Below, one piece after another: positions 1 to 64,000 of a stretch of DNA of 64,000 nucleotides. A program made the translations under genes and the position numbers. The notes beneath the pieces are model-generated. The model searched no databases and was not told the origin of the DNA. It was given only the letters and a program-made list of their open reading frames with translations. The first letter of the stretch is position 1. The number at the start of each line of letters is the position of its first letter. The DNA comes from Flavobacteriaceae bacterium (lineage in GTDB: Bacteria > Bacteroidota > Bacteroidia > Flavobacteriales > Flavobacteriaceae): the NCBI GenBank assembly GCA_013373635.1, contig JABXHN010000003.1, positions 186,001-250,000 of the forward strand, written 5' to 3'.

Positions 1-546
1 TGGATCTCCACCAATTCCGATAGCAGTTGTAATTCCCAATCCTTCTCTAACCACTTGATCAGCAGCTTCGTAAGTCAATGTTCCCGATTTAGAAACAATC
101 CCTACCGTTCCAGATTTAAATACAAATCCTGGCATAATACCAACCTTAGCTTCTTCTGGAGTAATCACTCCTGGGCAGTTAGGTCCGATTAATCTACAGT
201 CTCTATTAGCGATATATTGATTGACCTTAACCATATCAGCAACTGGAATACCTTCAGTAATACAAACAATTACTTTAATCCCAGCTTCAGCAGCTTCCAT
301 AATGGCATCAGCTGCAAATGCAGGTGGAACAAAAATAATAGAAGTATCTGCTCCTAATTGATCAACAGTTTCTTTTACCGTGTTAAATACTGGTTTCCCT
401 AAGTGCGTTTGTCCACCTTTTCCAGGAGTAACACCACCGACCACTTGAGTTCCGTATTCAATCATTTGACCAGCGTGAAAAGTTCCTTCACTACCAGTAA
501 ATCCTTGAACAATGATTTTTGAATCTTTGTTTACTAAAACGCTCAT
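1..546 (-). CDS. sucD: Succinyl-CoA ligase alpha subunit, N-terminal part (cut by window edge)
   Basis: Alpha subunit of the TCA-cycle enzyme that converts succinyl-CoA to succinate with formation of ATP or GTP. The first 182 codons are present, starting with ATG at 546 ([18 protein letters not shown]); the rest, including the phosphohistidine loop, lies left of the window. Visible family motifs are [20 protein letters not shown] and [11 protein letters not shown] of the CoA-binding Rossmann domain, followed by a glycine-rich stretch near [14 protein letters not shown]. The open frame runs off the edge without a stop. It lies downstream of efp in the same direction, 81 bases away, with its own candidate promoter in the gap. 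The identification is firm. Confidence 0.95.
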
Positions 547-568
547 TTATACTTGATTTAATTTGAGT

Positions 569-597
569 CAAAAGTAAGGCTTTGTTTGCAAAACCAA
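569..597 (-). promoter_or_regulatory. Candidate sucD promoter (TTG-N18-TACTTTTG) overlapping a hairpin
   Basis: On the minus strand a TTG (595-597) lies 18 bases before TACTTTTG (569-576), matching the Bacteroidota -33/-7 pattern. Transcription would start about 15-20 bases before the sucD ATG. The -33 box and spacer lie inside the hairpin that follows efp. Confidence 0.5.
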
Positions 598-603
598 AGC
601 CTT
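576..603 (-). terminator. Hairpin after efp, possible terminator
   Basis: Nine-base perfect arms (AAGGCTTTG at 576-584, CAAAGCCTT at 595-603) around a 10-base loop, just after the efp stop. The T tract that follows on the minus strand is short (CTTTTG), so termination may be partial. Confidence 0.5.
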
Positions 604-627
604 AATAAAGAATATTTTTTTTGATCA

Positions 628-1194
628 TTACTCCTTGATGCGTTCCATATACGCACCCTTTTCAGTATCCACTTTAATCTTATCTCCTTCGTTGATAAAT
701 AGAGGGACATTGATGGTCGCTCCTGTTTCAACTGTAGCAGGTTTAGTGGCATTTGTAGCGGTATTTCCTTTTACTCCAGGTTCTGTATAGGTTACTTCTA
801 AAATTACTGAAGCAGGCATTTCAACTGAAAGAGGAGCTTGATCCTCTGCGTTAAACATGATTTTTACCACATCCCCTTCTTTGATTAAATCTGGACGATC
901 TAATGCTGTTTCTGGAAGCTCGATTTGATTGTAATCATCCACATTCATAAAGTGATAGGTATTTCCCTCTGGGTATAAAAATTGATACGAACGAGTCTCC
1001 ACACGTACGTCCTCAATTTTATGTCCAGCTGAAAAGGTATTGTCTAATACTTTTCCATTTGAAATACTTCTTAGTTTTGTTCTTACAAAAGCAGGACCCT
1101 TTCCTGGTTTTACGTGTAAGAATTCAATGATTTTGTAGATGTCGTTATTGTAACGAATGCACAATCCTTTTCTGATATCTGATGTACTTGCCAT
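628..1194 (-). CDS. efp: Elongation factor P
   Basis: EF-P binds ribosomes stalled on consecutive prolines and promotes peptide-bond formation. The protein has 188 residues, the normal length, with the three beta-barrel domains expected. The loop that reaches the peptidyl-transferase centre reads KPGKGPA at residues 29-35, with Lys32 at the position modified in many species; no modifying enzyme (EpmA, EarP or similar) is seen in this window. The C-terminal part has the typical VPLFINEGDKIKVDTEKG ending. It is the last gene of the lpxD, lpxC-fabZ, lpxA series, two bases after lpxA, so it is probably cotranscribed with lipid A genes. Confidence 0.97.
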   Translation of the reverse strand: MASTSDIRKGLCIRYNNDIYKIIEFLHVKPGKGPAFVRTKLRSISNGKVLDNTFSAGHKIEDVRVETRSYQFLYPEGNTYHFMNVDDYNQIELPETALDRPDLIKEGDVVKIMFNAEDQAPLSVEMPASVILEVTYTEPGVKGNTATNATKPATVETGATINVPLFINEGDKIKVDTEKGAYMERIKE

Positions 1195-1196
1195 AA

Positions 1197-1982
1197 TTAT
1201 GAATTACTTATATATCCTTTCATAATACCTCGTTTGGAATCTTTTACAAAGAGAATAATCTCATCTCTTTCTGGTGTCGCTTCCATTTCAGCCTCAATGA
1301 TTTGAATAGCTTGGGTATTGTTATAATTTTTCTGGTATAAAATTCTGTAAATGTTTTGAATTTCTCTAATTTTTTCTGGACTATATCCATTTCTTCTTAG
1401 TCCAACTGAGTTGATTCCCGCAAAAGACAAAGGCTCTCTAGCTGCTTTCACATATGGTGGAACATCTTTTCTAACAAGAGATCCTCCTGTGACAAAAGAA
1501 AAACTTCCTATGGTCACAAACTGATGAACTGCTACAAGGCCTGCCATCACAACATTGTTCCCAACAGATACATGTCCTGCAAGTGTTGAGTTATTAGAAA
1601 AAATACAATTGTCTCCTATAGAACAATCGTGAGCAACGTGACAATAAGCCATGATGAGGCAATTTTTACCAATAACGGTCTTCATACGGTCAGTAGTACC
1701 TTTATTAATAGTCACACATTCTCTAATGGTCACATTGTCTCCAATTTCAACAGTAGTATCTTCTCCATTGTATTTTAAGTCCTGTGGAGGTGCTGAAATA
1801 ACAGCCCCCGGAAAAATATTGCAATTTTTACCAATACGTGCCCCTTCCATGATCGTAACATTGGATCCGATCCAAGTCCCTTCACCAATTACTACATTAT
1901 TACTAATAGTTGTAAAAGGTTCAATTACTACGTTCTTAGCAATTTTTGCACCGGGGTGCACATAGGCTAAAGGTTGATTCAT
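1197..1982 (-). CDS. lpxA: UDP-N-acetylglucosamine acyltransferase
   Basis: First step of lipid A synthesis: transfer of a hydroxyacyl chain from acyl carrier protein to the 3-hydroxyl of UDP-GlcNAc, in the cytoplasm. The 261-residue protein is of normal length. It begins with left-handed beta-helix hexapeptide repeats (IGEGTWIGSNVTIMEGARIG and following) and ends with a helical domain (SPEKIREIQNIYRILY). His118 in CHVAHDC corresponds to the catalytic base of the E. coli enzyme. It follows lpxC-fabZ after one base and precedes efp after two bases, which implies one transcript. Confidence 0.97.
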   Translation of the reverse strand: MNQPLAYVHPGAKIAKNVVIEPFTTISNNVVIGEGTWIGSNVTIMEGARIGKNCNIFPGAVISAPPQDLKYNGEDTTVEIGDNVTIRECVTINKGTTDRMKTVIGKNCLIMAYCHVAHDCSIGDNCIFSNNSTLAGHVSVGNNVVMAGLVAVHQFVTIGSFSFVTGGSLVRKDVPPYVKAAREPLSFAGINSVGLRRNGYSPEKIREIQNIYRILYQKNYNNTQAIQIIEAEMEATPERDEIILFVKDSKRGIMKGYISNS

Positions 1983-1983
1983 A

Positions 1984-3384
1984 TTATTGTTTTTTTGAGA
2001 TTTGAGCCATCATTTCAGCTTCACATACGAGTTTTCCATTTGCAAAAGCTTGAGCGCTCATATGACAAATTCCTCTTCGTATTGGCGTTATTAAATCACA
2101 TTTAAATATTAAAGTATCTCCAGGGAGTACTTTTTGTTTGAACTTGACATTGTCAATTTTCATAAAATAAGTCAAGTAATTTTCTGGGTCAGGAACTGTA
2201 GACAAGACTAAAATACCACCAGTTTGCGCCATTGCTTCTATCTGTATAACTCCTGGCATTACAGGAGCTCCAGGGAAATGCCCTACAAAGAAATCTTCAT
2301 TCATAGTAACATTCTTCATCCCTACTACATGAGAGTCTGAAAGTTCGATAATACGATCGATAAACAAAAATGGAGGCCTGTGTGGCAACATATCCATAAT
2401 TTGATGGATGTCCATCAGTGGTGGCTGATTTAAATCGTAGGTAGGAACGTTTTTGCGTTTTTCTTCCTTGATGATTTTTGCCAACTTCTTAGCAAAATCC
2501 GTATTGATCTTATGTCCAGGTTTACTTGCGATAACCTTTCCTCTAATTCTACATCCAACTAATGCTAAATCTCCAATCACGTCCAAAAGCTTGTGACGAG
2601 CCGCCTCATTACTGTAATGAAGGGTTAAATTGTTGAGGATTCCATTAGGTGTAACAGAGATATCCGTTTTGTTAAAAGCCTTTTGAAGCTTTTTTAAAGT
2701 CACATCTGAAATTTCTTTATCTACGTAGACAATTGCATTATTGAGATCCCCTCCTTTTATAAGGCCATTGTCTAAGAGCATTTCGAGTTCGTGAAGAAAA
2801 CTAAAGGTTCTAGAATCTGCAATTTCAGACTTAAATTCTGAAATCGAATCCAAGGAAGCATTTTGAGTACCCAATATTTTAGTTCCAAAATCAACCATTG
2901 TAGTAACTTGATAGCTATCTGCAGGAATTAAGGTGATTTCAGATCCAGATTCCTCATCTTTTAAATTGATGATCTCTTTAACGATATATTCTTCGCGTTC
3001 TTCTTCTAATTCTTGAACACCTGCTTTTTCGATAGCCTCTATGAAATGTTTAGAGGAACCATCCATTATTGGTGGTTCAGCCGCATCAATTTCAATCAAT
3101 ACATTGTCAATCTCCAAGCCTACTAATGCTGCTAGAACGTGCTCGCTGGTATTGATGACTACATTACCGTTTTCAAGATTCGTACCTCTTTGGGTACTAA
3201 CCACATAAGAAGCATCAGCTTTAATAGTGGGTTGTCTTTCTAAATCAACTCTTTTGAAAACATATCCGGAATTTGCCTCAGCTGGACAAAATTTAAGTGT
3301 TACTTCATTACCGGTATGTAGTCCTACACCTGTAAGACTAACTTCTTTTGCAATAGTTGTTTGTTTTTTCGATGTGGTTGTCAT
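1984..3384 (-). CDS. lpxC-fabZ: Fused LpxC deacetylase / FabZ dehydratase
   Basis: One polypeptide of 466 residues with two enzymes. Residues 1-310 are UDP-3-O-acyl-GlcNAc deacetylase, the committed step of lipid A synthesis, with zinc ligands His82 (TSEHVLAAL), His264 and Asp268 (HKLLDVIGD) and catalytic His291 (KPGHKIN). Residues 320-466 are 3-hydroxyacyl-ACP dehydratase of fatty acid synthesis, with active-site His369 (GHFPGAPVMPGV) and Glu383 (IEAMAQ). The fusion is characteristic of Bacteroidota. It could link the branch point of the shared hydroxyacyl-ACP pool. It sits between lpxD and lpxA with gaps of one base, all on the minus strand. Confidence 0.97.
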   Translation of the reverse strand: MTTTSKKQTTIAKEVSLTGVGLHTGNEVTLKFCPAEANSGYVFKRVDLERQPTIKADASYVVSTQRGTNLENGNVVINTSEHVLAALVGLEIDNVLIEIDAAEPPIMDGSSKHFIEAIEKAGVQELEEEREEYIVKEIINLKDEESGSEITLIPADSYQVTTMVDFGTKILGTQNASLDSISEFKSEIADSRTFSFLHELEMLLDNGLIKGGDLNNAIVYVDKEISDVTLKKLQKAFNKTDISVTPNGILNNLTLHYSNEAARHKLLDVIGDLALVGCRIRGKVIASKPGHKINTDFAKKLAKIIKEEKRKNVPTYDLNQPPLMDIHQIMDMLPHRPPFLFIDRIIELSDSHVVGMKNVTMNEDFFVGHFPGAPVMPGVIQIEAMAQTGGILVLSTVPDPENYLTYFMKIDNVKFKQKVLPGDTLIFKCDLITPIRRGICHMSAQAFANGKLVCEAEMMAQISKKQ

Positions 3385-3385
3385 C

Positions 3386-4390
3386 TTAGTTGTTTTTTTT
3401 CTGATTTAGATGTTTTGGTAAATTTTTAAAGTATACGTAAGACTTATTGTAATCATTATAGTTAAATGCTGGAGTTCCTTGAACGACGGCATCGTCTTTT
3501 AAACTCTTGATGACACCAGACTGTCCTTGCATACGCACATTATCTCCAATAGTCAAATGACCTGCAATTCCAACCTGACCTCCAATGATGCAATTTTTTC
3601 CAACTTTGGTAGAACCTGCTACACCAGTTTGAGCGGCAATGACTGTGTTTTCTCCTATTTCAACGTTGTGAGCAATTTGGATCTGGTTGTCAAGCTTTAC
3701 TCCTTTTCGAATAATGGTCGACCCTAAAGTCGCTTTGTCTATAGTTGTAGAAGCTCCAATATCTACATGATCTTCAATAATCACATTTCCTGTTTGAGGA
3801 ACTTTGTTGTAAACCCCATCAGAATTTGGAGCAAACCCAAATCCATCAGCACCGATCACCGCATTGGAATGAATCACGCAATCGTTACCTATTTTAGTAT
3901 CAGAGTATATTTTTACTCCAGAAAACAAGGTCACACGGTCCCCAATTTGAACATTTTCTCCTATGTAGACATTAGGGTAAATTTTTACATCATCTCCTAA
4001 TACCACTCCTTTATCAATGTATGAAAAAGCTCCTATATAGAGACCTTTACCTTGTTTTAGATCATCAGCAACATAAGAAGGAGATTCTATACCATTTTTT
4101 TCTGTTTTAATGGAATCGTAATAGGACAAGAGCTTAGAAAAAGCTCCGTAAGCGTCACTAACCCTGATTAAAGTCGGTACAATATCTTTCTCAGCTATAA
4201 AGTCTTTATCAACAATAGCAATAGAGGAAGAAGTAGAATAAATATAGGAAGTGTATTTAGGGTTTGACAAGAAAGTCAATGAACCTTCTTCGCCCTCTTC
4301 TATCTTAGATAGCTTATCAACCCATACTTCTGGATTTCCATCTATTTCGCCATCGAGTATGGCGGCTATCTGACTAGCTGTAAATTTCAT
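3386..4390 (-). CDS. lpxD: UDP-3-O-acylglucosamine N-acyltransferase
   Basis: Third step of lipid A synthesis: adds a second hydroxyacyl chain, to the 2-amino group of the glucosamine. The 334-residue protein has an N-terminal uridine-binding domain (about 1-100), a hexapeptide beta-helix (about 105-290, e.g. [17 protein letters not shown]) and a C-terminal helix. His241 in QIAHNVEIG matches the catalytic histidine. It is the first of the lpx genes on the minus strand, with a -7 box just upstream; the HD gene lies 35 bases further upstream in the same direction. Confidence 0.96.
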
Positions 4391-4395
4391 GGTTA

Positions 4396-4403
4396 CAAAA
4401 TTA
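4396..4403 (-). promoter_or_regulatory. Candidate -7 box for the lpxD operon
   Basis: TAATTTTG on the minus strand fits TAnnTTTG and ends 6 bases before the lpxD start, so the leader would be almost absent. No clear TTG is seen 19 bases upstream. Confidence 0.3.
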
Positions 4404-4425
4404 AGAAATTCTAGGAGATTAATCC

Positions 4426-5646
4426 CTATTTGAGTTCTTTAGGAAAGCATATATAATACTTCTCCACAGATTTTGAGAGCGATTTTGAAAAACTTTGATC
4501 CTTAGCTGCATCGAAATTAACGAGCTCATTATCCTCATTAGCCAGTGCTATTGGATTGATTTTCTTGTTATAAGCTGAGTTTTTAATGGAACCGCTAAAC
4601 ACAAAATAATCAACTTCTTCTTTGCTTAGATTTAAATGATCCATGCAGCTTTTCTTAATCTTATTGAGTTTAGAATCCGATATTTTTTTTGTCTGTATAT
4701 CAATTGCAAGTAAGTTGCGTTCAATAAGCATCTTACATAGAGTCGACAATACCTTATCTTCACTTTCACACCATTTTTTAATGGCGTACATGACATCCAC
4801 ATCGTCAAGTTGAACAAAGTGATTTACTGCTACATCATCTAAAATACGATCTTCATTTAAAAAGTAATGCAGTGAAGTAGACATAAAAATATAACTGTTG
4901 TTATTTAGTAACTCTTTGACTCTTTTAAAGATTTTTAAAAGCAGTTCCTCAGCGACAAAAGAGGTTTTGTGAAGGTAGACCTGCCAATACATAAATCTTC
5001 TCGCCATGAGGAATTTTTCAACTGAAAACACGCCTTTTTCTTCGATTGCCAAAGATCCATCTATGACTTCGAACATCGAGATCAATCGTTCAGAATTGAT
5101 ATTTCCCTCTGCAACACCAGTATAAAAACTATCTCTTTTTAAATAATCCAATCGATCGATATCCAATTGACTTGCCACCAATTCATTCATAAATGTCTTT
5201 GGATACGTCCCTTGAAAGATTTCAATTGCGATATCGAGTACTCCATTGTGTTTCTCATTGAGTTTTTTCATGAGAGCTAGTGTAATATCCTCATGAGAAA
5301 CTCCTTTGAGCAATAAATGCTCCATCGCATGTGAATAAGGTCCATGACCTAAATCGTGCAAAAGAATTGCCCCCAATAAGCCCTGCTCCTCTTCCAAGCT
5401 TATTTCCACCTCTTTTAAGCGCAAAACGCGAATAGCCTTACTCATTAAATACATGGCTCCAATGGCGTGTTCAAAGCGCGTGTGCTGAGCTCCTGGGAAC
5501 ACATAGGATGACAAACCCATTTGAGTAATTCTTCTCAATCGTTGAAATACAGGGTCATCGATGAGTTCCAATAAAAAAGGATGGCGAATTCGAATAAATC
5601 CGTAAATTGGATCATTGAAGGTAAAAAGCTTTTGGTTTTTGCTCAA
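4426..5646 (-). CDS. HD-domain phosphohydrolase (SAMHD1/dGTPase-like)
   Basis: 406 residues. The N-terminal half has the metal-binding set of the HD superfamily in the SAMHD1-like arrangement: HTRFEH at 55-60, the HD pair at 97-98 in [12 protein letters not shown], and the aspartate-rich [12 protein letters not shown] at 161-172. The family includes dNTP triphosphohydrolases; which nucleotide this one cleaves cannot be read from sequence. The start is a TTG codon (5644-5646): no in-frame ATG exists upstream, the family's usual beginning (NDPIYGFI) follows directly, and a -7 box lies 19-26 bases upstream. It is divergent from porX with only 31 bases between starts. Confidence 0.88.
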
Positions 5647-5664
5647 AACATCTAAATTTTAATA

Positions 5665-5672
5665 CAAATATA
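5665..5672 (-). promoter_or_regulatory. Candidate -7 box of the HD-domain gene
   Basis: TATATTTG on the minus strand matches TAnnTTTG exactly and would give a leader of about 14 bases to the TTG start. It lies within the 31-base gap shared with divergent porX, whose own weaker box may be TAAATTTT at 5653-5660 with a TTG at 5632-5634. Confidence 0.5.
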
Positions 5673-5677
5673 AGTAA

Positions 5678-7219
5678 ATGAATCAGCTAAATATCTTATG
5701 GGTCGATGATGAGATACATTTATTAAAACCTCATATACTTTTTTTAGAAGAAAAGGGATATTTAGTGAGTCAGTGTAACAGTGGTTATGAAGCTATAAAA
5801 CGTATTGAAAATGAGCATTTCAATATGGTACTTTTAGATGAAAATATGCCTGGAATGGATGGTCTCCAAACCCTTAGCCAAATCAAAGAACTGCAACCTA
5901 CTCTTAAAGTCATCATGATTACCAACAATCAAGAAGAACGCATCATGAACGACGCGTTGGGATCTAAAATTGATGATTACCTTTTAAAACCGGTGCATCC
6001 GAATCAAATACTACTAAGCCTTAAAAAGAATTTGGAATTACCCAAAATCATCAGTGAAAAGGCTACTATGGACTACCAAAAAGAATTTGGAGTACTCAGC
6101 AGTGAGATCGAAGCTGCCCAAAATCACAAAGATTGGGTGAACATCTATAAAAAATTGATGTTTTGGGAACAAACTCTCGAAGATGAAAAATCCGGAAGCC
6201 TCTCTGATATTCTCGAATCTCAGAAACTGACAGCAAATAAATACTTTGCCAAATACGTTGAGAAGAGCTATCCATTGTGGATGAAAGCTCAAGATGCCCC
6301 TGTTTTATCTCATCGACTCTACAAGGAGAAAATACGTCCACAACTGAACAAAAAGACCTTATTAATCATCATTGACAATCTTCGATTTGATCAGTGGAGA
6401 AAAATAGCACCCATTGTAGATCAGTATTATCAAATAGATCAAGAGGAAGCTTTTTACTCAATCCTTCCCACCGCTACTCATTACGCTAGAAATGCCATAT
6501 TCTCAGGATTAACACCTCTTGAAATGGAAAAACAGCATCCGAATTTGTGGAAAGAAGAACTGGATGAGGGAGGAAAGAACCTTGAAGAAGATGCTTTCTT
6601 TAAAGCTCAATTACAGCGATTGGACGATTCGATCATTTGGACTTATGACAAGATCAGCAATCAACGACAAGGACAGCGCTATTTGTCAAAAATTCATCAA
6701 CTCAAAGACAACGACCTCAATATTTTAGTCTACAATACCATCGACATCTTATCACATGCAAAAACTGAGATGAATGTCATCAAAGAATTAGCGACAGATG
6801 ATAAGGCCTATCGCTCCTTGACCAAGTCCTGGTTTGAAAATTCACCTCTTTTAGAAATCATCAAAAGAGCTGCAGATATGGATTTACAACTCATACTCAC
6901 TACCGATCACGGTACGATCAGAGTAAAGACTCCAACGATGATCAAAGCTTCAAGAGAAATCAATAGCAATTTTAGATACAAATTAGGATCGAACCTCAAG
7001 GCTTCCTCAAAAGATTCCATACGTATCGATGATCCGAAGAGTTTTGGTTTGAGTTCTGTAAGTCTTAGCTCAAACTACGTCTTTGCGATTGCTGATTCCT
7101 TTTTTGCCTACCCCAACAATTACAATCAATTCATCAATCACTACAAAGATTCCTACCAACACGGTGGAATTTCACTAGAAGAAATGATTTTGCCCTTTGT
7201 GGTTTTATACCCTAAATAA
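5678..7219 (+). CDS. porX: PorX-type response regulator with PglZ domain
   Basis: 513 residues, close to the length of Porphyromonas gingivalis PorX. Residues 3-120 form a receiver domain with acidic pair Asp10/Asp11, phosphoacceptor Asp54 (LLDENMPGMDG) and conserved Thr (MITNNQ) and Lys (LLKPVHP). A helical linker follows, then a PglZ domain of the alkaline-phosphatase fold (LLIIIDNLRFDQW, LPTATHYARNAIFSG, LTTDHGT, HGGISLEEMILPFV). PorX acts with kinase PorY and an ECF sigma factor to control the type IX secretion system, and its PglZ domain has been reported to cleave oligonucleotides. No porY lies nearby, as is usual for this orphan arrangement. Divergent from the HD-domain gene. Confidence 0.92.
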   Translation: MNQLNILWVDDEIHLLKPHILFLEEKGYLVSQCNSGYEAIKRIENEHFNMVLLDENMPGMDGLQTLSQIKELQPTLKVIMITNNQEERIMNDALGSKIDDYLLKPVHPNQILLSLKKNLELPKIISEKATMDYQKEFGVLSSEIEAAQNHKDWVNIYKKLMFWEQTLEDEKSGSLSDILESQKLTANKYFAKYVEKSYPLWMKAQDAPVLSHRLYKEKIRPQLNKKTLLIIIDNLRFDQWRKIAPIVDQYYQIDQEEAFYSILPTATHYARNAIFSGLTPLEMEKQHPNLWKEELDEGGKNLEEDAFFKAQLQRLDDSIIWTYDKISNQRQGQRYLSKIHQLKDNDLNILVYNTIDILSHAKTEMNVIKELATDDKAYRSLTKSWFENSPLLEIIKRAADMDLQLILTTDHGTIRVKTPTMIKASREINSNFRYKLGSNLKASSKDSIRIDDPKSFGLSSVSLSSNYVFAIADSFFAYPNNYNQFINHYKDSYQHGGISLEEMILPFVVLYPK

Positions 7220-7234
7220 TCTCGAGCACTTCTG

Positions 7235-7242
7235 TATCTTTG
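7235..7242 (+). promoter_or_regulatory. Candidate -7 box for the tsaE operon
   Basis: TATCTTTG fits TAnnTTTG and lies 21 bases before the tsaE start. No good TTG lies 19 bases upstream, so this rests on the -7 box only. Confidence 0.4.
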
Positions 7243-7263
7243 TGACACTTAAAAAGAATTCTA

Positions 7264-7677
7264 ATGATGACCTACAGTGTTTCAGAACTTTCTAAAACAG
7301 CAAAACACATTATTGATAAGGCCTCTTCAAAACTCCTTTGCCTAAACGGTGAAATGGGAGCTGGAAAAACAACCTTGATCAAGGCCCTTATCGCAGAATT
7401 AGAATGTGAAGACTCTGGTCAGAGTCCTAGTTTTGGAATTGTCAATACTTATGAAGATTCCAAAGGACATACCCTAGCTTATCACTTTGATTTTTATCGA
7501 ATTGAAGATGAAGAAGAGGCTTATGATATAGGTATTGAAGATTATTTTAACTTTGAAGGTTGGATCTTTATCGAATGGTCTGAACGTATTGTCAACCTAT
7601 TACCTGAACGTTATACAGAAGTACAGTTGACCATCGACAGTCCTGAGAGTAGAACCTTAACCCTAATTGAACACTAA
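7264..7677 (+). CDS. tsaE: tRNA threonylcarbamoyladenosine ATPase TsaE
   Basis: ATPase partner of TsaB and TsaD in making the t6A modification at position 37 of ANN-decoding tRNAs. 137 residues, usual length. The Walker A motif is GEMGAGKTT and a Walker-B-like region ends in FIEWSERI; HFDFYRIEDEEEAYDIGIEDYF is typical of the family. Two adjacent ATG codons (7264 and 7267) could both start it. Its stop overlaps the start of the next gene by one base (TAATG), indicating translational coupling. Confidence 0.95.
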   Translation: MMTYSVSELSKTAKHIIDKASSKLLCLNGEMGAGKTTLIKALIAELECEDSGQSPSFGIVNTYEDSKGHTLAYHFDFYRIEDEEEAYDIGIEDYFNFEGWIFIEWSERIVNLLPERYTEVQLTIDSPESRTLTLIEH

Positions 7678-8870
7678 TGATGGAATCACCCTTCAATCCA
7701 ACAGAACTAATGCCAAAGGAAGAGCGATTAGCGGTCGCAATCAAAAAAGGCAGCTTAATTATTGGTCTTCCTAAGGAACGTGAAATGGAAGAAAAAAGGG
7801 TGTGCCTCACCCCTGATGCAGTGGCAGCTCTAGTTGCTAATGATCACAAAGTCATTGTAGAACAAGGTGCAGGTGAACACGCGCATTTTTCAGACAGTGA
7901 ATATCAAAAGGCTGGTGCCTCCATCGAAAGTGATCCAAAAAAGGTTTTGGAATGCCCTTTAATTCTCAAAGTAGCTCCTGTCAACGATCAAGAAATAGAG
8001 CTCTTAAAACCTCATAGCACAGTGATCTCTACCTTGAATTTAAAATCAAAGGATCTCTATTATATCAACAAACTCCAAGAAAAAAAGATTACTGCTATCG
8101 CTTTAGAAGAACTCACAGAACACGATGGAAGCTTTCCTTTTGTTAGTTCTTTAAGTGAAATTTCAGGCTTGTCTGCTATTTATATAGCGGCAGAATTGAT
8201 GAGTAAATCGAATGAAGGAAAAGGACAACTCTTTGGAAATATTTCAGGGGTGCCTCCTACAGAAATTGTCATATTTGGATCTGGAACAGCAGCAATATGG
8301 GCCGCAAAAACAGCTTTAAACCTGGGAGCTTCAGTTAAAATATTTGATAATTCTACTTCAAATCTAAGAAAGATACAATCGGAATTAAAACACCCCATAT
8401 ACACTTCTACCCTACAACCAAAGAATATGCTCAAAGCTCTAAGGCGTTGTGATGTGGCTGTTGGAGCTATTGAATGTCATCACAGAACTCCCGTGGTGGT
8501 TTCCGAAGATATGGTCTCCTATATGAAAAGAGGGTCTGTGATCATCGATATCAGTATCGATAGAGGTGGTTGTTTTGAAACCTCTCAACTCACATCACAT
8601 CAAAAACCTACCTTTAAGAAATTTGATGTCATCCATTACTGTGTTCCCAATATTCCCTCTAGATATCCAAAAACAGCATCGGTATCGATGAGTAATATCT
8701 GTACTCCCATCTTATTAGACCTTGCTGAAAAGGGTGGTATTGACAATGCATTGCGATTGGATCAAGGCCTTCAAAACGGAGTCTACCTTTATCAGGGAGT
8801 ACTTACCAACAGTTCCATTGCAGATCAACTGGGATTAACACATACCAATATTAACTTTTTAATTTTTTAA
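7677..8870 (+). CDS. Alanine dehydrogenase-like protein
   Basis: 397 residues with an AlaDH/PNT N-terminal domain (IGLPKEREMEEKRVCLTPDAV) and a NAD-binding Rossmann domain (IFGSGTAAIWAAKTALNLGASV). Alanine dehydrogenase interconverts alanine with pyruvate and ammonia. Two departures are visible: the histidine expected in the family LHLA segment is replaced (STLNLKSKD), and the nucleotide loop reads GSGTAA. An N-terminal extension of about 25 residues precedes the domain. Flavobacterial versions are usually annotated alanine dehydrogenase, but activity should not be assumed. It overlaps tsaE by one base and is followed after one base by a small membrane-protein gene. Confidence 0.8.
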   Translation: MMESPFNPTELMPKEERLAVAIKKGSLIIGLPKEREMEEKRVCLTPDAVAALVANDHKVIVEQGAGEHAHFSDSEYQKAGASIESDPKKVLECPLILKVAPVNDQEIELLKPHSTVISTLNLKSKDLYYINKLQEKKITAIALEELTEHDGSFPFVSSLSEISGLSAIYIAAELMSKSNEGKGQLFGNISGVPPTEIVIFGSGTAAIWAAKTALNLGASVKIFDNSTSNLRKIQSELKHPIYTSTLQPKNMLKALRRCDVAVGAIECHHRTPVVVSEDMVSYMKRGSVIIDISIDRGGCFETSQLTSHQKPTFKKFDVIHYCVPNIPSRYPKTASVSMSNICTPILLDLAEKGGIDNALRLDQGLQNGVYLYQGVLTNSSIADQLGLTHTNINFLIF

Positions 8871-8871
8871 T

Positions 8872-9255
8872 ATGCCATTTCTCAAGCGATTGGGCTTTTA
8901 TTTAGCAGGTTTATCAATAGGATTGATCTTTTTAGCTTTTTTTCTAAAAAAGAAATCTGATGAAACCGGTGTCAGCTTTTGTTATTTACCCAATTGTAGG
9001 GTTTTAAAAGACCTTCGATCAAAACCACATCATTACGCTTCAAATCTCTCAGAGCGTATTCAAAACACAGAATTAGATACTACAGGTATCTCGCAGGTAT
9101 TTCTCGATGGTGAAATTAACTTCAAGAAGAGTGAATCTAGAAGAGAACCTTGTGGGTACTATATACTCGAAGGAATCTTAAATGAACGAGAAGTTGAAAT
9201 TAGCCTCAGCTCTTGTGAAGATCAGATTACTGTAGAAGAAATTATTTTACAATAA
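8872..9255 (+). CDS. Small membrane-anchored protein of unknown function (DUF4258-like?)
   Basis: 127 residues. Residues 8-25 form one hydrophobic helix followed by KKK, so an N-in anchor with the rest outside the cytoplasm, or an uncleaved signal, is likely. The soluble part contains CYLPNCRVLKDLRS and two more cysteines (EPCGYYILEG, SLSSCEDQ). I recall similar proteins beside alanine dehydrogenase in flavobacteria carrying a DUF4258 label, but cannot verify this here. It starts one base after the dehydrogenase-like gene, so cotranscription is likely. Its end overlaps that of the convergent proline dehydrogenase by 9 bases. Confidence 0.75.
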   Translation: MPFLKRLGFYLAGLSIGLIFLAFFLKKKSDETGVSFCYLPNCRVLKDLRSKPHHYASNLSERIQNTELDTTGISQVFLDGEINFKKSESRREPCGYYILEGILNEREVEISLSSCEDQITVEEIILQ

Positions 9256-10425
9256 TTTTCTGCGATCGCGTTCCTTTTTAAGCAAGCTAAGTTCTCTGGA
9301 TGTCTGACCAGCTACAGAAGTGTTTTCCTCTGCTCTTCTCATCAGATATGGCATCACATCCTTTACAGGTCCAAATGGCAGGTATTTGGAAACATTATAC
9401 CCTTCTTTTGAAAGATTAAAACTGATGTGATCACTCATTCCATAGAGTTGACCAAACCAAATTCTGGGATCATTCTTTGCTAAAGCGTTCTGATCGATCA
9501 GATCCATCAACAGATAATTCGAATCCTCATTATGCGTCCCTGCAAAGATTAAAAACGAATCGATATGATCCATCATAAAACGCAGAATCGTATTGTAATT
9601 TTCATCAGTAGCTGCCTTAGATTCACAAATAGGACTCTTATAACCCAATTTTTGAGCTCTTTCGTTTTCCTTTTCCATATAGGCTCCACGAACCAATTTA
9701 ATACCTATTTTAAATCCTTTAGCCTTGGCTCTTTCTACCAATCCTTTGAGATATTCCAATCGATCCCATCGATAAGCTTGAATGGTATTAATGACAATCA
9801 CTTCTTCTTTGTTGTATTTTTCCATCAATTCTTCGAGAAGATCATCTGCAGCATCTTGCATCCAACTCTCTTCAGCATCAACTAGTACAGGAATGGTGTT
9901 TTGAGATGCCTTTTGACAAATCGCTTCAATGCGATTTCCAATGCGGTTCCAAGATTCCAAGTCTTTGTCTGTCGATAATTTTCCTTCAGATTTCTTTTGA
10001 TAGATCTCAATAGAGCCCATAGCAGTTGGTTTAAACACTGCAAAAGGAAGTGACTCTCTCTGAGTTAAATAAGTGAATATATTGAGGATGCGATCCCTGA
10101 TCTGGTCAAAGGAATACTCTTCTACTTTTCCTTCCACTGAATAGTCAAAAATAGAGTGTACATTTTTTGAAAAAAGTTTATCGACCGTTTCAATTGAATC
10201 ATCCTCTGAAACACCCGCACAAAAATGATCAAAAACGGTTGCTCTAATCAAGCCTTCAACAGGTAAATGTGCCTTGATTGCAAAATTTGTTACAGCGGTC
10301 CCTACTTTGACAAGTGGTTCATTTGCTATAAGTTTAAAAAGAAAATACGCACGCTCTAATTCAGTGTCTGATTTTAAAGCAAATGCCGTTGCAGTATCCT
10401 CAAAAATTCGCCTCATTATTGTCAA
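9247..10425 (-). CDS. Proline dehydrogenase
   Basis: FAD enzyme that oxidises proline to pyrroline-5-carboxylate, the first step of proline catabolism, passing electrons to the respiratory chain. 392 residues, a stand-alone enzyme and not the large PutA fusion. Family signatures are GIKLVRGAYMEKENERA, FAGTHNEDSN, WFGQLYGMSDHISF and the C-terminal YLPFGPVKDVMPYLMRRAEEN with the proline-contacting arginines. The first 130 residues are the helical cap usual in Bacteroidota versions. It stands alone on the minus strand, convergent with the preceding operon; no P5C dehydrogenase is in the window. Confidence 0.93.
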   Translation of the reverse strand: MTIMRRIFEDTATAFALKSDTELERAYFLFKLIANEPLVKVGTAVTNFAIKAHLPVEGLIRATVFDHFCAGVSEDDSIETVDKLFSKNVHSIFDYSVEGKVEEYSFDQIRDRILNIFTYLTQRESLPFAVFKPTAMGSIEIYQKKSEGKLSTDKDLESWNRIGNRIEAICQKASQNTIPVLVDAEESWMQDAADDLLEELMEKYNKEEVIVINTIQAYRWDRLEYLKGLVERAKAKGFKIGIKLVRGAYMEKENERAQKLGYKSPICESKAATDENYNTILRFMMDHIDSFLIFAGTHNEDSNYLLMDLIDQNALAKNDPRIWFGQLYGMSDHISFNLSKEGYNVSKYLPFGPVKDVMPYLMRRAEENTSVAGQTSRELSLLKKERDRRKLL

Positions 10426-10508
10426 ATTAATAATTACACAAATATAGCTAAGGGAATTTTATTATTAATGCAAAAATAGTCTTTATTTTGCGTTGAATTT
10501 AAGTACTT

Positions 10509-11573
10509 ATGAAATCGATCAAAACAGCAAGCTCTTCCGTACTTTTTGGTGCAGAATCGTATCGTAAATTAGCTGAAACACTTACAGATAAAAACTACTC
10601 CTTAATCATTGTTTTTGTCGATGAGAATACACATGAAAATTGCCTTCCCTATTTTATGGGAAATCTAGAAGGTGAATTTCCAATTGAAATCGTTGAAATA
10701 GAATCAGGTGAAATCAATAAAACACTTGAGACTTGTAGTGGTGTTTGGGAAGCGCTTTCAGAATTAGGAGTCGATCGAAAAAGTGCGATGATCAACCTCG
10801 GTGGTGGTGTGATCACTGATATGGGAGGATTTATAGCCTCCTGTTTTAAAAGAGGTATTGATTTCTACAATATACCCACTACCCTTCTTTCAATGGTCGA
10901 CGCCTCTGTCGGTGGTAAAACGGGAGTCGATTTAGGGATGCTTAAAAATCAAATAGGAGTCATTGTAGAACCAGAATTTGTGATTGTAGATCAAGCGTAT
11001 TTAGCGACGCTTGACAAAAGACAACTCAAAAGCGGATTTGCAGAAATGCTCAAACACGGTCTGATCTCCGATAAAGACTACTGGAAACAGTTAAAAGACA
11101 GTTTTAATTCAACTAGTATTGATGAGGCTATTTCAACCTCTGTTCAGATCAAAGCAGATGTAGTACAAAAAGACCCTAGAGAAAACTCACTTCGCAAAAT
11201 TTTAAATTTTGGTCACACCCTAGGTCATGCGATTGAATCTTATTTCTTATCGCTTGGGGAAGATAAAATGTTACTCCACGGAGAAGCGATCGCCATCGGT
11301 ATGATTATGGAAGCCTATTTATCGACAATTTACACTGGTCTAAGTAGTGATGAACTCGATGAAATCAGCAGCACACTACTCAACCACTACGGCAAAGTAA
11401 ACATTTCAAATCAAGACAAAAAAGAGGCTATAGCGCTTTTAAAATTTGACAAGAAGAATTCCCATGGTCAAATCAAATATGTACTCTTAGAACGCATTGG
11501 AAAGGCTGTATTCGATATACAGATCAAAGACAACGACCTCAACGACGCATTTGAATACTACAATTCACTTTAA
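10509..11573 (+). CDS. aroB: 3-Dehydroquinate synthase
   Basis: Second enzyme of the shikimate pathway; converts DAHP to 3-dehydroquinate using NAD and a divalent metal. 354 residues, usual length. Motifs: NLGGGVITDMGGFIAS, IPTTLLSMVDASVGGKTGVD, AEMLKHGLI, and the metal-binding histidines in NFGHTLGHAIE and LHGEAIAIGM. It is a single-gene unit, divergent from proline dehydrogenase and closed by a strong two-way terminator shared with the convergent Lrp gene. Confidence 0.97.
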   Translation: MKSIKTASSSVLFGAESYRKLAETLTDKNYSLIIVFVDENTHENCLPYFMGNLEGEFPIEIVEIESGEINKTLETCSGVWEALSELGVDRKSAMINLGGGVITDMGGFIASCFKRGIDFYNIPTTLLSMVDASVGGKTGVDLGMLKNQIGVIVEPEFVIVDQAYLATLDKRQLKSGFAEMLKHGLISDKDYWKQLKDSFNSTSIDEAISTSVQIKADVVQKDPRENSLRKILNFGHTLGHAIESYFLSLGEDKMLLHGEAIAIGMIMEAYLSTIYTGLSSDELDEISSTLLNHYGKVNISNQDKKEAIALLKFDKKNSHGQIKYVLLERIGKAVFDIQIKDNDLNDAFEYYNSL

Positions 11574-11591
11574 AAACTAAAAACTCAGACA

Positions 11592-11627
11592 TAAAAAAAG
11601 CACCTCATTGAGGTGCTTTTGTTTTTA
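11592..11627 (+). terminator. Two-way terminator between aroB and the Lrp gene
   Basis: Perfect stem AAAAGCACCTC / GAGGTGCTTTT (11596-11606 and 11610-11620) with a 3-base loop, flanked by A and T tracts. It serves the convergent genes on both strands. Confidence 0.9.
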
Positions 11628-11641
11628 TAAGAAGATGTTTC

Positions 11642-12124
11642 TTAATCTAGTTCAGAAAAGATCGTATGCATTAAACGCTTTTTATCGTTAATGCTCTCTT
11701 CTAATGAAATCATCGTTTCTGTTCTGCTGATTCCATCGATGTCATCTATTTTAAAAATGATGTTCTTCGCATGAGTGGTGTCCTTTGCTCTAATCTTACA
11801 GAAAATATTGAACTTACCTGTCGTAATGTGAGCTACTGTAACATTTGGAATTTGATTTAAACGCTCAATAACAAACTTTGTCTGATGTGTTTTCTCTAAA
11901 AAGACTCCAACATAAGCGATAAAAGAATAACCCAATTTAATATAATCAAGGGTTAAAGAAGAACCTTTGATAATTCCAGCTTCTTCCATTTTTTTAACAC
12001 GAACGTGAACTGTTCCTGCTGAAATCAATAATTTCTTAGCAATATCTGTAAAAGGAGTTCTGGTATTGTCGATCAACATATCTAAGATCTGGTGATCTAT
12101 TTCATCTAATTTTACTGTAGTCAT
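11642..12124 (-). CDS. Lrp/AsnC family transcriptional regulator
   Basis: 160 residues. Residues 5-65 form the winged helix-turn-helix (DEIDHQILDMLIDNTRTPFTDIAKKLLISAGTVHVRVKKM style), and residues 75-150 the RAM effector-binding domain (FVIERLNQIPNVTVAHITTGKFNIFCKI). Such proteins form octamers and sense amino acids. The target here is unknown; aroB and an M14 peptidase are neighbours but no clear amino-acid operon is. It has a good promoter of its own and a terminator, so it is a single-gene unit. Confidence 0.92.
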   Translation of the reverse strand: MTTVKLDEIDHQILDMLIDNTRTPFTDIAKKLLISAGTVHVRVKKMEEAGIIKGSSLTLDYIKLGYSFIAYVGVFLEKTHQTKFVIERLNQIPNVTVAHITTGKFNIFCKIRAKDTTHAKNIIFKIDDIDGISRTETMISLEESINDKKRLMHTIFSELD

Positions 12125-12143
12125 AAATTGAATTTTGATAATG

Positions 12144-12174
12144 CAAAAATAATCAATAATTTAATATACTTCAA
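12144..12174 (-). promoter_or_regulatory. Promoter of the Lrp gene (TTG-N20-TATTTTTG)
   Basis: On the minus strand TTG (172-174 of the 12 kb block) precedes TATTTTTG (12144-12151) by 20 bases. The start point would be near 12139, giving a leader of about 15 bases. Confidence 0.55.
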
Positions 12175-12209
12175 TAAATTGTGCATTTTTTTGAAGATAA
12201 TGCAACAAA

Positions 12210-13325
12210 TCAATCCTGTTCTGTCAAATACTGGCTTTTGATTAGTTCTTCTCGATCTTCATCCAAACGCATATCGAGTGTTTTATGTCCGTAAAATGCA
12301 CCTTTTGGCTTGATTTCAAATGCTTTAGGTACAAACTCAATCTTTTGATCGACTAATACTTCTTGATAGTTGATTGCCAGTACCTGCTCTTCTTTGTATT
12401 TAGAATCCAGAATCTGTGGGTTTTCAACGATTATATCGTAAAACAATTGATTGTTTTCAGGGATCTTGTGATAGGCCTCTACTTCATTAAAGTCATAGAG
12501 CTGGTATACAATACTGTTAATGGCAGTATAGATTGAGACTGTAATCAGCGCTCTTGTTTGATCGCGATCGTAATCTTTGGGATAATGACCAGATTCAAAG
12601 AGAATCGTTGGAACTGCTTCAAATTGAAAGGTATCCCCCACACAATTGATATTAAATCCGTCGTCATAACGCCCTACACCACCAGGAATGTACTGCTGAA
12701 GCACATCGTTCATATCTGCTATAAGCTTCATACTGCGCACTCTAGAATCTGTAATAGAACGATCCTGATCCGCTGCAGGTGACAAAAAGGATACGGTAGC
12801 CACCTTGTCAGTCTCTCCTACATTAAAGAGTGTTCGTTGATCGTGAAGATTAAAGCAATAATGAGGTTTCACCTCTTCAAATACTGCTCTCAGCGCTTTA
12901 GACTCCGGTTGTGTGCGATCTTGAGCATCTCTGTTTAAATCCACCTCATTGGCGTTAAAACGCGTATAATCATTAGCTCCATCTGGATTTAAGACTGGGA
13001 TTATATAGAGTGTTGCTGCCTCTAATATAGCTGTAGCTGCGGGAGAATTAGTCTTAAAGAAGGAAAGCAGATCCAATACCGCCTTAGTCGTTGTAGACTC
13101 GTTCCCATGCATCTGAGACCACATTAAAATTCGTTTAGAGCCACTTCCTAAGGTAATAAGAGGTATATCTAAAGAGCGAACCGATTGTCCGATCACACGT
13201 ATTGAAGAATTATCGACTAAAGTTGAAACTGTATCTATTGTGGTCTGATAATTAAGGTATCGTCCCTTAATACTAGCTACTTTAAAATTAGAATAATCAA
13301 ATTCTTTAATCCTCATATCACTCAT
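12210..13325 (-). CDS. M14-family zinc carboxypeptidase-like protein
   Basis: 371 residues without an evident signal peptide, so probably cytoplasmic. Zinc ligands fit the M14 pattern: His and Glu in WSQMHGNEST, and a later His in FNLHDQRTLF; the general-base Glu is plausibly in TILFESGHYPKDYDRD. DLNRDAQDRTQPES is the arginine-containing substrate segment of the fold. The C-terminal 90 residues form an extra region seen in Bacteroidota members. Substrate unknown; the family includes carboxypeptidases, deacylases and gamma-glutamyl peptidases. Single gene on the minus strand with a -7 box (TACATTTG) upstream. Confidence 0.85.
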   Translation of the reverse strand: MSDMRIKEFDYSNFKVASIKGRYLNYQTTIDTVSTLVDNSSIRVIGQSVRSLDIPLITLGSGSKRILMWSQMHGNESTTTKAVLDLLSFFKTNSPAATAILEAATLYIIPVLNPDGANDYTRFNANEVDLNRDAQDRTQPESKALRAVFEEVKPHYCFNLHDQRTLFNVGETDKVATVSFLSPAADQDRSITDSRVRSMKLIADMNDVLQQYIPGGVGRYDDGFNINCVGDTFQFEAVPTILFESGHYPKDYDRDQTRALITVSIYTAINSIVYQLYDFNEVEAYHKIPENNQLFYDIIVENPQILDSKYKEEQVLAINYQEVLVDQKIEFVPKAFEIKPKGAFYGHKTLDMRLDEDREELIKSQYLTEQD

Positions 13326-13335
13326 AAATTTTTGA

Positions 13336-13343
13336 CAAATGTA
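13336..13343 (-). promoter_or_regulatory. Candidate -7 box of the M14 gene
   Basis: TACATTTG on the minus strand matches TAnnTTTG; it ends 10 bases before the ATG, giving a very short leader. The -33 region reads TTT, not TTG. Confidence 0.4.
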
Positions 13344-13549
13344 CGGCTTTTAAACCACTGATAAAACCTGTGATTATTTACAAGTTTACACTTCATGTTC
13401 ACATCTTTGTTACAATTGTAAACATATATTTTACAATATTAAACTATAAAAATACAAATACACATATTATATTATATTTCAGATAGTTAAACTATTTTAT
13501 TTAAAGTGTTAGTAATTGTAAAAATTGTAAATTACAGCAAAAATAACTC

Positions 13550-13579
13550 TTGTCTATTAATATTAAATAGCTATATTTG
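13550..13579 (+). promoter_or_regulatory. Perfect TTG-N19-TATATTTG promoter, near-leaderless
   Basis: TTG at 13550-13552 and TATATTTG at 13572-13579 are separated by exactly 19 bases, the Bacteroidota consensus. The ATG of the XRE gene is at 13587, so transcription should start at or within a few bases of the start codon. This argues against the longer reading frame that begins at 13506, which would run through the promoter. Confidence 0.65.
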
Positions 13580-13586
13580 TTTAACA

Positions 13587-13961
13587 ATGTTACAGCAAGA
13601 AGAATTCATAAATCGACTCAAAATTTTACTCGAACAAAAGCAGCTGAGCTCCTCTTCATTTGCTGATACGATTTCGGTTCCTCGCTCGAGTATTTCACAT
13701 TTACTCTCTGGAAGAAACAAACCCAGTTTGGAATTTGTAATGAAGATTGTTCACTCCTACCCTGATGTCGATATCAATTGGTTGCTTTTTGGAAAGGAGT
13801 CCATATCAAAGCATTCTAGCTTAAATAGCGATTCTAATACTCTTTTAGAAGAAAACTTCTCTACAGAGCGACATTCGACTCATCAAAAGCAAGCTTCCGA
13901 TGTCGAAAAGATTGTCGTATTCTATAAAAATGGAGTATTTAAAGAATATAAGCCCTCCTAA
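13587..13961 (+). CDS. Small XRE-family DNA-binding regulator
   Basis: 124 residues from the ATG at 13587. Residues 3-60 form a Cro/CI-type helix-turn-helix (FADTISVPRSSISHLLSGRNKPSLEFVMKI in outline), followed by VDINWLLFGKE, a usual ending of this domain. The rest is a polar linker rich in Ser and Thr and a short tail (IVVFYKNGVFKEYKPS) that may mediate dimerisation. The start was chosen because a perfect promoter lies just upstream. It is convergent with terC and overlaps its end by 4 bases. Small single-domain regulators of this kind are common in flavobacterial chromosomes; the target is unknown. Confidence 0.88.
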   Translation: MLQQEEFINRLKILLEQKQLSSSSFADTISVPRSSISHLLSGRNKPSLEFVMKIVHSYPDVDINWLLFGKESISKHSSLNSDSNTLLEENFSTERHSTHQKQASDVEKIVVFYKNGVFKEYKPS

Positions 13962-14746
13962 GCGCTTTTCTTTCTCACATTCATATTGATGAACTCTACC
14001 ATCAACGAAAAGGCTATAGCGAAGTACAAATAGCCCTTAGGTATCGATCCTATCGGATTATTGAACACTACTAAGTGTGAAAGATGAGCAGATTCTACAA
14101 TCAACATAAATCCAATAAGAATCAAAAATGAAAGACCAAGGACTTGAATAGAAGGGTGTTTATTGACAAACTCACTGACTTTGTAGGTAAAGAGCATCAT
14201 AATCAATACTGAGATTACCACAGCAACAATCATCAGTATTAGTGCGTCATTGGGATTGGGTGAGATTCCATTAGTCATTCCTATTGCCGTTAAAATGGAA
14301 TCAAAAGAAAAGACAATATTGATAACTGTAATCTCCATAATAGCAGACCACAAGGTTTTAGATTGGTTTTTCTTTACTTGTGTGATATCGTGTTCTTTAT
14401 CTTCTATCTTTTCGTGAATTTCCTTGGTACTCTTATAAAGCAAAAACAATCCTCCCAGAAATAGAATAACCGCCTGACCAGAAACACCCCCTTTGATCCA
14501 AGCGGTGTCAAATTTGAAAAAAGATTCGTTTAAAGAAGTGAGTAGGTTAATTCCAAAAAGCAATACAATTCGAAGTAGCATTGCTAACAACAATCCGAGA
14601 TTGGTAGCTCTTTTCTTGTCTTTCTCTTCTAATTTTTGAGCAGCAATAGAGATAAACACAATATTGTCAATTCCAAGTACAATTTCAAGGAATGTCAGTG
14701 TTAACAAAGCGATCCAAGCATCTGCTGAAGCAAATATTTCAAACAC
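13958..14746 (-). CDS. TerC-family integral membrane protein
   Basis: 262 residues with about seven transmembrane helices. The conserved acidic membrane residues of TerC/YkoY proteins are present in LTFLEIVLGIDNIVFISIAAQ and ITVINIVFSFDSILTAIGM. A charged cytoplasmic loop (IHEKIEDKEHDITQVKKNQSK) lies in the middle. Members have been linked to manganese export and metal supply to exported enzymes; the substrate here is inferred only. It lies 12 bases after a lipoprotein gene in the same direction. Confidence 0.9.
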   Translation of the reverse strand: MFEIFASADAWIALLTLTFLEIVLGIDNIVFISIAAQKLEEKDKKRATNLGLLLAMLLRIVLLFGINLLTSLNESFFKFDTAWIKGGVSGQAVILFLGGLFLLYKSTKEIHEKIEDKEHDITQVKKNQSKTLWSAIMEITVINIVFSFDSILTAIGMTNGISPNPNDALILMIVAVVISVLIMMLFTYKVSEFVNKHPSIQVLGLSFLILIGFMLIVESAHLSHLVVFNNPIGSIPKGYLYFAIAFSLMVEFINMNVRKKSA

Positions 14747-14758
14747 AATCTCTAGTTT

Positions 14759-15133
14759 TTAGTATTTTACAACTTTACCTCTTCTCTTATCAGAAGACCC
14801 CATAACCGAATATTCAAAGGTATAGGTGTCTCCTTCGGTTTTTAAAATCTTCATATGAAGGGGTTTCTCTTCTTGTTTGTTCTTAGGATTTAAATTCTTG
14901 AGAACGTATTCACAGTCATTGACCCAGCGTACAGATGCAGAGTCGATATGCCCTCTATACTCAGAAATTTCCAAGTCTCCCTTTCTGGTAAAGGTTGTGG
15001 TGTGTATTTCACCATCAATCATCTCAGTGAAAGTAAAGGAACCATCGTGAAATTCAACACAGTTACGCTCTGGTGGATTACATCCCCAGAAAAACACAAT
15101 TGCAAATGTGACTACGTAAAACAGTTTTTTCAT
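14759..15133 (-). CDS. Predicted lipoprotein of unknown function, next to parC
   Basis: 124 residues. The N-terminus has a lipoprotein signal: MKKLFYVVTFAIVFFWGCN with the lipidation cysteine at 18. The mature part is beta-rich and contains two further cysteines (RNCVEFHDGSF, WVNDCEYVL) that could form a disulfide. I do not recognise a family. It starts right at the end of parC (1 base gap) and is probably cotranscribed with topoisomerase genes without sharing their function; in flavobacterial genomes such neighbours sometimes inherit a topoisomerase label by mistake. Confidence 0.78.
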   Translation of the reverse strand: MKKLFYVVTFAIVFFWGCNPPERNCVEFHDGSFTFTEMIDGEIHTTTFTRKGDLEISEYRGHIDSASVRWVNDCEYVLKNLNPKNKQEEKPLHMKILKTEGDTYTFEYSVMGSSDKRRGKVVKY

Positions 15134-17776
15134 CTAAAACAAGGTTGGTTGATCAGTGTTATTACTAGAAGTACTCGGTAAATCCTCATCATCATTGAAA
15201 TCTGTATTGTGAACCTCTTCCTCGGATACCACTTCGATTTCTTCGGGAACTTTTTCCTCTTCTTCCTCATGAGGAAGTGATTCTAACAAATTGGTTCCTT
15301 TGATATTTTCTTTAGTGAGAATATTTCCTTGAGCTTTAAGACCCTTTACAGATATAAACTCTTCAATATTGATTGTTTCGTTTGGTTTAGCATCTTTTCC
15401 TTTGGGTTTTCTGTACTCGATTTCCATCTGTGGTCTCCAATCGGTCGTCACGAGTTCTAAAAAGGATTCTGGATGTTCACTGATGAACAAATCTTCTTTA
15501 TTAGCTTGTTCCACAAGGAATCGTTTCATGAAATACACCTCTTTTTCACCGTCGTAATAAACTGCTGAAATCGGCTTGTGTGGATTCCATTTTTCCAACA
15601 CAATCATATCTTCATCAAAGTGAAGATTCATATCAGGAGTCACAGTTTTTACAATACCTTTGGAAGTAATCACCAGAAGTAAATCATCCCCCTTAAAAGC
15701 CCCAAGCAGACTACCTCTACCATCGACGTTTAAGCGCTGAACCACATCGTCAAACCATATTTTTCGTGGCTTAAGAGTGGATACTCCTTTTTCCTTGAGT
15801 TCAATTCTCTTGATGGAATACTTGGTGACAATATTCCCTTTAGAAGCCCTCCCTTTAATCAGTACATCAGAAAAGTCTAAATCCCATTTGAGTTTTTTAA
15901 TACTACCAACTTGTCTCAACAAAATAGTCACCACCTCAGCTTCACCATTGGGATTCGCACTAAAGTAGTACACATCTGAATTACTAGACCCGTTAGTCAA
16001 ATCGTATTCGCGATCTCTAGTCACTGAGGTAACGTTAAATCGCTTTACATAACTAGGACCATTTTTTCCATCCCTGTAAATCAAATTATAAGTAGTGCGC
16101 TTGTCTTTTTTCTTAAAGACCGCTACATGAATGATTCCTTTGCCGATAAAGGTTTTAGAATCAACCTTGGTCACCATCATCTTACCGTCCTGAGTAAAGA
16201 CAATGATATCATCAATATCACTACAATCAGTAACGTATTCGTCTTTGCGAAGTGAGGTTCCTACAAAACCTTCTTCCCTATTTACGTAGAGTTTGGTATT
16301 TCTAATAACCACCTTAGTCGCCTCGATATCGTCAAATACGCGTATTTCAGATTTGCGTTCTTTTCCCTTACCGTAAGTTTCTTTGAGGTGTTTGAAATAA
16401 TCAATACTAAAATCGATGATGTGATCTAAATGATGTTTTACTTCAACTATTTTCTCTTCGATACTTTCGATAAACTGTTGAGCCTTGTCCAAATCAAATT
16501 TTGAAATTCTCTTAATTCGGATTTCGGTTAATCTAGTTATATCTTCTTCGGTTACCGCTCTTTTTAAATGAGTGATATGAGGAGCTAAACCTTTGTCAAT
16601 TGCAGCAATCACTCCCTCCCAAGTTTCTTCTTCTTCAATATCGCGATAGATTCTCTTTTCGATAAAGATGCGTTCCAAAGATGAGAAATGCCATTGCTCT
16701 TCTAGTTCCGAGAGTTTAATCTCTAATTCAGAACGCAGCAAACTGACTGTTAGCTCTGTAGATCGCTTTAATATATCGGATACTCCTATGAAAATAGGCT
16801 TGTTATCTTCAATAATACAAGACAGAGGAGATATTGAATTTTCACAGCTTGTAAACGCATAGAGTGCATCAATGGTTTTATCTGGTGAAATTCCAGGTGG
16901 AAGATGAATTAATATTTCCACATTCTCAGCAGTATTATCCTCTATTTTCTTAATCTTGATCTTTCCTTTTTCATTGGCCTTGAGGATCGAATCGATAAGC
17001 GTCGAAGTATTGGTTCCATATGGAATCTCAGTGATGACCAGTGTTTTCTTATCTAACTGCCCAATTCGCGCTCTCACTCGAATCTTTCCACCTCTAAGAC
17101 CGTCGTTGTATTGACTGATGTCAATGATTCCAGCAGTAGGGAAATCAGGAACTAAATTAAATCGCTTTCCCTGTAAGTGTTTGATAGAAGCATCGATGAG
17201 TTCTATAAAGTTGTGAGGTAAAATTTTAGTAGACAATCCCACAGCAATCCCCTCTGCTCCTTGAGCGAGTAGTAATGGAAATTTAATTGGAAGATTGATC
17301 GGTTCTTTCTTTCTACCGTCATATGAGAGTTGCCAATTCGTAATCTTGGGACTATAAACGACTTCTAGAGCAAATTTAGAAAGCCTAGCCTCTATATAAC
17401 GAGAGGCTGCTGCACCATCTCCTGTTAGTATATTCCCCCAGTTTCCCTGAGTATCGATCAATAAATCTTTTTGTCCTATCTGCACCATAGCATCGGCAAT
17501 GGAGGCATCTCCATGTGGATGGTATTGCATCGTATGTCCCACCACATTAGCAACCTTGTTGTAGCGACCGTCATCCAACTCCTTCAAGGAGTGCATTATA
17601 CGACGCTGAACTGGTTTTAATCCGTCTTCAATAGCAGGAACAGCTCTTTCTAAAATTACATAAGAAGCGTAATCTAAAAACCACTCCTTATACATGCCGG
17701 TAACCTTTACCAGGCTATCAGTCTCATTGGAATGATCTTCTGGAAGCTGTTGATCTATTTGATTTTCGTTATCCAT
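15134..17776 (-). CDS. parC: DNA topoisomerase IV subunit A
   Basis: DNA-breaking subunit of the type IIA topoisomerase that separates daughter chromosomes. 880 residues. The catalytic tyrosine is Tyr127 in AAASRYIEARL; the helix before it reads HPHGDASIADAMVQ, so the position equal to the quinolone-contact serine of E. coli GyrA is Ala91. The winged-helix, tower and coiled-coil regions follow, then a C-terminal domain with reduced beta-pinwheel repeats and an acidic tail (about 830-880: many Glu and Asp, ending DQPTLF). It follows parE with a six-base gap. Confidence 0.96.
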   Translation of the reverse strand: MDNENQIDQQLPEDHSNETDSLVKVTGMYKEWFLDYASYVILERAVPAIEDGLKPVQRRIMHSLKELDDGRYNKVANVVGHTMQYHPHGDASIADAMVQIGQKDLLIDTQGNWGNILTGDGAAASRYIEARLSKFALEVVYSPKITNWQLSYDGRKKEPINLPIKFPLLLAQGAEGIAVGLSTKILPHNFIELIDASIKHLQGKRFNLVPDFPTAGIIDISQYNDGLRGGKIRVRARIGQLDKKTLVITEIPYGTNTSTLIDSILKANEKGKIKIKKIEDNTAENVEILIHLPPGISPDKTIDALYAFTSCENSISPLSCIIEDNKPIFIGVSDILKRSTELTVSLLRSELEIKLSELEEQWHFSSLERIFIEKRIYRDIEEEETWEGVIAAIDKGLAPHITHLKRAVTEEDITRLTEIRIKRISKFDLDKAQQFIESIEEKIVEVKHHLDHIIDFSIDYFKHLKETYGKGKERKSEIRVFDDIEATKVVIRNTKLYVNREEGFVGTSLRKDEYVTDCSDIDDIIVFTQDGKMMVTKVDSKTFIGKGIIHVAVFKKKDKRTTYNLIYRDGKNGPSYVKRFNVTSVTRDREYDLTNGSSNSDVYYFSANPNGEAEVVTILLRQVGSIKKLKWDLDFSDVLIKGRASKGNIVTKYSIKRIELKEKGVSTLKPRKIWFDDVVQRLNVDGRGSLLGAFKGDDLLLVITSKGIVKTVTPDMNLHFDEDMIVLEKWNPHKPISAVYYDGEKEVYFMKRFLVEQANKEDLFISEHPESFLELVTTDWRPQMEIEYRKPKGKDAKPNETINIEEFISVKGLKAQGNILTKENIKGTNLLESLPHEEEEEKVPEEIEVVSEEEVHNTDFNDDEDLPSTSSNNTDQPTLF

Positions 17777-17782
17777 AAGTGA

Positions 17783-19654
17783 TTATGCTGTTTTTGAAAC
17801 AATCTCCTCTTCAATATCGAGTTCAACTTTGAGATTTTCAATGATGAACTTTTGACGATCAGGAGTGTTTTTACCCATATAAAACTCTAAGAGTTGTTCA
17901 ATTGTCATCGATTTATCTAACATCACTGGTTCGAGCCTGATTTCTTCACCTATAAAATGCTTGAATTCATCTGGTGAAATTTCACCCAATCCTTTAAATC
18001 GAGTGATTTCAGGTTTATTACCCAATTTAGAAATCGCATTGCGGCGCTCTTCATCTGAGTAACAGTAGATGGTTTCTTTTTTATTTCGAACTCTAAAGAG
18101 TGGTGTTTGTAAAATATAGAGGTGATTCTCTTTGATTAGTTCTGGGAAGAATTGCAAAAAGAAGGTTATTAATAGCAATCGAATATGCATCCCATCGACA
18201 TCGGCATCGGTCGCTATCACAATCTTGTTGTAACGAAGATTTTCCATCGAATCTTCAATATCTAAGGCCGCTTGAAGTAGGTTAAACTCTTCGTTTTCAT
18301 AGACTATTTTCTTAGACATTCCATAAGAGTTGAGCGGCTTACCTCTAAGACTAAAAACTGCCTGTGTATTCACATTTCTCGATTTGGTAATCGAACCAGA
18401 AGCCGAATCTCCCTCTGTGATAAATAGCGTGCTCTTGATGGAATTGTCATTTTTTATATCGGTAAGATGTACTCTACAATCTCTGAGTTTTTTGTTGTGT
18501 AGACTCGCTTTTTTAGCACGATCTCTAGCGAGTTTTCGAATACCAGATAATTCTTTGCGCTCGCGTTCTGCCTGAAGTATCTTACGCTGTAAGAGTTCAG
18601 CGGTTTCTGGATTCTTGTGTAAATAATTATCGAGTTCGGTTTTGAGGAAGTCATTGATATACGAACGAACAGTTGGCATTCCTCCTCCCATATCGGTAGA
18701 ACCGAGCTTGGTTTTGGTTTGAGATTCAAAAACAGGCTCCATAACCTTGATCGAAATAGCCGAAATAATTGATTTACGAATATCTGCTGAATCGTAATTC
18801 TTACCGTAGTACTCTTTCACAGTTTTAGCAATCGCCTCTCTAAAAGCTGCTTGATGCGTTCCTCCCTGAGTGGTGTGCTGTCCGTTGACAAAAGAATGAT
18901 ATTCCTCGCTGTACTGTGTCTTGGAGTGCGTAATGGCAATCTCTATATCCTCACCTTTTAAGTGGATTATAGGATAGAGCATATCCTCAATCTGGTTGTT
19001 GTCCTCTATTAAATCCTTGAGTCCGTTTTCTGATATGTATTTTTCACCGTTAAAAACGATAGTCAACCCAGGATTGAGATACACATAGTTCTTAATCATC
19101 TTTACGATGTACTCAGAACGGAATTTGTAATTTTTAAATATGGTTGGATCAGGAACAAAGGTCACTTTAGTCCCCTTTCTTCTCGAACTCTCTTCAGGCC
19201 CTTCTTCTGAAATTAAATTCCCCTTTTCAAAGGTTGCGGACTTTAAAAGATTGTCGCGAGAAGATTCCACAAGAAAATATTCCGATAAGGCGTTTACTGC
19301 CTTGGTACCAACACCGTTTAAACCTACGGACTTTTTAAAAGCTCTAGAGTCGTACTTACCACCTGTATTCATCTTTGATACTACATCGACTACTTTACCT
19401 AGAGGAATTCCTCTACCGTAGTCTCTTACAGTGACCTGAGTGTCTTTGACTCCGATTTCAATCGTCTTTCCAGCACCCATTACAAATTCATCGATACAGT
19501 TGTCGATCACCTCTTTTAAAAGAATGTAGATTCCATCATCTGCAGAAGTTCCATCACCTAGTTTTCCGATATACATACCGGGACGCATACGGATGTGTTC
19601 TTTCCAATCCAGTGATCGAATATTATCTTCAGTATAGCTAGTGTTTGTAGACAT
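17783..19654 (-). CDS. parE: DNA topoisomerase IV subunit B
   Basis: ATPase subunit of topoisomerase IV, partner of ParC. 623 residues. GHKL ATPase motifs: [21 protein letters not shown] and [14 protein letters not shown]; the TOPRIM metal site is in [11 protein letters not shown] and [15 protein letters not shown]. The length and the lack of a GyrB-type insert, together with its ParC partner directly downstream, support parE over gyrB. It is the first gene of the parE-parC-lipoprotein-terC series on the minus strand. Confidence 0.96.
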
Positions 19655-19757
19655 AATAAAAAATCCTAAGAGGCACTAATATAACAAGTCTACTTATAAG
19701 AAAAAACAGCTGTCTATTAAAGTAATTAACAAGTTATCCAATAGTTGAAAAGTCCCT

Positions 19758-19790
19758 AAAAAACAAAAAGCCAGCTAAAAAACTGGCTTA
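19758..19790 (-). terminator. Terminator of the ferredoxin-ychF operon
   Basis: Stem AAGCCAG / CTGGCTT (19768-19774, 19783-19789) with an 8-base loop. On the minus strand it is followed by TTTTTGTTTTTT, a good T tract. It separates ychF from parE. Confidence 0.85.
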
Positions 19791-19814
19791 TATTCTGTGG
19801 GTGAGCACTATAGC

Positions 19815-20909
19815 TTAAACATTAAATCTAAAATGCATCACATCTCCATCTTTTACGATGTACTCTTTTCCTTCTACTCTCATTTTTCCAGCTTCTTTTA
19901 CCTTCGCCTCTGAACCAAAATTGACGAAATCGTCGTAGGCGATGACCTCAGCTCTAATAAATCCTTTTTCAAAATCGGTATGAATAACCCCAGCTGCTTG
20001 TGGAGCAGTTGCTCCTACCGGAATAGTCCAAGCTCGAACTTCCTTAACACCAGCGGTAAAATAGGTTTCTAAGTTGAGTAATTTATAAGCTCCTCGTATC
20101 AATTTTGCAGAACCTGGCTCCGAAAGCCCTAAGTCTTCTAAGAACATTTGACGCTCTTCAAAGGAATCCAACTCGTTGATATCAGCCTCTGTACCAACAG
20201 CTAAAAAAATCACCTCTGCAGCTTCATCAGCCACAGCAGCCCTTACCTTCTCTACGTAATCATTTCCATTGACCGCTGATTCCTCATCGACATTACAAAC
20301 ATACATCACTGGCTTATCAGTGATGAATTGTAATGGTTTTACAAATTCACTGCGTTCATCATCAGTAAGCTCTACAGCTCTAACTGATTTTCCCTGCTCT
20401 AAACCAGCTTTGATCTTTAAGAGAACCGCTTCTTCTTTCTGAGCCTCTTTATTTCCTGTTTTTGCAGCTCTTTTAACCTTGTCCAACTTCTTGTCTAAAG
20501 TTTCTAAGTCTTTTAGCTGTAATTCGATGTCGATGGTTTCTTTATCGCGAATAGGATTGACACTTCCATCAACATGAACAATATTGTCATCTTCAAAACA
20601 ACGCAATACATGTAAAATAGCATCAGTTTCTCTGATATTACCGAGGAACTGATTTCCAAGACCTTCACCTTTACTAGCACCCTTAACAAGACCAGCAATA
20701 TCTACTATTTCTACAGTAGCAGGTAATACGCGCTCCGGATTCACTAATTCTTCTAATTTACTCAATCGAGGATCCGGCACATTAACGACTCCTAAATTGG
20801 GTTCAATGGTACAAAATGGGAAGTTAGCACTCTGAGCCTTTGCATTGGACAAACAATTGAACAATGTCGATTTTCCTACGTTTGGTAATCCTACAATACC
20901 TGCTTTCAT
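19815..20909 (-). CDS. ychF: Redox-regulated ATPase YchF (Obg family)
   Basis: Universal P-loop protein that prefers ATP and associates with ribosomes; linked to stress responses. 364 residues, normal length. Walker A is [32 protein letters not shown] is the G3 region; the base-specificity motif is the degenerate VCNVDEES, not NKxD, as expected for an ATP-preferring YchF. A coiled-coil hairpin lies at about 125-165 and a TGS domain at the C-terminus ([17 protein letters not shown]). It follows the ferredoxin gene after 15 bases and ends at a clear terminator. Confidence 0.97.
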
Positions 20910-20924
20910 ATAATATATAGCTAC

Positions 20925-21278
20925 TTATGCATCTCTGTGCATAAATTGTTGTTTTTCAGTTAACTCTTCATTAGATTCTTGTCGATCATCATCCGGAACA
21001 CAGCAGTCTACAGGGCAAACCGCAGCACATTGTGGCTCATCGTGAAAGCCGATACACTCCGTACATTTATCCGAAACGATAAAATAATACTCATCGCTAA
21101 GTGGTTCTTGCTGCTGATCCGCATTTACAGCTGTTCCATTTGGTAAAACTACCGACCCTTTTAAGCTTGTTCCATCGCTGTAGGACCATTCTTCTGATGC
21201 CTCGTAAATTGCATTATTTGGACACTCAGGTTCACAAGCTCCACAGTTAATGCATTCATCTGTAATAATTATAGCCAT
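20925..21278 (-). CDS. Ferredoxin with two 4Fe-4S-type cysteine clusters
   Basis: 117 residues. The first cluster motif is [12 protein letters not shown] near the N-terminus. The second is interrupted, [22 protein letters not shown], as in the widespread 4Fe-4S dicluster ferredoxins of Bacteroidota. An insert of about 45 residues separates the halves. It carries electrons to unknown partners in the cytoplasm. It is first in a two-gene unit with ychF and has a consensus promoter that overlaps the divergent promoter of the acyl-CoA reductase gene. Confidence 0.93.
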
Positions 21279-21295
21279 AATCTAATTCTATTCCT

Positions 21296-21303
21296 TACTT
21301 TTG
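21296..21303 (+). promoter_or_regulatory. Candidate -7 box for the acyl-CoA reductase-serC-serA unit
   Basis: TACTTTTG on the plus strand fits TAnnTTTG and gives a leader of about 38 bases. No TTG is visible 19 bases upstream. It interlocks with the divergent ferredoxin promoter. Confidence 0.45.
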
Positions 21304-21308
21304 TGCGA

Positions 21309-21338
21309 CAAAGTTAAACCAAAACTGCGCTTTCACAA
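21309..21338 (-). promoter_or_regulatory. Consensus promoter of the ferredoxin gene (TTG-N19-TAACTTTG)
   Basis: On the minus strand TTG (21336-21338) and TAACTTTG (21309-21316) are exactly 19 bases apart. Expected start of transcription is near 21304, about 26 bases before the ferredoxin ATG. Confidence 0.65.
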
Positions 21339-21346
21339 GTAATATA

Positions 21347-22381
21347 ATGAAGGAAAATAAAAGAATTCAAGCGGTGTTAAAACTGGGAAGTTATTTGAGA
21401 ACTAATTTTTGTTCAAATGATGCAGAAACAGTGGATGCAGACCTGGCTCATGTCATGAGAAAAGCCGAAGGTTCTAACAGTTGGTTTACCGCTAAAGAAC
21501 TGACTCACAGCCTTGAATCATGGGGTGAATTACTGACAGAAAAGAAGCTTCTTGAATGGCTAGCTGCCTATGATCTCTCTATTGCAGATTCTAAGAAAAT
21601 TTTACTCATACTCGCTGGAAATATTCCTCTTGTAGGATTTCACGATCTGTTGGTCTGTTACCTTTCTGGTCACAACACCTTGGTGAAATTATCTTCTTCA
21701 GATGCTCATCTTTTACCCTTTATGGTCAATAAGCTCAATGAGTTTAATCCAGAAGATGAAAATGCTGTAGAGTTTACCGATGAACTTGTAAAAGAATACG
21801 ACGCAGTGATCGCAACAGGAAGTGATAATTCTGCTCGTTATTTTGAGCATTATTTTTCCAAAAAACCAAATATCATTCGAAAGAACAGAAATTCAGTCGC
21901 AGTGATAAGCGGTGATGAAACAGCTGAAGAATTGCACGCTCTAGGAGAAGACGTCTTTCGCTATTTCGGTCTTGGATGTCGCTCTGTATCTAAGGTATAC
22001 GTTCCAAAAGGATACGACTTTGACCTGTTGTTTAAAGCGGTTTTTCCCTACAGTGATTTGATTAACTTTGAAAAATACTCCAATAATTACGACTACAATA
22101 AAGCCGTATATTTGATGAGTGAATTTAAGATTCTAGACAATGGATTTTTGATTCTCAAAGAGGACAGCTCACTGAGTTCACCAATTGGAAGTCTTTTTTA
22201 CGAGTTTTACGACTCAAAAGAACAACTCCTTCAGGAATTAAATTCTCGAAAAGAAGAAATTCAATGCGTTGTAGCAAAAGACTTTCTTGCCTCAGAGATC
22301 GATTTTGGTCAAACTCAAAAGCCTGGTCTTAGCGATTACGCTGATGATATAGATACTTTAAAATTTGTTTTATCGTTATAA
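21347..22381 (+). CDS. LuxC-like acyl-CoA reductase
   Basis: 344 residues. It resembles the acyl-CoA/acyl-protein thioester reductase family (LuxC), which reduces activated fatty acids to aldehydes with NADPH. Visible signs are the nucleotide-binding stretch ILLILAGNIPLVGFHDLLVCYLSG-like segment in the first third, ATGSDNSARYFEHYF, RKNRNSVAVISGDE and the probable catalytic cysteine in YFGLGCRSVSKVYVP. The role is unclear: aldehyde for an ether or other lipid is one possibility. It is upstream of serC (9-base gap) and serA, an arrangement I believe recurs in flavobacteria, without an obvious metabolic link. Confidence 0.82.
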   Translation: MKENKRIQAVLKLGSYLRTNFCSNDAETVDADLAHVMRKAEGSNSWFTAKELTHSLESWGELLTEKKLLEWLAAYDLSIADSKKILLILAGNIPLVGFHDLLVCYLSGHNTLVKLSSSDAHLLPFMVNKLNEFNPEDENAVEFTDELVKEYDAVIATGSDNSARYFEHYFSKKPNIIRKNRNSVAVISGDETAEELHALGEDVFRYFGLGCRSVSKVYVPKGYDFDLLFKAVFPYSDLINFEKYSNNYDYNKAVYLMSEFKILDNGFLILKEDSSLSSPIGSLFYEFYDSKEQLLQELNSRKEEIQCVVAKDFLASEIDFGQTQKPGLSDYADDIDTLKFVLSL

Positions 22382-22390
22382 TAACAACTT

Positions 22391-23455
22391 ATGAAAAAAC
22401 ACAACTTTAGTGCAGGACCCTGTATATTACCTCAAGAGGTTATCAAAAAAGCTTCTGACGCTGTACTAAACTTTAACAACTTAAACCTCTCTTTAATTGA
22501 AATCTCTCACCGTTCAAAAGATTTCGTAGAGGTTATGGATAAGGCGCATCACTTAGCCTTATCTCTTTTAGGATTAGAAAACAAAGGCTATAAAGCACTG
22601 TTCTTACAAGGAGGAGCTAGCCTTGAATTTTTAATGGTAGCTTATAACCTACTCGAGCGAAAAGCTGGATACGTTGATACAGGAACATGGAGTTCTAAAG
22701 CCATTAAAGAAGCTAAAAACTTTGGAGCGGTTCAAGTCCTTGCTAGTTCAAAAGACAATGGATACAAAAACATTCCAACCTCTTATGAAATTCCAACGGA
22801 TTTAGATTATTTACATTTAACTTCGAACAATACCATTTACGGAACACAATATCAAAGTTTCCCAGAAACTTCAGTTCCTCTAGTATGTGATATGAGTTCT
22901 GACATTTTTTCAAGAGTCTTGGACTTTGAGAAATTTGATCTCATCTATGCTGGAGCACAAAAGAATATGGGACCTGCGGGTACGACTTTGGTTATTGTAA
23001 AAGAAGATCTTTTAGGTAAGGTTTCAAGAGCGATACCAGCTATGTTGGATTACCGTGTACATATCGATAAAGAAAGTATGTTTAATACCCCTTCTGTTTT
23101 TGCCGTTTACACTTCTATGTTGACTTTGGACTGGCTTAAAGATCTTGGAGGAATTGCTGCGATTGAAAAAATTAACGATCAAAAAGCAGCCCTTCTCTAT
23201 GGTGAATTAGATAAGAATCCACTTTTTGTTCCCTATGCGGACAAAGACTTTAGATCGAAAATGAACGTTACCTTTACCTTGGCAGATGAGCAATTAGGCG
23301 ATCGATTTAACGCCATGTGGAAAGAAGCTGGAATCAATGGATTAAATGGACACCGCTCTGTAGGAGGCTATAGAGCTTCTATTTACAACGCCCTAAGTCT
23401 TGAAAGTGTTCAAGTACTAGTCGATGTCATGCGCGAATTGGAAAAACAAGCATAA
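22391..23455 (+). CDS. serC: Phosphoserine aminotransferase
   Basis: PLP enzyme that makes O-phosphoserine from 3-phosphohydroxypyruvate and glutamate, in serine synthesis, and acts also in the DXP-dependent vitamin B6 route. 354 residues, normal length. Starts with MKKHNFSAGPCILP; the PLP lysine is Lys191 in IYAGAQKNMGPAG; NGLNGHRSVGGYRASIYNA is the typical C-terminal signature. serA follows after a one-base gap, so the two enzymes are made together. Confidence 0.97.
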   Translation: MKKHNFSAGPCILPQEVIKKASDAVLNFNNLNLSLIEISHRSKDFVEVMDKAHHLALSLLGLENKGYKALFLQGGASLEFLMVAYNLLERKAGYVDTGTWSSKAIKEAKNFGAVQVLASSKDNGYKNIPTSYEIPTDLDYLHLTSNNTIYGTQYQSFPETSVPLVCDMSSDIFSRVLDFEKFDLIYAGAQKNMGPAGTTLVIVKEDLLGKVSRAIPAMLDYRVHIDKESMFNTPSVFAVYTSMLTLDWLKDLGGIAAIEKINDQKAALLYGELDKNPLFVPYADKDFRSKMNVTFTLADEQLGDRFNAMWKEAGINGLNGHRSVGGYRASIYNALSLESVQVLVDVMRELEKQA

Positions 23456-23456
23456 A

Positions 23457-24416
23457 ATGAATATTTTAATCAATGATGGATTGTCACAAGATGCGATAGC
23501 GCATCTTGAAAACAATCACTTTAAAGTATTTCAAACCTCTGTAGCTCAAAGTCAATTACTCAAATATCTCAACGAGCAAGAGATTCATATTTTAGTGGTA
23601 CGCTCAGCTACCAAAGTGGATTCTACCATCATTAAAGAAGCAAAATACCTCAAGGCAGTAGCTCGTGCTGGAGTTGGATTAGACAATATTGATTTAGACG
23701 CTGCTCAAACGCATCAAATAAAAGTAATCAATACACCTACTGCCTCTGCAAAGGCAGTAGCCGAATTGACTATAGCACATTTACTCACAGGAGTGAGACA
23801 CTTACAAGATTCGAATCGCTCCATGCCTTTAGAAGGTGAATCTCGTTTTAAAGAGTTAAAAAAGAGCTATTCCTCTGCTAAAGAATTAGAAGGAAAAACA
23901 CTGGGTATTATTGGATTTGGTGTCATAGGACAAGAGACTGCTAAAAAAGCTATCGGACTGGGTATGCGTGTCTTGTATCACGATATTGCTCAAACGAAAG
24001 TGACTCTTAAATTAGAATTTTACGACGGTCAAGAAATTGAATTTAACCTGATAAACGTCTCTAAAAAACACCTTTTAGAGCAGTCGGATTATATATCATT
24101 ACACATCCCTTCTCAAGAAGAATATCTTTTAGGTGAGAAGGAATTTAATATGATGAAAAAAGGAGCTGGACTGATCAACACCGCAAGAGGAAATGCGGTA
24201 GATGAAATTGCGCTCATCAATGCTTTGAACACCGATCAATTAGCCTTTGCTGGTCTTGATGTATTTGAATCAGAACCCAATCCAGAAGTAGCATTGTTGA
24301 TGCATCCACAAATATCGCTAAGTCCTCATATTGGTGGAAGCACTAAAGAGGCTCAAACGAGAATTGGTATGGACTTGGCAGAACAATTAATCAAAACTTT
24401 TAAATCACAGCACTGA
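23457..24416 (+). CDS. serA: D-3-phosphoglycerate dehydrogenase (short, no ACT domain)
   Basis: NAD-dependent enzyme of the D-2-hydroxyacid dehydrogenase family, 319 residues from the ATG at 23457, directly after the serC stop; an in-frame upstream ATG at 23424 lies inside serC and is unlikely. Motifs: RAGVGLDNIDLDAAQ, NAD loop GIIGFGVIGQETAKKA, NTARGNAVDE and the catalytic histidine region LSPHIGGSTKEAQ. The regulatory ACT domain of long SerA types is absent. Location next to serC supports phosphoglycerate as substrate over other hydroxyacids. Confidence 0.93.
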   Translation: MNILINDGLSQDAIAHLENNHFKVFQTSVAQSQLLKYLNEQEIHILVVRSATKVDSTIIKEAKYLKAVARAGVGLDNIDLDAAQTHQIKVINTPTASAKAVAELTIAHLLTGVRHLQDSNRSMPLEGESRFKELKKSYSSAKELEGKTLGIIGFGVIGQETAKKAIGLGMRVLYHDIAQTKVTLKLEFYDGQEIEFNLINVSKKHLLEQSDYISLHIPSQEEYLLGEKEFNMMKKGAGLINTARGNAVDEIALINALNTDQLAFAGLDVFESEPNPEVALLMHPQISLSPHIGGSTKEAQTRIGMDLAEQLIKTFKSQH

Positions 24417-24423
24417 ATTCATT

Positions 24424-24750
24424 ATGGCATTTGAAAAATTAAAAAAACGCTGGGGTATTGAATCTAACTTTTCACTGATCATTATTTTTATTGTCTTTTC
24501 CATCACAGGAAGTGCCGCTGTAAAACTCGCACGTCCTATTTTGGAGGCAGTAGGAATGAATTATGACAGTTTACCAGATGTTTGGTATTGGTATGTCCTC
24601 TATTGGATAGTTCGTATTTTACTAATTTTCCCAACCTATCAGGTATTACTTATTATATTTGGAACGCTATTTGGTCAATATCGTTTCTTTTGGAATTTTG
24701 AAAAGAAAATGTTGAAGCGAATTGGTTTTAAACGATTTTTTAATGATTAA
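24424..24750 (+). CDS. Small membrane protein (DUF6787-like)
   Basis: 108 residues with two transmembrane helices (about 15-35 and 53-82) and a basic C-terminal tail ([15 protein letters not shown]). The start [34 protein letters not shown] and the WYWYVLYW segment are typical of a small flavobacterial family that I recall as DUF6787; the function is unknown. Its stop overlaps the start of the following ABC ATPase gene by 8 bases, implying coupled translation. Confidence 0.8.
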
Positions 24751-25405
24751 AGCACAAAACATAAGCAAAAACTACGGCGATCTCTCTATTTTAAAATCTA
24801 TTGATTTAGAAGTTAATAAGGGTGAAATCATTGCTATAGTTGGTGCTTCTGGTGCAGGTAAAACAACCTTATTACAAGTCTTAGGAAGTTTAGATCAGGC
24901 TTCCAACACCAGTGAATGCAGTATCCAAATTGGAGCGATTGATATCACCAAACTCACTTCAAAGGAGCTAGCGCAATTTAGAAATAAGCACATCGGCTTT
25001 ATCTTTCAGTTTCATCAATTACTCCCAGAGTTTACTGCTCTTGAAAATATCTGTATTCCTGCTTTTATCGCAGGAACTTCAAAACAAGATGCGATCGCTA
25101 GAGCAAAAGAATTACTTTCTTATTTAGGACTTAAAGGCCGAGAAGACCACAAACCAAATCAGCTCTCTGGTGGAGAACAACAGCGTGTTGCAGTCGCTAG
25201 GGCACTGATGAATCAACCTGATGTCATTTTAGCTGATGAGCCTAGTGGAAACTTAGATTCAGAATCTGCTAAAAACTTACACGACCTCTTTTTTAAGTTA
25301 AGAGATGAATTCAAACAGACCTTTATCATTGTTACTCACAACAAAGAATTAGCAGCCATGGCTGATCGAACCCTCTATATGAAAGACGGTAAATTGATCA
25401 ACTAA
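24743..25405 (+). CDS. LolD-type ABC transporter ATPase
   Basis: 220 residues from the ATG at 24743, chosen because the preceding in-frame ATG adds a non-conserved prefix. Motifs: Walker [10 protein letters not shown], signature [15 protein letters not shown], Walker [14 protein letters not shown], and IVTHNKELA with the switch histidine. The closest group is the LolD/MacB class, which powers lipoprotein release or similar mechanotransmission; the [18 protein letters not shown] segment fits LolD. No permease (LolC/E) is adjacent; the small membrane protein before it is too short to be one. The end overlaps the next start by one base. Confidence 0.88.
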
Positions 25406-26160
25406 TGGAATTCAGTGAGCTCAAAGCCTTTATGGATGAAAAGGCCTATCAATACGAACATCCAGATTTCATCGAATCAGATCCCATTCAAATACCACGC
25501 TCCTATCAGCTAAAAGAAGATATTGAAATTGCGGGCTTTTTAGCAGCAACTATCGCTTGGGGCAATCGAAAGAGCATCATTAAGAATGCCAAATCAATGA
25601 TGGATCGAATGGGCAATAGTCCTTATGACTTTATCATTAATGCTAAAGAACATCATCTAGATGCCCTTGACGGTTTTGTTCATAGAACCTTTAATGCTGA
25701 AGACTTTAAGTGTTTTGTGCTCAATCTAAGAGAAATCTACTCCAATCACGGTGGTTTGGAATATCAGTTTAGTGGAACTTCAAGTATTCAAGAACAAATA
25801 TCTGATTTTAAAGCACTGTTCTTTTCTGAACATTTTCTAAAGCGATCAACAAAACATTTAGCAGATCCCAAAAAAGGATCGGCTGCCAAACGCATTAATA
25901 TGTTTTTGCGTTGGATGGTACGACCCAACACCAAAGGAGTTGATTTAGGAATATGGAAGGCTATTCCCACTTCTAAACTCTCCTGTCCTTTGGATGTTCA
26001 CACAGCAAATGTTTCAAGAAAACTTGGACTTGTTAAAAGAAACCAAAACGATCACAAGACACTTTTAGAATTAGATCATTCGCTTCGAATGATGGATGCC
26101 AATGATCCTGTCAAATACGACTATGCCTTATTTGGCTTGGGAGTCTTTGAGAAGTTTTAA
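25405..26160 (+). CDS. TIGR02757-type conserved protein (DUF2400)
   Basis: 251 residues, cytoplasmic. Features seen in this family include DPIQIPRSYQLKEDIEIAGFLAATIAWGNRKSIIKN near the start, PKKGSAAKRINMFLRWMVRP, and CPLDVHTANVSRKLGLVKRNQND with YDYALFGLGVFE at the end. The last parts resemble helix-hairpin-helix DNA glycosylase folds, so a nucleic-acid role is possible, but none is established to my knowledge. Start TAATG overlaps the LolD-type gene stop. Confidence 0.85.
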   Translation: MEFSELKAFMDEKAYQYEHPDFIESDPIQIPRSYQLKEDIEIAGFLAATIAWGNRKSIIKNAKSMMDRMGNSPYDFIINAKEHHLDALDGFVHRTFNAEDFKCFVLNLREIYSNHGGLEYQFSGTSSIQEQISDFKALFFSEHFLKRSTKHLADPKKGSAAKRINMFLRWMVRPNTKGVDLGIWKAIPTSKLSCPLDVHTANVSRKLGLVKRNQNDHKTLLELDHSLRMMDANDPVKYDYALFGLGVFEKF

Positions 26161-26220
26161 TTTCAGCATTCAAAATTGTCTATTTTTTTCTACATTTAGG
26201 AAAACAAAAAATCCTCAATA

Positions 26221-27720
26221 ATGAAAAAAAGTAGTATTCTAAGTCTCATAGCCGCTCTCTTTGTAAGTATAGGTCTATTTGCTCAAAGCAGAACTCTTGC
26301 AGTCGATACCATTGTAACCACCCATCACAAGCTCAATGCTGTAAACGGTTCCTTTATGTACACTGCTCAAACTGGAACACAACCTGTTTGGGATGAAAAC
26401 GCTAATCCTGTTGCAAGCTTACATTACACCTATTACACCCGAGACGATATTCGAAATAGGGATAACCGTCCTCTACTTATTTCATTTAACGGAGGACCAG
26501 GATCAGGATCCGTATGGATGCATCTTGCCTATACAGGACCAAGAGTGCTCAATATTGACGATGAAGGGTATCCAGTTCAACCTTATGGATTTAAAGAAAA
26601 TCCTTATTCTGTTTTAGAAGTTGCCGATATCGTATATATCAATCCAGTAAATACAGGCTATTCAAGAACTATTCCAGCTTCTGGAAAAGAAATCGATCGC
26701 TCGCGTTTCTTTGGAGTCAATGCAGATATTAAATACTTAGCAGAATGGATTAACACCTTTGTGAGCAGAAATAACCGATGGGCTTCTCCTAAATACCTCA
26801 TTGGAGAATCCTACGGTACTACAAGAGTATCCGGGTTGGCCTACGAACTTCAAAACAATCAATGGATGTATCTCAATGGCGTTATCTTGGTGTCACCTAC
26901 TGATTTAGGAATTAAGAGAGATGGTCCTGTAGAAGTTGCCAACAGACTCCCATACTTTACAGCTGCAGCCTGGTATCAAAAGACACTTCCGTCAGATTTA
27001 CAGTCTAAACCACTTGAAGAAGTATTGGAAGAAGTGGAAAACTACACCATTAATACCTTATTGCCAGGATTGATTAAAATAGGTTTTGAATCAGAAGATC
27101 ACAAAAGAGCTCTTGCTCAAAAAATGGAATACTATACTGGAATTGACGCCGAAGAATTCATGCGTCACAACCTCGATATGTCCTATCGTTATTTCTGGAA
27201 AGAACTTTTAAGAGATCAGGGAAGAACAATTGGTCGCTTAGATTCTAGGTATCTCGGAATCGATCGAATGGATGCTGGTTCTGGATCTGATTTCAACTCA
27301 GAACTTACTTCTTGGCTTCACTCCTTTACTCCTGCTATTAACTACTATATGAAAAACGAACTCAATTGGAAGACAGACGTCAAATACAATATGTTTGGCC
27401 CCGTTCACCCTTGGGATCGATCCAATGACAACACAGGAGAAAACCTAAGACAAGCTATGGCGATGAACCCCTATTTACACGTGATGACACAGTCTGGTTA
27501 TTTTGATGGTGCATGTACATATTTCAATGCCAAATACAATATGTGGCAAATGGATCCTAGCGGTAAATTAAAAGATCGTTTTTCATTTAAAGGATATCAC
27601 TCAGGTCATATGATGTATCTCAGACACGAAGATTTAATCAAAGCTAACGAGGATGTCAAAGCCTTTTTAAAAGCAACTAGCACTAATGGCAAACCTGCAC
27701 TATACACCCAACATGACTAA
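26221..27720 (+). CDS. Secreted S10-type serine carboxypeptidase
   Basis: 499 residues with a Sec signal (hydrophobic 5-20, cleavage about LFAQ-SR). Alpha/beta-hydrolase of the serine carboxypeptidase family: oxyanion NGGPGSGS at 90-97, nucleophile Ser197 in LIGESYGTTR, Asp in QSGYFDGACTYFN and His in GYHSGHMMYL. It would remove C-terminal residues from peptides in the periplasm or outside. The following SGNH-hydrolase gene starts inside its last codons, so the two secreted enzymes are probably cotranslated. Confidence 0.93.
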   Translation: MKKSSILSLIAALFVSIGLFAQSRTLAVDTIVTTHHKLNAVNGSFMYTAQTGTQPVWDENANPVASLHYTYYTRDDIRNRDNRPLLISFNGGPGSGSVWMHLAYTGPRVLNIDDEGYPVQPYGFKENPYSVLEVADIVYINPVNTGYSRTIPASGKEIDRSRFFGVNADIKYLAEWINTFVSRNNRWASPKYLIGESYGTTRVSGLAYELQNNQWMYLNGVILVSPTDLGIKRDGPVEVANRLPYFTAAAWYQKTLPSDLQSKPLEEVLEEVENYTINTLLPGLIKIGFESEDHKRALAQKMEYYTGIDAEEFMRHNLDMSYRYFWKELLRDQGRTIGRLDSRYLGIDRMDAGSGSDFNSELTSWLHSFTPAINYYMKNELNWKTDVKYNMFGPVHPWDRSNDNTGENLRQAMAMNPYLHVMTQSGYFDGACTYFNAKYNMWQMDPSGKLKDRFSFKGYHSGHMMYLRHEDLIKANEDVKAFLKATSTNGKPALYTQHD

Positions 27721-28420
27721 AAAAAGACTTTTTAGCTTTTTAGCCTTAGTAGTTATCTCAACTACTGTATTCGGACAAAAACTAGATATATCGCTGTGGA
27801 ATTCAGGGATCAACTACAATCGCTACAGTGATCACAATTCAGACTTAATCCAAGAAGGAATTGAACCTACCGCTGTTTTAATGGGTGATTCCATTACCGA
27901 TGTCTGGATTAACAATCATCCTGAATTCTTTGAAGAGAACCATCTAGTCGATCGGGGAATCAGTGGTGAAACAACTGGGCAAATGCTGCTGCGTTTTAGA
28001 GAGGACGTCATTAATCTCAACCCAAAAGTTGTAGCTATCCTTGCTGGAATCAATGATATTGCAGAAAACACAGGACCTATTGAGATCGAAAAAGTCTTTG
28101 GAAATATCACTAGTATGGCAGAATTAGCCCTTGCTAACGATATTAAAGTTGTACTGTGTAAACTAGTCCCTTCCAATCGTTTTCCTTGGAGAGAACGTAT
28201 CGTTCCAACTGAAAAAGTAAGAGTTCTCAATCAAATGATAGAAGATTACGCCAATGATAATCGTATTGTTTTAGTGGATTATTTTACTCCAATGAAGGAT
28301 GATAATAGAGGTTTGAGAAGTGATTTAGGAAGTGATGGCGTCCATCCTAACACAAAAGGATACCAAATCATGGAACCTTTATTGCTCGAAGGAATTCACA
28401 AAGCCTTAAATGAAAATTAG
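27713..28420 (+). CDS. Secreted SGNH/GDSL hydrolase
   Basis: 235 residues from the ATG at 27713 (the longer reading frame from 27686 would prepend residues lacking signal features). Signal peptide MTKKRLFSFLALVVISTTVFG. The four SGNH blocks are present: Ser in LMGDSITDVW, Gly in GISGETTGQML, Asn in AGINDIAEN and Asp/His in DGVHPNTKGY. Such enzymes are esterases acting on acetylated sugars or lysophospholipids; substrate unknown. Its start overlaps the S10 peptidase stop by 8 bases. Confidence 0.92.
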   Translation: MTKKRLFSFLALVVISTTVFGQKLDISLWNSGINYNRYSDHNSDLIQEGIEPTAVLMGDSITDVWINNHPEFFEENHLVDRGISGETTGQMLLRFREDVINLNPKVVAILAGINDIAENTGPIEIEKVFGNITSMAELALANDIKVVLCKLVPSNRFPWRERIVPTEKVRVLNQMIEDYANDNRIVLVDYFTPMKDDNRGLRSDLGSDGVHPNTKGYQIMEPLLLEGIHKALNEN

Positions 28421-28461
28421 AATAATTGAAGGGATTTCTACCGTTTTACAATTAGGTTTAT

Positions 28462-28469
28462 TACTTTTG
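28462..28469 (+). promoter_or_regulatory. Candidate -7 box before the dihydroorotase-like gene
   Basis: TACTTTTG fits TAnnTTTG, 33 bases before the ATG at 28502. No TTG lies at the expected distance upstream. Confidence 0.4.
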
Positions 28470-28501
28470 TCTAAATATACACTGATTTTCAATCAAAGTC
28501 T

Positions 28502-29764
28502 ATGAATATACTCTTGCATCAAGCAACCTTGGTTCACCCCAATTCAAAGGAACTCCACCTTAAAAAAAGAGATATTTTAATTAAAAATGGACGTATTGAG
28601 AAAATCGCTTCAAAAATTGAACTCCCAAACAATACTGAGAAGATAAGCTTAAAGAACCTTCACGTTTCTTTAGGATGGTTCGATGCTTCTGTAAGTTTTG
28701 GAGAACCTGGATTTGAAGAGCGAGAAACTTTAGAAAACGGTGTTCGAACAGCTGCTCTTTCTGGCTTTACGGATATCTTACTCAATACCAATACGCATCC
28801 AATCCCCGATAAAAGTACTTCTATTGGGTTTTTAAAGAATATTGCAAAGTCCTACTCTAACACCAATGTTCACCTCTTAGGAGCGCTGACAATCGAATCT
28901 AAAGGCGAAGCCTTAGCAGATTTATACGATATGTTTGAAAAAGGCGCTTTGGCTTTTAGCGATTACAAAAAGACCATCACCAATGCCAATCTGCTTAAAA
29001 TTGCACTGCAATACAGTCAGAGTTTTGACGGTTTGATATACAGTTATCCTCAAAATAGAGAGGTCGCTCATAAAGGAGTTGCTCATGAAGGGATTCAATC
29101 TACCCTACTTGGGCTCAAAGGAATACCATCACTATCAGAGCACTTACAAATACAAAGAGATTTACATCTACTGGAATACAGTGGAGGTCGATTACACATT
29201 CCTACAATTTCAACAAAGGAAAGTGTTAAACTAATCGCAGCAGCCAAAAAGAAAGGACTCAATGTGAGTTGTAGTGTCGCATTACACAATCTCTGGGGGA
29301 CTGATGTCCTGCTTAATGATTTTGATACGAATGTCAATTTAAGACCCCCTCTACGAACTCAAGAAGACCAAAAAGAACTTCAAAAGGGGCTGTTAGACGG
29401 AACCATTGATTCGGTAGTCAGTGATCACAATCCTATAGATATCGAACTCAAAAATGTTGAATTTGACAATGCAACTCCAGGATCCATTGGTCTTGAAGCT
29501 TCATTTGGAGTTTTAAACAGCATCTTTGGAATGGAAAAAGCAGTTGAACTACTGAGTTCAGGTAGATCGATTTACAATATTCCTTCTCCTAGTTTTGATG
29601 AAGGAGCAATGGCCTCTTTAAGTTTATTTAATCCCGACTTCGAATACGAATTCAGCAATTCAGATATCAAGAGTTCTTCCAGTAACTGCATGTACTTAGG
29701 AAATCAATTAAAAGGAAAGTCATACGGAAGCATCAACAATAACAGTATTTTATTAAATGACTAA
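28502..29764 (+). CDS. Dihydroorotase-like protein lacking metal ligands
   Basis: 420 residues of the amidohydrolase fold typical of class I dihydroorotases: an N-terminal beta domain (KRDILIKNGRIEKIASKI), a barrel, and SDHNPIDIELKNVEFDNATPG-like ending. The metal-binding DxHxH motif is replaced by Asp61-Ala-Ser63-Val-Ser65, the HH pair reads ALHNL, and the HxxH histidine is Thr (LHIPTIST). It therefore probably cannot hydrolyse dihydroorotate in the normal way. Similar inactive copies (PyrC') act as scaffolds for aspartate transcarbamoylase in some bacteria. The gene is intact, so this is a pseudoenzyme and not a pseudogene. Confidence 0.85.
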   Translation: MNILLHQATLVHPNSKELHLKKRDILIKNGRIEKIASKIELPNNTEKISLKNLHVSLGWFDASVSFGEPGFEERETLENGVRTAALSGFTDILLNTNTHPIPDKSTSIGFLKNIAKSYSNTNVHLLGALTIESKGEALADLYDMFEKGALAFSDYKKTITNANLLKIALQYSQSFDGLIYSYPQNREVAHKGVAHEGIQSTLLGLKGIPSLSEHLQIQRDLHLLEYSGGRLHIPTISTKESVKLIAAAKKKGLNVSCSVALHNLWGTDVLLNDFDTNVNLRPPLRTQEDQKELQKGLLDGTIDSVVSDHNPIDIELKNVEFDNATPGSIGLEASFGVLNSIFGMEKAVELLSSGRSIYNIPSPSFDEGAMASLSLFNPDFEYEFSNSDIKSSSSNCMYLGNQLKGKSYGSINNNSILLND

Positions 29765-30083
29765 TCGACAACCAAAAGGCCAAAATGCAGCGATGATCTC
29801 CTATCTCACGATTATAGGAGCACTGATAGCAATGAGTATGAATAGTCATGAGAAAAATACTTTTGCTCGATTTCATATTCGACAAGCATTTGGAATTCAT
29901 CTATTGTATATCGTTACTGTACTTGTTGTCAAAGACTATTTAGACGCTATCTCATATGGATTCATATTACTGTTCTACCTCTTTTTATGGGGACATGGAT
30001 TTTGGAACGCTATACAATCCAAAATGACGCTAACTCCATTTATAGGATCTTATTTCCAAAAGTGGTTCACTTTTATCAATTAA
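29757..30083 (+). CDS. Small Tic20/DUF4870-like membrane protein
   Basis: 108 residues with three hydrophobic segments (about 13-28, 45-62, 66-85). The arrangement AMISYLTIIGALIAMSMN, FARFHIRQAFGIHLLYI and a final amphipathic tail fits small DUF4870/Tic20-like proteins; no function is established. Its ATG lies within the last codons of the dihydroorotase-like gene (8-base overlap) and its stop is one base before the esterase ATG, so three genes form a tight unit. Confidence 0.78.
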   Translation: MTNRQPKGQNAAMISYLTIIGALIAMSMNSHEKNTFARFHIRQAFGIHLLYIVTVLVVKDYLDAISYGFILLFYLFLWGHGFWNAIQSKMTLTPFIGSYFQKWFTFIN

Positions 30084-30084
30084 G

Positions 30085-30732
30085 ATGAATTCACCCTTAG
30101 AATATTTAGTTAAAGACCCTACTGTTAAAGGCAACAATCCTGCGTTGATTTTACTTCACGGTTATGGGAGTGATGAAAACGATTTATTCTCATTTAAGCG
30201 AGAATTACCCGATCAGGCGTATGTATTCTCATTAAAAGCACCTATTGCCCTTCCCGACTTCGGAAACGCTTGGTATGCTATTCACTTTGGAGCTGATCAA
30301 TCCAAATGGTCCGATGACAAGCAGGCAATTGAGGCCATTGAACTCATTGCACAAACCATTGAGTTTTTAATTGAAAACCACCCTATAGATCCATCTAATA
30401 TCAGTTTGATTGGATTTAGTCAAGGAACTATCATGAGCTATGCACTGATGAGTCGTTATCCTAATTTAGTTAAAAATATCGTTGGTCTGAGTGGTTATAT
30501 CAACGAAGGGATTTGTGAATTTAATTCGGATAAATCCTTGTATGAGCACCTTTCTGTCTTTTCATCACACGGAAGTGAAGATCAAATTATACCAGTTGAT
30601 TGGGCTCGAAAAATCAGCGCTATCCTAGAAAGAGAACAAATAGATTCCACGTATAGAGAATACCCTATGGGACATGGGATCTGTCCCCAGAATTTCTTTG
30701 AATTTAGAGATTGGCTTTTAGAGCGTATTTAA
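30085..30732 (+). CDS. Phospholipase/carboxylesterase family hydrolase
   Basis: 215 residues, cytoplasmic alpha/beta hydrolase. LLHGYGSDENDL carries the oxyanion region, Ser is in GFSQG, Asp in HGSEDQIIPVDWA and His in MGHGICP. The family contains carboxylesterases and lysophospholipase/acyl-protein thioesterase-like enzymes; substrate unknown. It is last in the dihydroorotase-like operon. Its end overlaps the end of the convergent 59-aa gene by 4 bases. Confidence 0.9.
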   Translation: MNSPLEYLVKDPTVKGNNPALILLHGYGSDENDLFSFKRELPDQAYVFSLKAPIALPDFGNAWYAIHFGADQSKWSDDKQAIEAIELIAQTIEFLIENHPIDPSNISLIGFSQGTIMSYALMSRYPNLVKNIVGLSGYINEGICEFNSDKSLYEHLSVFSSHGSEDQIIPVDWARKISAILEREQIDSTYREYPMGHGICPQNFFEFRDWLLERI

Positions 30733-30908
30733 TTTACTTTTTGTAATTGTTTTAAGGAATCCAACTCTTTGGTGAGCTGCTCAATTTCAGCTCTGTACTT
30801 GGCCATTCTCTTATCTGCAGATTCGACGTAGTTCTTAGTGCTCATATATTGATAGAGCGCAATAAAAAAAAGAAATATAGTTAAGTAAATCAGTAATCGT
30901 TGTTTCAT
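30729..30908 (-). CDS. 59-residue membrane-anchored coiled-coil protein
   Basis: A short open frame read directly from the sequence: MKQRLLIYLTIFLFFIALYQY gives one transmembrane helix, followed by about 35 polar residues rich in Lys and Glu with a heptad-like pattern (RMAKYRAEIEQLTKELDSLK). Its ATG overlaps the stop of the upstream MBL hydrolase (TAATG on the minus strand), a strong sign of translation. This resembles small membrane anchors with a coiled coil (FtsB/FtsL-like shape), but no homology is claimed. It fills the gap between two genes completely. Confidence 0.7.
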   Translation of the reverse strand: MKQRLLIYLTIFLFFIALYQYMSTKNYVESADKRMAKYRAEIEQLTKELDSLKQLQKVN

Positions 30909-31672
30909 TAAATAGTAATTTTTAAGTTGTCATAGGCTAGATTAATTCCACTAGGCAGCTGACTGTCAACCTCTTTATGGAACCCTAACATATGACTTAT
31001 ATGAGTAAAATAGGTCTGCTTAGCCCCTATTTTCTGAGCCAGTTCAACAGCTTCATCTAAATTTAAATGCGAGTGATGCGATTCTATTCTCAAGGCGTTC
31101 AATACCAGTACTTCCACCCCTTCTAATTTTTTAAACTCTTCTTTAGGTATGTATTTTACATCCGTAAAATAAACCAAATTGTCGATTCTAAATCCCAACA
31201 CATCGATTCTATTGTGATTTGCTAAGATTGGAGTCACCCATTTATCGCCAATCTTAAATGGTTTGTCCTCTGATATTTCATTGACAGAAACTCCAGGAGC
31301 TCCTGGATATTTATTGTCAGCTTCAAAGATATAATCAAAACGTCGTTTAAGAGAAGCTAATGTCGCCTTGGAGGTATACACTTCAATTTCACCTTGGCGA
31401 AAATAAAAAGGCCTGATATCGTCAATACCAGCGGTGTGATCCGAATGCTCATGAGTAAATAAGATTCCATCTATTTTAGATACTGAATGATGTAGCATCT
31501 GAGCTCTAAAATCTGGTCCACAATCAATAATATAGCGATGTGTTCCCCATGAAATCATGGCAGAAGAACGAAGTCTATTATCTTTTGGATCCTTACTTCG
31601 ACAAACTGGATGATCGCTTCCAATAATCGGAATTCCTTGTGAAGTACCTGTGCCTAAAAATGTCAGTTCCAA
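30908..31672 (-). CDS. MBL-fold metallo-hydrolase (PhnP-like)
   Basis: 254 residues. The zinc-binding motif is THEHSDHTAGIDDIRPF, with another His/Asp set in YFTDVKYIP and a C-terminal THISHMLGFH. The start MELTFLGTGTSQGIPIIGSDHPVC is typical of PhnP-like phosphodiesterases acting on cyclic phosphates or nucleotides. Substrate unknown. It is coupled by a one-base overlap to the 59-aa membrane protein and lies back to back with the 485-aa gene at 31760. Confidence 0.9.
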   Translation of the reverse strand: MELTFLGTGTSQGIPIIGSDHPVCRSKDPKDNRLRSSAMISWGTHRYIIDCGPDFRAQMLHHSVSKIDGILFTHEHSDHTAGIDDIRPFYFRQGEIEVYTSKATLASLKRRFDYIFEADNKYPGAPGVSVNEISEDKPFKIGDKWVTPILANHNRIDVLGFRIDNLVYFTDVKYIPKEEFKKLEGVEVLVLNALRIESHHSHLNLDEAVELAQKIGAKQTYFTHISHMLGFHKEVDSQLPSGINLAYDNLKITI

Positions 31673-31689
31673 GAATCTTAATTTTTTAT

Positions 31690-31697
31690 CAAATTTA
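31690..31697 (-). promoter_or_regulatory. Candidate -7 box of the MBL gene
   Basis: TAAATTTG on the minus strand fits TAnnTTTG and lies 17 bases before the ATG. Confidence 0.35.
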
Positions 31698-31731
31698 TGA
31701 CTTTATTAGGGATTGCTCTTTTAAACTTTTA

Positions 31732-31739
31732 TATTTTTG
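31732..31739 (+). promoter_or_regulatory. Candidate -7 box of the 485-aa gene
   Basis: TATTTTTG fits TAnnTTTG and lies 20 bases before the ATG at 31760; the nearest TTG is 16 bases upstream, shorter than usual. Confidence 0.45.
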
Positions 31740-31759
31740 TAGTAAATTAAACTTTTTAT

Positions 31760-33217
31760 ATGGCATCTGTTACAAAATTAGAGACAGAATTCGACAATAC
31801 TCCTTCTTCAAAAGCTAAAGCACTACGTATTAACTTAGACCAAAAGATTTACGGTACCTTTTCCGAAATTGGAGCTGGTCAAGAAACTGCACGTTACTTT
31901 TTTAGAGCAGGTGGAGCTTCAGGAACCATTGCAAAGGCCATGAGCGCCTATGACAAAGAATTTTCAGATGCTATTTACGGCAGTGAAGAAGACGGTCGTT
32001 ACGTGACTCAATCACGTCTTAAAAAGATGTTGTCTCACGAGATGAATCTGATGGAAGAACGATTGACTGAGAAAAACGACAAGCTCTTTTTCTCTTATGC
32101 CAATACTGTTGCAACTATCGATTTTGCTAAAAAGTTTAAAGGTCATGGATGGGTTGGAATCAAATTTCAATTAGAGCCTGATCAAAAAGAATACAACGAA
32201 ATTATTCTCCATATACGTTTTAAACAGAACGAAGCTAGATTACAACAAGAAACCTTAGGTTTACTTGGCGTCAACTTGATTTACGGAGCTTTTTTCACCT
32301 ATGACAAACCCAAAAACCTTCTGAAATACCTCTATGATCACTTAGATCAAGACGTGCTTGAAATCGATATGGTTAATTTTTCAGGTCCTGCATTCCACAA
32401 TGTAGACAATCGTCTGATGAGTTTACAGCTCGTTCGAAACGGAATGACTGATGCGGTAATGTTTGGTCCTGATGGTAATAATGTACTTCCAGCAGCAGTA
32501 CTCTATAAAAAGAATATTTTAGCGATCAGAGGTCGCTTTAGACCCGTAACTTGTGTCAATCAAGACATGCTCAATAAATCCCTTGAAATATTTAGACATG
32601 AAAATTCAGTGGATATTGAGAAAACTATGGTCGTTTTTGAGATTACCTTGTCAAACTTAAGAGTCTCAGGTGAAATTGATGAGCAAGATTTCTTAGATCG
32701 CGCCGATTTACTCTGTCATTTAGGTCATAATGTAATCATCTCCAACTTCCAAGAGTATTATAAATTGGTAGAGTACTTCCACAGTTTCACCAAGGAGCGT
32801 ATTGGCCTAACAATGGGTGTCAATAACCTTGAGGCCATATTTGATGAAAAGTACTACAGACATCTCAGTGGTGGAATCTTAGAAGCATTTGGAAAACTAT
32901 TCTTTAAAAACCTCAAAGTATACCTCTATCCGATGAGAGACGAGCGAACTGGAGAAATCATCACATCAAACACCTTAAAGGTTCATCCAAGAATGAAAGA
33001 ATTGTACAAATTCTTCAAATACAATGGAAAAGTAATGGATATTATCGATTACGATCACGAAATATTAGGAATCATGTCTGGACATGTTCACGATATGATT
33101 ACCAATGGTGATCCTGATTGGGAAAAGATGGTTCCTCCTGGAATTGCAGAAATCATCAAAGAAAAACACCTTTTTACAGATAAGGAAAAACGATCGAAAA
33201 CTCTTGAGTTAAACTAG
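31760..33217 (+). CDS. Conserved-looking 485-aa protein, not recognised
   Basis: A large, well-formed cytoplasmic protein without signal or membrane segments. The sequence has many glycine-bearing turns and conserved-looking blocks such as GAGQETARYFFRAGGASGTIAKAMSAYD-like start, YGSEEDGRYVTQSRL, KFKGHGWVGIKFQ, GLLGVNLIYGAFF, VMFGPDGNNVLP, AIRGRFRPVTCVN and HPRMKELYKFFKYNG. The segment VMFGPDGNNV resembles nucleotide or cofactor-binding turns, but I cannot name a family. It is a single-gene unit with its own -7 box; its end overlaps bcp by 4 bases (CTAG shared by both stops). Confidence 0.85.
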   Translation: MASVTKLETEFDNTPSSKAKALRINLDQKIYGTFSEIGAGQETARYFFRAGGASGTIAKAMSAYDKEFSDAIYGSEEDGRYVTQSRLKKMLSHEMNLMEERLTEKNDKLFFSYANTVATIDFAKKFKGHGWVGIKFQLEPDQKEYNEIILHIRFKQNEARLQQETLGLLGVNLIYGAFFTYDKPKNLLKYLYDHLDQDVLEIDMVNFSGPAFHNVDNRLMSLQLVRNGMTDAVMFGPDGNNVLPAAVLYKKNILAIRGRFRPVTCVNQDMLNKSLEIFRHENSVDIEKTMVVFEITLSNLRVSGEIDEQDFLDRADLLCHLGHNVIISNFQEYYKLVEYFHSFTKERIGLTMGVNNLEAIFDEKYYRHLSGGILEAFGKLFFKNLKVYLYPMRDERTGEIITSNTLKVHPRMKELYKFFKYNGKVMDIIDYDHEILGIMSGHVHDMITNGDPDWEKMVPPGIAEIIKEKHLFTDKEKRSKTLELN

Positions 33218-33669
33218 ACTTGCTCTAGTATTTGTGCAGCGTGATCTTTGGTCTTTACCTTATCGATCACACGAATCACTTTTGAATTTTCAACGATAAA
33301 AGTCATTCTGTGAATACCGTCGTATTCTCTACCCATAAACTTTTTGGGGCCCCATACTCCAAATAAATCGATTAGTTTTTTATCCTCATCAGCGATGAGT
33401 GGAAAAGGAAATTCGTATTTAGTTTTAAAGTTTTTTTGTCTTTGGGCCGAGTCTGCGCTTACACCAATCATGGCATATCCTTTATCAAGTAGGAGTTGAT
33501 AATTGTCTCTTAGGTTACAAGCCTCCATCGTACAGCCTGGAGTTGAAGCTTTAGGATAAAAAAAGACAATTAATTTTTTATCTTTAAAATCGCTGAGTTG
33601 CACTGTATTAGCCTCTTCGTCAAAGACTTTGAAATCAGGAACTGTATCTCCTACTTTTAGAGTTTTCAT
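33214..33669 (-). CDS. bcp: Thioredoxin-dependent peroxiredoxin (Bcp/PrxQ)
   Basis: 151 residues from the ATG at 33669; the longer frame to 33732 would overlap the divergent nth start. Reduces hydrogen and organic peroxides. Peroxidatic Cys46 and probable resolving Cys51 lie in STPGCTMEACNLRD, the spacing of the PrxQ type. DRVWGPKKFMGREYDGIHR-like segment (FGVWGPKKFMGREYDGI) is typical. Divergent from nth, starts 35 bases apart; convergent with the 485-aa gene. Confidence 0.95.
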   Translation of the reverse strand: MKTLKVGDTVPDFKVFDEEANTVQLSDFKDKKLIVFFYPKASTPGCTMEACNLRDNYQLLLDKGYAMIGVSADSAQRQKNFKTKYEFPFPLIADEDKKLIDLFGVWGPKKFMGREYDGIHRMTFIVENSKVIRVIDKVKTKDHAAQILEQV

Positions 33670-33703
33670 AAGAATCTTATATTTAACTATAAAAGTACAA
33701 AAA

Positions 33704-34366
33704 ATGACTAAAGCTGAAAAAGTAAAATTCACAATAGATACCTTAGAAAAACTTTACCCAGAGGTTCCAGTTCCTCTGGATCACAAAGATCCCTATACGC
33801 TTCTTATCGCTGTTTTACTTTCAGCTCAATCCACTGATGTTCGAGTCAATCAAATCACACCTCTGCTCTTTGCTAAGGCTGACAACCCCTACGATATGAT
33901 CAAACTCAGTGTCGAAGAAATCAGAGAAATTATCAAACCTGTAGGTCTCTCTCCAATGAAATCTAAAGGTATTTACGGATTGTCAAAAATACTGGTTGAA
34001 CAATATGATGGTATTGTCCCAAAGGAACTTGAGAAATTAGAACAATTTCCTGGAGTTGGACATAAAACAGCCTCTGTAGTGGTTTCACAGGCTTTTAATA
34101 TACCTGCATTCCCTGTAGACACCCATATTCATCGATTGATGTATCGTTGGGGTTTTTCCAATGGAAAAAATGTGGTACAAACTGAAAAAGATGCTAAAAG
34201 ACTATTCCCAAAAGATAAATGGAACAAACTCCACCTTCAAATAATTTGGTATGGACGAGAGTATTCCCCTGCAAGAGGTTGGAATTTAGACAAAGACATC
34301 ATCACAAAAACAATAGGAAGAGCCTCTGTGATTAAAGAACACTTAAAAAAGTCTAGTTCAAAATAA
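33704..34366 (+). CDS. nth: Endonuclease III homolog without iron-sulfur cluster
   Basis: DNA glycosylase/AP lyase of base-excision repair, 220 residues from the ATG at 33704 (upstream in-frame ATG at 33629 lies inside the divergent bcp gene). The helix-hairpin-helix reads EQFPGVGHKTASVV with catalytic Lys121, and Asp139 is in FPVDTHIHR. The C-terminus, where E. coli Nth has four cysteines for a 4Fe-4S cluster, reads YSPARGWNLDKDIITKTIG; the whole protein has no cysteine. The catalytic core is intact, so it is likely an active cluster-free version. Confidence 0.93.
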   Translation: MTKAEKVKFTIDTLEKLYPEVPVPLDHKDPYTLLIAVLLSAQSTDVRVNQITPLLFAKADNPYDMIKLSVEEIREIIKPVGLSPMKSKGIYGLSKILVEQYDGIVPKELEKLEQFPGVGHKTASVVVSQAFNIPAFPVDTHIHRLMYRWGFSNGKNVVQTEKDAKRLFPKDKWNKLHLQIIWYGREYSPARGWNLDKDIITKTIGRASVIKEHLKKSSSK

Positions 34367-34499
34367 ACTCCAAATGGTCATTTCCACAGGCTACAGTATA
34401 ATAAGCTTGTGAAAACATACTTATAAACAATAGACTATCAATACGATAGAATTGAAGGCTATTTTGAGTTTCTAATTGGTTAAAGGTTGTATCATTCAT
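34353..34499 (-). CDS. Possible 48-aa small protein downstream of the sigma gene
   Basis: An open frame of 48 codons (MNDTTFNQLETQNSLQFYRI at its start) lies on the minus strand directly after the ECF sigma gene, overlapping the nth end by 14 bases. It has no signal or membrane segment and only one cysteine. No homolog is recognised and no promoter is seen. It may be chance; it is recorded because it fills the gap and is in the orientation of a sigma-factor partner. Confidence 0.22.
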   Translation of the reverse strand: MNDTTFNQLETQNSLQFYRIDSLLFISMFSQAYYTVACGNDHLEFILN

Positions 34500-34534
34500 C
34501 AACCTTATAACGCTGGTATTTTAAAAATATTGTG

Positions 34535-35116
34535 TTAGTAACTTAAAACTAGATTTTTAGCTTCTATTTCTTTTCTGATATTTTGTAGGGCATAGCGCAT
34601 TCTACCGAGGGCTGTATTGATACTAACTCCAGTGTTTTCAGATATTTCTTTAAAACTCATATCGCGATACATACGCATTTCTAAGACTTCTTTTTGATCT
34701 TTGGGTAAACGAGTCACCAATTCCTTAACTTCTAGTTCAATTTGGCTTTTGACCAAACGTTCTTCCATATGTAGTGAATCATCTGAAATCACAGAAAATA
34801 TATCAAAATCCGTAGAATTAGACAGAGTTGGAATCTTATTTTGTTTTCTAAAGTAATCCACAATTAAATTGTGAGCAATTCGCATTACCCAGGGTAAAAA
34901 CTTACCCTCTTCGTTATAAGATCCTTTGCGAAGTGACTTGATTACCTTCATATAGGTGTCTTGAAATAAATCCTCAGTGATATCTCTATCTTTTACCTTA
35001 GAAAAAATAAATCCCTTAACACGTGATTGATGGTTAACAATGAGTCTGTGAAGTGCTGTTTCCTCTCCGTTGAGATAACGCCTTACTAAATGAGCATCTA
35101 GTTCTGTTGAGTTCAT
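34535..35116 (-). CDS. ECF-type RNA polymerase sigma factor
   Basis: 193 residues. Region 2 spans about 20-95 (DLFQDTYMKVIKSLRKG, FLPWVMRIAHNLIVDYFRK) and region 4 about 135-185 (LPKDQKEVLEMRMYRDMSFKEISENTGVSINTALGRM). A short acidic linker joins them. No anti-sigma gene is adjacent, unlike classical FecI-FecR pairs. Length and context fit a conserved Bacteroidota sigma factor of the group that includes P. gingivalis SigP, but orthology cannot be proved here. Its leader is long and contains a strong inverted repeat covering the start codon. Confidence 0.9.
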   Translation of the reverse strand: MNSTELDAHLVRRYLNGEETALHRLIVNHQSRVKGFIFSKVKDRDITEDLFQDTYMKVIKSLRKGSYNEEGKFLPWVMRIAHNLIVDYFRKQNKIPTLSNSTDFDIFSVISDDSLHMEERLVKSQIELEVKELVTRLPKDQKEVLEMRMYRDMSFKEISENTGVSINTALGRMRYALQNIRKEIEAKNLVLSY

Positions 35117-35197
35117 AAGTTACTTTATATACAACACTTAGATCAACAAATAATTGATCCTGTGATGGTTATACACTAAAATTTAAAAGTAACTTAT
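35115..35197 (-). promoter_or_regulatory. Inverted repeat over the sigma-factor start codon
   Basis: In the mRNA sense, ATAAGTTACTTT (35186-35197) and AAAGTAACTTAT (35115-35126) are perfect 12-base complements separated by 59 bases. The second arm overlaps the ATG. Between them lies a smaller hairpin, GATCAA and TTGATC with a 7-base loop (35141-35159). In RNA this would hide the start codon. The AT-rich arm could also be a DNA-binding site. Confidence 0.5.
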
Positions 35198-35229
35198 ACT
35201 ATAGGCGTTGTTTTTTATTGTTATAACAT

Positions 35230-35260
35230 TAAATATAGAAAAATATTCATTTGAATCCAA
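35230..35260 (-). promoter_or_regulatory. Candidate promoter of the sigma gene (TTG-N20-TATATTTA)
   Basis: TTG at 35258-35260 and TATATTTA at 35230-35237 (one mismatch to TAnnTTTG) on the minus strand. The transcript would have a leader of about 108 bases including both arms of the inverted repeat. Confidence 0.4.
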
Positions 35261-35333
35261 CTAAATTTCAAAAGAAAAGAATTCAATTGATTAGGAGATT
35301 TTTGATTTGGATAGTATATTTATCTTTTGACCT

Positions 35334-38114
35334 ATGATCGATTTAAAAGACTTTAATCCAAGAGAAAACATTCTAATTAAGGGAGCTAAACTGCACAACC
35401 TTAAGAATTTAGATGTAGCTATACCAAGAAACCAATTAGTGGTAATTACGGGGCTTTCTGGCTCAGGAAAATCATCTTTGGCCTTTGATACGCTTTATGC
35501 AGAGGGACAACGTCGTTATATTGAATCGCTTTCGTCTTATTCGAGGCAATTTCTTGGAAAGTTGGACAAACCTTTAGTAGATAGTATTCAGGGGATTGCT
35601 CCAGCGATTGCGATTGAACAAAAGGTCAATACCACCAACCCTAGATCTACCGTTGGAACTTCAACAGAGATCTACGATTATTTAAAATTGCTCTATTCGA
35701 GAATTGGAAGAACCTATTCTCCAATCAGTGGAAAAGAAGTAAAAAAGCACAAACTTCAAGATGTATTGGAATACATTCAATCCTTTGAACTTAGATCAAG
35801 GCTCTTATTACTCGCTCCTGTACATATTACTGATAAAAAGCAACCCTCTAAAACCATAGACCTTCTCGTAAAACAGGGCTATGCTAGAATATACGCCAAT
35901 GGAGAAGTCATTAAGATTAGTGAACCCTTAGAGAACATACCTACTTCCTTTGAGCTCGTTGTTGATCGCATTGTCCTTGCTGATGATGAAGATTTTGTCA
36001 ATCGATTAAAAAACACCATTGAACTCGCCTTCTTTGAGGGAAAAGGAAGTTTAAGAGTTGTAGAATTAAAAGATCAAAAGTCTCAAGAATTCAACAATAA
36101 ATTTGAGATGGATCAAATGAGTTTTACGGAACCTAATACTCATTTTTTTAGCTTTAACAATCCCTATGGTGCCTGCCCTAGCTGCGAGGGTTATGGTGAT
36201 ATCGTTGGAATCGATCCAGATTTAGTGATTCCCAACACCAACCTTTCTATCTACGAAGAAGCAATAGCACCTTGGAGAGGAAAAAGCATGCAGCGCTATT
36301 TAGAGAAATTAATCAATGTCGCTTCAGATTACAATATTCCAATCCACAAGCCATGGTGTGAGATGACCAAAGAGCAGCAAAACTTAGTTTGGAATGGAGC
36401 AAAGGGATTCACAGGGCTTCACCCCTTCTTTGACAAACTTGAGAAAAAAAATTACAAGGTTCACAATAGGGTAATGCTCGCACGTTTTAGAGGAAAAACC
36501 ATTTGTCCTAGTTGTAAGGGAACCAAATTAAAAGAGGAAACTTCTTATGTTAAAGTAGGAGGTGCCAGCATACAAGACTTAGTCATCTTGCCAATCGATG
36601 AATTAGCGGTGTTCTTTAAAGAACTCAAAATAACTCCATATGAGCAGCAAGTAGCTAAGAGAATTCTCATCGAAATCAATTCTAGAATCGAATACCTTCT
36701 CAAGGTAGGACTTCCTTATTTGAGTCTCAATAGAAAATCCAATTCGCTTTCTGGAGGTGAGAGTCAACGTATCAACCTCGCCACCTCTTTGGGAAGTTCT
36801 CTAGTAGGATCGATGTATATCTTAGATGAACCCAGTATTGGTTTACACCCCAAAGACACTGAAAATCTTATTGAAGTCCTCAAATCACTTAAATCACTAG
36901 GCAATACAGTTATCGTTGTCGAACACGATGAGGATATTATCAAGGCAGCTGATTTGGTCATCGATATAGGACCTGAAGCAGGAACCCACGGTGGTGCTCT
37001 TGTAGCCTATGGGGATTTACAACAACTTTTAGCGTCCAACAGTTTAACGGCACAATACCTCAATAAAAGTTTAGAAATACCTGTTCCTAAAAAGCGAAGA
37101 GTATCCAAGGACTATATTCAGCTCCAGGGAGGAAGAGAACACAATTTAAAAAATATTGATCTAAAAATTCCTCTTAAATCACTGACAGCCATCAGTGGTG
37201 TCTCTGGAAGTGGTAAGAGTACTCTAATAAAAAATCTCATTTACCCTATTGTAGTTAAAGAACTTGGAGGTTATGGGCAAAAGATTGGAAAGCACAGCTC
37301 CTATCAAATTCACTCTAAGGATTTAAAAGAGGTTGAATTTATCGATCAAAACCCTATAGGAAAATCATCCAGATCCAATCCGGTTACCTATATCAAAGCT
37401 TATGACGATATCAGAAGTTTGTTTACAAAGCAAGCCCTGAGTAAACTTAGAGGCTACCAACCTAAACACTTTTCATTTAATGTAGATGGTGGTCGTTGCG
37501 ACAAGTGTAAAGGCGAAGGAGAGATCACTGTTGAAATGCAATTTATGGCTGATATTCATATTGAATGTGACGTCTGTAAAGGAAAGCGATTTAAGAAAGA
37601 GATCTTGGAAATTAAATTCCAAGGAAAGAACATCAATGATATTTTACATATGACCGTCAGTGATGCTCTTGACTTCTTCACAGAACATCGCGAACAAAAA
37701 GTAGCTAAAAAACTACAACCTTTAGAAGATGTTGGTCTTGGGTATGTCGAATTAGGACAAGCCTCTTCTACCCTTTCTGGTGGTGAGGCACAACGAATTA
37801 AGTTAGCATCTTTTTTACTCAAGGGTTCAAAAGATAATCACACCCTCTTTATTTTTGATGAACCAACTACTGGACTGCATTTTCACGATATTGCTAAATT
37901 ATTAGCTTCCTTTAATGCTCTGTTGGAAAATGGACATTCCATACTGCTCATCGAACACAATATCGACATGCTTAAAAGTGCCGATTACTTAATCGATCTT
38001 GGACTCGAAGGCGGAGATAAGGGAGGAAATCTTATCGCATGTGGAACCCCAGAAGAAGTCGCTAAAAGCACCAAATCCTATACAGCAAAATACCTCAGAG
38101 AAAAACTACATTAA
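35334..38114 (+). CDS. uvrA: Excinuclease ABC subunit A
   Basis: Damage-recognition ATPase of nucleotide-excision repair, 926 residues. Two ABC modules: Walker [10 protein letters not shown] near 40 and GVSGSGKST near 620; signatures [17 protein letters not shown] and [16 protein letters not shown]; Walker [11 protein letters not shown] and [10 protein letters not shown]. Zinc-finger cysteines appear as CPSCEGYG / CPSCKG and CDKCKGEG / CDVCKG. The cysteines expected near [14 protein letters not shown] are absent. Flavobacteria often have two UvrA copies; which copy this is cannot be told. It is divergent from the ECF sigma gene, 217 bases apart. Confidence 0.93.
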
Positions 38115-39565
38115 TTTCTTCTCAAGATCCTGTCTATCAAATGATTGAAACTTGAGGATAAGTTCATTTTATAAGAGATTCCAACAAAGACAAATAGCGT
38201 TACAAAGCTTTTAAGTAACATATCGATATAGTTATTGCTTGCACTACTCATATTGGTTACAGTAAGGTATATAATTACAGTCAATACAACCACCAAAATA
38301 GTCTTATAGGAATAGGGCTGCATTTTGTAATTGATCATCACCAATACCAACTTCAATACGTTGTAAATGAACAATGCAAATAAAGAGGCATAGGCCGCTC
38401 CAACAATCCCATAAATGGGCAGTAACCACATATTAAACAGTACGGTAAGAATCGCTAAAATTACCCCAAAACCTAAAACATAGGCGTAATAGGGTGAATT
38501 ATTGATAATCGCATTATTGATGCCAAGACTGGCGTCTAAAAACTTGCTAATTCCCAAAAGATAGACCACGAAAATTGCCTGAGAATAAGCCTCCGGTATT
38601 AATAAATAGAGATTGTCAATATTGACAAGGAGTAAGATCAATATCAAAGCGGTAACGATACTTAAATTGAGACTGCTTTTCTTATAAAGATCAGAGAGCC
38701 CCTTCAAATCCTTATTAGCAATTAATTGAGCGGTTATTGGAAGGGTAATTTGATGCATAGCTCTAAAGGGAACAGCCACTAGTGTTGCAATAAATACAGC
38801 CACCGTATAATAAGCCACCTGATCGAGATCTAAATACATATTGATCATGATTTTATCCACTTCTAAGATCACTAAGGCTGCAGCAGATCCCATCAACATC
38901 ACAAGGGCATATACCAGGTGAGTTCTTTTAAAGTTGCTCAACTTCAAAGACCAATTTATTGTAGTCGCTCTCAAACTATAAACTAACATCAAAAGCATTC
39001 GAAGACCATAAATAGCCATTAAAAGTATAATAAAGCTGTGAAAATCTAGCCACTCAAAAGAATATCCAACTAGACCCAAAGCGATTAAAAGTCGGTGCAA
39101 TACCTCTTTTGCAAAATTACCAAACACAGATTTCAATTGAGATCGACTCAGTGCATAGAAGTATTCAAAAAAGGCCATAAATACAGCAATAAAGTAAACA
39201 TCCCAAAGAAAATATGGGGTTAATGTGGAGTCGCTCTGTACAAACCTCAAAAGTGATTCTTGAAAAAAATAGAGTGCAATTCCAAATACAGAGCTCATCA
39301 CTATAGGAATTAAAAGTGACAAGGTCAAGAGCTTCGCTTGGTCAACTCCTGAGTATTTGGGATAAAAACGAATCAGCATTTGATGTGAACCAAAGAGCAT
39401 AAATGGTGCTCCAACTGTTGCTATAGAGAGCATTAAAGCGACAATACCGTAATCGGAAGCACTCATAAAGTGAGTGTAAAACACCAAGGTATTCAGTGCA
39501 CCAATTGCAAACCCTATATAGGTACTCAAGGTGTTTTTAACCGATTGTTGAATTACAATTCCCAT
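38111..39565 (-). CDS. Polysaccharide flippase-like membrane protein
   Basis: 484 residues with about 12-14 transmembrane helices, the oligosaccharide flippase/MATE-like fold of Wzx proteins (TYIGFAIGALNTLVFYTHFMSASDYGIVALML start). It probably moves lipid-linked sugars across the inner membrane. It begins inside the last codons of the glycosyltransferase gene (13-base overlap) and its own end overlaps the end of uvrA by 4 bases. Specific cargo unknown. Confidence 0.88.
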   Translation of the reverse strand: MGIVIQQSVKNTLSTYIGFAIGALNTLVFYTHFMSASDYGIVALMLSIATVGAPFMLFGSHQMLIRFYPKYSGVDQAKLLTLSLLIPIVMSSVFGIALYFFQESLLRFVQSDSTLTPYFLWDVYFIAVFMAFFEYFYALSRSQLKSVFGNFAKEVLHRLLIALGLVGYSFEWLDFHSFIILLMAIYGLRMLLMLVYSLRATTINWSLKLSNFKRTHLVYALVMLMGSAAALVILEVDKIMINMYLDLDQVAYYTVAVFIATLVAVPFRAMHQITLPITAQLIANKDLKGLSDLYKKSSLNLSIVTALILILLLVNIDNLYLLIPEAYSQAIFVVYLLGISKFLDASLGINNAIINNSPYYAYVLGFGVILAILTVLFNMWLLPIYGIVGAAYASLFALFIYNVLKLVLVMINYKMQPYSYKTILVVVLTVIIYLTVTNMSSASNNYIDMLLKSFVTLFVFVGISYKMNLSSSFNHLIDRILRRN

Positions 39566-40833
39566 AGAACTTTAGACATTTTCTCAGTAAGAGCTCTTCG
39601 ATGATAGGCCTCTATTTCACTCGTATCGTTTTCTAAGTTTCCTTTTTTGTAGAGTCTATAATAGGTTAAGATATCACTTTTTAGTGAATTATTATCATCA
39701 AAGGCATAGGTAGTGCCTGCATTAGTATTCGCTAATAATTGATCTACATCCCAAGATTCAGGCCCAATAGCAATAATGGGACGCTTTGCAGACAGGTATT
39801 CAAATAATTTTCCTGGTATAATTTGAGCCACTTTAGGATCAAAGCTCTCAATTAACAGTAATAATTGGGATTTTCTTTGATAGTGAACCGCCTTTTGATG
39901 TGAGACATATCCCATGTTTTCAATATTGTTTTCAAGTTTAAAATCACTTAATTGTTCAATAATTTGTGGATCTGTTTTACCGACAAAGATCAATTTTAAA
40001 TCTTCTTTAAATCCCGATTCTTCTTCACATAAATCTTTTAAGGCGCTCCATAGCAATATAGGATTGCGCTGAGAAAGTAAACTTCCAATATGCGTCAAAC
40101 TAAAGTAAGAATCTAATTCTACAGATGTTTCAACTTCAGTATCAAAACCATTGGTGATTAAATGAATTGGTTTGGAAGTGAGGCCTTCAAAAGCGTTTTT
40201 AGTAGTTGGACTAGTGACACTTATGGCATCTGCTGAATTCAAAACTCTTGATTCCAATCGCTTGTGCTTATTTTGAGCCCAGGAGCTCATATAGAGCTTG
40301 TCTTGATAGTGAATACTGGTCCAAGGATCTCTAAAATCTGCTAACCACTTTATATTAGATGCCTTTTGGAGTCCCATCCCTATTAAGTGTAATGAGTGAG
40401 GAGGTCCTGTTGTAATAACCCTATCAATTCCTTCCTGTTCCAATACAGTTTTTAAAAAAGAAATGGAGGGTTTTACCCATGATTTTCGAGCATCTGGAAT
40501 AAAGAAATTACCTCGAACAAATAACATTAGTTTTGACAATAACGACTTATTCTCTGTACCTACAACACCTGAACTCATATGGTCTGTTTTCTTCTTAGAG
40601 AGTAAAGAAGCCCATCGATAGGGTTCCTTGATCGGTTGACTGTAGATCTTTAAATCCTTAGGGATTTCATTTATCAGAGAATCATCTCTTAAAGGATAAT
40701 GTGGATTAGAAGGAATATAAAGTATTGGTTCAATATCGAACTGTTTAAAATACTTTACAAACTTCAACCAACGCTGTACTCCAGGTCCTCCGGCTGGTGG
40801 CCAATAGTATAGGATTAGAAGTACTTTCTTCAT
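39553..40833 (-). CDS. Glycosyltransferase (GT4-like)
   Basis: 426 residues, GT-B fold. The N-terminus reads VLLILYYWPPAGGPGVQRWLKFVKYF, typical of surface-polysaccharide glycosyltransferases of Bacteroidota. The C-terminal nucleotide-sugar half has LIFVGKTDPQII and a glutamate-bearing loop (PGKLFEYLSAKRPIIAIGPES). Donor and acceptor unknown. It is between YfhO (7-base gap) and the flippase (13-base overlap) and presumably part of the same pathway. Confidence 0.9.
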   Translation of the reverse strand: MKKVLLILYYWPPAGGPGVQRWLKFVKYFKQFDIEPILYIPSNPHYPLRDDSLINEIPKDLKIYSQPIKEPYRWASLLSKKKTDHMSSGVVGTENKSLLSKLMLFVRGNFFIPDARKSWVKPSISFLKTVLEQEGIDRVITTGPPHSLHLIGMGLQKASNIKWLADFRDPWTSIHYQDKLYMSSWAQNKHKRLESRVLNSADAISVTSPTTKNAFEGLTSKPIHLITNGFDTEVETSVELDSYFSLTHIGSLLSQRNPILLWSALKDLCEEESGFKEDLKLIFVGKTDPQIIEQLSDFKLENNIENMGYVSHQKAVHYQRKSQLLLLIESFDPKVAQIIPGKLFEYLSAKRPIIAIGPESWDVDQLLANTNAGTTYAFDDNNSLKSDILTYYRLYKKGNLENDTSEIEAYHRRALTEKMSKVLWEL

Positions 40834-40840
40834 AGTCGTA

Positions 40841-43252
40841 TTATTCGTTCTTCAACTGACGATAGGCCGTATAACCAATTAAGAATATAAGAAGTACAAA
40901 ACTCAGCAATTGAATTAGCGATCCTGTTTTGACTACTTGAGGTTCAAATTTAAACTCAATACTATGAGTTCCTTTTGGAACAAAGAGACCTCTAAGAGCG
41001 TAATCTACTCTGTAATGAGGAACTAATTGACCATCGAGATAGGCATTCCAACCATTTTTATAATAAAGCTCAGAAAAAACTGCAAAACCATCATCTGGAT
41101 TGGAACTGCTATAGCTTAAATGATCTGGAGCATATGAGTCTAATTGAATTACAGCTTGCTCTGTTCTTGAGAACACAGAAGGTATATTCGAATCAATCTC
41201 CCCTTTTACAGCAATCGCTTCATGTCTGGTTGAGGTCGCCCCTAATCGAGTCATGATATAATCTTGTGAATCGAAAGTACTCAAGGCTTGTACAAACCAA
41301 GCATTCCCATTAGCTTCCTCGTTAACAATTAAGCTTTGTTCTCCTTTTTCATCCTTTTGCATCACGTATTTGACATTGAGCATACGAAGTGGCTCCCACG
41401 ATTCTCTAGCGATGTGATATTCAAATAACTCTTGAATTACCCTAGGCTTGGCAGCGTGATAACCTCCAATTGAATTGTGAAAATAAGAGGTGCGAGCTCC
41501 ATTGACTCCTTCACTGTAATCAAAGACTCGGTAGTATGATTTATCTTGTGATATTTTTTTATCGATATCACTAGCTACAAAAGGTTTGTTCATCTCTTTT
41601 GATGAAACAAAATTATCGCTGTTGAGATAACGCTTGGCAACTCCTCCCAAATCGAGAAGAATTATGAGTCCTAGACCGATATAAAAATAATTGGCATTAA
41701 ATCGTTTCACAGTGTAAATCCACAACAATGAAGCTGAAAGAATCACATAAATTGTAGATCTAAAAACATCACTTATATAAACAGATTTTCTGTCCTTTAT
41801 GAGTATATCAACGAATTCATCTCCGTAATTGTATCTAAAGTAAGGATCCATTCCTCCTTGAAATTCAAAGAAAAAGCTAAGTCCATACAAAACCACCCCA
41901 AAAGAGACAAATCCTAAGAGTATCTTTTGAAGTGTCTTAATTTTATAGGCGTCGTCAGAATCGTTTAAAAAAGATTTAAGCCCTAAAAACGCAAATACTG
42001 GTATGGTTAGCTCTGCAAGTATTTGAGCAGAAGAAACCGCTCTAAACTTGTCGTAAAGGGGAAAATAATCGATCATCAAAGTCGTCAATAACTCGAAGTT
42101 CTTTCCCCATGAGAGGGCAATAGATAGCAGTGTTCCAATCAACAAAGGCAATCGATAGCTCCCCTTGTAAAAAAACAGTGCTAGGACAAAGAAAAAAATC
42201 ACGATAGCTCCAATATAAGCAGGCCCAGCAACAATAGGTTGATCTCCCCAATACAGAGGTGCTTGCGAAATAAATTGATTAATAGACTGATAGGGAACTC
42301 CTTGATTGTTTAAAAAGTTAAACAAATGAGAGTCTTGAGTTAATTGCTCCGAGCCAGAACCGCCTAATAAACGAGGGACATATAAGTTGAGGCTTTCAAA
42401 AATACCATAGGAATATTCAGTAATATAATTGTAATCAAGTCCTGCACTTGGCTCTTTGGGGTTTCCTTCTGGATCAATACTGAGCTCAGAGGCTCCCCTA
42501 GTACTCCATGCAGAATACTCTGAAGTTGCTAAGATAGAAGTAGCGTTAATACTAATTCCCAAGAGAACTGCTCCTAAAAGAATTCCTATTTGAGTAAAAT
42601 AAGGTTTGAGTTCTCCTTCTTTAAAAGCCTTGATCAAGAAAAGGATTCCAAGAACCAAACAGAAAAGCATAAAATAATACGTCATCTGATAGTGATTGGC
42701 CACCAGTTCCAATCCCATGGCAATAGCTGTTAAGACAGCACCCATCAAATACTTTTTTCGAAAGACAAGCACCATACCAGAAAACAACAATGGCAAATAA
42801 GCAATCGCATGAGCTTTAGCATTGTGACCTACAGATAAAACCACTAAGAAATAAGTAGATAAACCAAAGCCTAAAGCACCCAATATCGCAAGTCGATACT
42901 CTACTTTGAGACTCAACATCAGCACGTAAAAACTCAAAAAGAGTAGAAATAAATAATCAGCTGGTCTAGGTAAAAATCGGAGCGCAGAATCAAAATTCTT
43001 AATAAAATGGTAGGGATATCGAGCACCTAACTGATAGGTAGGCATTCCTCCGAAAGCCGCATTGGTCCAATAAGTTTCTTCCCCTGTAGCTAATTTATGA
43101 TCTTTTTGTTGTTTAGACATTCCAATATATTGGACAATATCTGATTGAAACAATTCTTTCGATTGGAGAACCGGATAAAAGAATCCAACTGCAATAACTG
43201 CAAAGAGGGCTACAACCCCTAGGTGTTTTATCGAACTAACTAATTTATTCAT
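40841..43252 (-). CDS. YfhO-family membrane protein
   Basis: About 803 residues from the ATG at 43252. The first two thirds contain around 12 transmembrane helices; the C-terminal 200 residues are a beta-rich domain outside the membrane, followed by one last helix (LIQLLSFVLLIFLIGYTAYRQL). YfhO proteins are GT-C-like and have been linked in Gram-positives to sugar modification of lipoteichoic acid. LAYLPLLFSGMVLVFRKKYL and DPYFRYNYGDEFVD are recognisable family segments. ATGs at 43255 and 43252 both overlap the preceding gene's last codons; the second is chosen. Confidence 0.88.
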   Translation of the reverse strand: MNKLVSSIKHLGVVALFAVIAVGFFYPVLQSKELFQSDIVQYIGMSKQQKDHKLATGEETYWTNAAFGGMPTYQLGARYPYHFIKNFDSALRFLPRPADYLFLLFLSFYVLMLSLKVEYRLAILGALGFGLSTYFLVVLSVGHNAKAHAIAYLPLLFSGMVLVFRKKYLMGAVLTAIAMGLELVANHYQMTYYFMLFCLVLGILFLIKAFKEGELKPYFTQIGILLGAVLLGISINATSILATSEYSAWSTRGASELSIDPEGNPKEPSAGLDYNYITEYSYGIFESLNLYVPRLLGGSGSEQLTQDSHLFNFLNNQGVPYQSINQFISQAPLYWGDQPIVAGPAYIGAIVIFFFVLALFFYKGSYRLPLLIGTLLSIALSWGKNFELLTTLMIDYFPLYDKFRAVSSAQILAELTIPVFAFLGLKSFLNDSDDAYKIKTLQKILLGFVSFGVVLYGLSFFFEFQGGMDPYFRYNYGDEFVDILIKDRKSVYISDVFRSTIYVILSASLLWIYTVKRFNANYFYIGLGLIILLDLGGVAKRYLNSDNFVSSKEMNKPFVASDIDKKISQDKSYYRVFDYSEGVNGARTSYFHNSIGGYHAAKPRVIQELFEYHIARESWEPLRMLNVKYVMQKDEKGEQSLIVNEEANGNAWFVQALSTFDSQDYIMTRLGATSTRHEAIAVKGEIDSNIPSVFSRTEQAVIQLDSYAPDHLSYSSSNPDDGFAVFSELYYKNGWNAYLDGQLVPHYRVDYALRGLFVPKGTHSIEFKFEPQVVKTGSLIQLLSFVLLIFLIGYTAYRQLKNE

Positions 43253-43484
43253 CATCTTTAACTTCTTCAAAATCAATGTAATCTCCGACGATTTCTTCCT
43301 TATCTTTTAACGGTTGTTTTGATTTAGCTGATCTTTTTTGATCAAATGGATCTTGAAAACCACCCATTTTTTTCTCAAATCGTTTCAAAATATACTTCAT
43401 AATATATGGTGAAGCCAACCTTAAGAGAAAACCAAAAACGTAAATACCTAATATAAAATAGAGAACTGTAGTAAAAAAACCCAT
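43245..43484 (-). CDS. Small membrane protein (DUF4834-like)
   Basis: 79 residues from the ATG at 43484. One or two hydrophobic segments at the start (GFFTTVLYFILGIYVFGFLLRLASPYIM), then a basic and an acidic tail ending in VGDYIDFEEVKDDE, the known pattern of DUF4834 proteins. A longer frame would start with TTG at 43505, but that TTG is part of the -7 box TATTTTTG, so the ATG is preferred. First gene of the unit with yfhO, the glycosyltransferase and the flippase. Confidence 0.8.
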   Translation of the reverse strand: MGFFTTVLYFILGIYVFGFLLRLASPYIMKYILKRFEKKMGGFQDPFDQKRSAKSKQPLKDKEEIVGDYIDFEEVKDDE

Positions 43485-43502
43485 TAACTTTATTAATTTT
43501 AT

Positions 43503-43510
43503 CAAAAATA
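43503..43510 (-). promoter_or_regulatory. -7 box of the DUF4834-YfhO-glycosyltransferase unit
   Basis: TATTTTTG on the minus strand fits TAnnTTTG and is 19-26 bases before the ATG at 43484. It decides the start codon of the first gene. Confidence 0.5.
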
Positions 43511-43530
43511 CAATTCTAGATTTTTAAACG

Positions 43531-44448
43531 ATGTTAGAACGAATAAAATATTTTTCAAGAATTCAAACAACACCCAATCAATACTATTATTGCTTTATTT
43601 TTTTGATTGGATTATTCTTAACTTCATTTAATTCTAGAGCACAGTACACCGATATCATCAATTCCAATACTCCTGGTAGAACTATGGGAGCCTATACTGT
43701 TGGAGAGGCTGTTTATCAATTGGAATCTTTATACAGTTCAGATCACCAAACTCATATCTATCCTGATAGTGATTATCATATCAATGATATCGAATCTACT
43801 TTTAGATTTGGATTTAAAGAGCGTGTGGAACTCATCTACGAATTTGGGCATCGCTCAAAAATAGATCACACTCAAAATATCGACACAAAAGGCATATTTA
43901 AGAATCGTTTCGGATTTAAAGTTTTGATCTACGACCCTCATCAGTTTGCTGAACCTGATTATTACTCTTGGAAGAACAATCACCGATTTGTTCTAAAGAA
44001 CTTAATACCAGTTGTTTCGATCTATGCAGGACTTAACGTACACAAAAAAGAAAGTTTATTCAATAGATTTGATCCCTATGATCCAACAAGTAAAACCTAT
44101 ACGACGATATACGACAAAGAAATATTGATATTACAACAACATTTAAGTCCTTATTGGGTGTTGGTTACAAACTTTTCAATGGATAAACCTGCTTCTAATC
44201 GAGAGTATTCAATTACCAGTACCTTGGTTCACAGTTTTAGAAAATACTACAAATTAAGTCTCTTTCTCGAAGGACAAAGTATCATCAATGATTATTATGC
44301 TGATGAAATAATCAGGACTGGAGGAGCTTATTTAATTAACAAAAATATTCAAGTTGATGCCTTTTTAGGAACTAACTTTAAAGAAACTCCCTCGAGACTT
44401 TTCTTTGGTTTTGGTGCATCGATCAGAGTGGATAATCACTTCAAATAA
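43531..44448 (+). CDS. Predicted outer-membrane beta-barrel protein, function unknown
   Basis: 305 residues. An unusually long basic N-region (about 18 residues) precedes the hydrophobic signal core (YYYCFIFLIGLFLTSFNS) with cleavage about SRAQ-YT. The mature part is rich in aromatic residues and alternating beta-strand patterns (FRFGFKERVELIYEFGHRSK, KLSLFLEGQSIIND) ending in a strand RLFFGFGASIRVDNHFK. This fits the MetA-like transporter barrels often annotated as transporter in flavobacteria. Its stop overlaps the following GNAT gene start by one base. Confidence 0.75.
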   Translation: MLERIKYFSRIQTTPNQYYYCFIFLIGLFLTSFNSRAQYTDIINSNTPGRTMGAYTVGEAVYQLESLYSSDHQTHIYPDSDYHINDIESTFRFGFKERVELIYEFGHRSKIDHTQNIDTKGIFKNRFGFKVLIYDPHQFAEPDYYSWKNNHRFVLKNLIPVVSIYAGLNVHKKESLFNRFDPYDPTSKTYTTIYDKEILILQQHLSPYWVLVTNFSMDKPASNREYSITSTLVHSFRKYYKLSLFLEGQSIINDYYADEIIRTGGAYLINKNIQVDAFLGTNFKETPSRLFFGFGASIRVDNHFK

Positions 44449-45569
44449 TGATACATTTAAAAGAAGTTCAAAACGACAAAGAGCTCAAGAAATTTGTCAC
44501 CTTTCCATTTGAGTTATACAAAGATTCTCCCTATTGGGTTCCTCCTTTGATTAAAGAGGAAATGGAACAATTTCAAAAGGACAAAAACCCTGTTTTTAAA
44601 ACAGCTCAAGCTCAATATTTTCTAGCTTATAGAGATGGGAAAATCGTTGGAAGAATTGCAGCAATCATCAATTGGATTGAGATTAATGAGCAAAAGGTAT
44701 CTAAGATGCGTTTTGGCTGGTTTGACTTTATCGATGATTACGAAGTATCAAAGATTCTCTTAGACAAAGTCTATGAGATCGGCAAAGCCAATGGACTCTC
44801 TTATATGGAAGGACCTGTAGGGTTCTCAAACCTTGACAAGGTTGGTGTGCTCGTCGAAGGATTTGATTCCATTGGAACGATGATTACTTGGTACAATCAC
44901 CCCTATTATGTAGAGCACTATAAAAAGTACGGTTTTACTGTTGAAAAAGAATTTGAAGAGAATCGCTTTCCATTTAGCAATATCGATAACACAAAATTTG
45001 AAAAGCTCGATAAAATAATTGGACACCGTTTAGGTTTACACGTAAAAAACTTTCATTCAACAAAAGAATTACTCCCCTATGTTGATCAAATGTTTGATCT
45101 CTTTAATGAATCCTATGCTGTTCTATCTTCCTTTGTGCCAATCACTCAGGTTCAAAAGGATTATTTAACTAAAAAGTTTATCAGTTTTATCAACCCTGAG
45201 TATATTAAATTTGTATTTACCAATGAAGGTAAAATGATTTGTTTTGCAATCACGATGCCCTCTTTTTCTAGGGCACTTCAGAAAGCTCAAGGAAAACTCT
45301 TTCCATTTGGGTTCTATCATCTCTTAAAAGCAAAGAAAAACAATCCTGACGCTATATTTTACCTAATTGGAGTACACCCAAAATATCAGAATAAAGGGGT
45401 TACTGCCATGCTGTTTAGTCACTTTTACAAGTCTTTTGAAAAGATTGGAGTTGTCAATTGTGTCAGAACTCCTGAACTTGTCAATAATCTGTCAATAAAG
45501 AAGTTATGGACTGAATTTAAACCAGAAGTTTACAAAAAAAGAAACACCTATAAGTTTGATATCAACTAA
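44448..45569 (+). CDS. GNAT-like acyltransferase-fold protein
   Basis: 373 residues, cytoplasmic. The region FLAYRDGKIVGRIAAIINWIEIN and the C-terminal IGVHPKYQNKGVTAMLFSHFYKSFEK match the beta-strand and acetyl-CoA-binding loop of GNAT proteins, apparently in two tandem halves. Family members in Bacteroidota are often mislabelled GTP cyclohydrolase; a small-molecule or aminoacyl transfer is more likely, but unproved. Coupled to the outer-membrane gene by TAATG and ended by a two-way terminator. Confidence 0.82.
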   Translation: MIHLKEVQNDKELKKFVTFPFELYKDSPYWVPPLIKEEMEQFQKDKNPVFKTAQAQYFLAYRDGKIVGRIAAIINWIEINEQKVSKMRFGWFDFIDDYEVSKILLDKVYEIGKANGLSYMEGPVGFSNLDKVGVLVEGFDSIGTMITWYNHPYYVEHYKKYGFTVEKEFEENRFPFSNIDNTKFEKLDKIIGHRLGLHVKNFHSTKELLPYVDQMFDLFNESYAVLSSFVPITQVQKDYLTKKFISFINPEYIKFVFTNEGKMICFAITMPSFSRALQKAQGKLFPFGFYHLLKAKKNNPDAIFYLIGVHPKYQNKGVTAMLFSHFYKSFEKIGVVNCVRTPELVNNLSIKKLWTEFKPEVYKKRNTYKFDIN

Positions 45570-45592
45570 TCGGTGAAATAAATTTAAAACAA

Positions 45593-45622
45593 AAAAATAG
45601 CCCTGATAACAGGGCTATTTTT
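45593..45622 (+). terminator. Two-way terminator between the GNAT and alpha-oxoamine synthase genes
   Basis: Perfect 13-base arms (45593-45605, 45610-45622; core ATAGCCCTG / CAGGGCTAT) with a 4-base loop, A tract before and T tract after. Confidence 0.9.
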
Positions 45623-45643
45623 ATATATCTATAATCGATTTGA

Positions 45644-46903
45644 TTATTCTCCCATTGCCTTAGAAACAGCAGCAGATAATCGCTTATAAGTACCGTTTTC
45701 TAAACGTTCTCTGATACTAGAGAATGCTTTTAGGGTGATTTCGATATCCTCCATTGTGTGAGTTGCAGTTGGAATTAAACGCAATAAGATTAATCCCTTT
45801 GGAATTACAGGATACACTACAATAGAACAGAAAATTCCATAATTTTCTCTAAGGTCTTTAACAAGAGCCATCGCCTCTGGAATACTTCCTTTGAGGTATA
45901 CTGGAGTTACACAAGAAGTTGTGGTTCCAATATCAAATCCAGCATCTTTTAAACCATTTTGAAGGGCGTTTACATTCTCCCAAAGTTTAGCTTTTAGCTC
46001 TGGCTTAGTTTTTAATAATTCCAAACGCTTTAAACCTCCTTTTACATAAATCATCGGTAGTGATTTAGCAAACATTTGAGATCTTAGGTTGTATTTTAAG
46101 TAGTCGATGATTTCTTGATCTGCTGCTAAGAACGCTCCAATACCAGCCATTGATTTAGCAAAAGTTGCAAAGTAAACGTCAATATCGTCTTGAACTCCTT
46201 GTTCCTCACCTGCTCCAGCTCCTGTTTTACCAAGTGTACCAAAACCGTGAGCATCATCAACTAATAATCTAAAGTTGAACTTTTTCTTAAGCTCAACAAT
46301 TTCTTTTAGTTTACCTTGCTCACCTCTCATTCCAAACACCCCTTCAGAGATAACTAAAATACCTCCTCCAGTTTGTTCAGCCATCTTTGTAGCGCGCTCT
46401 AAGTTCTTTTCTAAAGACTCAACATCGTTGTGTTTAAACGTGAATCGTTTCCCCATGTGTAAACGAACACCGTCAATAATACAAGCGTGAGCATCTACAT
46501 CGTAAACAATAATATCGTCTTTTGAAACTAAGGCATCAATAGCAGACATTATACCTTGATATCCAAAATTTAAAAGGTAAGCCGCTTCCTTGTTTACAAA
46601 TGCAGCAAGTTCTTGTTGTAGTTGTTCGTGAAAGTCGGTATGGCCACTCATCATTCTGGCTCCCATTGGATAGGCTGCACCATGTGCAGCAGCTGCATCA
46701 GCATCTGCTTTGATCACTTCTGGAAGATTTGCCATACCTAAATAATCGTTGATACTCCAAGTAATTACTTCTTTACCTTGAAATTTCATTCGATTTGAAA
46801 TATGACCTTCTAATTTAGGAAATACAAAATAGCCTTCAGCCTGAGAAGCCCATTTACCTAATGGACCCTTATTTTCCCTAATTCTATCAAATATATCTCT
46901 CAT
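45644..46903 (-). CDS. Alpha-oxoamine synthase, probable cysteate fatty-acyltransferase or serine palmitoyltransferase
   Basis: 419 residues, PLP-dependent. Motifs: LVDDAHGFGTLG with Asp217 and His219, PLP lysine Lys250 in ATFAKSMAGIG. The family condenses an amino acid with an acyl-CoA or acyl-ACP. In Bacteroidota the main members are serine palmitoyltransferase (sphingolipids) and cysteate fatty-acyltransferase (capnine, a sulfonolipid tied to gliding in Flavobacterium johnsoniae). Annotation pipelines often call it glycine C-acetyltransferase; a tdh gene is not present here. The cysteine-synthase-like gene next to it favours the cysteate route, by inference. Own -7 box; a terminator isolates it from the upstream gene. 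Confidence 0.85.
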   Translation of the reverse strand: MRDIFDRIRENKGPLGKWASQAEGYFVFPKLEGHISNRMKFQGKEVITWSINDYLGMANLPEVIKADADAAAAHGAAYPMGARMMSGHTDFHEQLQQELAAFVNKEAAYLLNFGYQGIMSAIDALVSKDDIIVYDVDAHACIIDGVRLHMGKRFTFKHNDVESLEKNLERATKMAEQTGGGILVISEGVFGMRGEQGKLKEIVELKKKFNFRLLVDDAHGFGTLGKTGAGAGEEQGVQDDIDVYFATFAKSMAGIGAFLAADQEIIDYLKYNLRSQMFAKSLPMIYVKGGLKRLELLKTKPELKAKLWENVNALQNGLKDAGFDIGTTTSCVTPVYLKGSIPEAMALVKDLRENYGIFCSIVVYPVIPKGLILLRLIPTATHTMEDIEITLKAFSSIRERLENGTYKRLSAAVSKAMGE

Positions 46904-46925
46904 AGACTTTGATTGGTTTTAGGTG

Positions 46926-46933
46926 CAAAAGTA
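46926..46933 (-). promoter_or_regulatory. -7 box of the alpha-oxoamine synthase gene
   Basis: TACTTTTG on the minus strand, 23 bases before the ATG; no TTG at 19 bases upstream. Confidence 0.45.
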
Positions 46934-46970
46934 ACTATAAATTTATTAAGAATTAAATATTAGGTGGATA

Positions 46971-46998
46971 AAAAAAACGACCCCAAAGAGGTCGTTTT
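46971..46998 (-). terminator. Terminator of the cysteine-synthase-like gene
   Basis: Arms AAAACGACC (46974-46982) and GGTCGTTTT (46990-46998) with a 7-base loop; a run of seven T follows on the minus strand. Confidence 0.88.
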
Positions 46999-47021
46999 GA
47001 CTATTCTTATGTGCGTTAATA

Positions 47022-48050
47022 TTAACGCAATACTTTTTCTTTTTTCTTAGCTATTTCCATAAATCCTTGAGCACTCATCCACTCGTCTGAATAAATTTTA
47101 GACATATAACGTGAACCGTGATCTGGGAAAATAACAACTACCTTTGAATTTTCATCAAAAACACCTTCATCGTTGAGTTGTTTTACAGCTTGAAGCGCAG
47201 CCCCTGAAGTGTATCCTACAAAAATCCCCTCTGATTTTGAGATCGCTCTAGCCATATGAGCACTTTCACCGTCTTTTACTTTTACAAAACGGTCGATCAC
47301 TTTAAAATCGGTTGCAGTAGGAATTAGGTTTTTACCCAATCCTTCTATTCGATACGGATAAATCTCATTAGGATCAATCTCTCCTGTTTCATGATATTTT
47401 TTAAGAATAGAACCATAAGCATCTACTCCTATTATTTGAATGTTAGGATTTTGTGATTTCAAATACTGAGCTGTACCTGAGATCGTTCCTCCTGTTCCAC
47501 TACAAGCAACCAAATGAGTAATTTCACCAGCCATCTGTTCCCAAATTTCAGGTCCAGTAGATTTAAAGTGAGCTTCAGTATTTAATTCGTTAAAATATTG
47601 ATTGATATAGATCGAACCAGGGTTTTCCTGGTGAATTCGCTTTGCAACTTCATAATAGGATCTTGGATCATCTGCAGCTACATGTGCTGGACAAACGTGA
47701 ACTTCAGCTCCCATAGAACGAAGCATATCAATTTTGTCAGGTGAAGATTTAGAGCTCACAGCCAAAATACACTTGTAACCTTTAATAGCACTTACCATTG
47801 CGACTGAAAAACCAGTATTACCAGAAGTAGTTTCAACAATAGTATCTCCTTCCTTTAGAATTCCTTTTTCTTCAGCAGTTTCTATGATGTTAAGAGCTAT
47901 TCTATCTTTAGCAGAATGTCCTGGATTAAAGGCTTCTACTTTAGCGTAGAATTCACCCTTAAAAGAGGCTGTTGATTTGTTAAGTTTTACAAGAGGAGTA
48001 TTACCAATAAGATCGATAATGTTTTCGTGTGCTTGAATTTTGTTTGACAT
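47022..48050 (-). CDS. PLP-dependent cysteine-synthase/CBS-like enzyme
   Basis: 342 residues from the ATG at 48050. Fold type II beta-replacing enzyme: PLP lysine Lys48 in [13 protein letters not shown], substrate loop [14 protein letters not shown], phosphate cup [16 protein letters not shown]. It is closer in look to the catalytic core of cystathionine beta-synthase than to CysK (PGHSAKDR not PGGSVKDR). Possible reactions are cysteine or cystathionine formation, or exchange with sulfite to give cysteate. The neighbour downstream is an alpha-oxoamine synthase that could use cysteate. Candidate -7 box TAATTTTG at 48075-48082. Confidence 0.86.
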
Positions 48051-48074
48051 AGGGGTCGTCTTTGTAATTCGATA

Positions 48075-48082
48075 CAAAATTA
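48075..48082 (-). promoter_or_regulatory. -7 box of the cysteine-synthase-like gene
   Basis: TAATTTTG on the minus strand, about 24 bases before the ATG at 48050; the region where TTG is expected reads GCT. Confidence 0.4.
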
Positions 48083-48098
48083 AGTAATTTTTAATAAA

Positions 48099-50141
48099 CT
48101 AAGCTTTATTTGCAAGATTGATTATGAAGGAATACTCCTGTGCTACTTCTTTAAGTGACTCAAAGCGACCTGAAGCCCCACCATGACCTGCGTCCATATT
48201 TATTGAAAAGTACAATTGATTCGAATCTGTTTTTAAATCTCTGAGTTTTGCAACCCACTTTGCAGGTTCCCAGTATTGTACTTGAGAATCGTGATATCCG
48301 GTGATGATGAGTGTATTTGGATATTCCTGTGCACGTACCTGATCATATGGAGAATACGATAGCATATAATCAAAAAACTCCTTTTGATTAGGATTTCCCC
48401 ATTCGTCATACTCCCCTGTTGTCAGTGGTATTGAATCGTCTAACATGGTGGTCACCACATCGACAAAGGGAACGTTCGCTACAATCCCTTTATAGAGTTT
48501 TGGTGCCATATTCATCACTGCTCCCATCAACAATCCACCTGCAGATCCTCCGTAGGCAAACAATCCTTCTTCGCTCGTATAGTTTTGAGCTATCAAATGC
48601 TTTGAACAAGCTATAAAATCAGTAAAAGTATTCATCTTTTGAAGAAGCTTGCCCGTTTCATACCACTCTCTTCCCATATATTCAGAGCCTCTTATATGGG
48701 CTATTGCATAGATAAAACCTCGATCCAATAAACTCAATCTCAATGATGAAAAAGAAGGATCGATTGTATGCCCATAAGAACCGTATCCATACTGAAACAA
48801 TGGACTACTTCCATCTAATGGTGTGTCTTTATGATACACTAGTGATATTGGAACTTGAACCCCATCTTCAGCTGTGGCCCATATACGCTCTTGTATATAG
48901 TTAGTGGCCTCAAATGTTCCACCCAGTACTTCGACTTGTTTTAACAAGGTCTTTTCCTTGGTTTCCATATGAAAATTATACACCGAATTCGGTTCAATCA
49001 AACTAGTGTACCCATAGCGCAATTCAAGAGAATCAAATTCAGGATTGGATCCGATATAAGCCGTATAAGTTTCGTTGTCAAATGGAATTTCATAAGAGAT
49101 TTCATTATCCCAACTAACTATTTTGATACGACTTAGACCGTTTTCTCTGGTAGCCAGTACATAGTATTTTTTAAAACTTGTAAAATCTTCAATTAAGGAT
49201 TTAGAATCGTGAGCGATAAAATCTTCCCAGTTTTCTACAGCGGTATGATCTATTGGAGTTCGCATCACCTTAAAATTCGTAGCTTCATCCTTGTTTGTGA
49301 GGATGTAAAAATGATCTTCAAAATGCGATATGTCATATTCTAATCCCCTTTGTCTTTGGGTGAATAATTCAAATTCACCTAGAGGCTGATCAGCATTTAA
49401 AATTCGGTATTCAGAAGTTAAGGTACTTGATGAACCGATAACAATAAACTTACCTGATCTAGATTTTGAAACAAAAACACTAAAGGTATCATCTTCTTCG
49501 AGATACATCAATTGATCCTTTTCACCACCTAATTGATGGCGATAAATCGCAATAGATCTCAAAGTTTGTTCGTCTTTTTGAGAATAGAATAAGGTCTTAT
49601 TATCATTAGCCCAACTAGCTGAACCAGAAGTATTGACAATTTTGTCATCTAAAATTTGACCACTTACCAAATCTTTCACATACAGAGTATACTGTCTTCT
49701 AGAGACCGTATCCACACTGTAAACGGCTAATTTATTATCAGGACTAACCGAAAAAGAACCCAAATGAAAGTATGAAAATCCTTCAGCCATTTGATTGCAA
49801 TCAAACAACAACTCTTCTGGAGCTTCAAGAGTTTCTTTTCTTCTGGTATAAATTGGATATTCTTTACCCTTTTCGAATTTAGTGATATACCAATAGCCAT
49901 TCTTTTTAAATGGAACTGATTCATCATCCTCTTTGATACGAGATTTCATCTCCTCAAAAAGCGTTTCTTGAAATGCTTCAGTATCCTTAGTCTCTTGCTT
50001 ATAATAGTTGTTTTCAGCCTCTAAATAATCCAAGACTTCTTTTGAATCACGATTGTTCATCCAGTAATAGGGATCCAAACGATCCACTGAATGATTTGAT
50101 AAAACAGTATCGATTTTCTTTGCTATTGGTGCTTTTGTCAT
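48099..50141 (-). CDS. Oligopeptidase B-type S9 peptidase
   Basis: 680 residues, no signal peptide. The N-terminal 400 residues form a seven-blade beta-propeller (e.g. FHLGSFSVSPDNKLAVYSVD); the C-terminal part is an alpha/beta hydrolase with Ser in YGGSAGGLLMG, Asp in TGYHDSQVQYWEP and His in NMDAGHGGASGR. HIRGSEYMGREWYETGKL is typical of protease II, which cleaves short peptides after basic residues in the cytoplasm. It follows threonine aldolase after 37 bases that contain a TACATTTG box (50161-50168). Confidence 0.94.
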   Translation of the reverse strand: MTKAPIAKKIDTVLSNHSVDRLDPYYWMNNRDSKEVLDYLEAENNYYKQETKDTEAFQETLFEEMKSRIKEDDESVPFKKNGYWYITKFEKGKEYPIYTRRKETLEAPEELLFDCNQMAEGFSYFHLGSFSVSPDNKLAVYSVDTVSRRQYTLYVKDLVSGQILDDKIVNTSGSASWANDNKTLFYSQKDEQTLRSIAIYRHQLGGEKDQLMYLEEDDTFSVFVSKSRSGKFIVIGSSSTLTSEYRILNADQPLGEFELFTQRQRGLEYDISHFEDHFYILTNKDEATNFKVMRTPIDHTAVENWEDFIAHDSKSLIEDFTSFKKYYVLATRENGLSRIKIVSWDNEISYEIPFDNETYTAYIGSNPEFDSLELRYGYTSLIEPNSVYNFHMETKEKTLLKQVEVLGGTFEATNYIQERIWATAEDGVQVPISLVYHKDTPLDGSSPLFQYGYGSYGHTIDPSFSSLRLSLLDRGFIYAIAHIRGSEYMGREWYETGKLLQKMNTFTDFIACSKHLIAQNYTSEEGLFAYGGSAGGLLMGAVMNMAPKLYKGIVANVPFVDVVTTMLDDSIPLTTGEYDEWGNPNQKEFFDYMLSYSPYDQVRAQEYPNTLIITGYHDSQVQYWEPAKWVAKLRDLKTDSNQLYFSINMDAGHGGASGRFESLKEVAQEYSFIINLANKA

Positions 50142-50160
50142 CTATTCAATTTTGAAAGCG

Positions 50161-50168
50161 CAAATGTA
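50161..50168 (-). promoter_or_regulatory. Candidate -7 box of the S9 peptidase gene
   Basis: TACATTTG on the minus strand fits TAnnTTTG, 20-27 bases before the ATG. Confidence 0.35.
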
Positions 50169-50178
50169 CCTATTTCTC

Positions 50179-51204
50179 TTAATCTAGTCGTTCTAAGACT
50201 GAAATTAAATACTCGTGCATGGAATCCGTGTAATCTCTATGAGTTACCATACGAAGCTTTCCACCACCCATGGCAATGATTCGAATTTGATGATCATCTA
50301 AAAACTTATTAAATTTTTGCTCAGAAATACACTCTGTATTGAGCTCGAAGATAACAATATTGGTCTCTACTTGTTCCACCTTTTGAATCGAAGACTTGGT
50401 AGCGAGTATAGCTCCTATTTCAGATGCCTTTTGATGATCTATAGCCAGCGATTCAATATGATTATCCAGTGCGTAAATACCAGCAGCAGCAAAATAACCT
50501 GCCTGTCTCATTCCTCCACCAAAAATCTTTCGAACTCTAAGGGCCTTGTGAATAAAATCCTTAGAACCGACTACTACCGATCCAACAGGACATCCTAATC
50601 CCTTACTAAAACACACACTGATTGAATCGAATAAATTTCCGTACTGCAAAAAGTTTTCTCCCTTTGCTACAACAGCATTCCAAAGGCGCGCACCATCTAG
50701 GTGATAGGATAAATTGTGCTTGTCACATACCGCTCTAATTCTCTGTAATTCTGAAAAATCATAACAGGCCCCTCCTCCCTTATTGGTTGTGTTTTCAATT
50801 TCAACTAAAGACGTTAATGGACTGTGATAAAAATCCGGAGGGTTGATCGCCGCCTCGACCTGCTCAGCTGTGATCATTCCTCTTGTACCTTCTATGAGTT
50901 TACAAGACACTCCAGAATTAAAACTAATGCCTCCACCCTCGTAATTGAATATATGAGCGAAATGGTCACAGATCAATTGTTCTCCAGGCTGTGTGTGTAC
51001 TTTTATCGCTGTCTGATTAGCCATGGTCCCACTAGGAAAGAACAGAGCAGCTTCTTTTCCAAATAACTGAGCCACTCGCTCCTCAAATTCATTGACAGTT
51101 GGATCTTCTTTAAACACATCGTCTCCAACGGTAGCGCTCATCATCGCATCGAGCATCCCTTGTGTGGGTCTTGTAATCGTATCAGATATTAAATTTACTT
51201 CCAT
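50179..51204 (-). CDS. Low-specificity L-threonine aldolase
   Basis: PLP enzyme that splits threonine into glycine and acetaldehyde (and acts on allo-threonine). 341 residues, normal length. Motifs: LISDTITRPTQGMLDAM start, FFPSGTMANQTAIKVH, PLP contact LSYHLDGARLWNA and PLP lysine Lys201 in CFSKGLGCPVGS. It is 17 bases downstream of a secreted metalloprotease gene, same strand, and upstream of oligopeptidase B; a loose peptide and amino-acid degradation group. Confidence 0.94.
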   Translation of the reverse strand: MEVNLISDTITRPTQGMLDAMMSATVGDDVFKEDPTVNEFEERVAQLFGKEAALFFPSGTMANQTAIKVHTQPGEQLICDHFAHIFNYEGGGISFNSGVSCKLIEGTRGMITAEQVEAAINPPDFYHSPLTSLVEIENTTNKGGGACYDFSELQRIRAVCDKHNLSYHLDGARLWNAVVAKGENFLQYGNLFDSISVCFSKGLGCPVGSVVVGSKDFIHKALRVRKIFGGGMRQAGYFAAAGIYALDNHIESLAIDHQKASEIGAILATKSSIQKVEQVETNIVIFELNTECISEQKFNKFLDDHQIRIIAMGGGKLRMVTHRDYTDSMHEYLISVLERLD

Positions 51205-51221
51205 ATAATGATATTAATAAA

Positions 51222-53624
51222 TTAATTAAAACAATCCATTCCAATTGGTGAACCATCTGGAATTTGAAGTGTTTCAGGAAGCTTGAATTCGTATTTGTGA
51301 TCAAAGAAATCAGCGATTCTCCTTTTCATTTCATAGGAAACCTGATCGTCACTCGATAATGATTTTGAAAGATCTAAAAGAACCTTTGAGGCAGTTGCAT
51401 TGACTTGACCATATACAGAGCGATTGGATGAAAGTGCCATTATATGATCTAATAGTCGAAACGAAATAATTCTATTGACCTCTTTTAAATAAGGGTCCTG
51501 AACTGATCTTGAAGATCGATTAACAGTATGATTGATAAGCTCGTCAAGAACTTCTTCCAATCCCAATTGGTTTGGATCCAAGGCTTTTTGTTGAATCAAT
51601 CTAGAGGCTCGCTCAGGGTTAAGCACAAAACTAAAAGTGATGTCTGCAGCAGTTTCTGCCGCAGAAAAAGGATCAAAACTCGCACCTGTTTTAGATTTAA
51701 ATGATTCTCTTCCCCTAGGATATCCATAGGCTCTTGGAGGAAATAAGGATAGTTTTTCTTTTGGAACTGCAATTGTATTTGCATCTATTGTTTTGAGCAA
51801 GCTCTTTAAAGCTTGACGCTGACGCTTAGCTGACACTACTTCCATATCGTCTTGATTGGAACCTTTTACCTGATAGTCAAACACCATTCCACCGATAACT
51901 TTTGCAACAGCTTCCGTTTGGTAACGGTGGTATAGATAGAGGGGAACAAAAACATCTTCAAGAACTGATAAAGGTTCTCCTGTTCGAATATTGTCAACGC
52001 TAAAATTATCGATCGCCTTTGCTCTAAGCGCTAACATAGTGTCCAACTCTGCGACAATATCTTTTCCATTATCCCACAAATGAGCATTGGCATGGGCACT
52101 GGAAGCAGGTCTAGCATCTTGATCGGTGATAAACCACAAGCCATTAGATTTAGCATCCTCCAATAGTTTGTTGAGCTTCGTTTGAACTTTGGTCTCATCC
52201 ATTCCAAAATCACTGTAAGCATAAGCTACTGAAACTTTATCCCATGCACCTATACCTGTTTCATATGCCTTGCTGTAATCGATTTGATCACCCTCTAAAT
52301 TTACTTGTGGATGTGGGTAATCCATCACCGATATTTTTCCCGCAGCACTAGCTGCATAATTATGCAAAAAACCAAGGGTATGTCCTATTTCATGAGCGGA
52401 TAATTGTCGAATACGAGCTAGTGCCATATCCAACATCTTTTGGTTATTGTCATCTGAATCTGCAAATGGCTTGTTGGTAAGTGCCTGAGCAATCATAAAG
52501 TCTTGACGGATTCTCAAACTTCCCAAACTCACATGTCCTTTGATAATTTCACCTGTTCTTGGATCTGCAACACTGGCTCCATAACTCCATCCTCTAGTGG
52601 AGCGGTGCACCCATTGAATGACATTATAGCGAACATCTAAAGGATCAGCATCATCAGGCAACATCTTTACCTGAAAAGCGTTTTTGTATCCGATAGCTTC
52701 AAAGGCTTGGTTCCACCAGCTTCCTCCTTCTAAAAGCGCTGATCGAACTGGTTCTGGAGTACCGTTGTCTAAGTAATAAACAATCGGCTCTACGGCTTCA
52801 CTTACAGCCGCATTTGGGTCTCTCTTCTCAAGACGATGGCGCATTGTAAAACGTTTGAGAATGGATTCTTGAACTGGTGAAGCATAGTCCATATAGTCGT
52901 ATGAATATGAACCTGATCTTGGATCAAAAACTCTCATCTTATAATTGTCATCTGGCAATTCAATAAAAGAATGATGTGTTGCGACGGTAACTAGATTGCT
53001 ATTGGGACTTACCGAACGAATATAATATCCTTTTGCATCCCCACTAAAAGTGAGCATTACATCTATTTCAGTGTTTTTTGGAAAAGATCGTGTGCGATCC
53101 AAATTAATTGCAGATTTGGAGAGATCTAATTTAAAAGATCCCTGATTCATTCTCGCTAAGCGATTGGAGACTCCGTGAGAATCCCTTTTGACAAATAAAC
53201 TTATATCAATGAGATATGAACCTGATTTCTGATCCAATATATCAAAACCAAATAAGACTGATTTAGCAAATGCCTGTTCCACTGATGCCTTCTCCAATTG
53301 ATTGTCGGTAATGGCTCTATAGTAAAGATTTGGCTGAATCATAAAGAGTTTGTTTCCCATTTTCTTAAATGAAACCACTTGTTCATTTCCCAATTGACCG
53401 CGATCTAACCCAATATCATTGGATCCAATACCACTACTGAGCGCATTGACATACAGAAAATCTTTGTCTAATTGATCGACCTTCATCAGCATTTTATCTG
53501 ATGATTCATCGTAATAGATTTCAAACAATCCCTCTAATTTTAATAATTCTTTGGTCTGTTCAAACGTTTGTGACTGCACCCAGAAACTGGTTGTTACAAA
53601 TAAGAAGCTTAACAAGTTTTTCAT
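51222..53624 (-). CDS. Secreted zinc-dependent metalloprotease (DUF5117/DUF4953-like)
   Basis: 800 residues with a Sec signal (MKNLLSFLFVTTSFWVQSQ). The zinc site is the extended metzincin type HExxHxxGxxHN: His411, Glu412, His415, His421 in SAHEIGHTLGFLHN. N-terminal region 25-200 (EGLFEIYYDESSDKMLMKV) and the long C-terminal helical part fit the DUF5117-DUF4953 architecture common in Bacteroidota. No T9SS C-terminal sorting domain is visible, so it is probably periplasmic or exported another way. Divergent from prfB. Confidence 0.9.
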   Translation of the reverse strand: MKNLLSFLFVTTSFWVQSQTFEQTKELLKLEGLFEIYYDESSDKMLMKVDQLDKDFLYVNALSSGIGSNDIGLDRGQLGNEQVVSFKKMGNKLFMIQPNLYYRAITDNQLEKASVEQAFAKSVLFGFDILDQKSGSYLIDISLFVKRDSHGVSNRLARMNQGSFKLDLSKSAINLDRTRSFPKNTEIDVMLTFSGDAKGYYIRSVSPNSNLVTVATHHSFIELPDDNYKMRVFDPRSGSYSYDYMDYASPVQESILKRFTMRHRLEKRDPNAAVSEAVEPIVYYLDNGTPEPVRSALLEGGSWWNQAFEAIGYKNAFQVKMLPDDADPLDVRYNVIQWVHRSTRGWSYGASVADPRTGEIIKGHVSLGSLRIRQDFMIAQALTNKPFADSDDNNQKMLDMALARIRQLSAHEIGHTLGFLHNYAASAAGKISVMDYPHPQVNLEGDQIDYSKAYETGIGAWDKVSVAYAYSDFGMDETKVQTKLNKLLEDAKSNGLWFITDQDARPASSAHANAHLWDNGKDIVAELDTMLALRAKAIDNFSVDNIRTGEPLSVLEDVFVPLYLYHRYQTEAVAKVIGGMVFDYQVKGSNQDDMEVVSAKRQRQALKSLLKTIDANTIAVPKEKLSLFPPRAYGYPRGRESFKSKTGASFDPFSAAETAADITFSFVLNPERASRLIQQKALDPNQLGLEEVLDELINHTVNRSSRSVQDPYLKEVNRIISFRLLDHIMALSSNRSVYGQVNATASKVLLDLSKSLSSDDQVSYEMKRRIADFFDHKYEFKLPETLQIPDGSPIGMDCFN

Positions 53625-53661
53625 AAAGTGTATTTTAGATTATTAAATTTATAAAAATTGA

Positions 53662-53691
53662 TTGTACAACCAAGCATTAATCCTATTTTTG
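53662..53691 (+). promoter_or_regulatory. Consensus promoter of prfB (TTG-N19-TATTTTTG)
   Basis: TTG at 53662-53664 and TATTTTTG at 53684-53691 are exactly 19 bases apart; leader of about 12 bases to the ATG at 53708. Confidence 0.7.
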
Positions 53692-53707
53692 CGCAAACTC
53701 TTATCAA

Positions 53708-54806
53708 ATGACAACACTAGATCAAATACAAGATCTCAGAGATCGCCTGGCTGCGTTAAGGAGGTATCTTTGACATCGATCAAAAAAACATAGAACTGCA
53801 AAACGAGGAAGAAAAATCCTTTGCACCTGACTTCTGGGACAATCCTATAGCTGCTCAAAAACAAATGAAATTGATCCAATCGATTAAAAGCTGGATCGAA
53901 GACTTTGACAAAGCAACAGAGGCTGTCAGTGAACTAGAACTAGCCTATGAATTCTACAAAGAAGGAGAATTCAGTGAAGAAGAACTAGATCAGAACTACC
54001 AACACACTCAGGAGCTTATCGAGTCATTGGAGTTTAAAAACATGCTCTCTGAAGAAGCGGATAGTTTTGATGCCGTCCTACAAATTACTGCAGGAGCTGG
54101 AGGAACAGAAAGCTGTGACTGGGCTTCAATGTTGATGCGCATGTACCTCATGTGGGCTAGCAAACACAATTATAAGGTAAAGGAACTCAACCTTCAAGAC
54201 GGAGATGTCGCTGGGATTAAAACAGTGAGTTTGGCCATCGAAGGAGAATTTGCTTTTGGCTGGCTCAAAGGTGAAAATGGAGTACATCGATTGGTACGCA
54301 TATCTCCATTTGACTCTAACGCCAAAAGACATACCTCTTTTGCATCAGTATACGTATATCCTATGATTGACGACAGTATTGAAATTGAAATCAATCCATC
54401 GGATATTTCTTGGGCATTTGCAAGATCCAGTGGTGCTGGAGGTCAAAATGTCAACAAGGTGGAAACCAAAGCAATTCTAACCCACCACCCTACTGGAATT
54501 GTCATTCAGAATTCTGAAACCAGATCTCAATTAGACAACAGAGAAAATGCGATGAAAATGCTCAAATCGCAGCTCTATGAAATAGAACTTCGAAAAAGAA
54601 GAGAAGCACAATCTGAAATTGAAGCCTCTAAGATGAAGATTGAATGGGGTTCACAAATCAGAAACTACGTGATGCATCCCTATAAATTAGTTAAGGATGT
54701 GAGAACCAGTACTGAAACTGGAAATGTCGATGCTGTCATGAATGGCGATATCGACGAATTTTTAAAATCTTACCTCATGCTTATGGGGCAAAAAGAAACA
54801 AACTAA
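53708..54806 (+). CDS. prfB: Peptide chain release factor 2, with programmed +1 frameshift
   Basis: RF2 terminates translation at UAA and UGA. The gene starts at ATG 53708 and meets an in-frame TGA at 53771-53773 after 21 codons; a +1 shift (join 53708-53770 with 53772-54806) gives a 365-residue protein of normal RF2 length. The UGA is read by RF2 itself, so low RF2 increases the shift. Domain signs: stop-codon recognition motif SPF at about 199-201 (RISPFDSNAK) and GGQ at about 244-246 (SGAGGQNVNK). arsC-like gene follows after 9 bases. Reading only the downstream frame would wrongly give a shortened protein. Confidence 0.96.
53759..53774 (+). promoter_or_regulatory. RF2 frameshift site with internal Shine-Dalgarno
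   Basis: AGGAGG (53759-53764), three bases, then CTT TGA C (53768-53774): the classic slippery CUU-UGA-C with a Shine-Dalgarno element at the conserved distance. Basis of the +1 shift in prfB. Confidence 0.95.
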
Positions 54807-54815
54807 TACCTTATT

Positions 54816-55157
54816 ATGATTACTATTTACCACAATCCAAGATGCACCAAATCTAGACAAGGAGTTGCTCACTTAAACGACTCTGGCAAGGATTTTGAAA
54901 CAATTTTATACCTAGATAATCCCATTGATAAGGATGCTCTTAAAAGCCTTTTAAAAAAGTTGAATTACGCTCCTATTGAATTAGTTCGTAAAAATGAAGC
55001 GATTTGGAAAGAACAATTTAAAGGCAAACAGCTCAGTGATGAACAAATCATCGAAGCGATGATCGAATTTCCTAAACTGATGGAACGTCCTATTATTGTC
55101 AATGGCTCCAAAGCAGTAGTCGGAAGACCTACAGAGGCAATTGATAAGGTACTTTAA
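54816..55157 (+). CDS. ArsC/Spx-family thioredoxin-fold protein (arsenate-reductase-like)
   Basis: 113 residues, normal for ArsC. The start MITIYHNPRCTKSRQ carries the catalytic Cys10, and RPIIVNGSKAVVGRPTE the arginine and the cis-proline region of glutaredoxin-linked arsenate reductases. Many chromosomal ArsC-like proteins of this type have unknown substrates, and no arsenic-resistance genes (arsB, arsR) lie nearby. Nine bases after prfB, so probably cotranscribed. Confidence 0.88.
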   Translation: MITIYHNPRCTKSRQGVAHLNDSGKDFETILYLDNPIDKDALKSLLKKLNYAPIELVRKNEAIWKEQFKGKQLSDEQIIEAMIEFPKLMERPIIVNGSKAVVGRPTEAIDKVL

Positions 55158-55218
55158 CAATTAATTAACAAGTCTATATTAAACCAAATATGATCAATAT
55201 CATCTAAACACTGTAGTT

Positions 55219-55731
55219 ATGAAAACAAATATTAAAATACTACTTGGACTTTTTGTCCTAATGATTTCAGCAGAAGCAATGGCTCAATACGGTTATGGGG
55301 GTTATGGTTACGGAAGAAGAGATATGTATGGAAGAAGAATGTCAGTGGTTCCTAGAACCATGACAGAGATGAATAAAGAACCTGAAAATCTCACTGCTGA
55401 ACAAATAGTGGAACAACAAATGCCTGCTTTTAAAGAAGCTTTAGGATTAACGGTGTTTGAAGAAGCTATTTTAAGTACTGTGCTCACTAAATACGTTCAA
55501 CAACGTATTGAGTTACAAATATTAAAATTAGATCCTCAAAAGATGAAAGAGCAATATCAAATCATCCAAGAGAATCAAGAAAAGGAATTACAACAAAGTT
55601 TACCTCCTGAAAAATTTGAAGCTTATATGGAGCTTCAAGAAGAAAACTTTAGAAACCTAGATAAAAAGGCTAAAGAAAATAATAAGGAGAGCGGTAAAAA
55701 GAAAAATAAAAAAAAGAAAAATAAAGGCTAA
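55219..55731 (+). CDS. Secreted Gly/Tyr-rich and Lys-rich protein, unknown function
   Basis: 170 residues. Sec signal MKTNIKILLGLFVLMISAEAMAQ. The mature N-terminus is a Gly/Tyr repeat (YGYGGYGYGRRDMYGRR), the middle is helical with LTAEQIVEQQMPAFKEALGL and two long amphipathic helices, and the C-terminus is almost all Lys, Asn and Gly (GKKKNKKKKNKG). The middle is reminiscent of Spy/CpxP-type periplasmic helical proteins, which is only a resemblance. It lies 25 bases before the beta-barrel gene, so the two may work together at the outer membrane. Confidence 0.75.
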   Translation: MKTNIKILLGLFVLMISAEAMAQYGYGGYGYGRRDMYGRRMSVVPRTMTEMNKEPENLTAEQIVEQQMPAFKEALGLTVFEEAILSTVLTKYVQQRIELQILKLDPQKMKEQYQIIQENQEKELQQSLPPEKFEAYMELQEENFRNLDKKAKENNKESGKKKNKKKKNKG

Positions 55732-55756
55732 CACTTATTATTAATTAAAACACAGA

Positions 55757-58288
55757 ATGAAAAAACACTTACCTTTTTGGATTGCATTACTTATCGGATT
55801 TATTGGATTTGCACAGTCCTCACCTTCACAATCCCCTTCACAACGTATAATTACCATTAAGGGTAAGGTTTTAGAACAAGACTCAGAGATTCCTCTCGAG
55901 TACGCTACATTGATTCTACAATCAACTAGTGATACCTCAAAAGTATCAGGTGGAATTACCAACGAAAATGGAGTCTTTGAAATTGAAACTGCTCCTGGAG
56001 TTTACAATGTTATCATCGAATACATCTCTTACAATTCTTACAGAAGTGAAAATGTTCAGTTGAGGGCTGATATGGATTTGGGCACTATTTATCTCAGTGC
56101 TAACCTTGAGCAATTAGAAGAAGTTGAAGTTGTCGGCGAAAAAACAACTGTAGAACTCAGACTTGATAAAAAGATTTACAATGTAGGTAGTGATATGACT
56201 GTTAAGGGTGGATCAGTTACTGATGTTTTAGACAATGTCCCTTCTGTTAGCGTGGATGTTGAGGGAAATATCAGCCTCAGAGGAAATGAATCTGTACGTA
56301 TACTGATCAACGGAAAACCTGCGGCACTTTCTGGAATACCCACCGAGGCACTTAGACAGTTACCCGGAGATGCAATCGAAAAAGTTGAAGTAATCACAAA
56401 CCCTTCTGCTAGATATGATGCTGAAGGAACAGCTGGTATCTTAAATATTGTATTAAAACAATCGAAGACCGTTGGATTTAATGGATCTTTTACTTCTACA
56501 GTTGGTACTCCAACAAACTCTAGAGCTGGAGCCAACTTAAACTTGAGAATGAACAAGTTTAATTTCTTTACCAACACCTCAGTTAATAACGATGCAAGCC
56601 CAGGAAATTCAAATTATTTCCAACAGTATTTTGACAACAATGGACAAACGACTTCTTATCAAGAAGAAGATAGAAAGACGATCCGAGGTGGCCAAGGAAT
56701 AAACGCTAACTTTGGAATTGAATACCTTATCGACGACAAAACTTCGCTGACAAACTCATTCGTATATCGTAAATCTGATGGAGAAAACACAGAGGATATC
56801 GCTTTTAAAAACTTCGATGGATCGTTTAACCCAACATTGGAACGCGACAGAAACTCTGTTGAATCTGATAATAGAGAATCCAAGCAATACGCGATCAACT
56901 TTATGAAGCGTTTTGACAAAGATGGTCATGAGCTCAAAATCGATTACCGCTATTCCATATCGGAAAACCCTGAGATTTTAACGATCGAAGAAGTTGTTCA
57001 AGGAACAACAACCGCTGTGCTCCCAACTGAACAGCAATTCAATATTGGAGACGACTCATCTCAGCTTATTCAATTTGACTACGTGTTACCAATGGGTAAA
57101 GAAAATCAATCTCAATTTGAATTAGGGTACCGCGGAAACTTCCTCAATCAAACAACAGCTTATGATTTTGGACAACTAAACAACGGCACTTTTATATCTA
57201 ATCCCGAATTAAAAAATACCTTAGAGTACACTGAAAATATTCAAGCTGCCTACACACAGTTTGGAACAAAATTCAACAAATTAAGTGTTTTAACGGGACT
57301 TCGAATGGAACATACCGATATCATCATCGACCTAGTTGAAACAAACGACTACACCAAAAAGAATTATTATTCTTGGTTTCCGTCTGTATTTTTAGGACTT
57401 GACCTTAATGAAACCGATAAGCTGAACTTGAGCTATAGCAGAAGACTCAGAAGACCGAGAAGTTGGTTTATCAACCCATTCCCATCGAGATCTTCGAATA
57501 CCAACTTGTTTAAGGGAAACCCTGATTTAGATCCTACATTTACCAATTCGTTTGATTTGGGATACTTGAGCCGAATCAATAAGGTGATGTTGTCGTCGTC
57601 CATCTATTACAACATATCCAATAAAGTTTTCACCTTCGTGACTCAAGAAACGGGAGAAGTTGTAACCATTGTGAATCCCGATGATCCATCGAATCCTGTC
57701 ATCGTTCCTGTACAACTCAGACAACCCATCAATTTAGCTGACGAAGAGCGAATTGGATTTGAATTAACAGCTTCTTATTCCCCTAAAAGAAATTGGAGAT
57801 TTAGCTTGAACTTTAACTTATACGATCGCAAAACTACCGGGAATTTTACATACACCAATTACTTTGGAGAAGTCATTACTCAAAATTTTGACAATGAAAA
57901 TTTAGAGTACTTCACGCGATTGAGTGCAAAGTTATTACTCCCAGCTAAGATTGATTTTCAATCCAATATTATGTACCGATCTCCCTCTAGAAATGCACAA
58001 GGGACCTCTGAGGGAATGCTTTTTACGAATTTAGCACTTAGTAAGGACCTCTTTAAAGACAAATCCACCTTGTCACTGAATGTGAGAGATTTGTTTAACT
58101 CAGCGAAACGCGTCAGTGAGACTAGAACACTCAATGTGCTTACTCAAAGTACTATGCAGTGGAGACAACGTCAAATCAATATGACCTTTACCTACCGATT
58201 TAACCAGAATAAAAATCAAGGAAGAAGACAACGCAACTTCCAGTCTCAAGATATGCAAGGGGAAGGAATGGAATTTCAAGGAGAATAA
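55757..58288 (+). CDS. TonB-receptor-like outer-membrane beta-barrel protein
   Basis: 843 residues. Signal peptide (MKKHLPFWIALLIGFIGFAQ), then a carboxypeptidase-regulatory-like beta domain (about 30-115: KGKVLEQDSEIPLEYATLI), a plug domain (SVTDVLDNVPSVSVDVEGNISLRGN, PGDAIEKVEVITNPSARYDAEG) and a large barrel with aromatic strands. It belongs to the outer membrane beta-barrel group related to TonB-dependent receptors. No SusD-like partner follows. The tail is Gln/Arg-rich. Cargo unknown. Ends at a two-way terminator. Confidence 0.9.
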   Translation: MKKHLPFWIALLIGFIGFAQSSPSQSPSQRIITIKGKVLEQDSEIPLEYATLILQSTSDTSKVSGGITNENGVFEIETAPGVYNVIIEYISYNSYRSENVQLRADMDLGTIYLSANLEQLEEVEVVGEKTTVELRLDKKIYNVGSDMTVKGGSVTDVLDNVPSVSVDVEGNISLRGNESVRILINGKPAALSGIPTEALRQLPGDAIEKVEVITNPSARYDAEGTAGILNIVLKQSKTVGFNGSFTSTVGTPTNSRAGANLNLRMNKFNFFTNTSVNNDASPGNSNYFQQYFDNNGQTTSYQEEDRKTIRGGQGINANFGIEYLIDDKTSLTNSFVYRKSDGENTEDIAFKNFDGSFNPTLERDRNSVESDNRESKQYAINFMKRFDKDGHELKIDYRYSISENPEILTIEEVVQGTTTAVLPTEQQFNIGDDSSQLIQFDYVLPMGKENQSQFELGYRGNFLNQTTAYDFGQLNNGTFISNPELKNTLEYTENIQAAYTQFGTKFNKLSVLTGLRMEHTDIIIDLVETNDYTKKNYYSWFPSVFLGLDLNETDKLNLSYSRRLRRPRSWFINPFPSRSSNTNLFKGNPDLDPTFTNSFDLGYLSRINKVMLSSSIYYNISNKVFTFVTQETGEVVTIVNPDDPSNPVIVPVQLRQPINLADEERIGFELTASYSPKRNWRFSLNFNLYDRKTTGNFTYTNYFGEVITQNFDNENLEYFTRLSAKLLLPAKIDFQSNIMYRSPSRNAQGTSEGMLFTNLALSKDLFKDKSTLSLNVRDLFNSAKRVSETRTLNVLTQSTMQWRQRQINMTFTYRFNQNKNQGRRQRNFQSQDMQGEGMEFQGE

Positions 58289-58310
58289 ATCGAGAAATCG
58301 ATCCACAAAA

Positions 58311-58335
58311 AAAGGGGAGCAATTTGCTCCCCTTT
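58311..58335 (+). terminator. Two-way terminator after the TonB-receptor-like gene
   Basis: Arms AAAGGGGAGC / GCTCCCCTTT (58311-58320, 58326-58335) with a 5-base loop; A tract precedes. Shared with the convergent 55-aa gene. Confidence 0.88.
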
Positions 58336-58356
58336 ATGTTTTATATAGTTAACGAA

Positions 58357-58524
58357 TTAAGACTGTGCTTTTTTCGCAGCTTTCTTTTCTTTAAGACGTT
58401 CCACAATAGCACCACCAATCCAGTAAGGAACTACAAATGAAATTAAAAAAATCATCAACCAGAAACCAATGGTTACAATGGTTAAAAATGCTAAAAATCC
58501 TAAATATTGGTCAAATTCAAACAT
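58357..58524 (-). CDS. 55-residue single-pass membrane protein
   Basis: Small gene read from sequence: MFEFDQYLGFLAFLTIVTIG begins a hydrophobic stretch of two closely spaced segments (8-32 and 33-40) followed by a basic tail, VERLKEKKAAKKAQS. A perfect -7 box (TATATTTG, 58545-58552) lies upstream and a terminator downstream, so expression is likely. No known family recognised. It lies convergent with the TonB-receptor-like gene and back to back with fumC. Confidence 0.72.
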   Translation of the reverse strand: MFEFDQYLGFLAFLTIVTIGFWLMIFLISFVVPYWIGGAIVERLKEKKAAKKAQS

Positions 58525-58544
58525 GTCAATTTCTTTTATTGCTA

Positions 58545-58552
58545 CAAATATA
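58545..58552 (-). promoter_or_regulatory. -7 box of the 55-aa membrane protein gene
   Basis: TATATTTG on the minus strand fits TAnnTTTG; a TTG lies 21 bases upstream. Leader about 16 bases. Confidence 0.5.
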
Positions 58553-58615
58553 GTTTGATTTTACTTATTTGCACAAATGATTGCTAAAAAAATAGATTTT
58601 TTTTTAACGATGAGC

Positions 58616-58623
58616 TACCTTTG
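58616..58623 (+). promoter_or_regulatory. Candidate -7 box of fumC
   Basis: TACCTTTG fits TAnnTTTG and lies 28 bases before the ATG at 58651; no TTG at the expected distance. Confidence 0.4.
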
Positions 58624-58650
58624 TTAGTATACTAATCATTATTAAATATC

Positions 58651-60048
58651 ATGAGTTTTAGAATTGAAAAAGACACAATGGGAGAGGTTCAAGTGCCTGC
58701 TGATAAGTATTGGGGAGCACAGACCGAACGATCTAGAAATAATTTTAAAATAGGTGCGCCAGCTTCTATGCCTATGGATGTGGTATACGGCTTTGCATAC
58801 CTCAAAAAGGCAGCTGCCTATGCCAACTGTGAATTAGGTGTATTAGACAGCTCTAAAAGAGATTTAATTGCAAAGGTGTGTGATGAGATCTTAGAGGGTA
58901 AATTGGATGATCAATTTCCTCTAGTAATCTGGCAAACTGGATCTGGAACACAATCCAATATGAATGTCAATGAAGTGATTGCCAACAGAGCTCATGAACT
59001 CGCTGGTAAAAAGATTGGTGAAGGCGAAAAGACTATTCAGCCAAATGACGATGTCAATAAATCACAGTCTTCCAACGATACCTTTCCAACAGGAATGCAT
59101 ATCGCTGCCTATGAAAAGATTGTCAATGTAACCCTTCCAGGAGTAAGACAACTCAGAGACACCTTAGATCAAAAAGCGAAAGCATTTAAGGATGTTGTAA
59201 AAATTGGACGCACTCATTTAATGGATGCTACTCCCCTAACCTTAGGTCAAGAATTCTCTGGATATGTTGCACAGCTTAATCACGGAATTAAAGCTGTAGA
59301 AAACACTCTTGCTCATTTAGCAGAACTCGCACTTGGAGGAACTGCAGTTGGAACAGGATTAAATACTCCAAATGGATACGATGTTCTTGTAGCCAAATAT
59401 ATTGCAGAGTTTACTGGATTGCCATTTGTAACAGCAAAGAATAAATTTGAGGCTTTAGCTGCTCACGATGCGCTTGTAGAAAGTCACGGAGCCTTAAAAC
59501 AATTAGCTGTATCATTAAATAAGATCGCAAACGATATTCGTATGATGGCTTCAGGACCACGTTCTGGTATTGGGGAGCTCATTATTCCTGCTAATGAACC
59601 AGGTAGTTCTATCATGCCAGGAAAAGTAAATCCAACACAGGCTGAAGCAATGACAATGGTTTGTGCTCAAGTGATGGGTAACGATGTAGCAATTACCATT
59701 GGGGGAACACAAGGACATTACGAACTCAATGTTTTCAAACCACTAATGGCAGCTAATATTTTACAGTCAGCTCAGTTATTAGGTGATGCCTGCGTTAGTT
59801 TTGATGTAAACTGTGCCAGTGGTATCGAACCAAATCAAGCAGTGATTGACAGACTTTTAAAGAGCTCCTTAATGTTAGTAACAGCTCTCAACACCAAGAT
59901 TGGATACTACAAAGCTGCTGAAATAGCAAATGCGGCTCATAAAAACGGAACTACTCTTAAAGAAGAAGCAGTAGGTCTTGGGTATGTGACTGAAGAAGAA
60001 TACGATCAATGGGTAAAACCAGAGGATATGGTTGGAAGTCTTAAATAG
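58651..60048 (+). CDS. fumC: Class II fumarate hydratase
   Basis: TCA-cycle enzyme, interconverts fumarate and L-malate; iron-independent. 465 residues, normal length. Motifs: [33 protein letters not shown], the family signature [15 protein letters not shown], and the active-site region [16 protein letters not shown]. It is a single gene, followed by a T-rich hairpin. With sucD at the left end it gives two TCA enzymes in this window, but not in one operon. Confidence 0.97.
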
Positions 60049-60071
60049 ACATTCAAGCAGATAATCAAATT

Positions 60072-60094
60072 AGGCTCCTCAAGGAGCCTTTTTT
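60072..60094 (+). terminator. Terminator of fumC
   Basis: AGGCTCC (60072-60078), TCAA loop, GGAGCCT (60083-60089), then a T run. Same core as the next hairpin. Confidence 0.9.
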
Positions 60095-60120
60095 AGTTAT
60101 AACCACAAAGTATAAAGCAA

Positions 60121-60148
60121 AAAAAAAGGCTCCAAAAAAGGAGCCTTT
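60121..60148 (-). terminator. Terminator of the coiled-coil membrane gene
   Basis: AAAGGCTCC / GGAGCCTTT (60125-60133, 60140-60148) with an A-rich 6-base loop; on the minus strand it ends in a T run. Confidence 0.88.
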
Positions 60149-60168
60149 ATTTATTGTATTATGGTAGA

Positions 60169-61041
60169 TTATTTAAGAGTTACAGAAGCTGTTCCTAACA
60201 GTCTTAAGTTCTCGTCATAAGCATTAACCATATAGTTTCCTTTTGCAAAAGAATCTCCTTTTACGTAATCACATACATCAACTGTCATGTTCTCATAGTT
60301 GAACTCAGTCTTTTTAGAGTAGTTGATAGAAGCTCCTTCAGAGTTAGATGCAGATTGGCTGTTCATAACATTTCCAGAAGCGTCGATTACTTCAATATAA
60401 AAGCTACGTCCACCAGTATTAGCAATTGCGTTTTCAGCAACTGTAAAACAAACTTGTAAAGCAGTAGCAGATGATCCTCTTCTTGTTGCTTTGTAAGAAC
60501 CGTTAGAACGTTCTTTAACAGCAGATACTCCATAAGAGCTTAAGTTTAAAGCAGAACCTCTTCTTACAGCCTCAGCTAATTTAAGGTTGTTTGCTAATAA
60601 CTCTTCATTAGCATCAGTTTGTTTTTGTAAAGTTTCTAAAGTAGCATCACGCTCTTGAGTTAACTTTGCATTTGCTGCTTCTAATTCAGCAACCTTAGCT
60701 AATAACTCATCTTTTTGCTTTCTCAATACGTAGTAACGAGATCTAAATTTAGTAAGAGAAGCAACGTCTGCGTTCAATCCAGAAATAGAATCTACATATT
60801 TAGCGATTTCGTCTTTAGCGTTGTTTAACTCTTGGCTTAAAGAGGCATTTTCGCTAGAAAGTTGGTCGTAATCAGATTTTAAGCTGTTAAGATCTTTAAT
60901 TACCAACTCTTTTTCTTCTGTTAATCTAGCTTCAGTGCTTTGCTTAGTTACAAATAAAGCGATTGATAAAATCACAAATAAAGCTAAAACAACACCTAAA
61001 ATTGTTGTCGTCTTTTTTGAATTGTTTGTTCCGTTTGACAT
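60169..61041 (-). CDS. Membrane-anchored coiled-coil protein with beta-rich C-terminus, unknown function
   Basis: 290 residues. A short cytoplasmic N-terminus, one transmembrane helix (about 13-35: ILGVVLALFVILSIALFV), then about 120 residues of coiled coil (EKELVIKDLNSLKSDYDQL ... LEAANAKLTQERDATLETL) and a C-terminal beta domain (165-290) with two cysteines (QVCFTVAENA, DVCDYVKGD). Most of the protein should lie in the periplasm. Codon use looks like a highly expressed gene (many GCT, GAA, AAA). No family is recognised; a role at the cell envelope is inferred. Own promoter and terminator. Confidence 0.82.
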   Translation of the reverse strand: MSNGTNNSKKTTTILGVVLALFVILSIALFVTKQSTEARLTEEKELVIKDLNSLKSDYDQLSSENASLSQELNNAKDEIAKYVDSISGLNADVASLTKFRSRYYVLRKQKDELLAKVAELEAANAKLTQERDATLETLQKQTDANEELLANNLKLAEAVRRGSALNLSSYGVSAVKERSNGSYKATRRGSSATALQVCFTVAENAIANTGGRSFYIEVIDASGNVMNSQSASNSEGASINYSKKTEFNYENMTVDVCDYVKGDSFAKGNYMVNAYDENLRLLGTASVTLK

Positions 61042-61093
61042 AGTATTAATAATATAATTAGATTTAATTGAGTTTTTCTTTACAATTGTAAGG

Positions 61094-61101
61094 CAAAAAT
61101 A
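61094..61101 (-). promoter_or_regulatory. -7 box of the coiled-coil membrane gene
   Basis: TATTTTTG on the minus strand, 53 bases before the ATG; a palindrome lies just upstream at 61125-61141. Confidence 0.5.
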
Positions 61102-61124
61102 ATATTTATAATCCGATAATTAAA

Positions 61125-61141
61125 ATATTGAGCCTCAATAT
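61125..61141. repeat. 17-base palindrome, possible operator
   Basis: ATATTGAG-C-CTCAATAT is perfectly symmetric with eight-base arms. It covers the place where the -33 region of the minus-strand promoter would lie and is about 120 bases before the plus-strand promoter. It could be a binding site for a dimeric regulator; no regulator is assigned. Confidence 0.35.
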
Positions 61142-61257
61142 GAAACTCTTTTGTATATAATTATTGTGTTTTTTGTTTATAATTTATTGTGTATTTATTG
61201 TTTTATATTGATAATCAATTGGTTAATACAAAAACTTTCACAATATTATCAGCGCTT

Positions 61258-61265
61258 TATTTTTG
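61258..61265 (+). promoter_or_regulatory. Candidate -7 box of the UlaG-like gene
   Basis: TATTTTTG with TTT (not TTG) 19 bases upstream at 61236-61238. The leader to the ATG at 61336 would be about 65 bases. Confidence 0.4.
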
Positions 61266-61335
61266 TTATTTTTTTGAAAAAACCCTAAATTTAGAAGTAT
61301 TACCTCAAGGTTTTTCTATCAAAAACATTCAAAAC

Positions 61336-62094
61336 ATGATTTATTGTAAAAAAATAGCTTCTTTGACAAGAGTATTCTTGTTTTCATTCACCCTTTTGAT
61401 GAGTGCAAACGTTTTTGCTCAAAACTACAATTCTAAGGGAGTAGAACTGATTCCACTCGAACACGCTAGTTTGCTTTTAAAGAGTAAAAAGCTAACTATA
61501 GCTGTCGACCCAACTGGATCACATCATCAATACGAACAAAATATTGATTTGATACTCATTACAGATATTCACGGAGATCACTTTAATAAAGAGGTACTCA
61601 AAACCATAAGTGATTCAAACACCACTATTATAGCTCCAAAAGCAGTATACGATCAAATGGATGAAGAATTACAATCCAAAACCAAAGTGTTGAATAATGG
61701 TGAAAACTTTAACTATCAAAGAGTAGCCATAGAAGCCATCCCTATGTACAACCTAAGGGAAGAAGCTCTTAATTTTCATTCAAAAGGTAGAGGCAATGGA
61801 TATGTGGTTTCTATGAATAACCAACGTATTTATATCTCAGGCGATACAGAAGATATTCCGGAGATGAGATCTTTAGAGAATATAGATATCGCTCTTGTCT
61901 GTATGAACCTACCCTACACCATGACGGAGGCCTCTGCTGCATCAGCGGTAATGGAATTTAAGCCCAAAGTGGTAATGCCCTACCACTTTAGAGGAAGACC
62001 AAAGGTTAGCGATATTGATCTATTTGAATCTCTGATTACGGATTCATCGATTGAGGTCGTTCGATTGGATTGGTATCCCAATGAAGATTACTAG
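61336..62094 (+). CDS. Exported MBL-fold metallo-hydrolase (UlaG-like)
   Basis: 252 residues from the ATG at 61336, chosen because it gives a proper signal peptide (IYCKKIASLTRVFLFSFTLL then SANVFAQ) and a promoter lies 70 bases upstream; the open frame continues upstream to 61189 through AT-rich sequence. Metal site: ITDIHGDHFNKE, SGDTEDIPEM and PYHFRGRP. UlaG-like proteins hydrolyse lactones or phosphoesters; substrate unknown, location periplasm. Its end overlaps the ettA end by 4 bases. Confidence 0.86.
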   Translation: MIYCKKIASLTRVFLFSFTLLMSANVFAQNYNSKGVELIPLEHASLLLKSKKLTIAVDPTGSHHQYEQNIDLILITDIHGDHFNKEVLKTISDSNTTIIAPKAVYDQMDEELQSKTKVLNNGENFNYQRVAIEAIPMYNLREEALNFHSKGRGNGYVVSMNNQRIYISGDTEDIPEMRSLENIDIALVCMNLPYTMTEASAASAVMEFKPKVVMPYHFRGRPKVSDIDLFESLITDSSIEVVRLDWYPNEDY

Positions 62095-63785
62095 TCTCTG
62101 GTCAGTTTTTTGTACTTAATTCGAGTTGGCATGATTTCACCTCCGAGACGTTTCTTCTTGTTTTCTTCATAATCACTAAAAGATCCTTCAAAGAAATACA
62201 CCTTTGAATCACCTTCAAACGCTAGTATATGAGTACAAATACGATCTAAGAACCAACGGTCGTGAGAAATAATCACCGCACATCCTGCAAAGTTTTCTAA
62301 ACCTTCTTCCAAAGCGCGAAGGGTATTTATATCTAAATCGTTTGTAGGCTCATCGAGTAATAGCACATTTCCTTCTTCTTTGAGCGTCATCGCTAAATGC
62401 AATCTATTTCGTTCTCCCCCAGAAAGAAGTGACACTTTTTTATTTTGCTCACTTCCTGAAAAATTAAAACGACTGAGGTAAGCTCTTGAATTTACTTGTC
62501 TACCTCCCATCATGATGAGTTCTTGTTTATCGCTAAAGTTCTCCCAAATCGTCTTTTCAGGATCGATATTGCTGTGCGATTGATCGACATAGGCAATTTT
62601 GGCTGTTTCACCCACACTAAAGCTTCCAGAATCTGGAGTTTCTTCTCCCATGATCATCTTAAAGATGGTCGTCTTACCTGCACCATTAGGACCAATAATA
62701 CCTACAATCCCCGCCTGTGGTAAATTAAAATTGAGATCTTCGTAAAGCAATTTATCGTCAAAACCCTTTGATATGTTTTTGGCCTCAATAACATGAGTTC
62801 CCAATCGAGGTCCATTAGGAATATAGATCTCTAGTTTTTCGTCGAGTTGTTTTTGATCTTGACTCATCAACTTTTCATAGTTGTTCAAACGAGCCTTTTG
62901 TTTGGCGTGTCTTCCCTTTGTCCCTTGTCTAACCCATTCCAACTCTCGTTCCAAGGTCTTCTGACGTTTCGAAGCTGTTTTGTTTTCTTGAGCCAAACGC
63001 TTGGATTTTTGATCCAACCAGCTAGAATAGTTTCCTTTCCATGGTATTCCTTCACCTCGATCTAATTCGAGTATCCAACCTGCAACATTGTCCAGAAAGT
63101 AACGGTCGTGAGTTACCGCAATCACCGTGCCTTTATAAGAAGCTAAATGATGTTCCAACCAGTGAACAGATTCAGCGTCCAAATGGTTGGTAGGCTCATC
63201 CAAAAGCAAAATGTCTGGTTCTTGTAACAGTAATCTACACAAGGCAACTCTTCTGCGTTCTCCACCAGATAAAACACCAATCTTTTTATCTGCTTCTGGA
63301 GTTCTTAGAGCATCCATTGCAATTTCTAATTTAGTGTCGATTTCCCAAGCATTGGTAGCGTCTATCTGATCTTGAAGCGCCGCCTGACGATCCATTAACT
63401 TCTGCATCTTATCAGGATCTTCATAGACTTCTGGAAGTCCGAATTGATCGTTAATACTATTGTATTCATCTAAGATAGCCATTGTATCAGCTACCCCTTC
63501 TTTTACGACATCGATCACCGTTTTTTCATTGTCTAACTGAGGATCTTGTTCCAAATACCCAACCTTGTAACCAGGAGAAAACACAACGTCCCCCTGAAAA
63601 TTAGTATCGACACCAGCAATTATTTTAAGCAAGGTCGATTTTCCTGAACCATTGAGACCCAAAATCCCAATTTTAGCTCCATAGAAGAAGCTCAAATAGA
63701 TATTTTTTAAAACAGGTGTATTACTACTTTTAAATGTCTTGGTCACACCAGACATTGAAAAGATTACTTTTTTATCGTCAGACAT
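62091..63785 (-). CDS. ettA: Energy-dependent translational throttle protein EttA (ABC-F)
   Basis: Soluble ABC-F ATPase that binds the ribosomal E site and gates entry to the elongation cycle according to energy status. 564 residues with two ABC domains: Walker A GLNGSGKSTLL and GPNGAGKTTIF, signatures VLSGGERRRVALCRLL and LLSGGERNRLHLAMTL, Walker B LLLDEPTNHLD and LLLDEPTNDLD. The arm and P-site linker regions (TLERELEWVRQGTKGRHAKQKAR) are as in EttA. Downstream of a small CAL67264-like gene, 22 bases apart, probably one operon. Confidence 0.95.
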   Translation of the reverse strand: MSDDKKVIFSMSGVTKTFKSSNTPVLKNIYLSFFYGAKIGILGLNGSGKSTLLKIIAGVDTNFQGDVVFSPGYKVGYLEQDPQLDNEKTVIDVVKEGVADTMAILDEYNSINDQFGLPEVYEDPDKMQKLMDRQAALQDQIDATNAWEIDTKLEIAMDALRTPEADKKIGVLSGGERRRVALCRLLLQEPDILLLDEPTNHLDAESVHWLEHHLASYKGTVIAVTHDRYFLDNVAGWILELDRGEGIPWKGNYSSWLDQKSKRLAQENKTASKRQKTLERELEWVRQGTKGRHAKQKARLNNYEKLMSQDQKQLDEKLEIYIPNGPRLGTHVIEAKNISKGFDDKLLYEDLNFNLPQAGIVGIIGPNGAGKTTIFKMIMGEETPDSGSFSVGETAKIAYVDQSHSNIDPEKTIWENFSDKQELIMMGGRQVNSRAYLSRFNFSGSEQNKKVSLLSGGERNRLHLAMTLKEEGNVLLLDEPTNDLDINTLRALEEGLENFAGCAVIISHDRWFLDRICTHILAFEGDSKVYFFEGSFSDYEENKKKRLGGEIMPTRIKYKKLTRD

Positions 63786-63807
63786 AAATTTGGATAACTA
63801 TTTATTA

Positions 63808-63984
63808 TTAAACTCTTCCCTTAAGTGCATTAAACACCCATGCATTAGCAAAGAAACCTAATGAGACGGCACCGAATCCCCATCCGGCAATCTCATCATA
63901 TTTGAAAATTGCTAAGGCGGCTAGTAACAATCCCATAAAGATCATTATAAATGTAGCCCAGGCTAATACAGTATTTTTATTCAT
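63808..63984 (-). CDS. Small membrane protein of the CAL67264 type
   Basis: 58 residues read directly from sequence: MNKNTVLAWATFIMIFMGLL start, two hydrophobic segments (about 6-26 and 36-50) separated by FKYDEIAGWGFG. I recall this family as CAL67264, found upstream of ettA-like genes in flavobacteria; function unknown. The ettA start is 22 bases downstream. Its promoter would lie at or beyond the right window edge. Confidence 0.8.
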   Translation of the reverse strand: MNKNTVLAWATFIMIFMGLLLAALAIFKYDEIAGWGFGAVSLGFFANAWVFNALKGRV

Positions 63985-64000
63985 TTGAATGTAGTTTTTA

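Follow-up and report, generated by a model that had tools for sequence, protein, structure and literature searches.

The locus considered here raises two questions: whether a pair of neighboring genes in a member of the Flavobacteriaceae specifies the first steps of sulfonolipid synthesis, and whether a third gene, convergent with the pair, supplies a later step. The stretch of DNA that was analyzed, hereafter the window, is 64,000 nucleotides long (G000:C34:186001-250000) and comes from a genome of 2.53 Mb in 97 contigs. In the excerpts of PMC10191378 on which we draw, CapA makes cysteate from phosphoserine, CapB joins cysteate with acyl-ACP to give 3-ketocapnine, CapC reduces this product, and N-acylation comes next; the same excerpts tie sulfonolipids to gliding and to signaling toward choanoflagellates and mammalian cells. 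PMC11211663 reports several reductases, whose genes do not form a cluster with those for the first two steps. At the window locus we observed the identity of the genes, their family membership, their diagnostic residues, their order, and the layout of promoters and terminators. Judged from sequence, the following two genes very probably encode CapA and CapB, the enzymes with which capnine (sulfonolipid) synthesis begins:

45644..46903, minus strand: capB, probable cysteate fatty-acyltransferase (CFAT) of the SulA type, 419 amino acids, with PLP lysine K250 and SulA-type lysine K280; assigned from solved relatives, the marker residue, and a tree.
47022..48050, minus strand: capA, probable cysteate synthase, 342 amino acids, PLP-dependent, PALP fold; 644 bits on NF053679.1 (cut-off, 600).

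Both reading frames stand at the positions given in the first-pass annotation. The length of CapA is counted from an ATG; the open reading frame reaches a TTG at 48077. Taken by itself, the pair is a known pathway in a further organism.

The first-pass annotation had proposed an alpha-oxoamine synthase of the cysteate class beside a CBS-like PLP enzyme that could make cysteate, and it had suggested a comparison by phylogeny and active-site residues. Family models identified the two products as an alpha-oxoamine synthase (45644-46903) and a PALP-fold enzyme (47022-48050), and the more specific evidence bore out both proposals. The putative cysteate maker passed the curated cut-off of the NCBI equivalog model for cysteate synthase CapA. 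The closest solved relative of CapB was 28eh, deposited as a cysteate-C-fatty acyltransferase, which matched over the full length at 717.6 bits; the SulA structure 7u7h scored 575 bits, compared to 247 bits for the best serine palmitoyltransferase (SPT) structure. CapB retains the residues for PLP binding and catalysis. PMC9304779 proposes that Lys281 of SulA separates cysteate enzymes from SPT, where alanine stands. The marker position in CapB is K280, and it is occupied by lysine in all 42 CFATs of a phylum-wide sample (window included), by alanine in all 11 SPTs, and by asparagine in the window genome's own alpha-oxoamine paralogue, a glycine C-acetyltransferase (Kbl). In a quick tree of 62 rows, which gave long-branch warnings and had neither 28eh nor 7u7h among its rows, CapB fell among the CFATs and apart from SPT (SH-aLRT support of 98 for the CFAT side, which takes in five plasmid-borne relatives, and of 89 for SPT). 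The same tree separated CapB from the genome's own glycine C-acetyltransferase.

We infer substrates, chemistry, lipid product, and any role in gliding from studied relatives. By analogy, CapA would convert O-phosphoserine and sulfite to L-cysteate by a PLP-dependent replacement. CapB would then hold cysteate as an external aldimine on PLP, which is bound through K250, condense it with a fatty acyl thioester with loss of CO2, and release 3-ketocapnine; in the studied SulA, according to the excerpted literature, the acyl donor is acyl-ACP. A short-chain dehydrogenase encoded elsewhere would reduce 3-ketocapnine to capnine, and capnine would then be N-acylated to give the sulfonolipid. The window genome encodes six short-chain dehydrogenases (E ≤ 1e-10). 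One of them (L260, at C34:281231, outside the window) had 3-ketodihydrosphingosine reductase (KdsR) as its best model, with 255 bits against a cut-off of 400, and no reductase of the window genome passed that curated cut-off. Elsewhere in the window, a serC gene and a serA-like gene (22391-24416) would supply phosphoserine to CapA; the serA-like gene scored 265 bits on the phosphoglycerate dehydrogenase model, whose cut-off is 454.

Conservation of the pair depended on phylogenetic distance. The nearest named CFATs, with up to 90% identity, were from Zeaxanthinibacter, Robiginitalea, a Cellulophaga metagenome-assembled genome, and others, which would put the organism in the Flavobacteriaceae. 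Among the 80 named loci of highest similarity, 79 had capA immediately 5' of capB in the same orientation, with gaps ranging from -4 to 306 bp. In the wider phylum sample of 42 CFAT loci, that of the window among them, 8 had CapA inside the fetched flanks; for the Flavobacteriaceae of that set the count was 5 of 11. The pairing is thus nearly constant in the closest relatives and often split beyond them. CFAT itself was present in 146 of 149 Flavobacteriaceae genomes, sampled at one per genus (E ≤ 1e-150), and in 42 of the 118 genomes of the phylum sample. The CapA cut-off was passed in 11 of those 118, all of them from the family to which the window belongs.

The gap between capA and capB, at 118 bp, contains a hairpin, and promoter-like motifs precede both genes:

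46926..46933, minus strand: TAnnTTTG promoter-like motif before capB, present in 65 of 79 homologous gaps.
46974..46998, minus strand: terminator-like hairpin between capA and capB; such a site occurs in 46 of 79 homologous gaps.
48075..48082, minus strand: TAnnTTTG promoter-like motif before capA, present in 70 of 77 homologous gaps.

The motif, which we take to be the Bacteroidota -7 element, stands 22 bases upstream of the CapB start. After shuffling, a mean of 10 and at most 23 of the capB gaps in close relatives contained it, as did a mean of 5.4 and at most 13 of the capA gaps, although base shuffles leave the shared ancestry of the gaps uncontrolled. In 47 of the 65 motif-bearing capB gaps, it lies 16 to 32 bases before the start codon. 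Terminator-like sites numbered 5 in the interval 45000-48600, compared to a shuffle mean of 2.0 (standard deviation, 1.2), whereas generic sigma-70 matches showed no excess over shuffles there (11 versus 11.2) and were uninformative. Since the hairpin and the promoter motifs are conserved in close relatives, the earlier description of the pair as having separate promoters and an intervening terminator, and so as a functional neighborhood rather than a simple operon, is supported at the window locus. Separate transcription of capA and capB is likewise supported, as a prediction from these signals; among 79 close relatives, 4 have an operon-like arrangement in which capA and capB touch or overlap.

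The second question concerns the gene on the other side of capB:

44448..45569, plus strand: tandem-GNAT protein of the bCerS/YghO family, 373 amino acids, candidate capnine N-acyltransferase.
45593..45622, minus strand: terminator-like hairpin in the space where capB and the GNAT gene converge, from the scan for terminator-like sites.

The GNAT and capB genes converge at a distance of 74 bp. We found no gene named for the capnine N-acyltransferase step in the open-license PMC literature, and we consider it an even bet that this protein and the members of a diverged clade within its family carry out that fourth step of sulfonolipid synthesis. The protein itself gave weak matches to GNAT families, and its sequence found nothing convincing among the sequences of solved structures (best E, 0.021). 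Its predicted model (mean pLDDT, 88.4; pTM, 0.86) resembled tandem GNAT structures (7q3a; Z, 22.5; rmsd, 3.4; 303 residues aligned), and N-myristoyltransferases came lower (1iyl_B; Z, 14.9; rmsd, 5.5; 295 aligned). Such likeness of fold in a predicted model is no proof of function. YghO is among the homologues of the protein, as is a Roseomonas protein (26% identity over the full length; E, 2e-32). The gene for the latter is directly beside those for two LptF/LptG permeases and near those for a fatty acyl-AMP ligase, an epimerase/dehydratase, and an aminotransferase-class enzyme. PMC11324152 describes such an arrangement for the sphingolipid cluster of Caulobacter, which includes cerS (CC_1154); the Roseomonas protein is counted as a bCerS by cluster layout alone, and the window GNAT is likened to bCerS through that protein. 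In no fewer than six families of the phylum, a gene of the GNAT family adjoins that for SPT. A tree of 68 GNAT family members placed the window protein in a clade of 30 (support, 100/100), distinct from most of the members that adjoin SPT and from a diverged third clade of 22 (100/100).

Adjacency to capB was common but was not peculiar to the GNAT gene. Among the 80 named loci, it lay within 400 bp of capB in 51 and further off in 8, was not seen in 19, and was cut off in 2. However, at the 61 loci with full flanks, GNAT (49 loci) was retained no more often than two other genes of the block, a Phenol_MetA_deg-like gene (50) and YfhO (49), and adjacency is weakened as evidence because the surrounding block is equally conserved. 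Moreover, Gramella, Mesonia, Gillisia, Salegentibacter, and four further genera (L270-L273) lack the GNAT gene in a block that is otherwise intact. These gaps beside intact capA-capB genes, at L194, L204, L215, and L225 as well as at L270-L273, are natural absences that constitute ready-made test species.

Such findings favor the strongest competing explanation, namely, that the convergent GNAT is unrelated to sulfonolipids, performs some other acyl transfer, and is kept beside capB by block synteny. We hold this explanation tentatively, at a little under an even chance, and the distribution of the family across genomes bears on both sides of it. In the 118-genome phylum sample (thresholds of 1e-100 for CFAT and at least 450 bits for SPT), a family member was present in 107 of 111 genomes with CFAT or SPT and in 3 of the 7 genomes that had neither enzyme; one of those 3 was a fragment (Fisher P of 3e-4, uncorrected for ancestry). 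The 4 that lacked a member all belonged to one family. Among the 149 Flavobacteriaceae genera, the family was found in 137 of 146 with CFAT and in 1 of 3 without (Fisher P, 0.014); the single GNAT-bearing, CFAT-negative genome was 66% complete. The other two CFAT-negative genomes, both more than 90% complete (G119 and G133), lacked CapA (threshold, 1e-100), CFAT, and GNAT and yet had kept YfhO, which lies further along the same block, and this argues against retention by synteny. The diverged clade occupied 22 places in 19 genomes, each above 470 bits on its own profile with the next best sequence at 308, and in the phylum sample it was seen only in CFAT-positive genomes; the profile was built from the same sequences and therefore tests specificity rather than recall. 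It also speaks against an unrelated acyltransferase that this bCerS-type GNAT occurs in a genome in which the search turned up no SPT. On the SPT model, the ten remaining Flavobacteriaceae in the phylum sample reached only 337 to 350 bits, near the 327 bits obtained by the glycine C-acetyltransferase of the window genome.

Other genomes fit the synteny explanation better. No family member was found in 9 of the 146 CFAT-bearing Flavobacteriaceae genera, 7 of them at least 99% complete, or in 3 of the 42 CFAT-bearing genomes of the phylum sample, and GNAT was absent genome-wide from Psychroflexus (G053). The window clade also occurred in CFAT-negative genomes whose second family member adjoins SPT, and in G033 a window-clade GNAT gene was itself 38 bp from SPT. 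A homologue with 34% identity was present on a Bacillota record, with no lipid genes beside it. Because of the block synteny, the CFAT-bearing genomes without GNAT, and the relatives without CFAT, we rate the N-acyltransferase assignment at one chance in two.

Two clusters in other genomes bear on the later steps. In G233, another member of the Flavobacteriaceae, four genes on the same strand (L263, G233:C1:47000-65000, positions 7686-11920) encode a GNAT of the diverged clade, then a short-chain dehydrogenase, then a CapA-like enzyme, and last a CFAT; the genes are separated by 1, 29, and 44 bp and look like a complete sulfonolipid operon. The CapA-like enzyme scored 373 bits, below the cut-off of 600; the CFAT has the marker lysine, and the genome is without a GNAT of the window type. 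This grouping of a related-clade GNAT with the dehydrogenase, CapA-like, and CFAT genes counts against an acyltransferase unconnected with sulfonolipids. In G064, a genome that lacks this GNAT family, the gene for a short-chain dehydrogenase shares 4 bp with that for CFAT (L084, G064:C11, positions 8217-10279), and the dehydrogenase is a candidate 3-ketocapnine reductase. By context, and each in one genome, these clusters support the reductase and N-acyltransferase assignments. The five remaining Flavobacteriaceae that have a GNAT of the diverged clade showed no CFAT in the fetched stretch (L265-L269).

If the N-acyltransferase assignment is right, sulfonolipids and sphingolipids would have one N-acyltransferase family in common, as they have their condensing-enzyme family in common, and the capA-capB lineages without GNAT (Gramella, Mesonia, Salegentibacter, and Gillisia at the locus; Psychroflexus genome-wide) should hold free capnine or a replacement enzyme. 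The GNAT is a definite and readily testable candidate for the enzyme that N-acylates these lipids. The first-pass annotation had also taken PorX in the window as a hint that gliding matters to this organism. PorX is indeed present (5678-7219; 724 bits on NF052313, cut-off of 300), but it says little about gliding because by its NCBIfam name it is a regulator of type 9 secretion.

Relatives of CFAT were also found on plasmids. In Aureibacter, Bernardetia, Spirosoma, and Tunicatimonas, no annotated gene for a CapA-like enzyme, GNAT, or dehydrogenase lay directly beside the plasmid CFAT relative; the Tunicatimonas stretch stops just past it, and in the Aureibacter stretch a short-chain dehydrogenase gene begins at the edge, 6 kb away. 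The enzymes of Spirosoma (L276, 6001-7200) and Tunicatimonas (L278, 5995-7191) have arginine in place of the marker lysine. Plasmid pLlyPCM2298_1 of Legionella lytica (L277, 5989-10860) encodes a CFAT-like alpha-oxoamine synthase that has the marker lysine and is 40% identical to the CFAT of G233. Next to it are a gene that joins a fatty acyl-AMP ligase to a phosphosulfolactate synthase domain (277 bits; cut-off, 280) and one resembling 2-phosphosulfolactate phosphatase (112 bits; cut-off, 175). Possibly, this plasmid specifies sulfonolipid synthesis outside the Bacteroidota by another cysteate route. A scan of viral contigs with the CFAT of G233 found no relative.

Among known systems, bacterial SPT (NF047600; 3a2b and 8guh) shares its fold, PLP chemistry, and catalytic residues with CapB but has alanine at the position of the marker lysine and occupies a separate branch of the tree. 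That CapB is instead an SPT or a glycine C-acetyltransferase, and its neighbor an ordinary cysteine or cystathionine synthase, is highly improbable: SPT, Kbl, and BioF do head the NCBIfam models of CapB, because no CFAT model is among its matches and the fold is common to all of these, but CapB was under the curated cut-off in all 11 models matched, ALAS included (292 bits versus 640 for SPT model NF047600; 286 versus 460 and 247 versus 493 for Kbl models NF005394 and TIGR01822), CapA was likewise below the cut-offs for cystathionine beta-synthase (TIGR01137; 390 versus 510) and CysK/cysteine synthase (TIGR01139; 277 versus 351), and a clear, separate Kbl is encoded elsewhere in the genome (694 bits; cut-off, 493). 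The SPT, Kbl, and cysteine synthase readings were dropped on these model scores, together with the solved relatives, the marker lysine, and the tree.

With SulA of Alistipes finegoldii (7u7h; PMC9304779, in part) and the CFAT 28eh, CapB has in common a full-length alignment, the PLP site, and the marker lysine; Alistipes and Odoribacter, according to the excerpts of PMC10191378, have another type of cysteate synthase, unlike the CapA of the window. Compared with the CapA/CapB/CapC pathway, as far as it is set out in the portions of PMC10191378 and PMC11211663 cited here, the same two activities would be expected of the window pair, which differs in having no CapC-type reductase adjoining. Finally, the GNAT may resemble bCerS/CerS (Caulobacter CC_1154), to judge by its full-length homology to the Roseomonas protein encoded in a similarly arranged cluster; the difference is one of partner, in that the window GNAT adjoins capB and not SPT.
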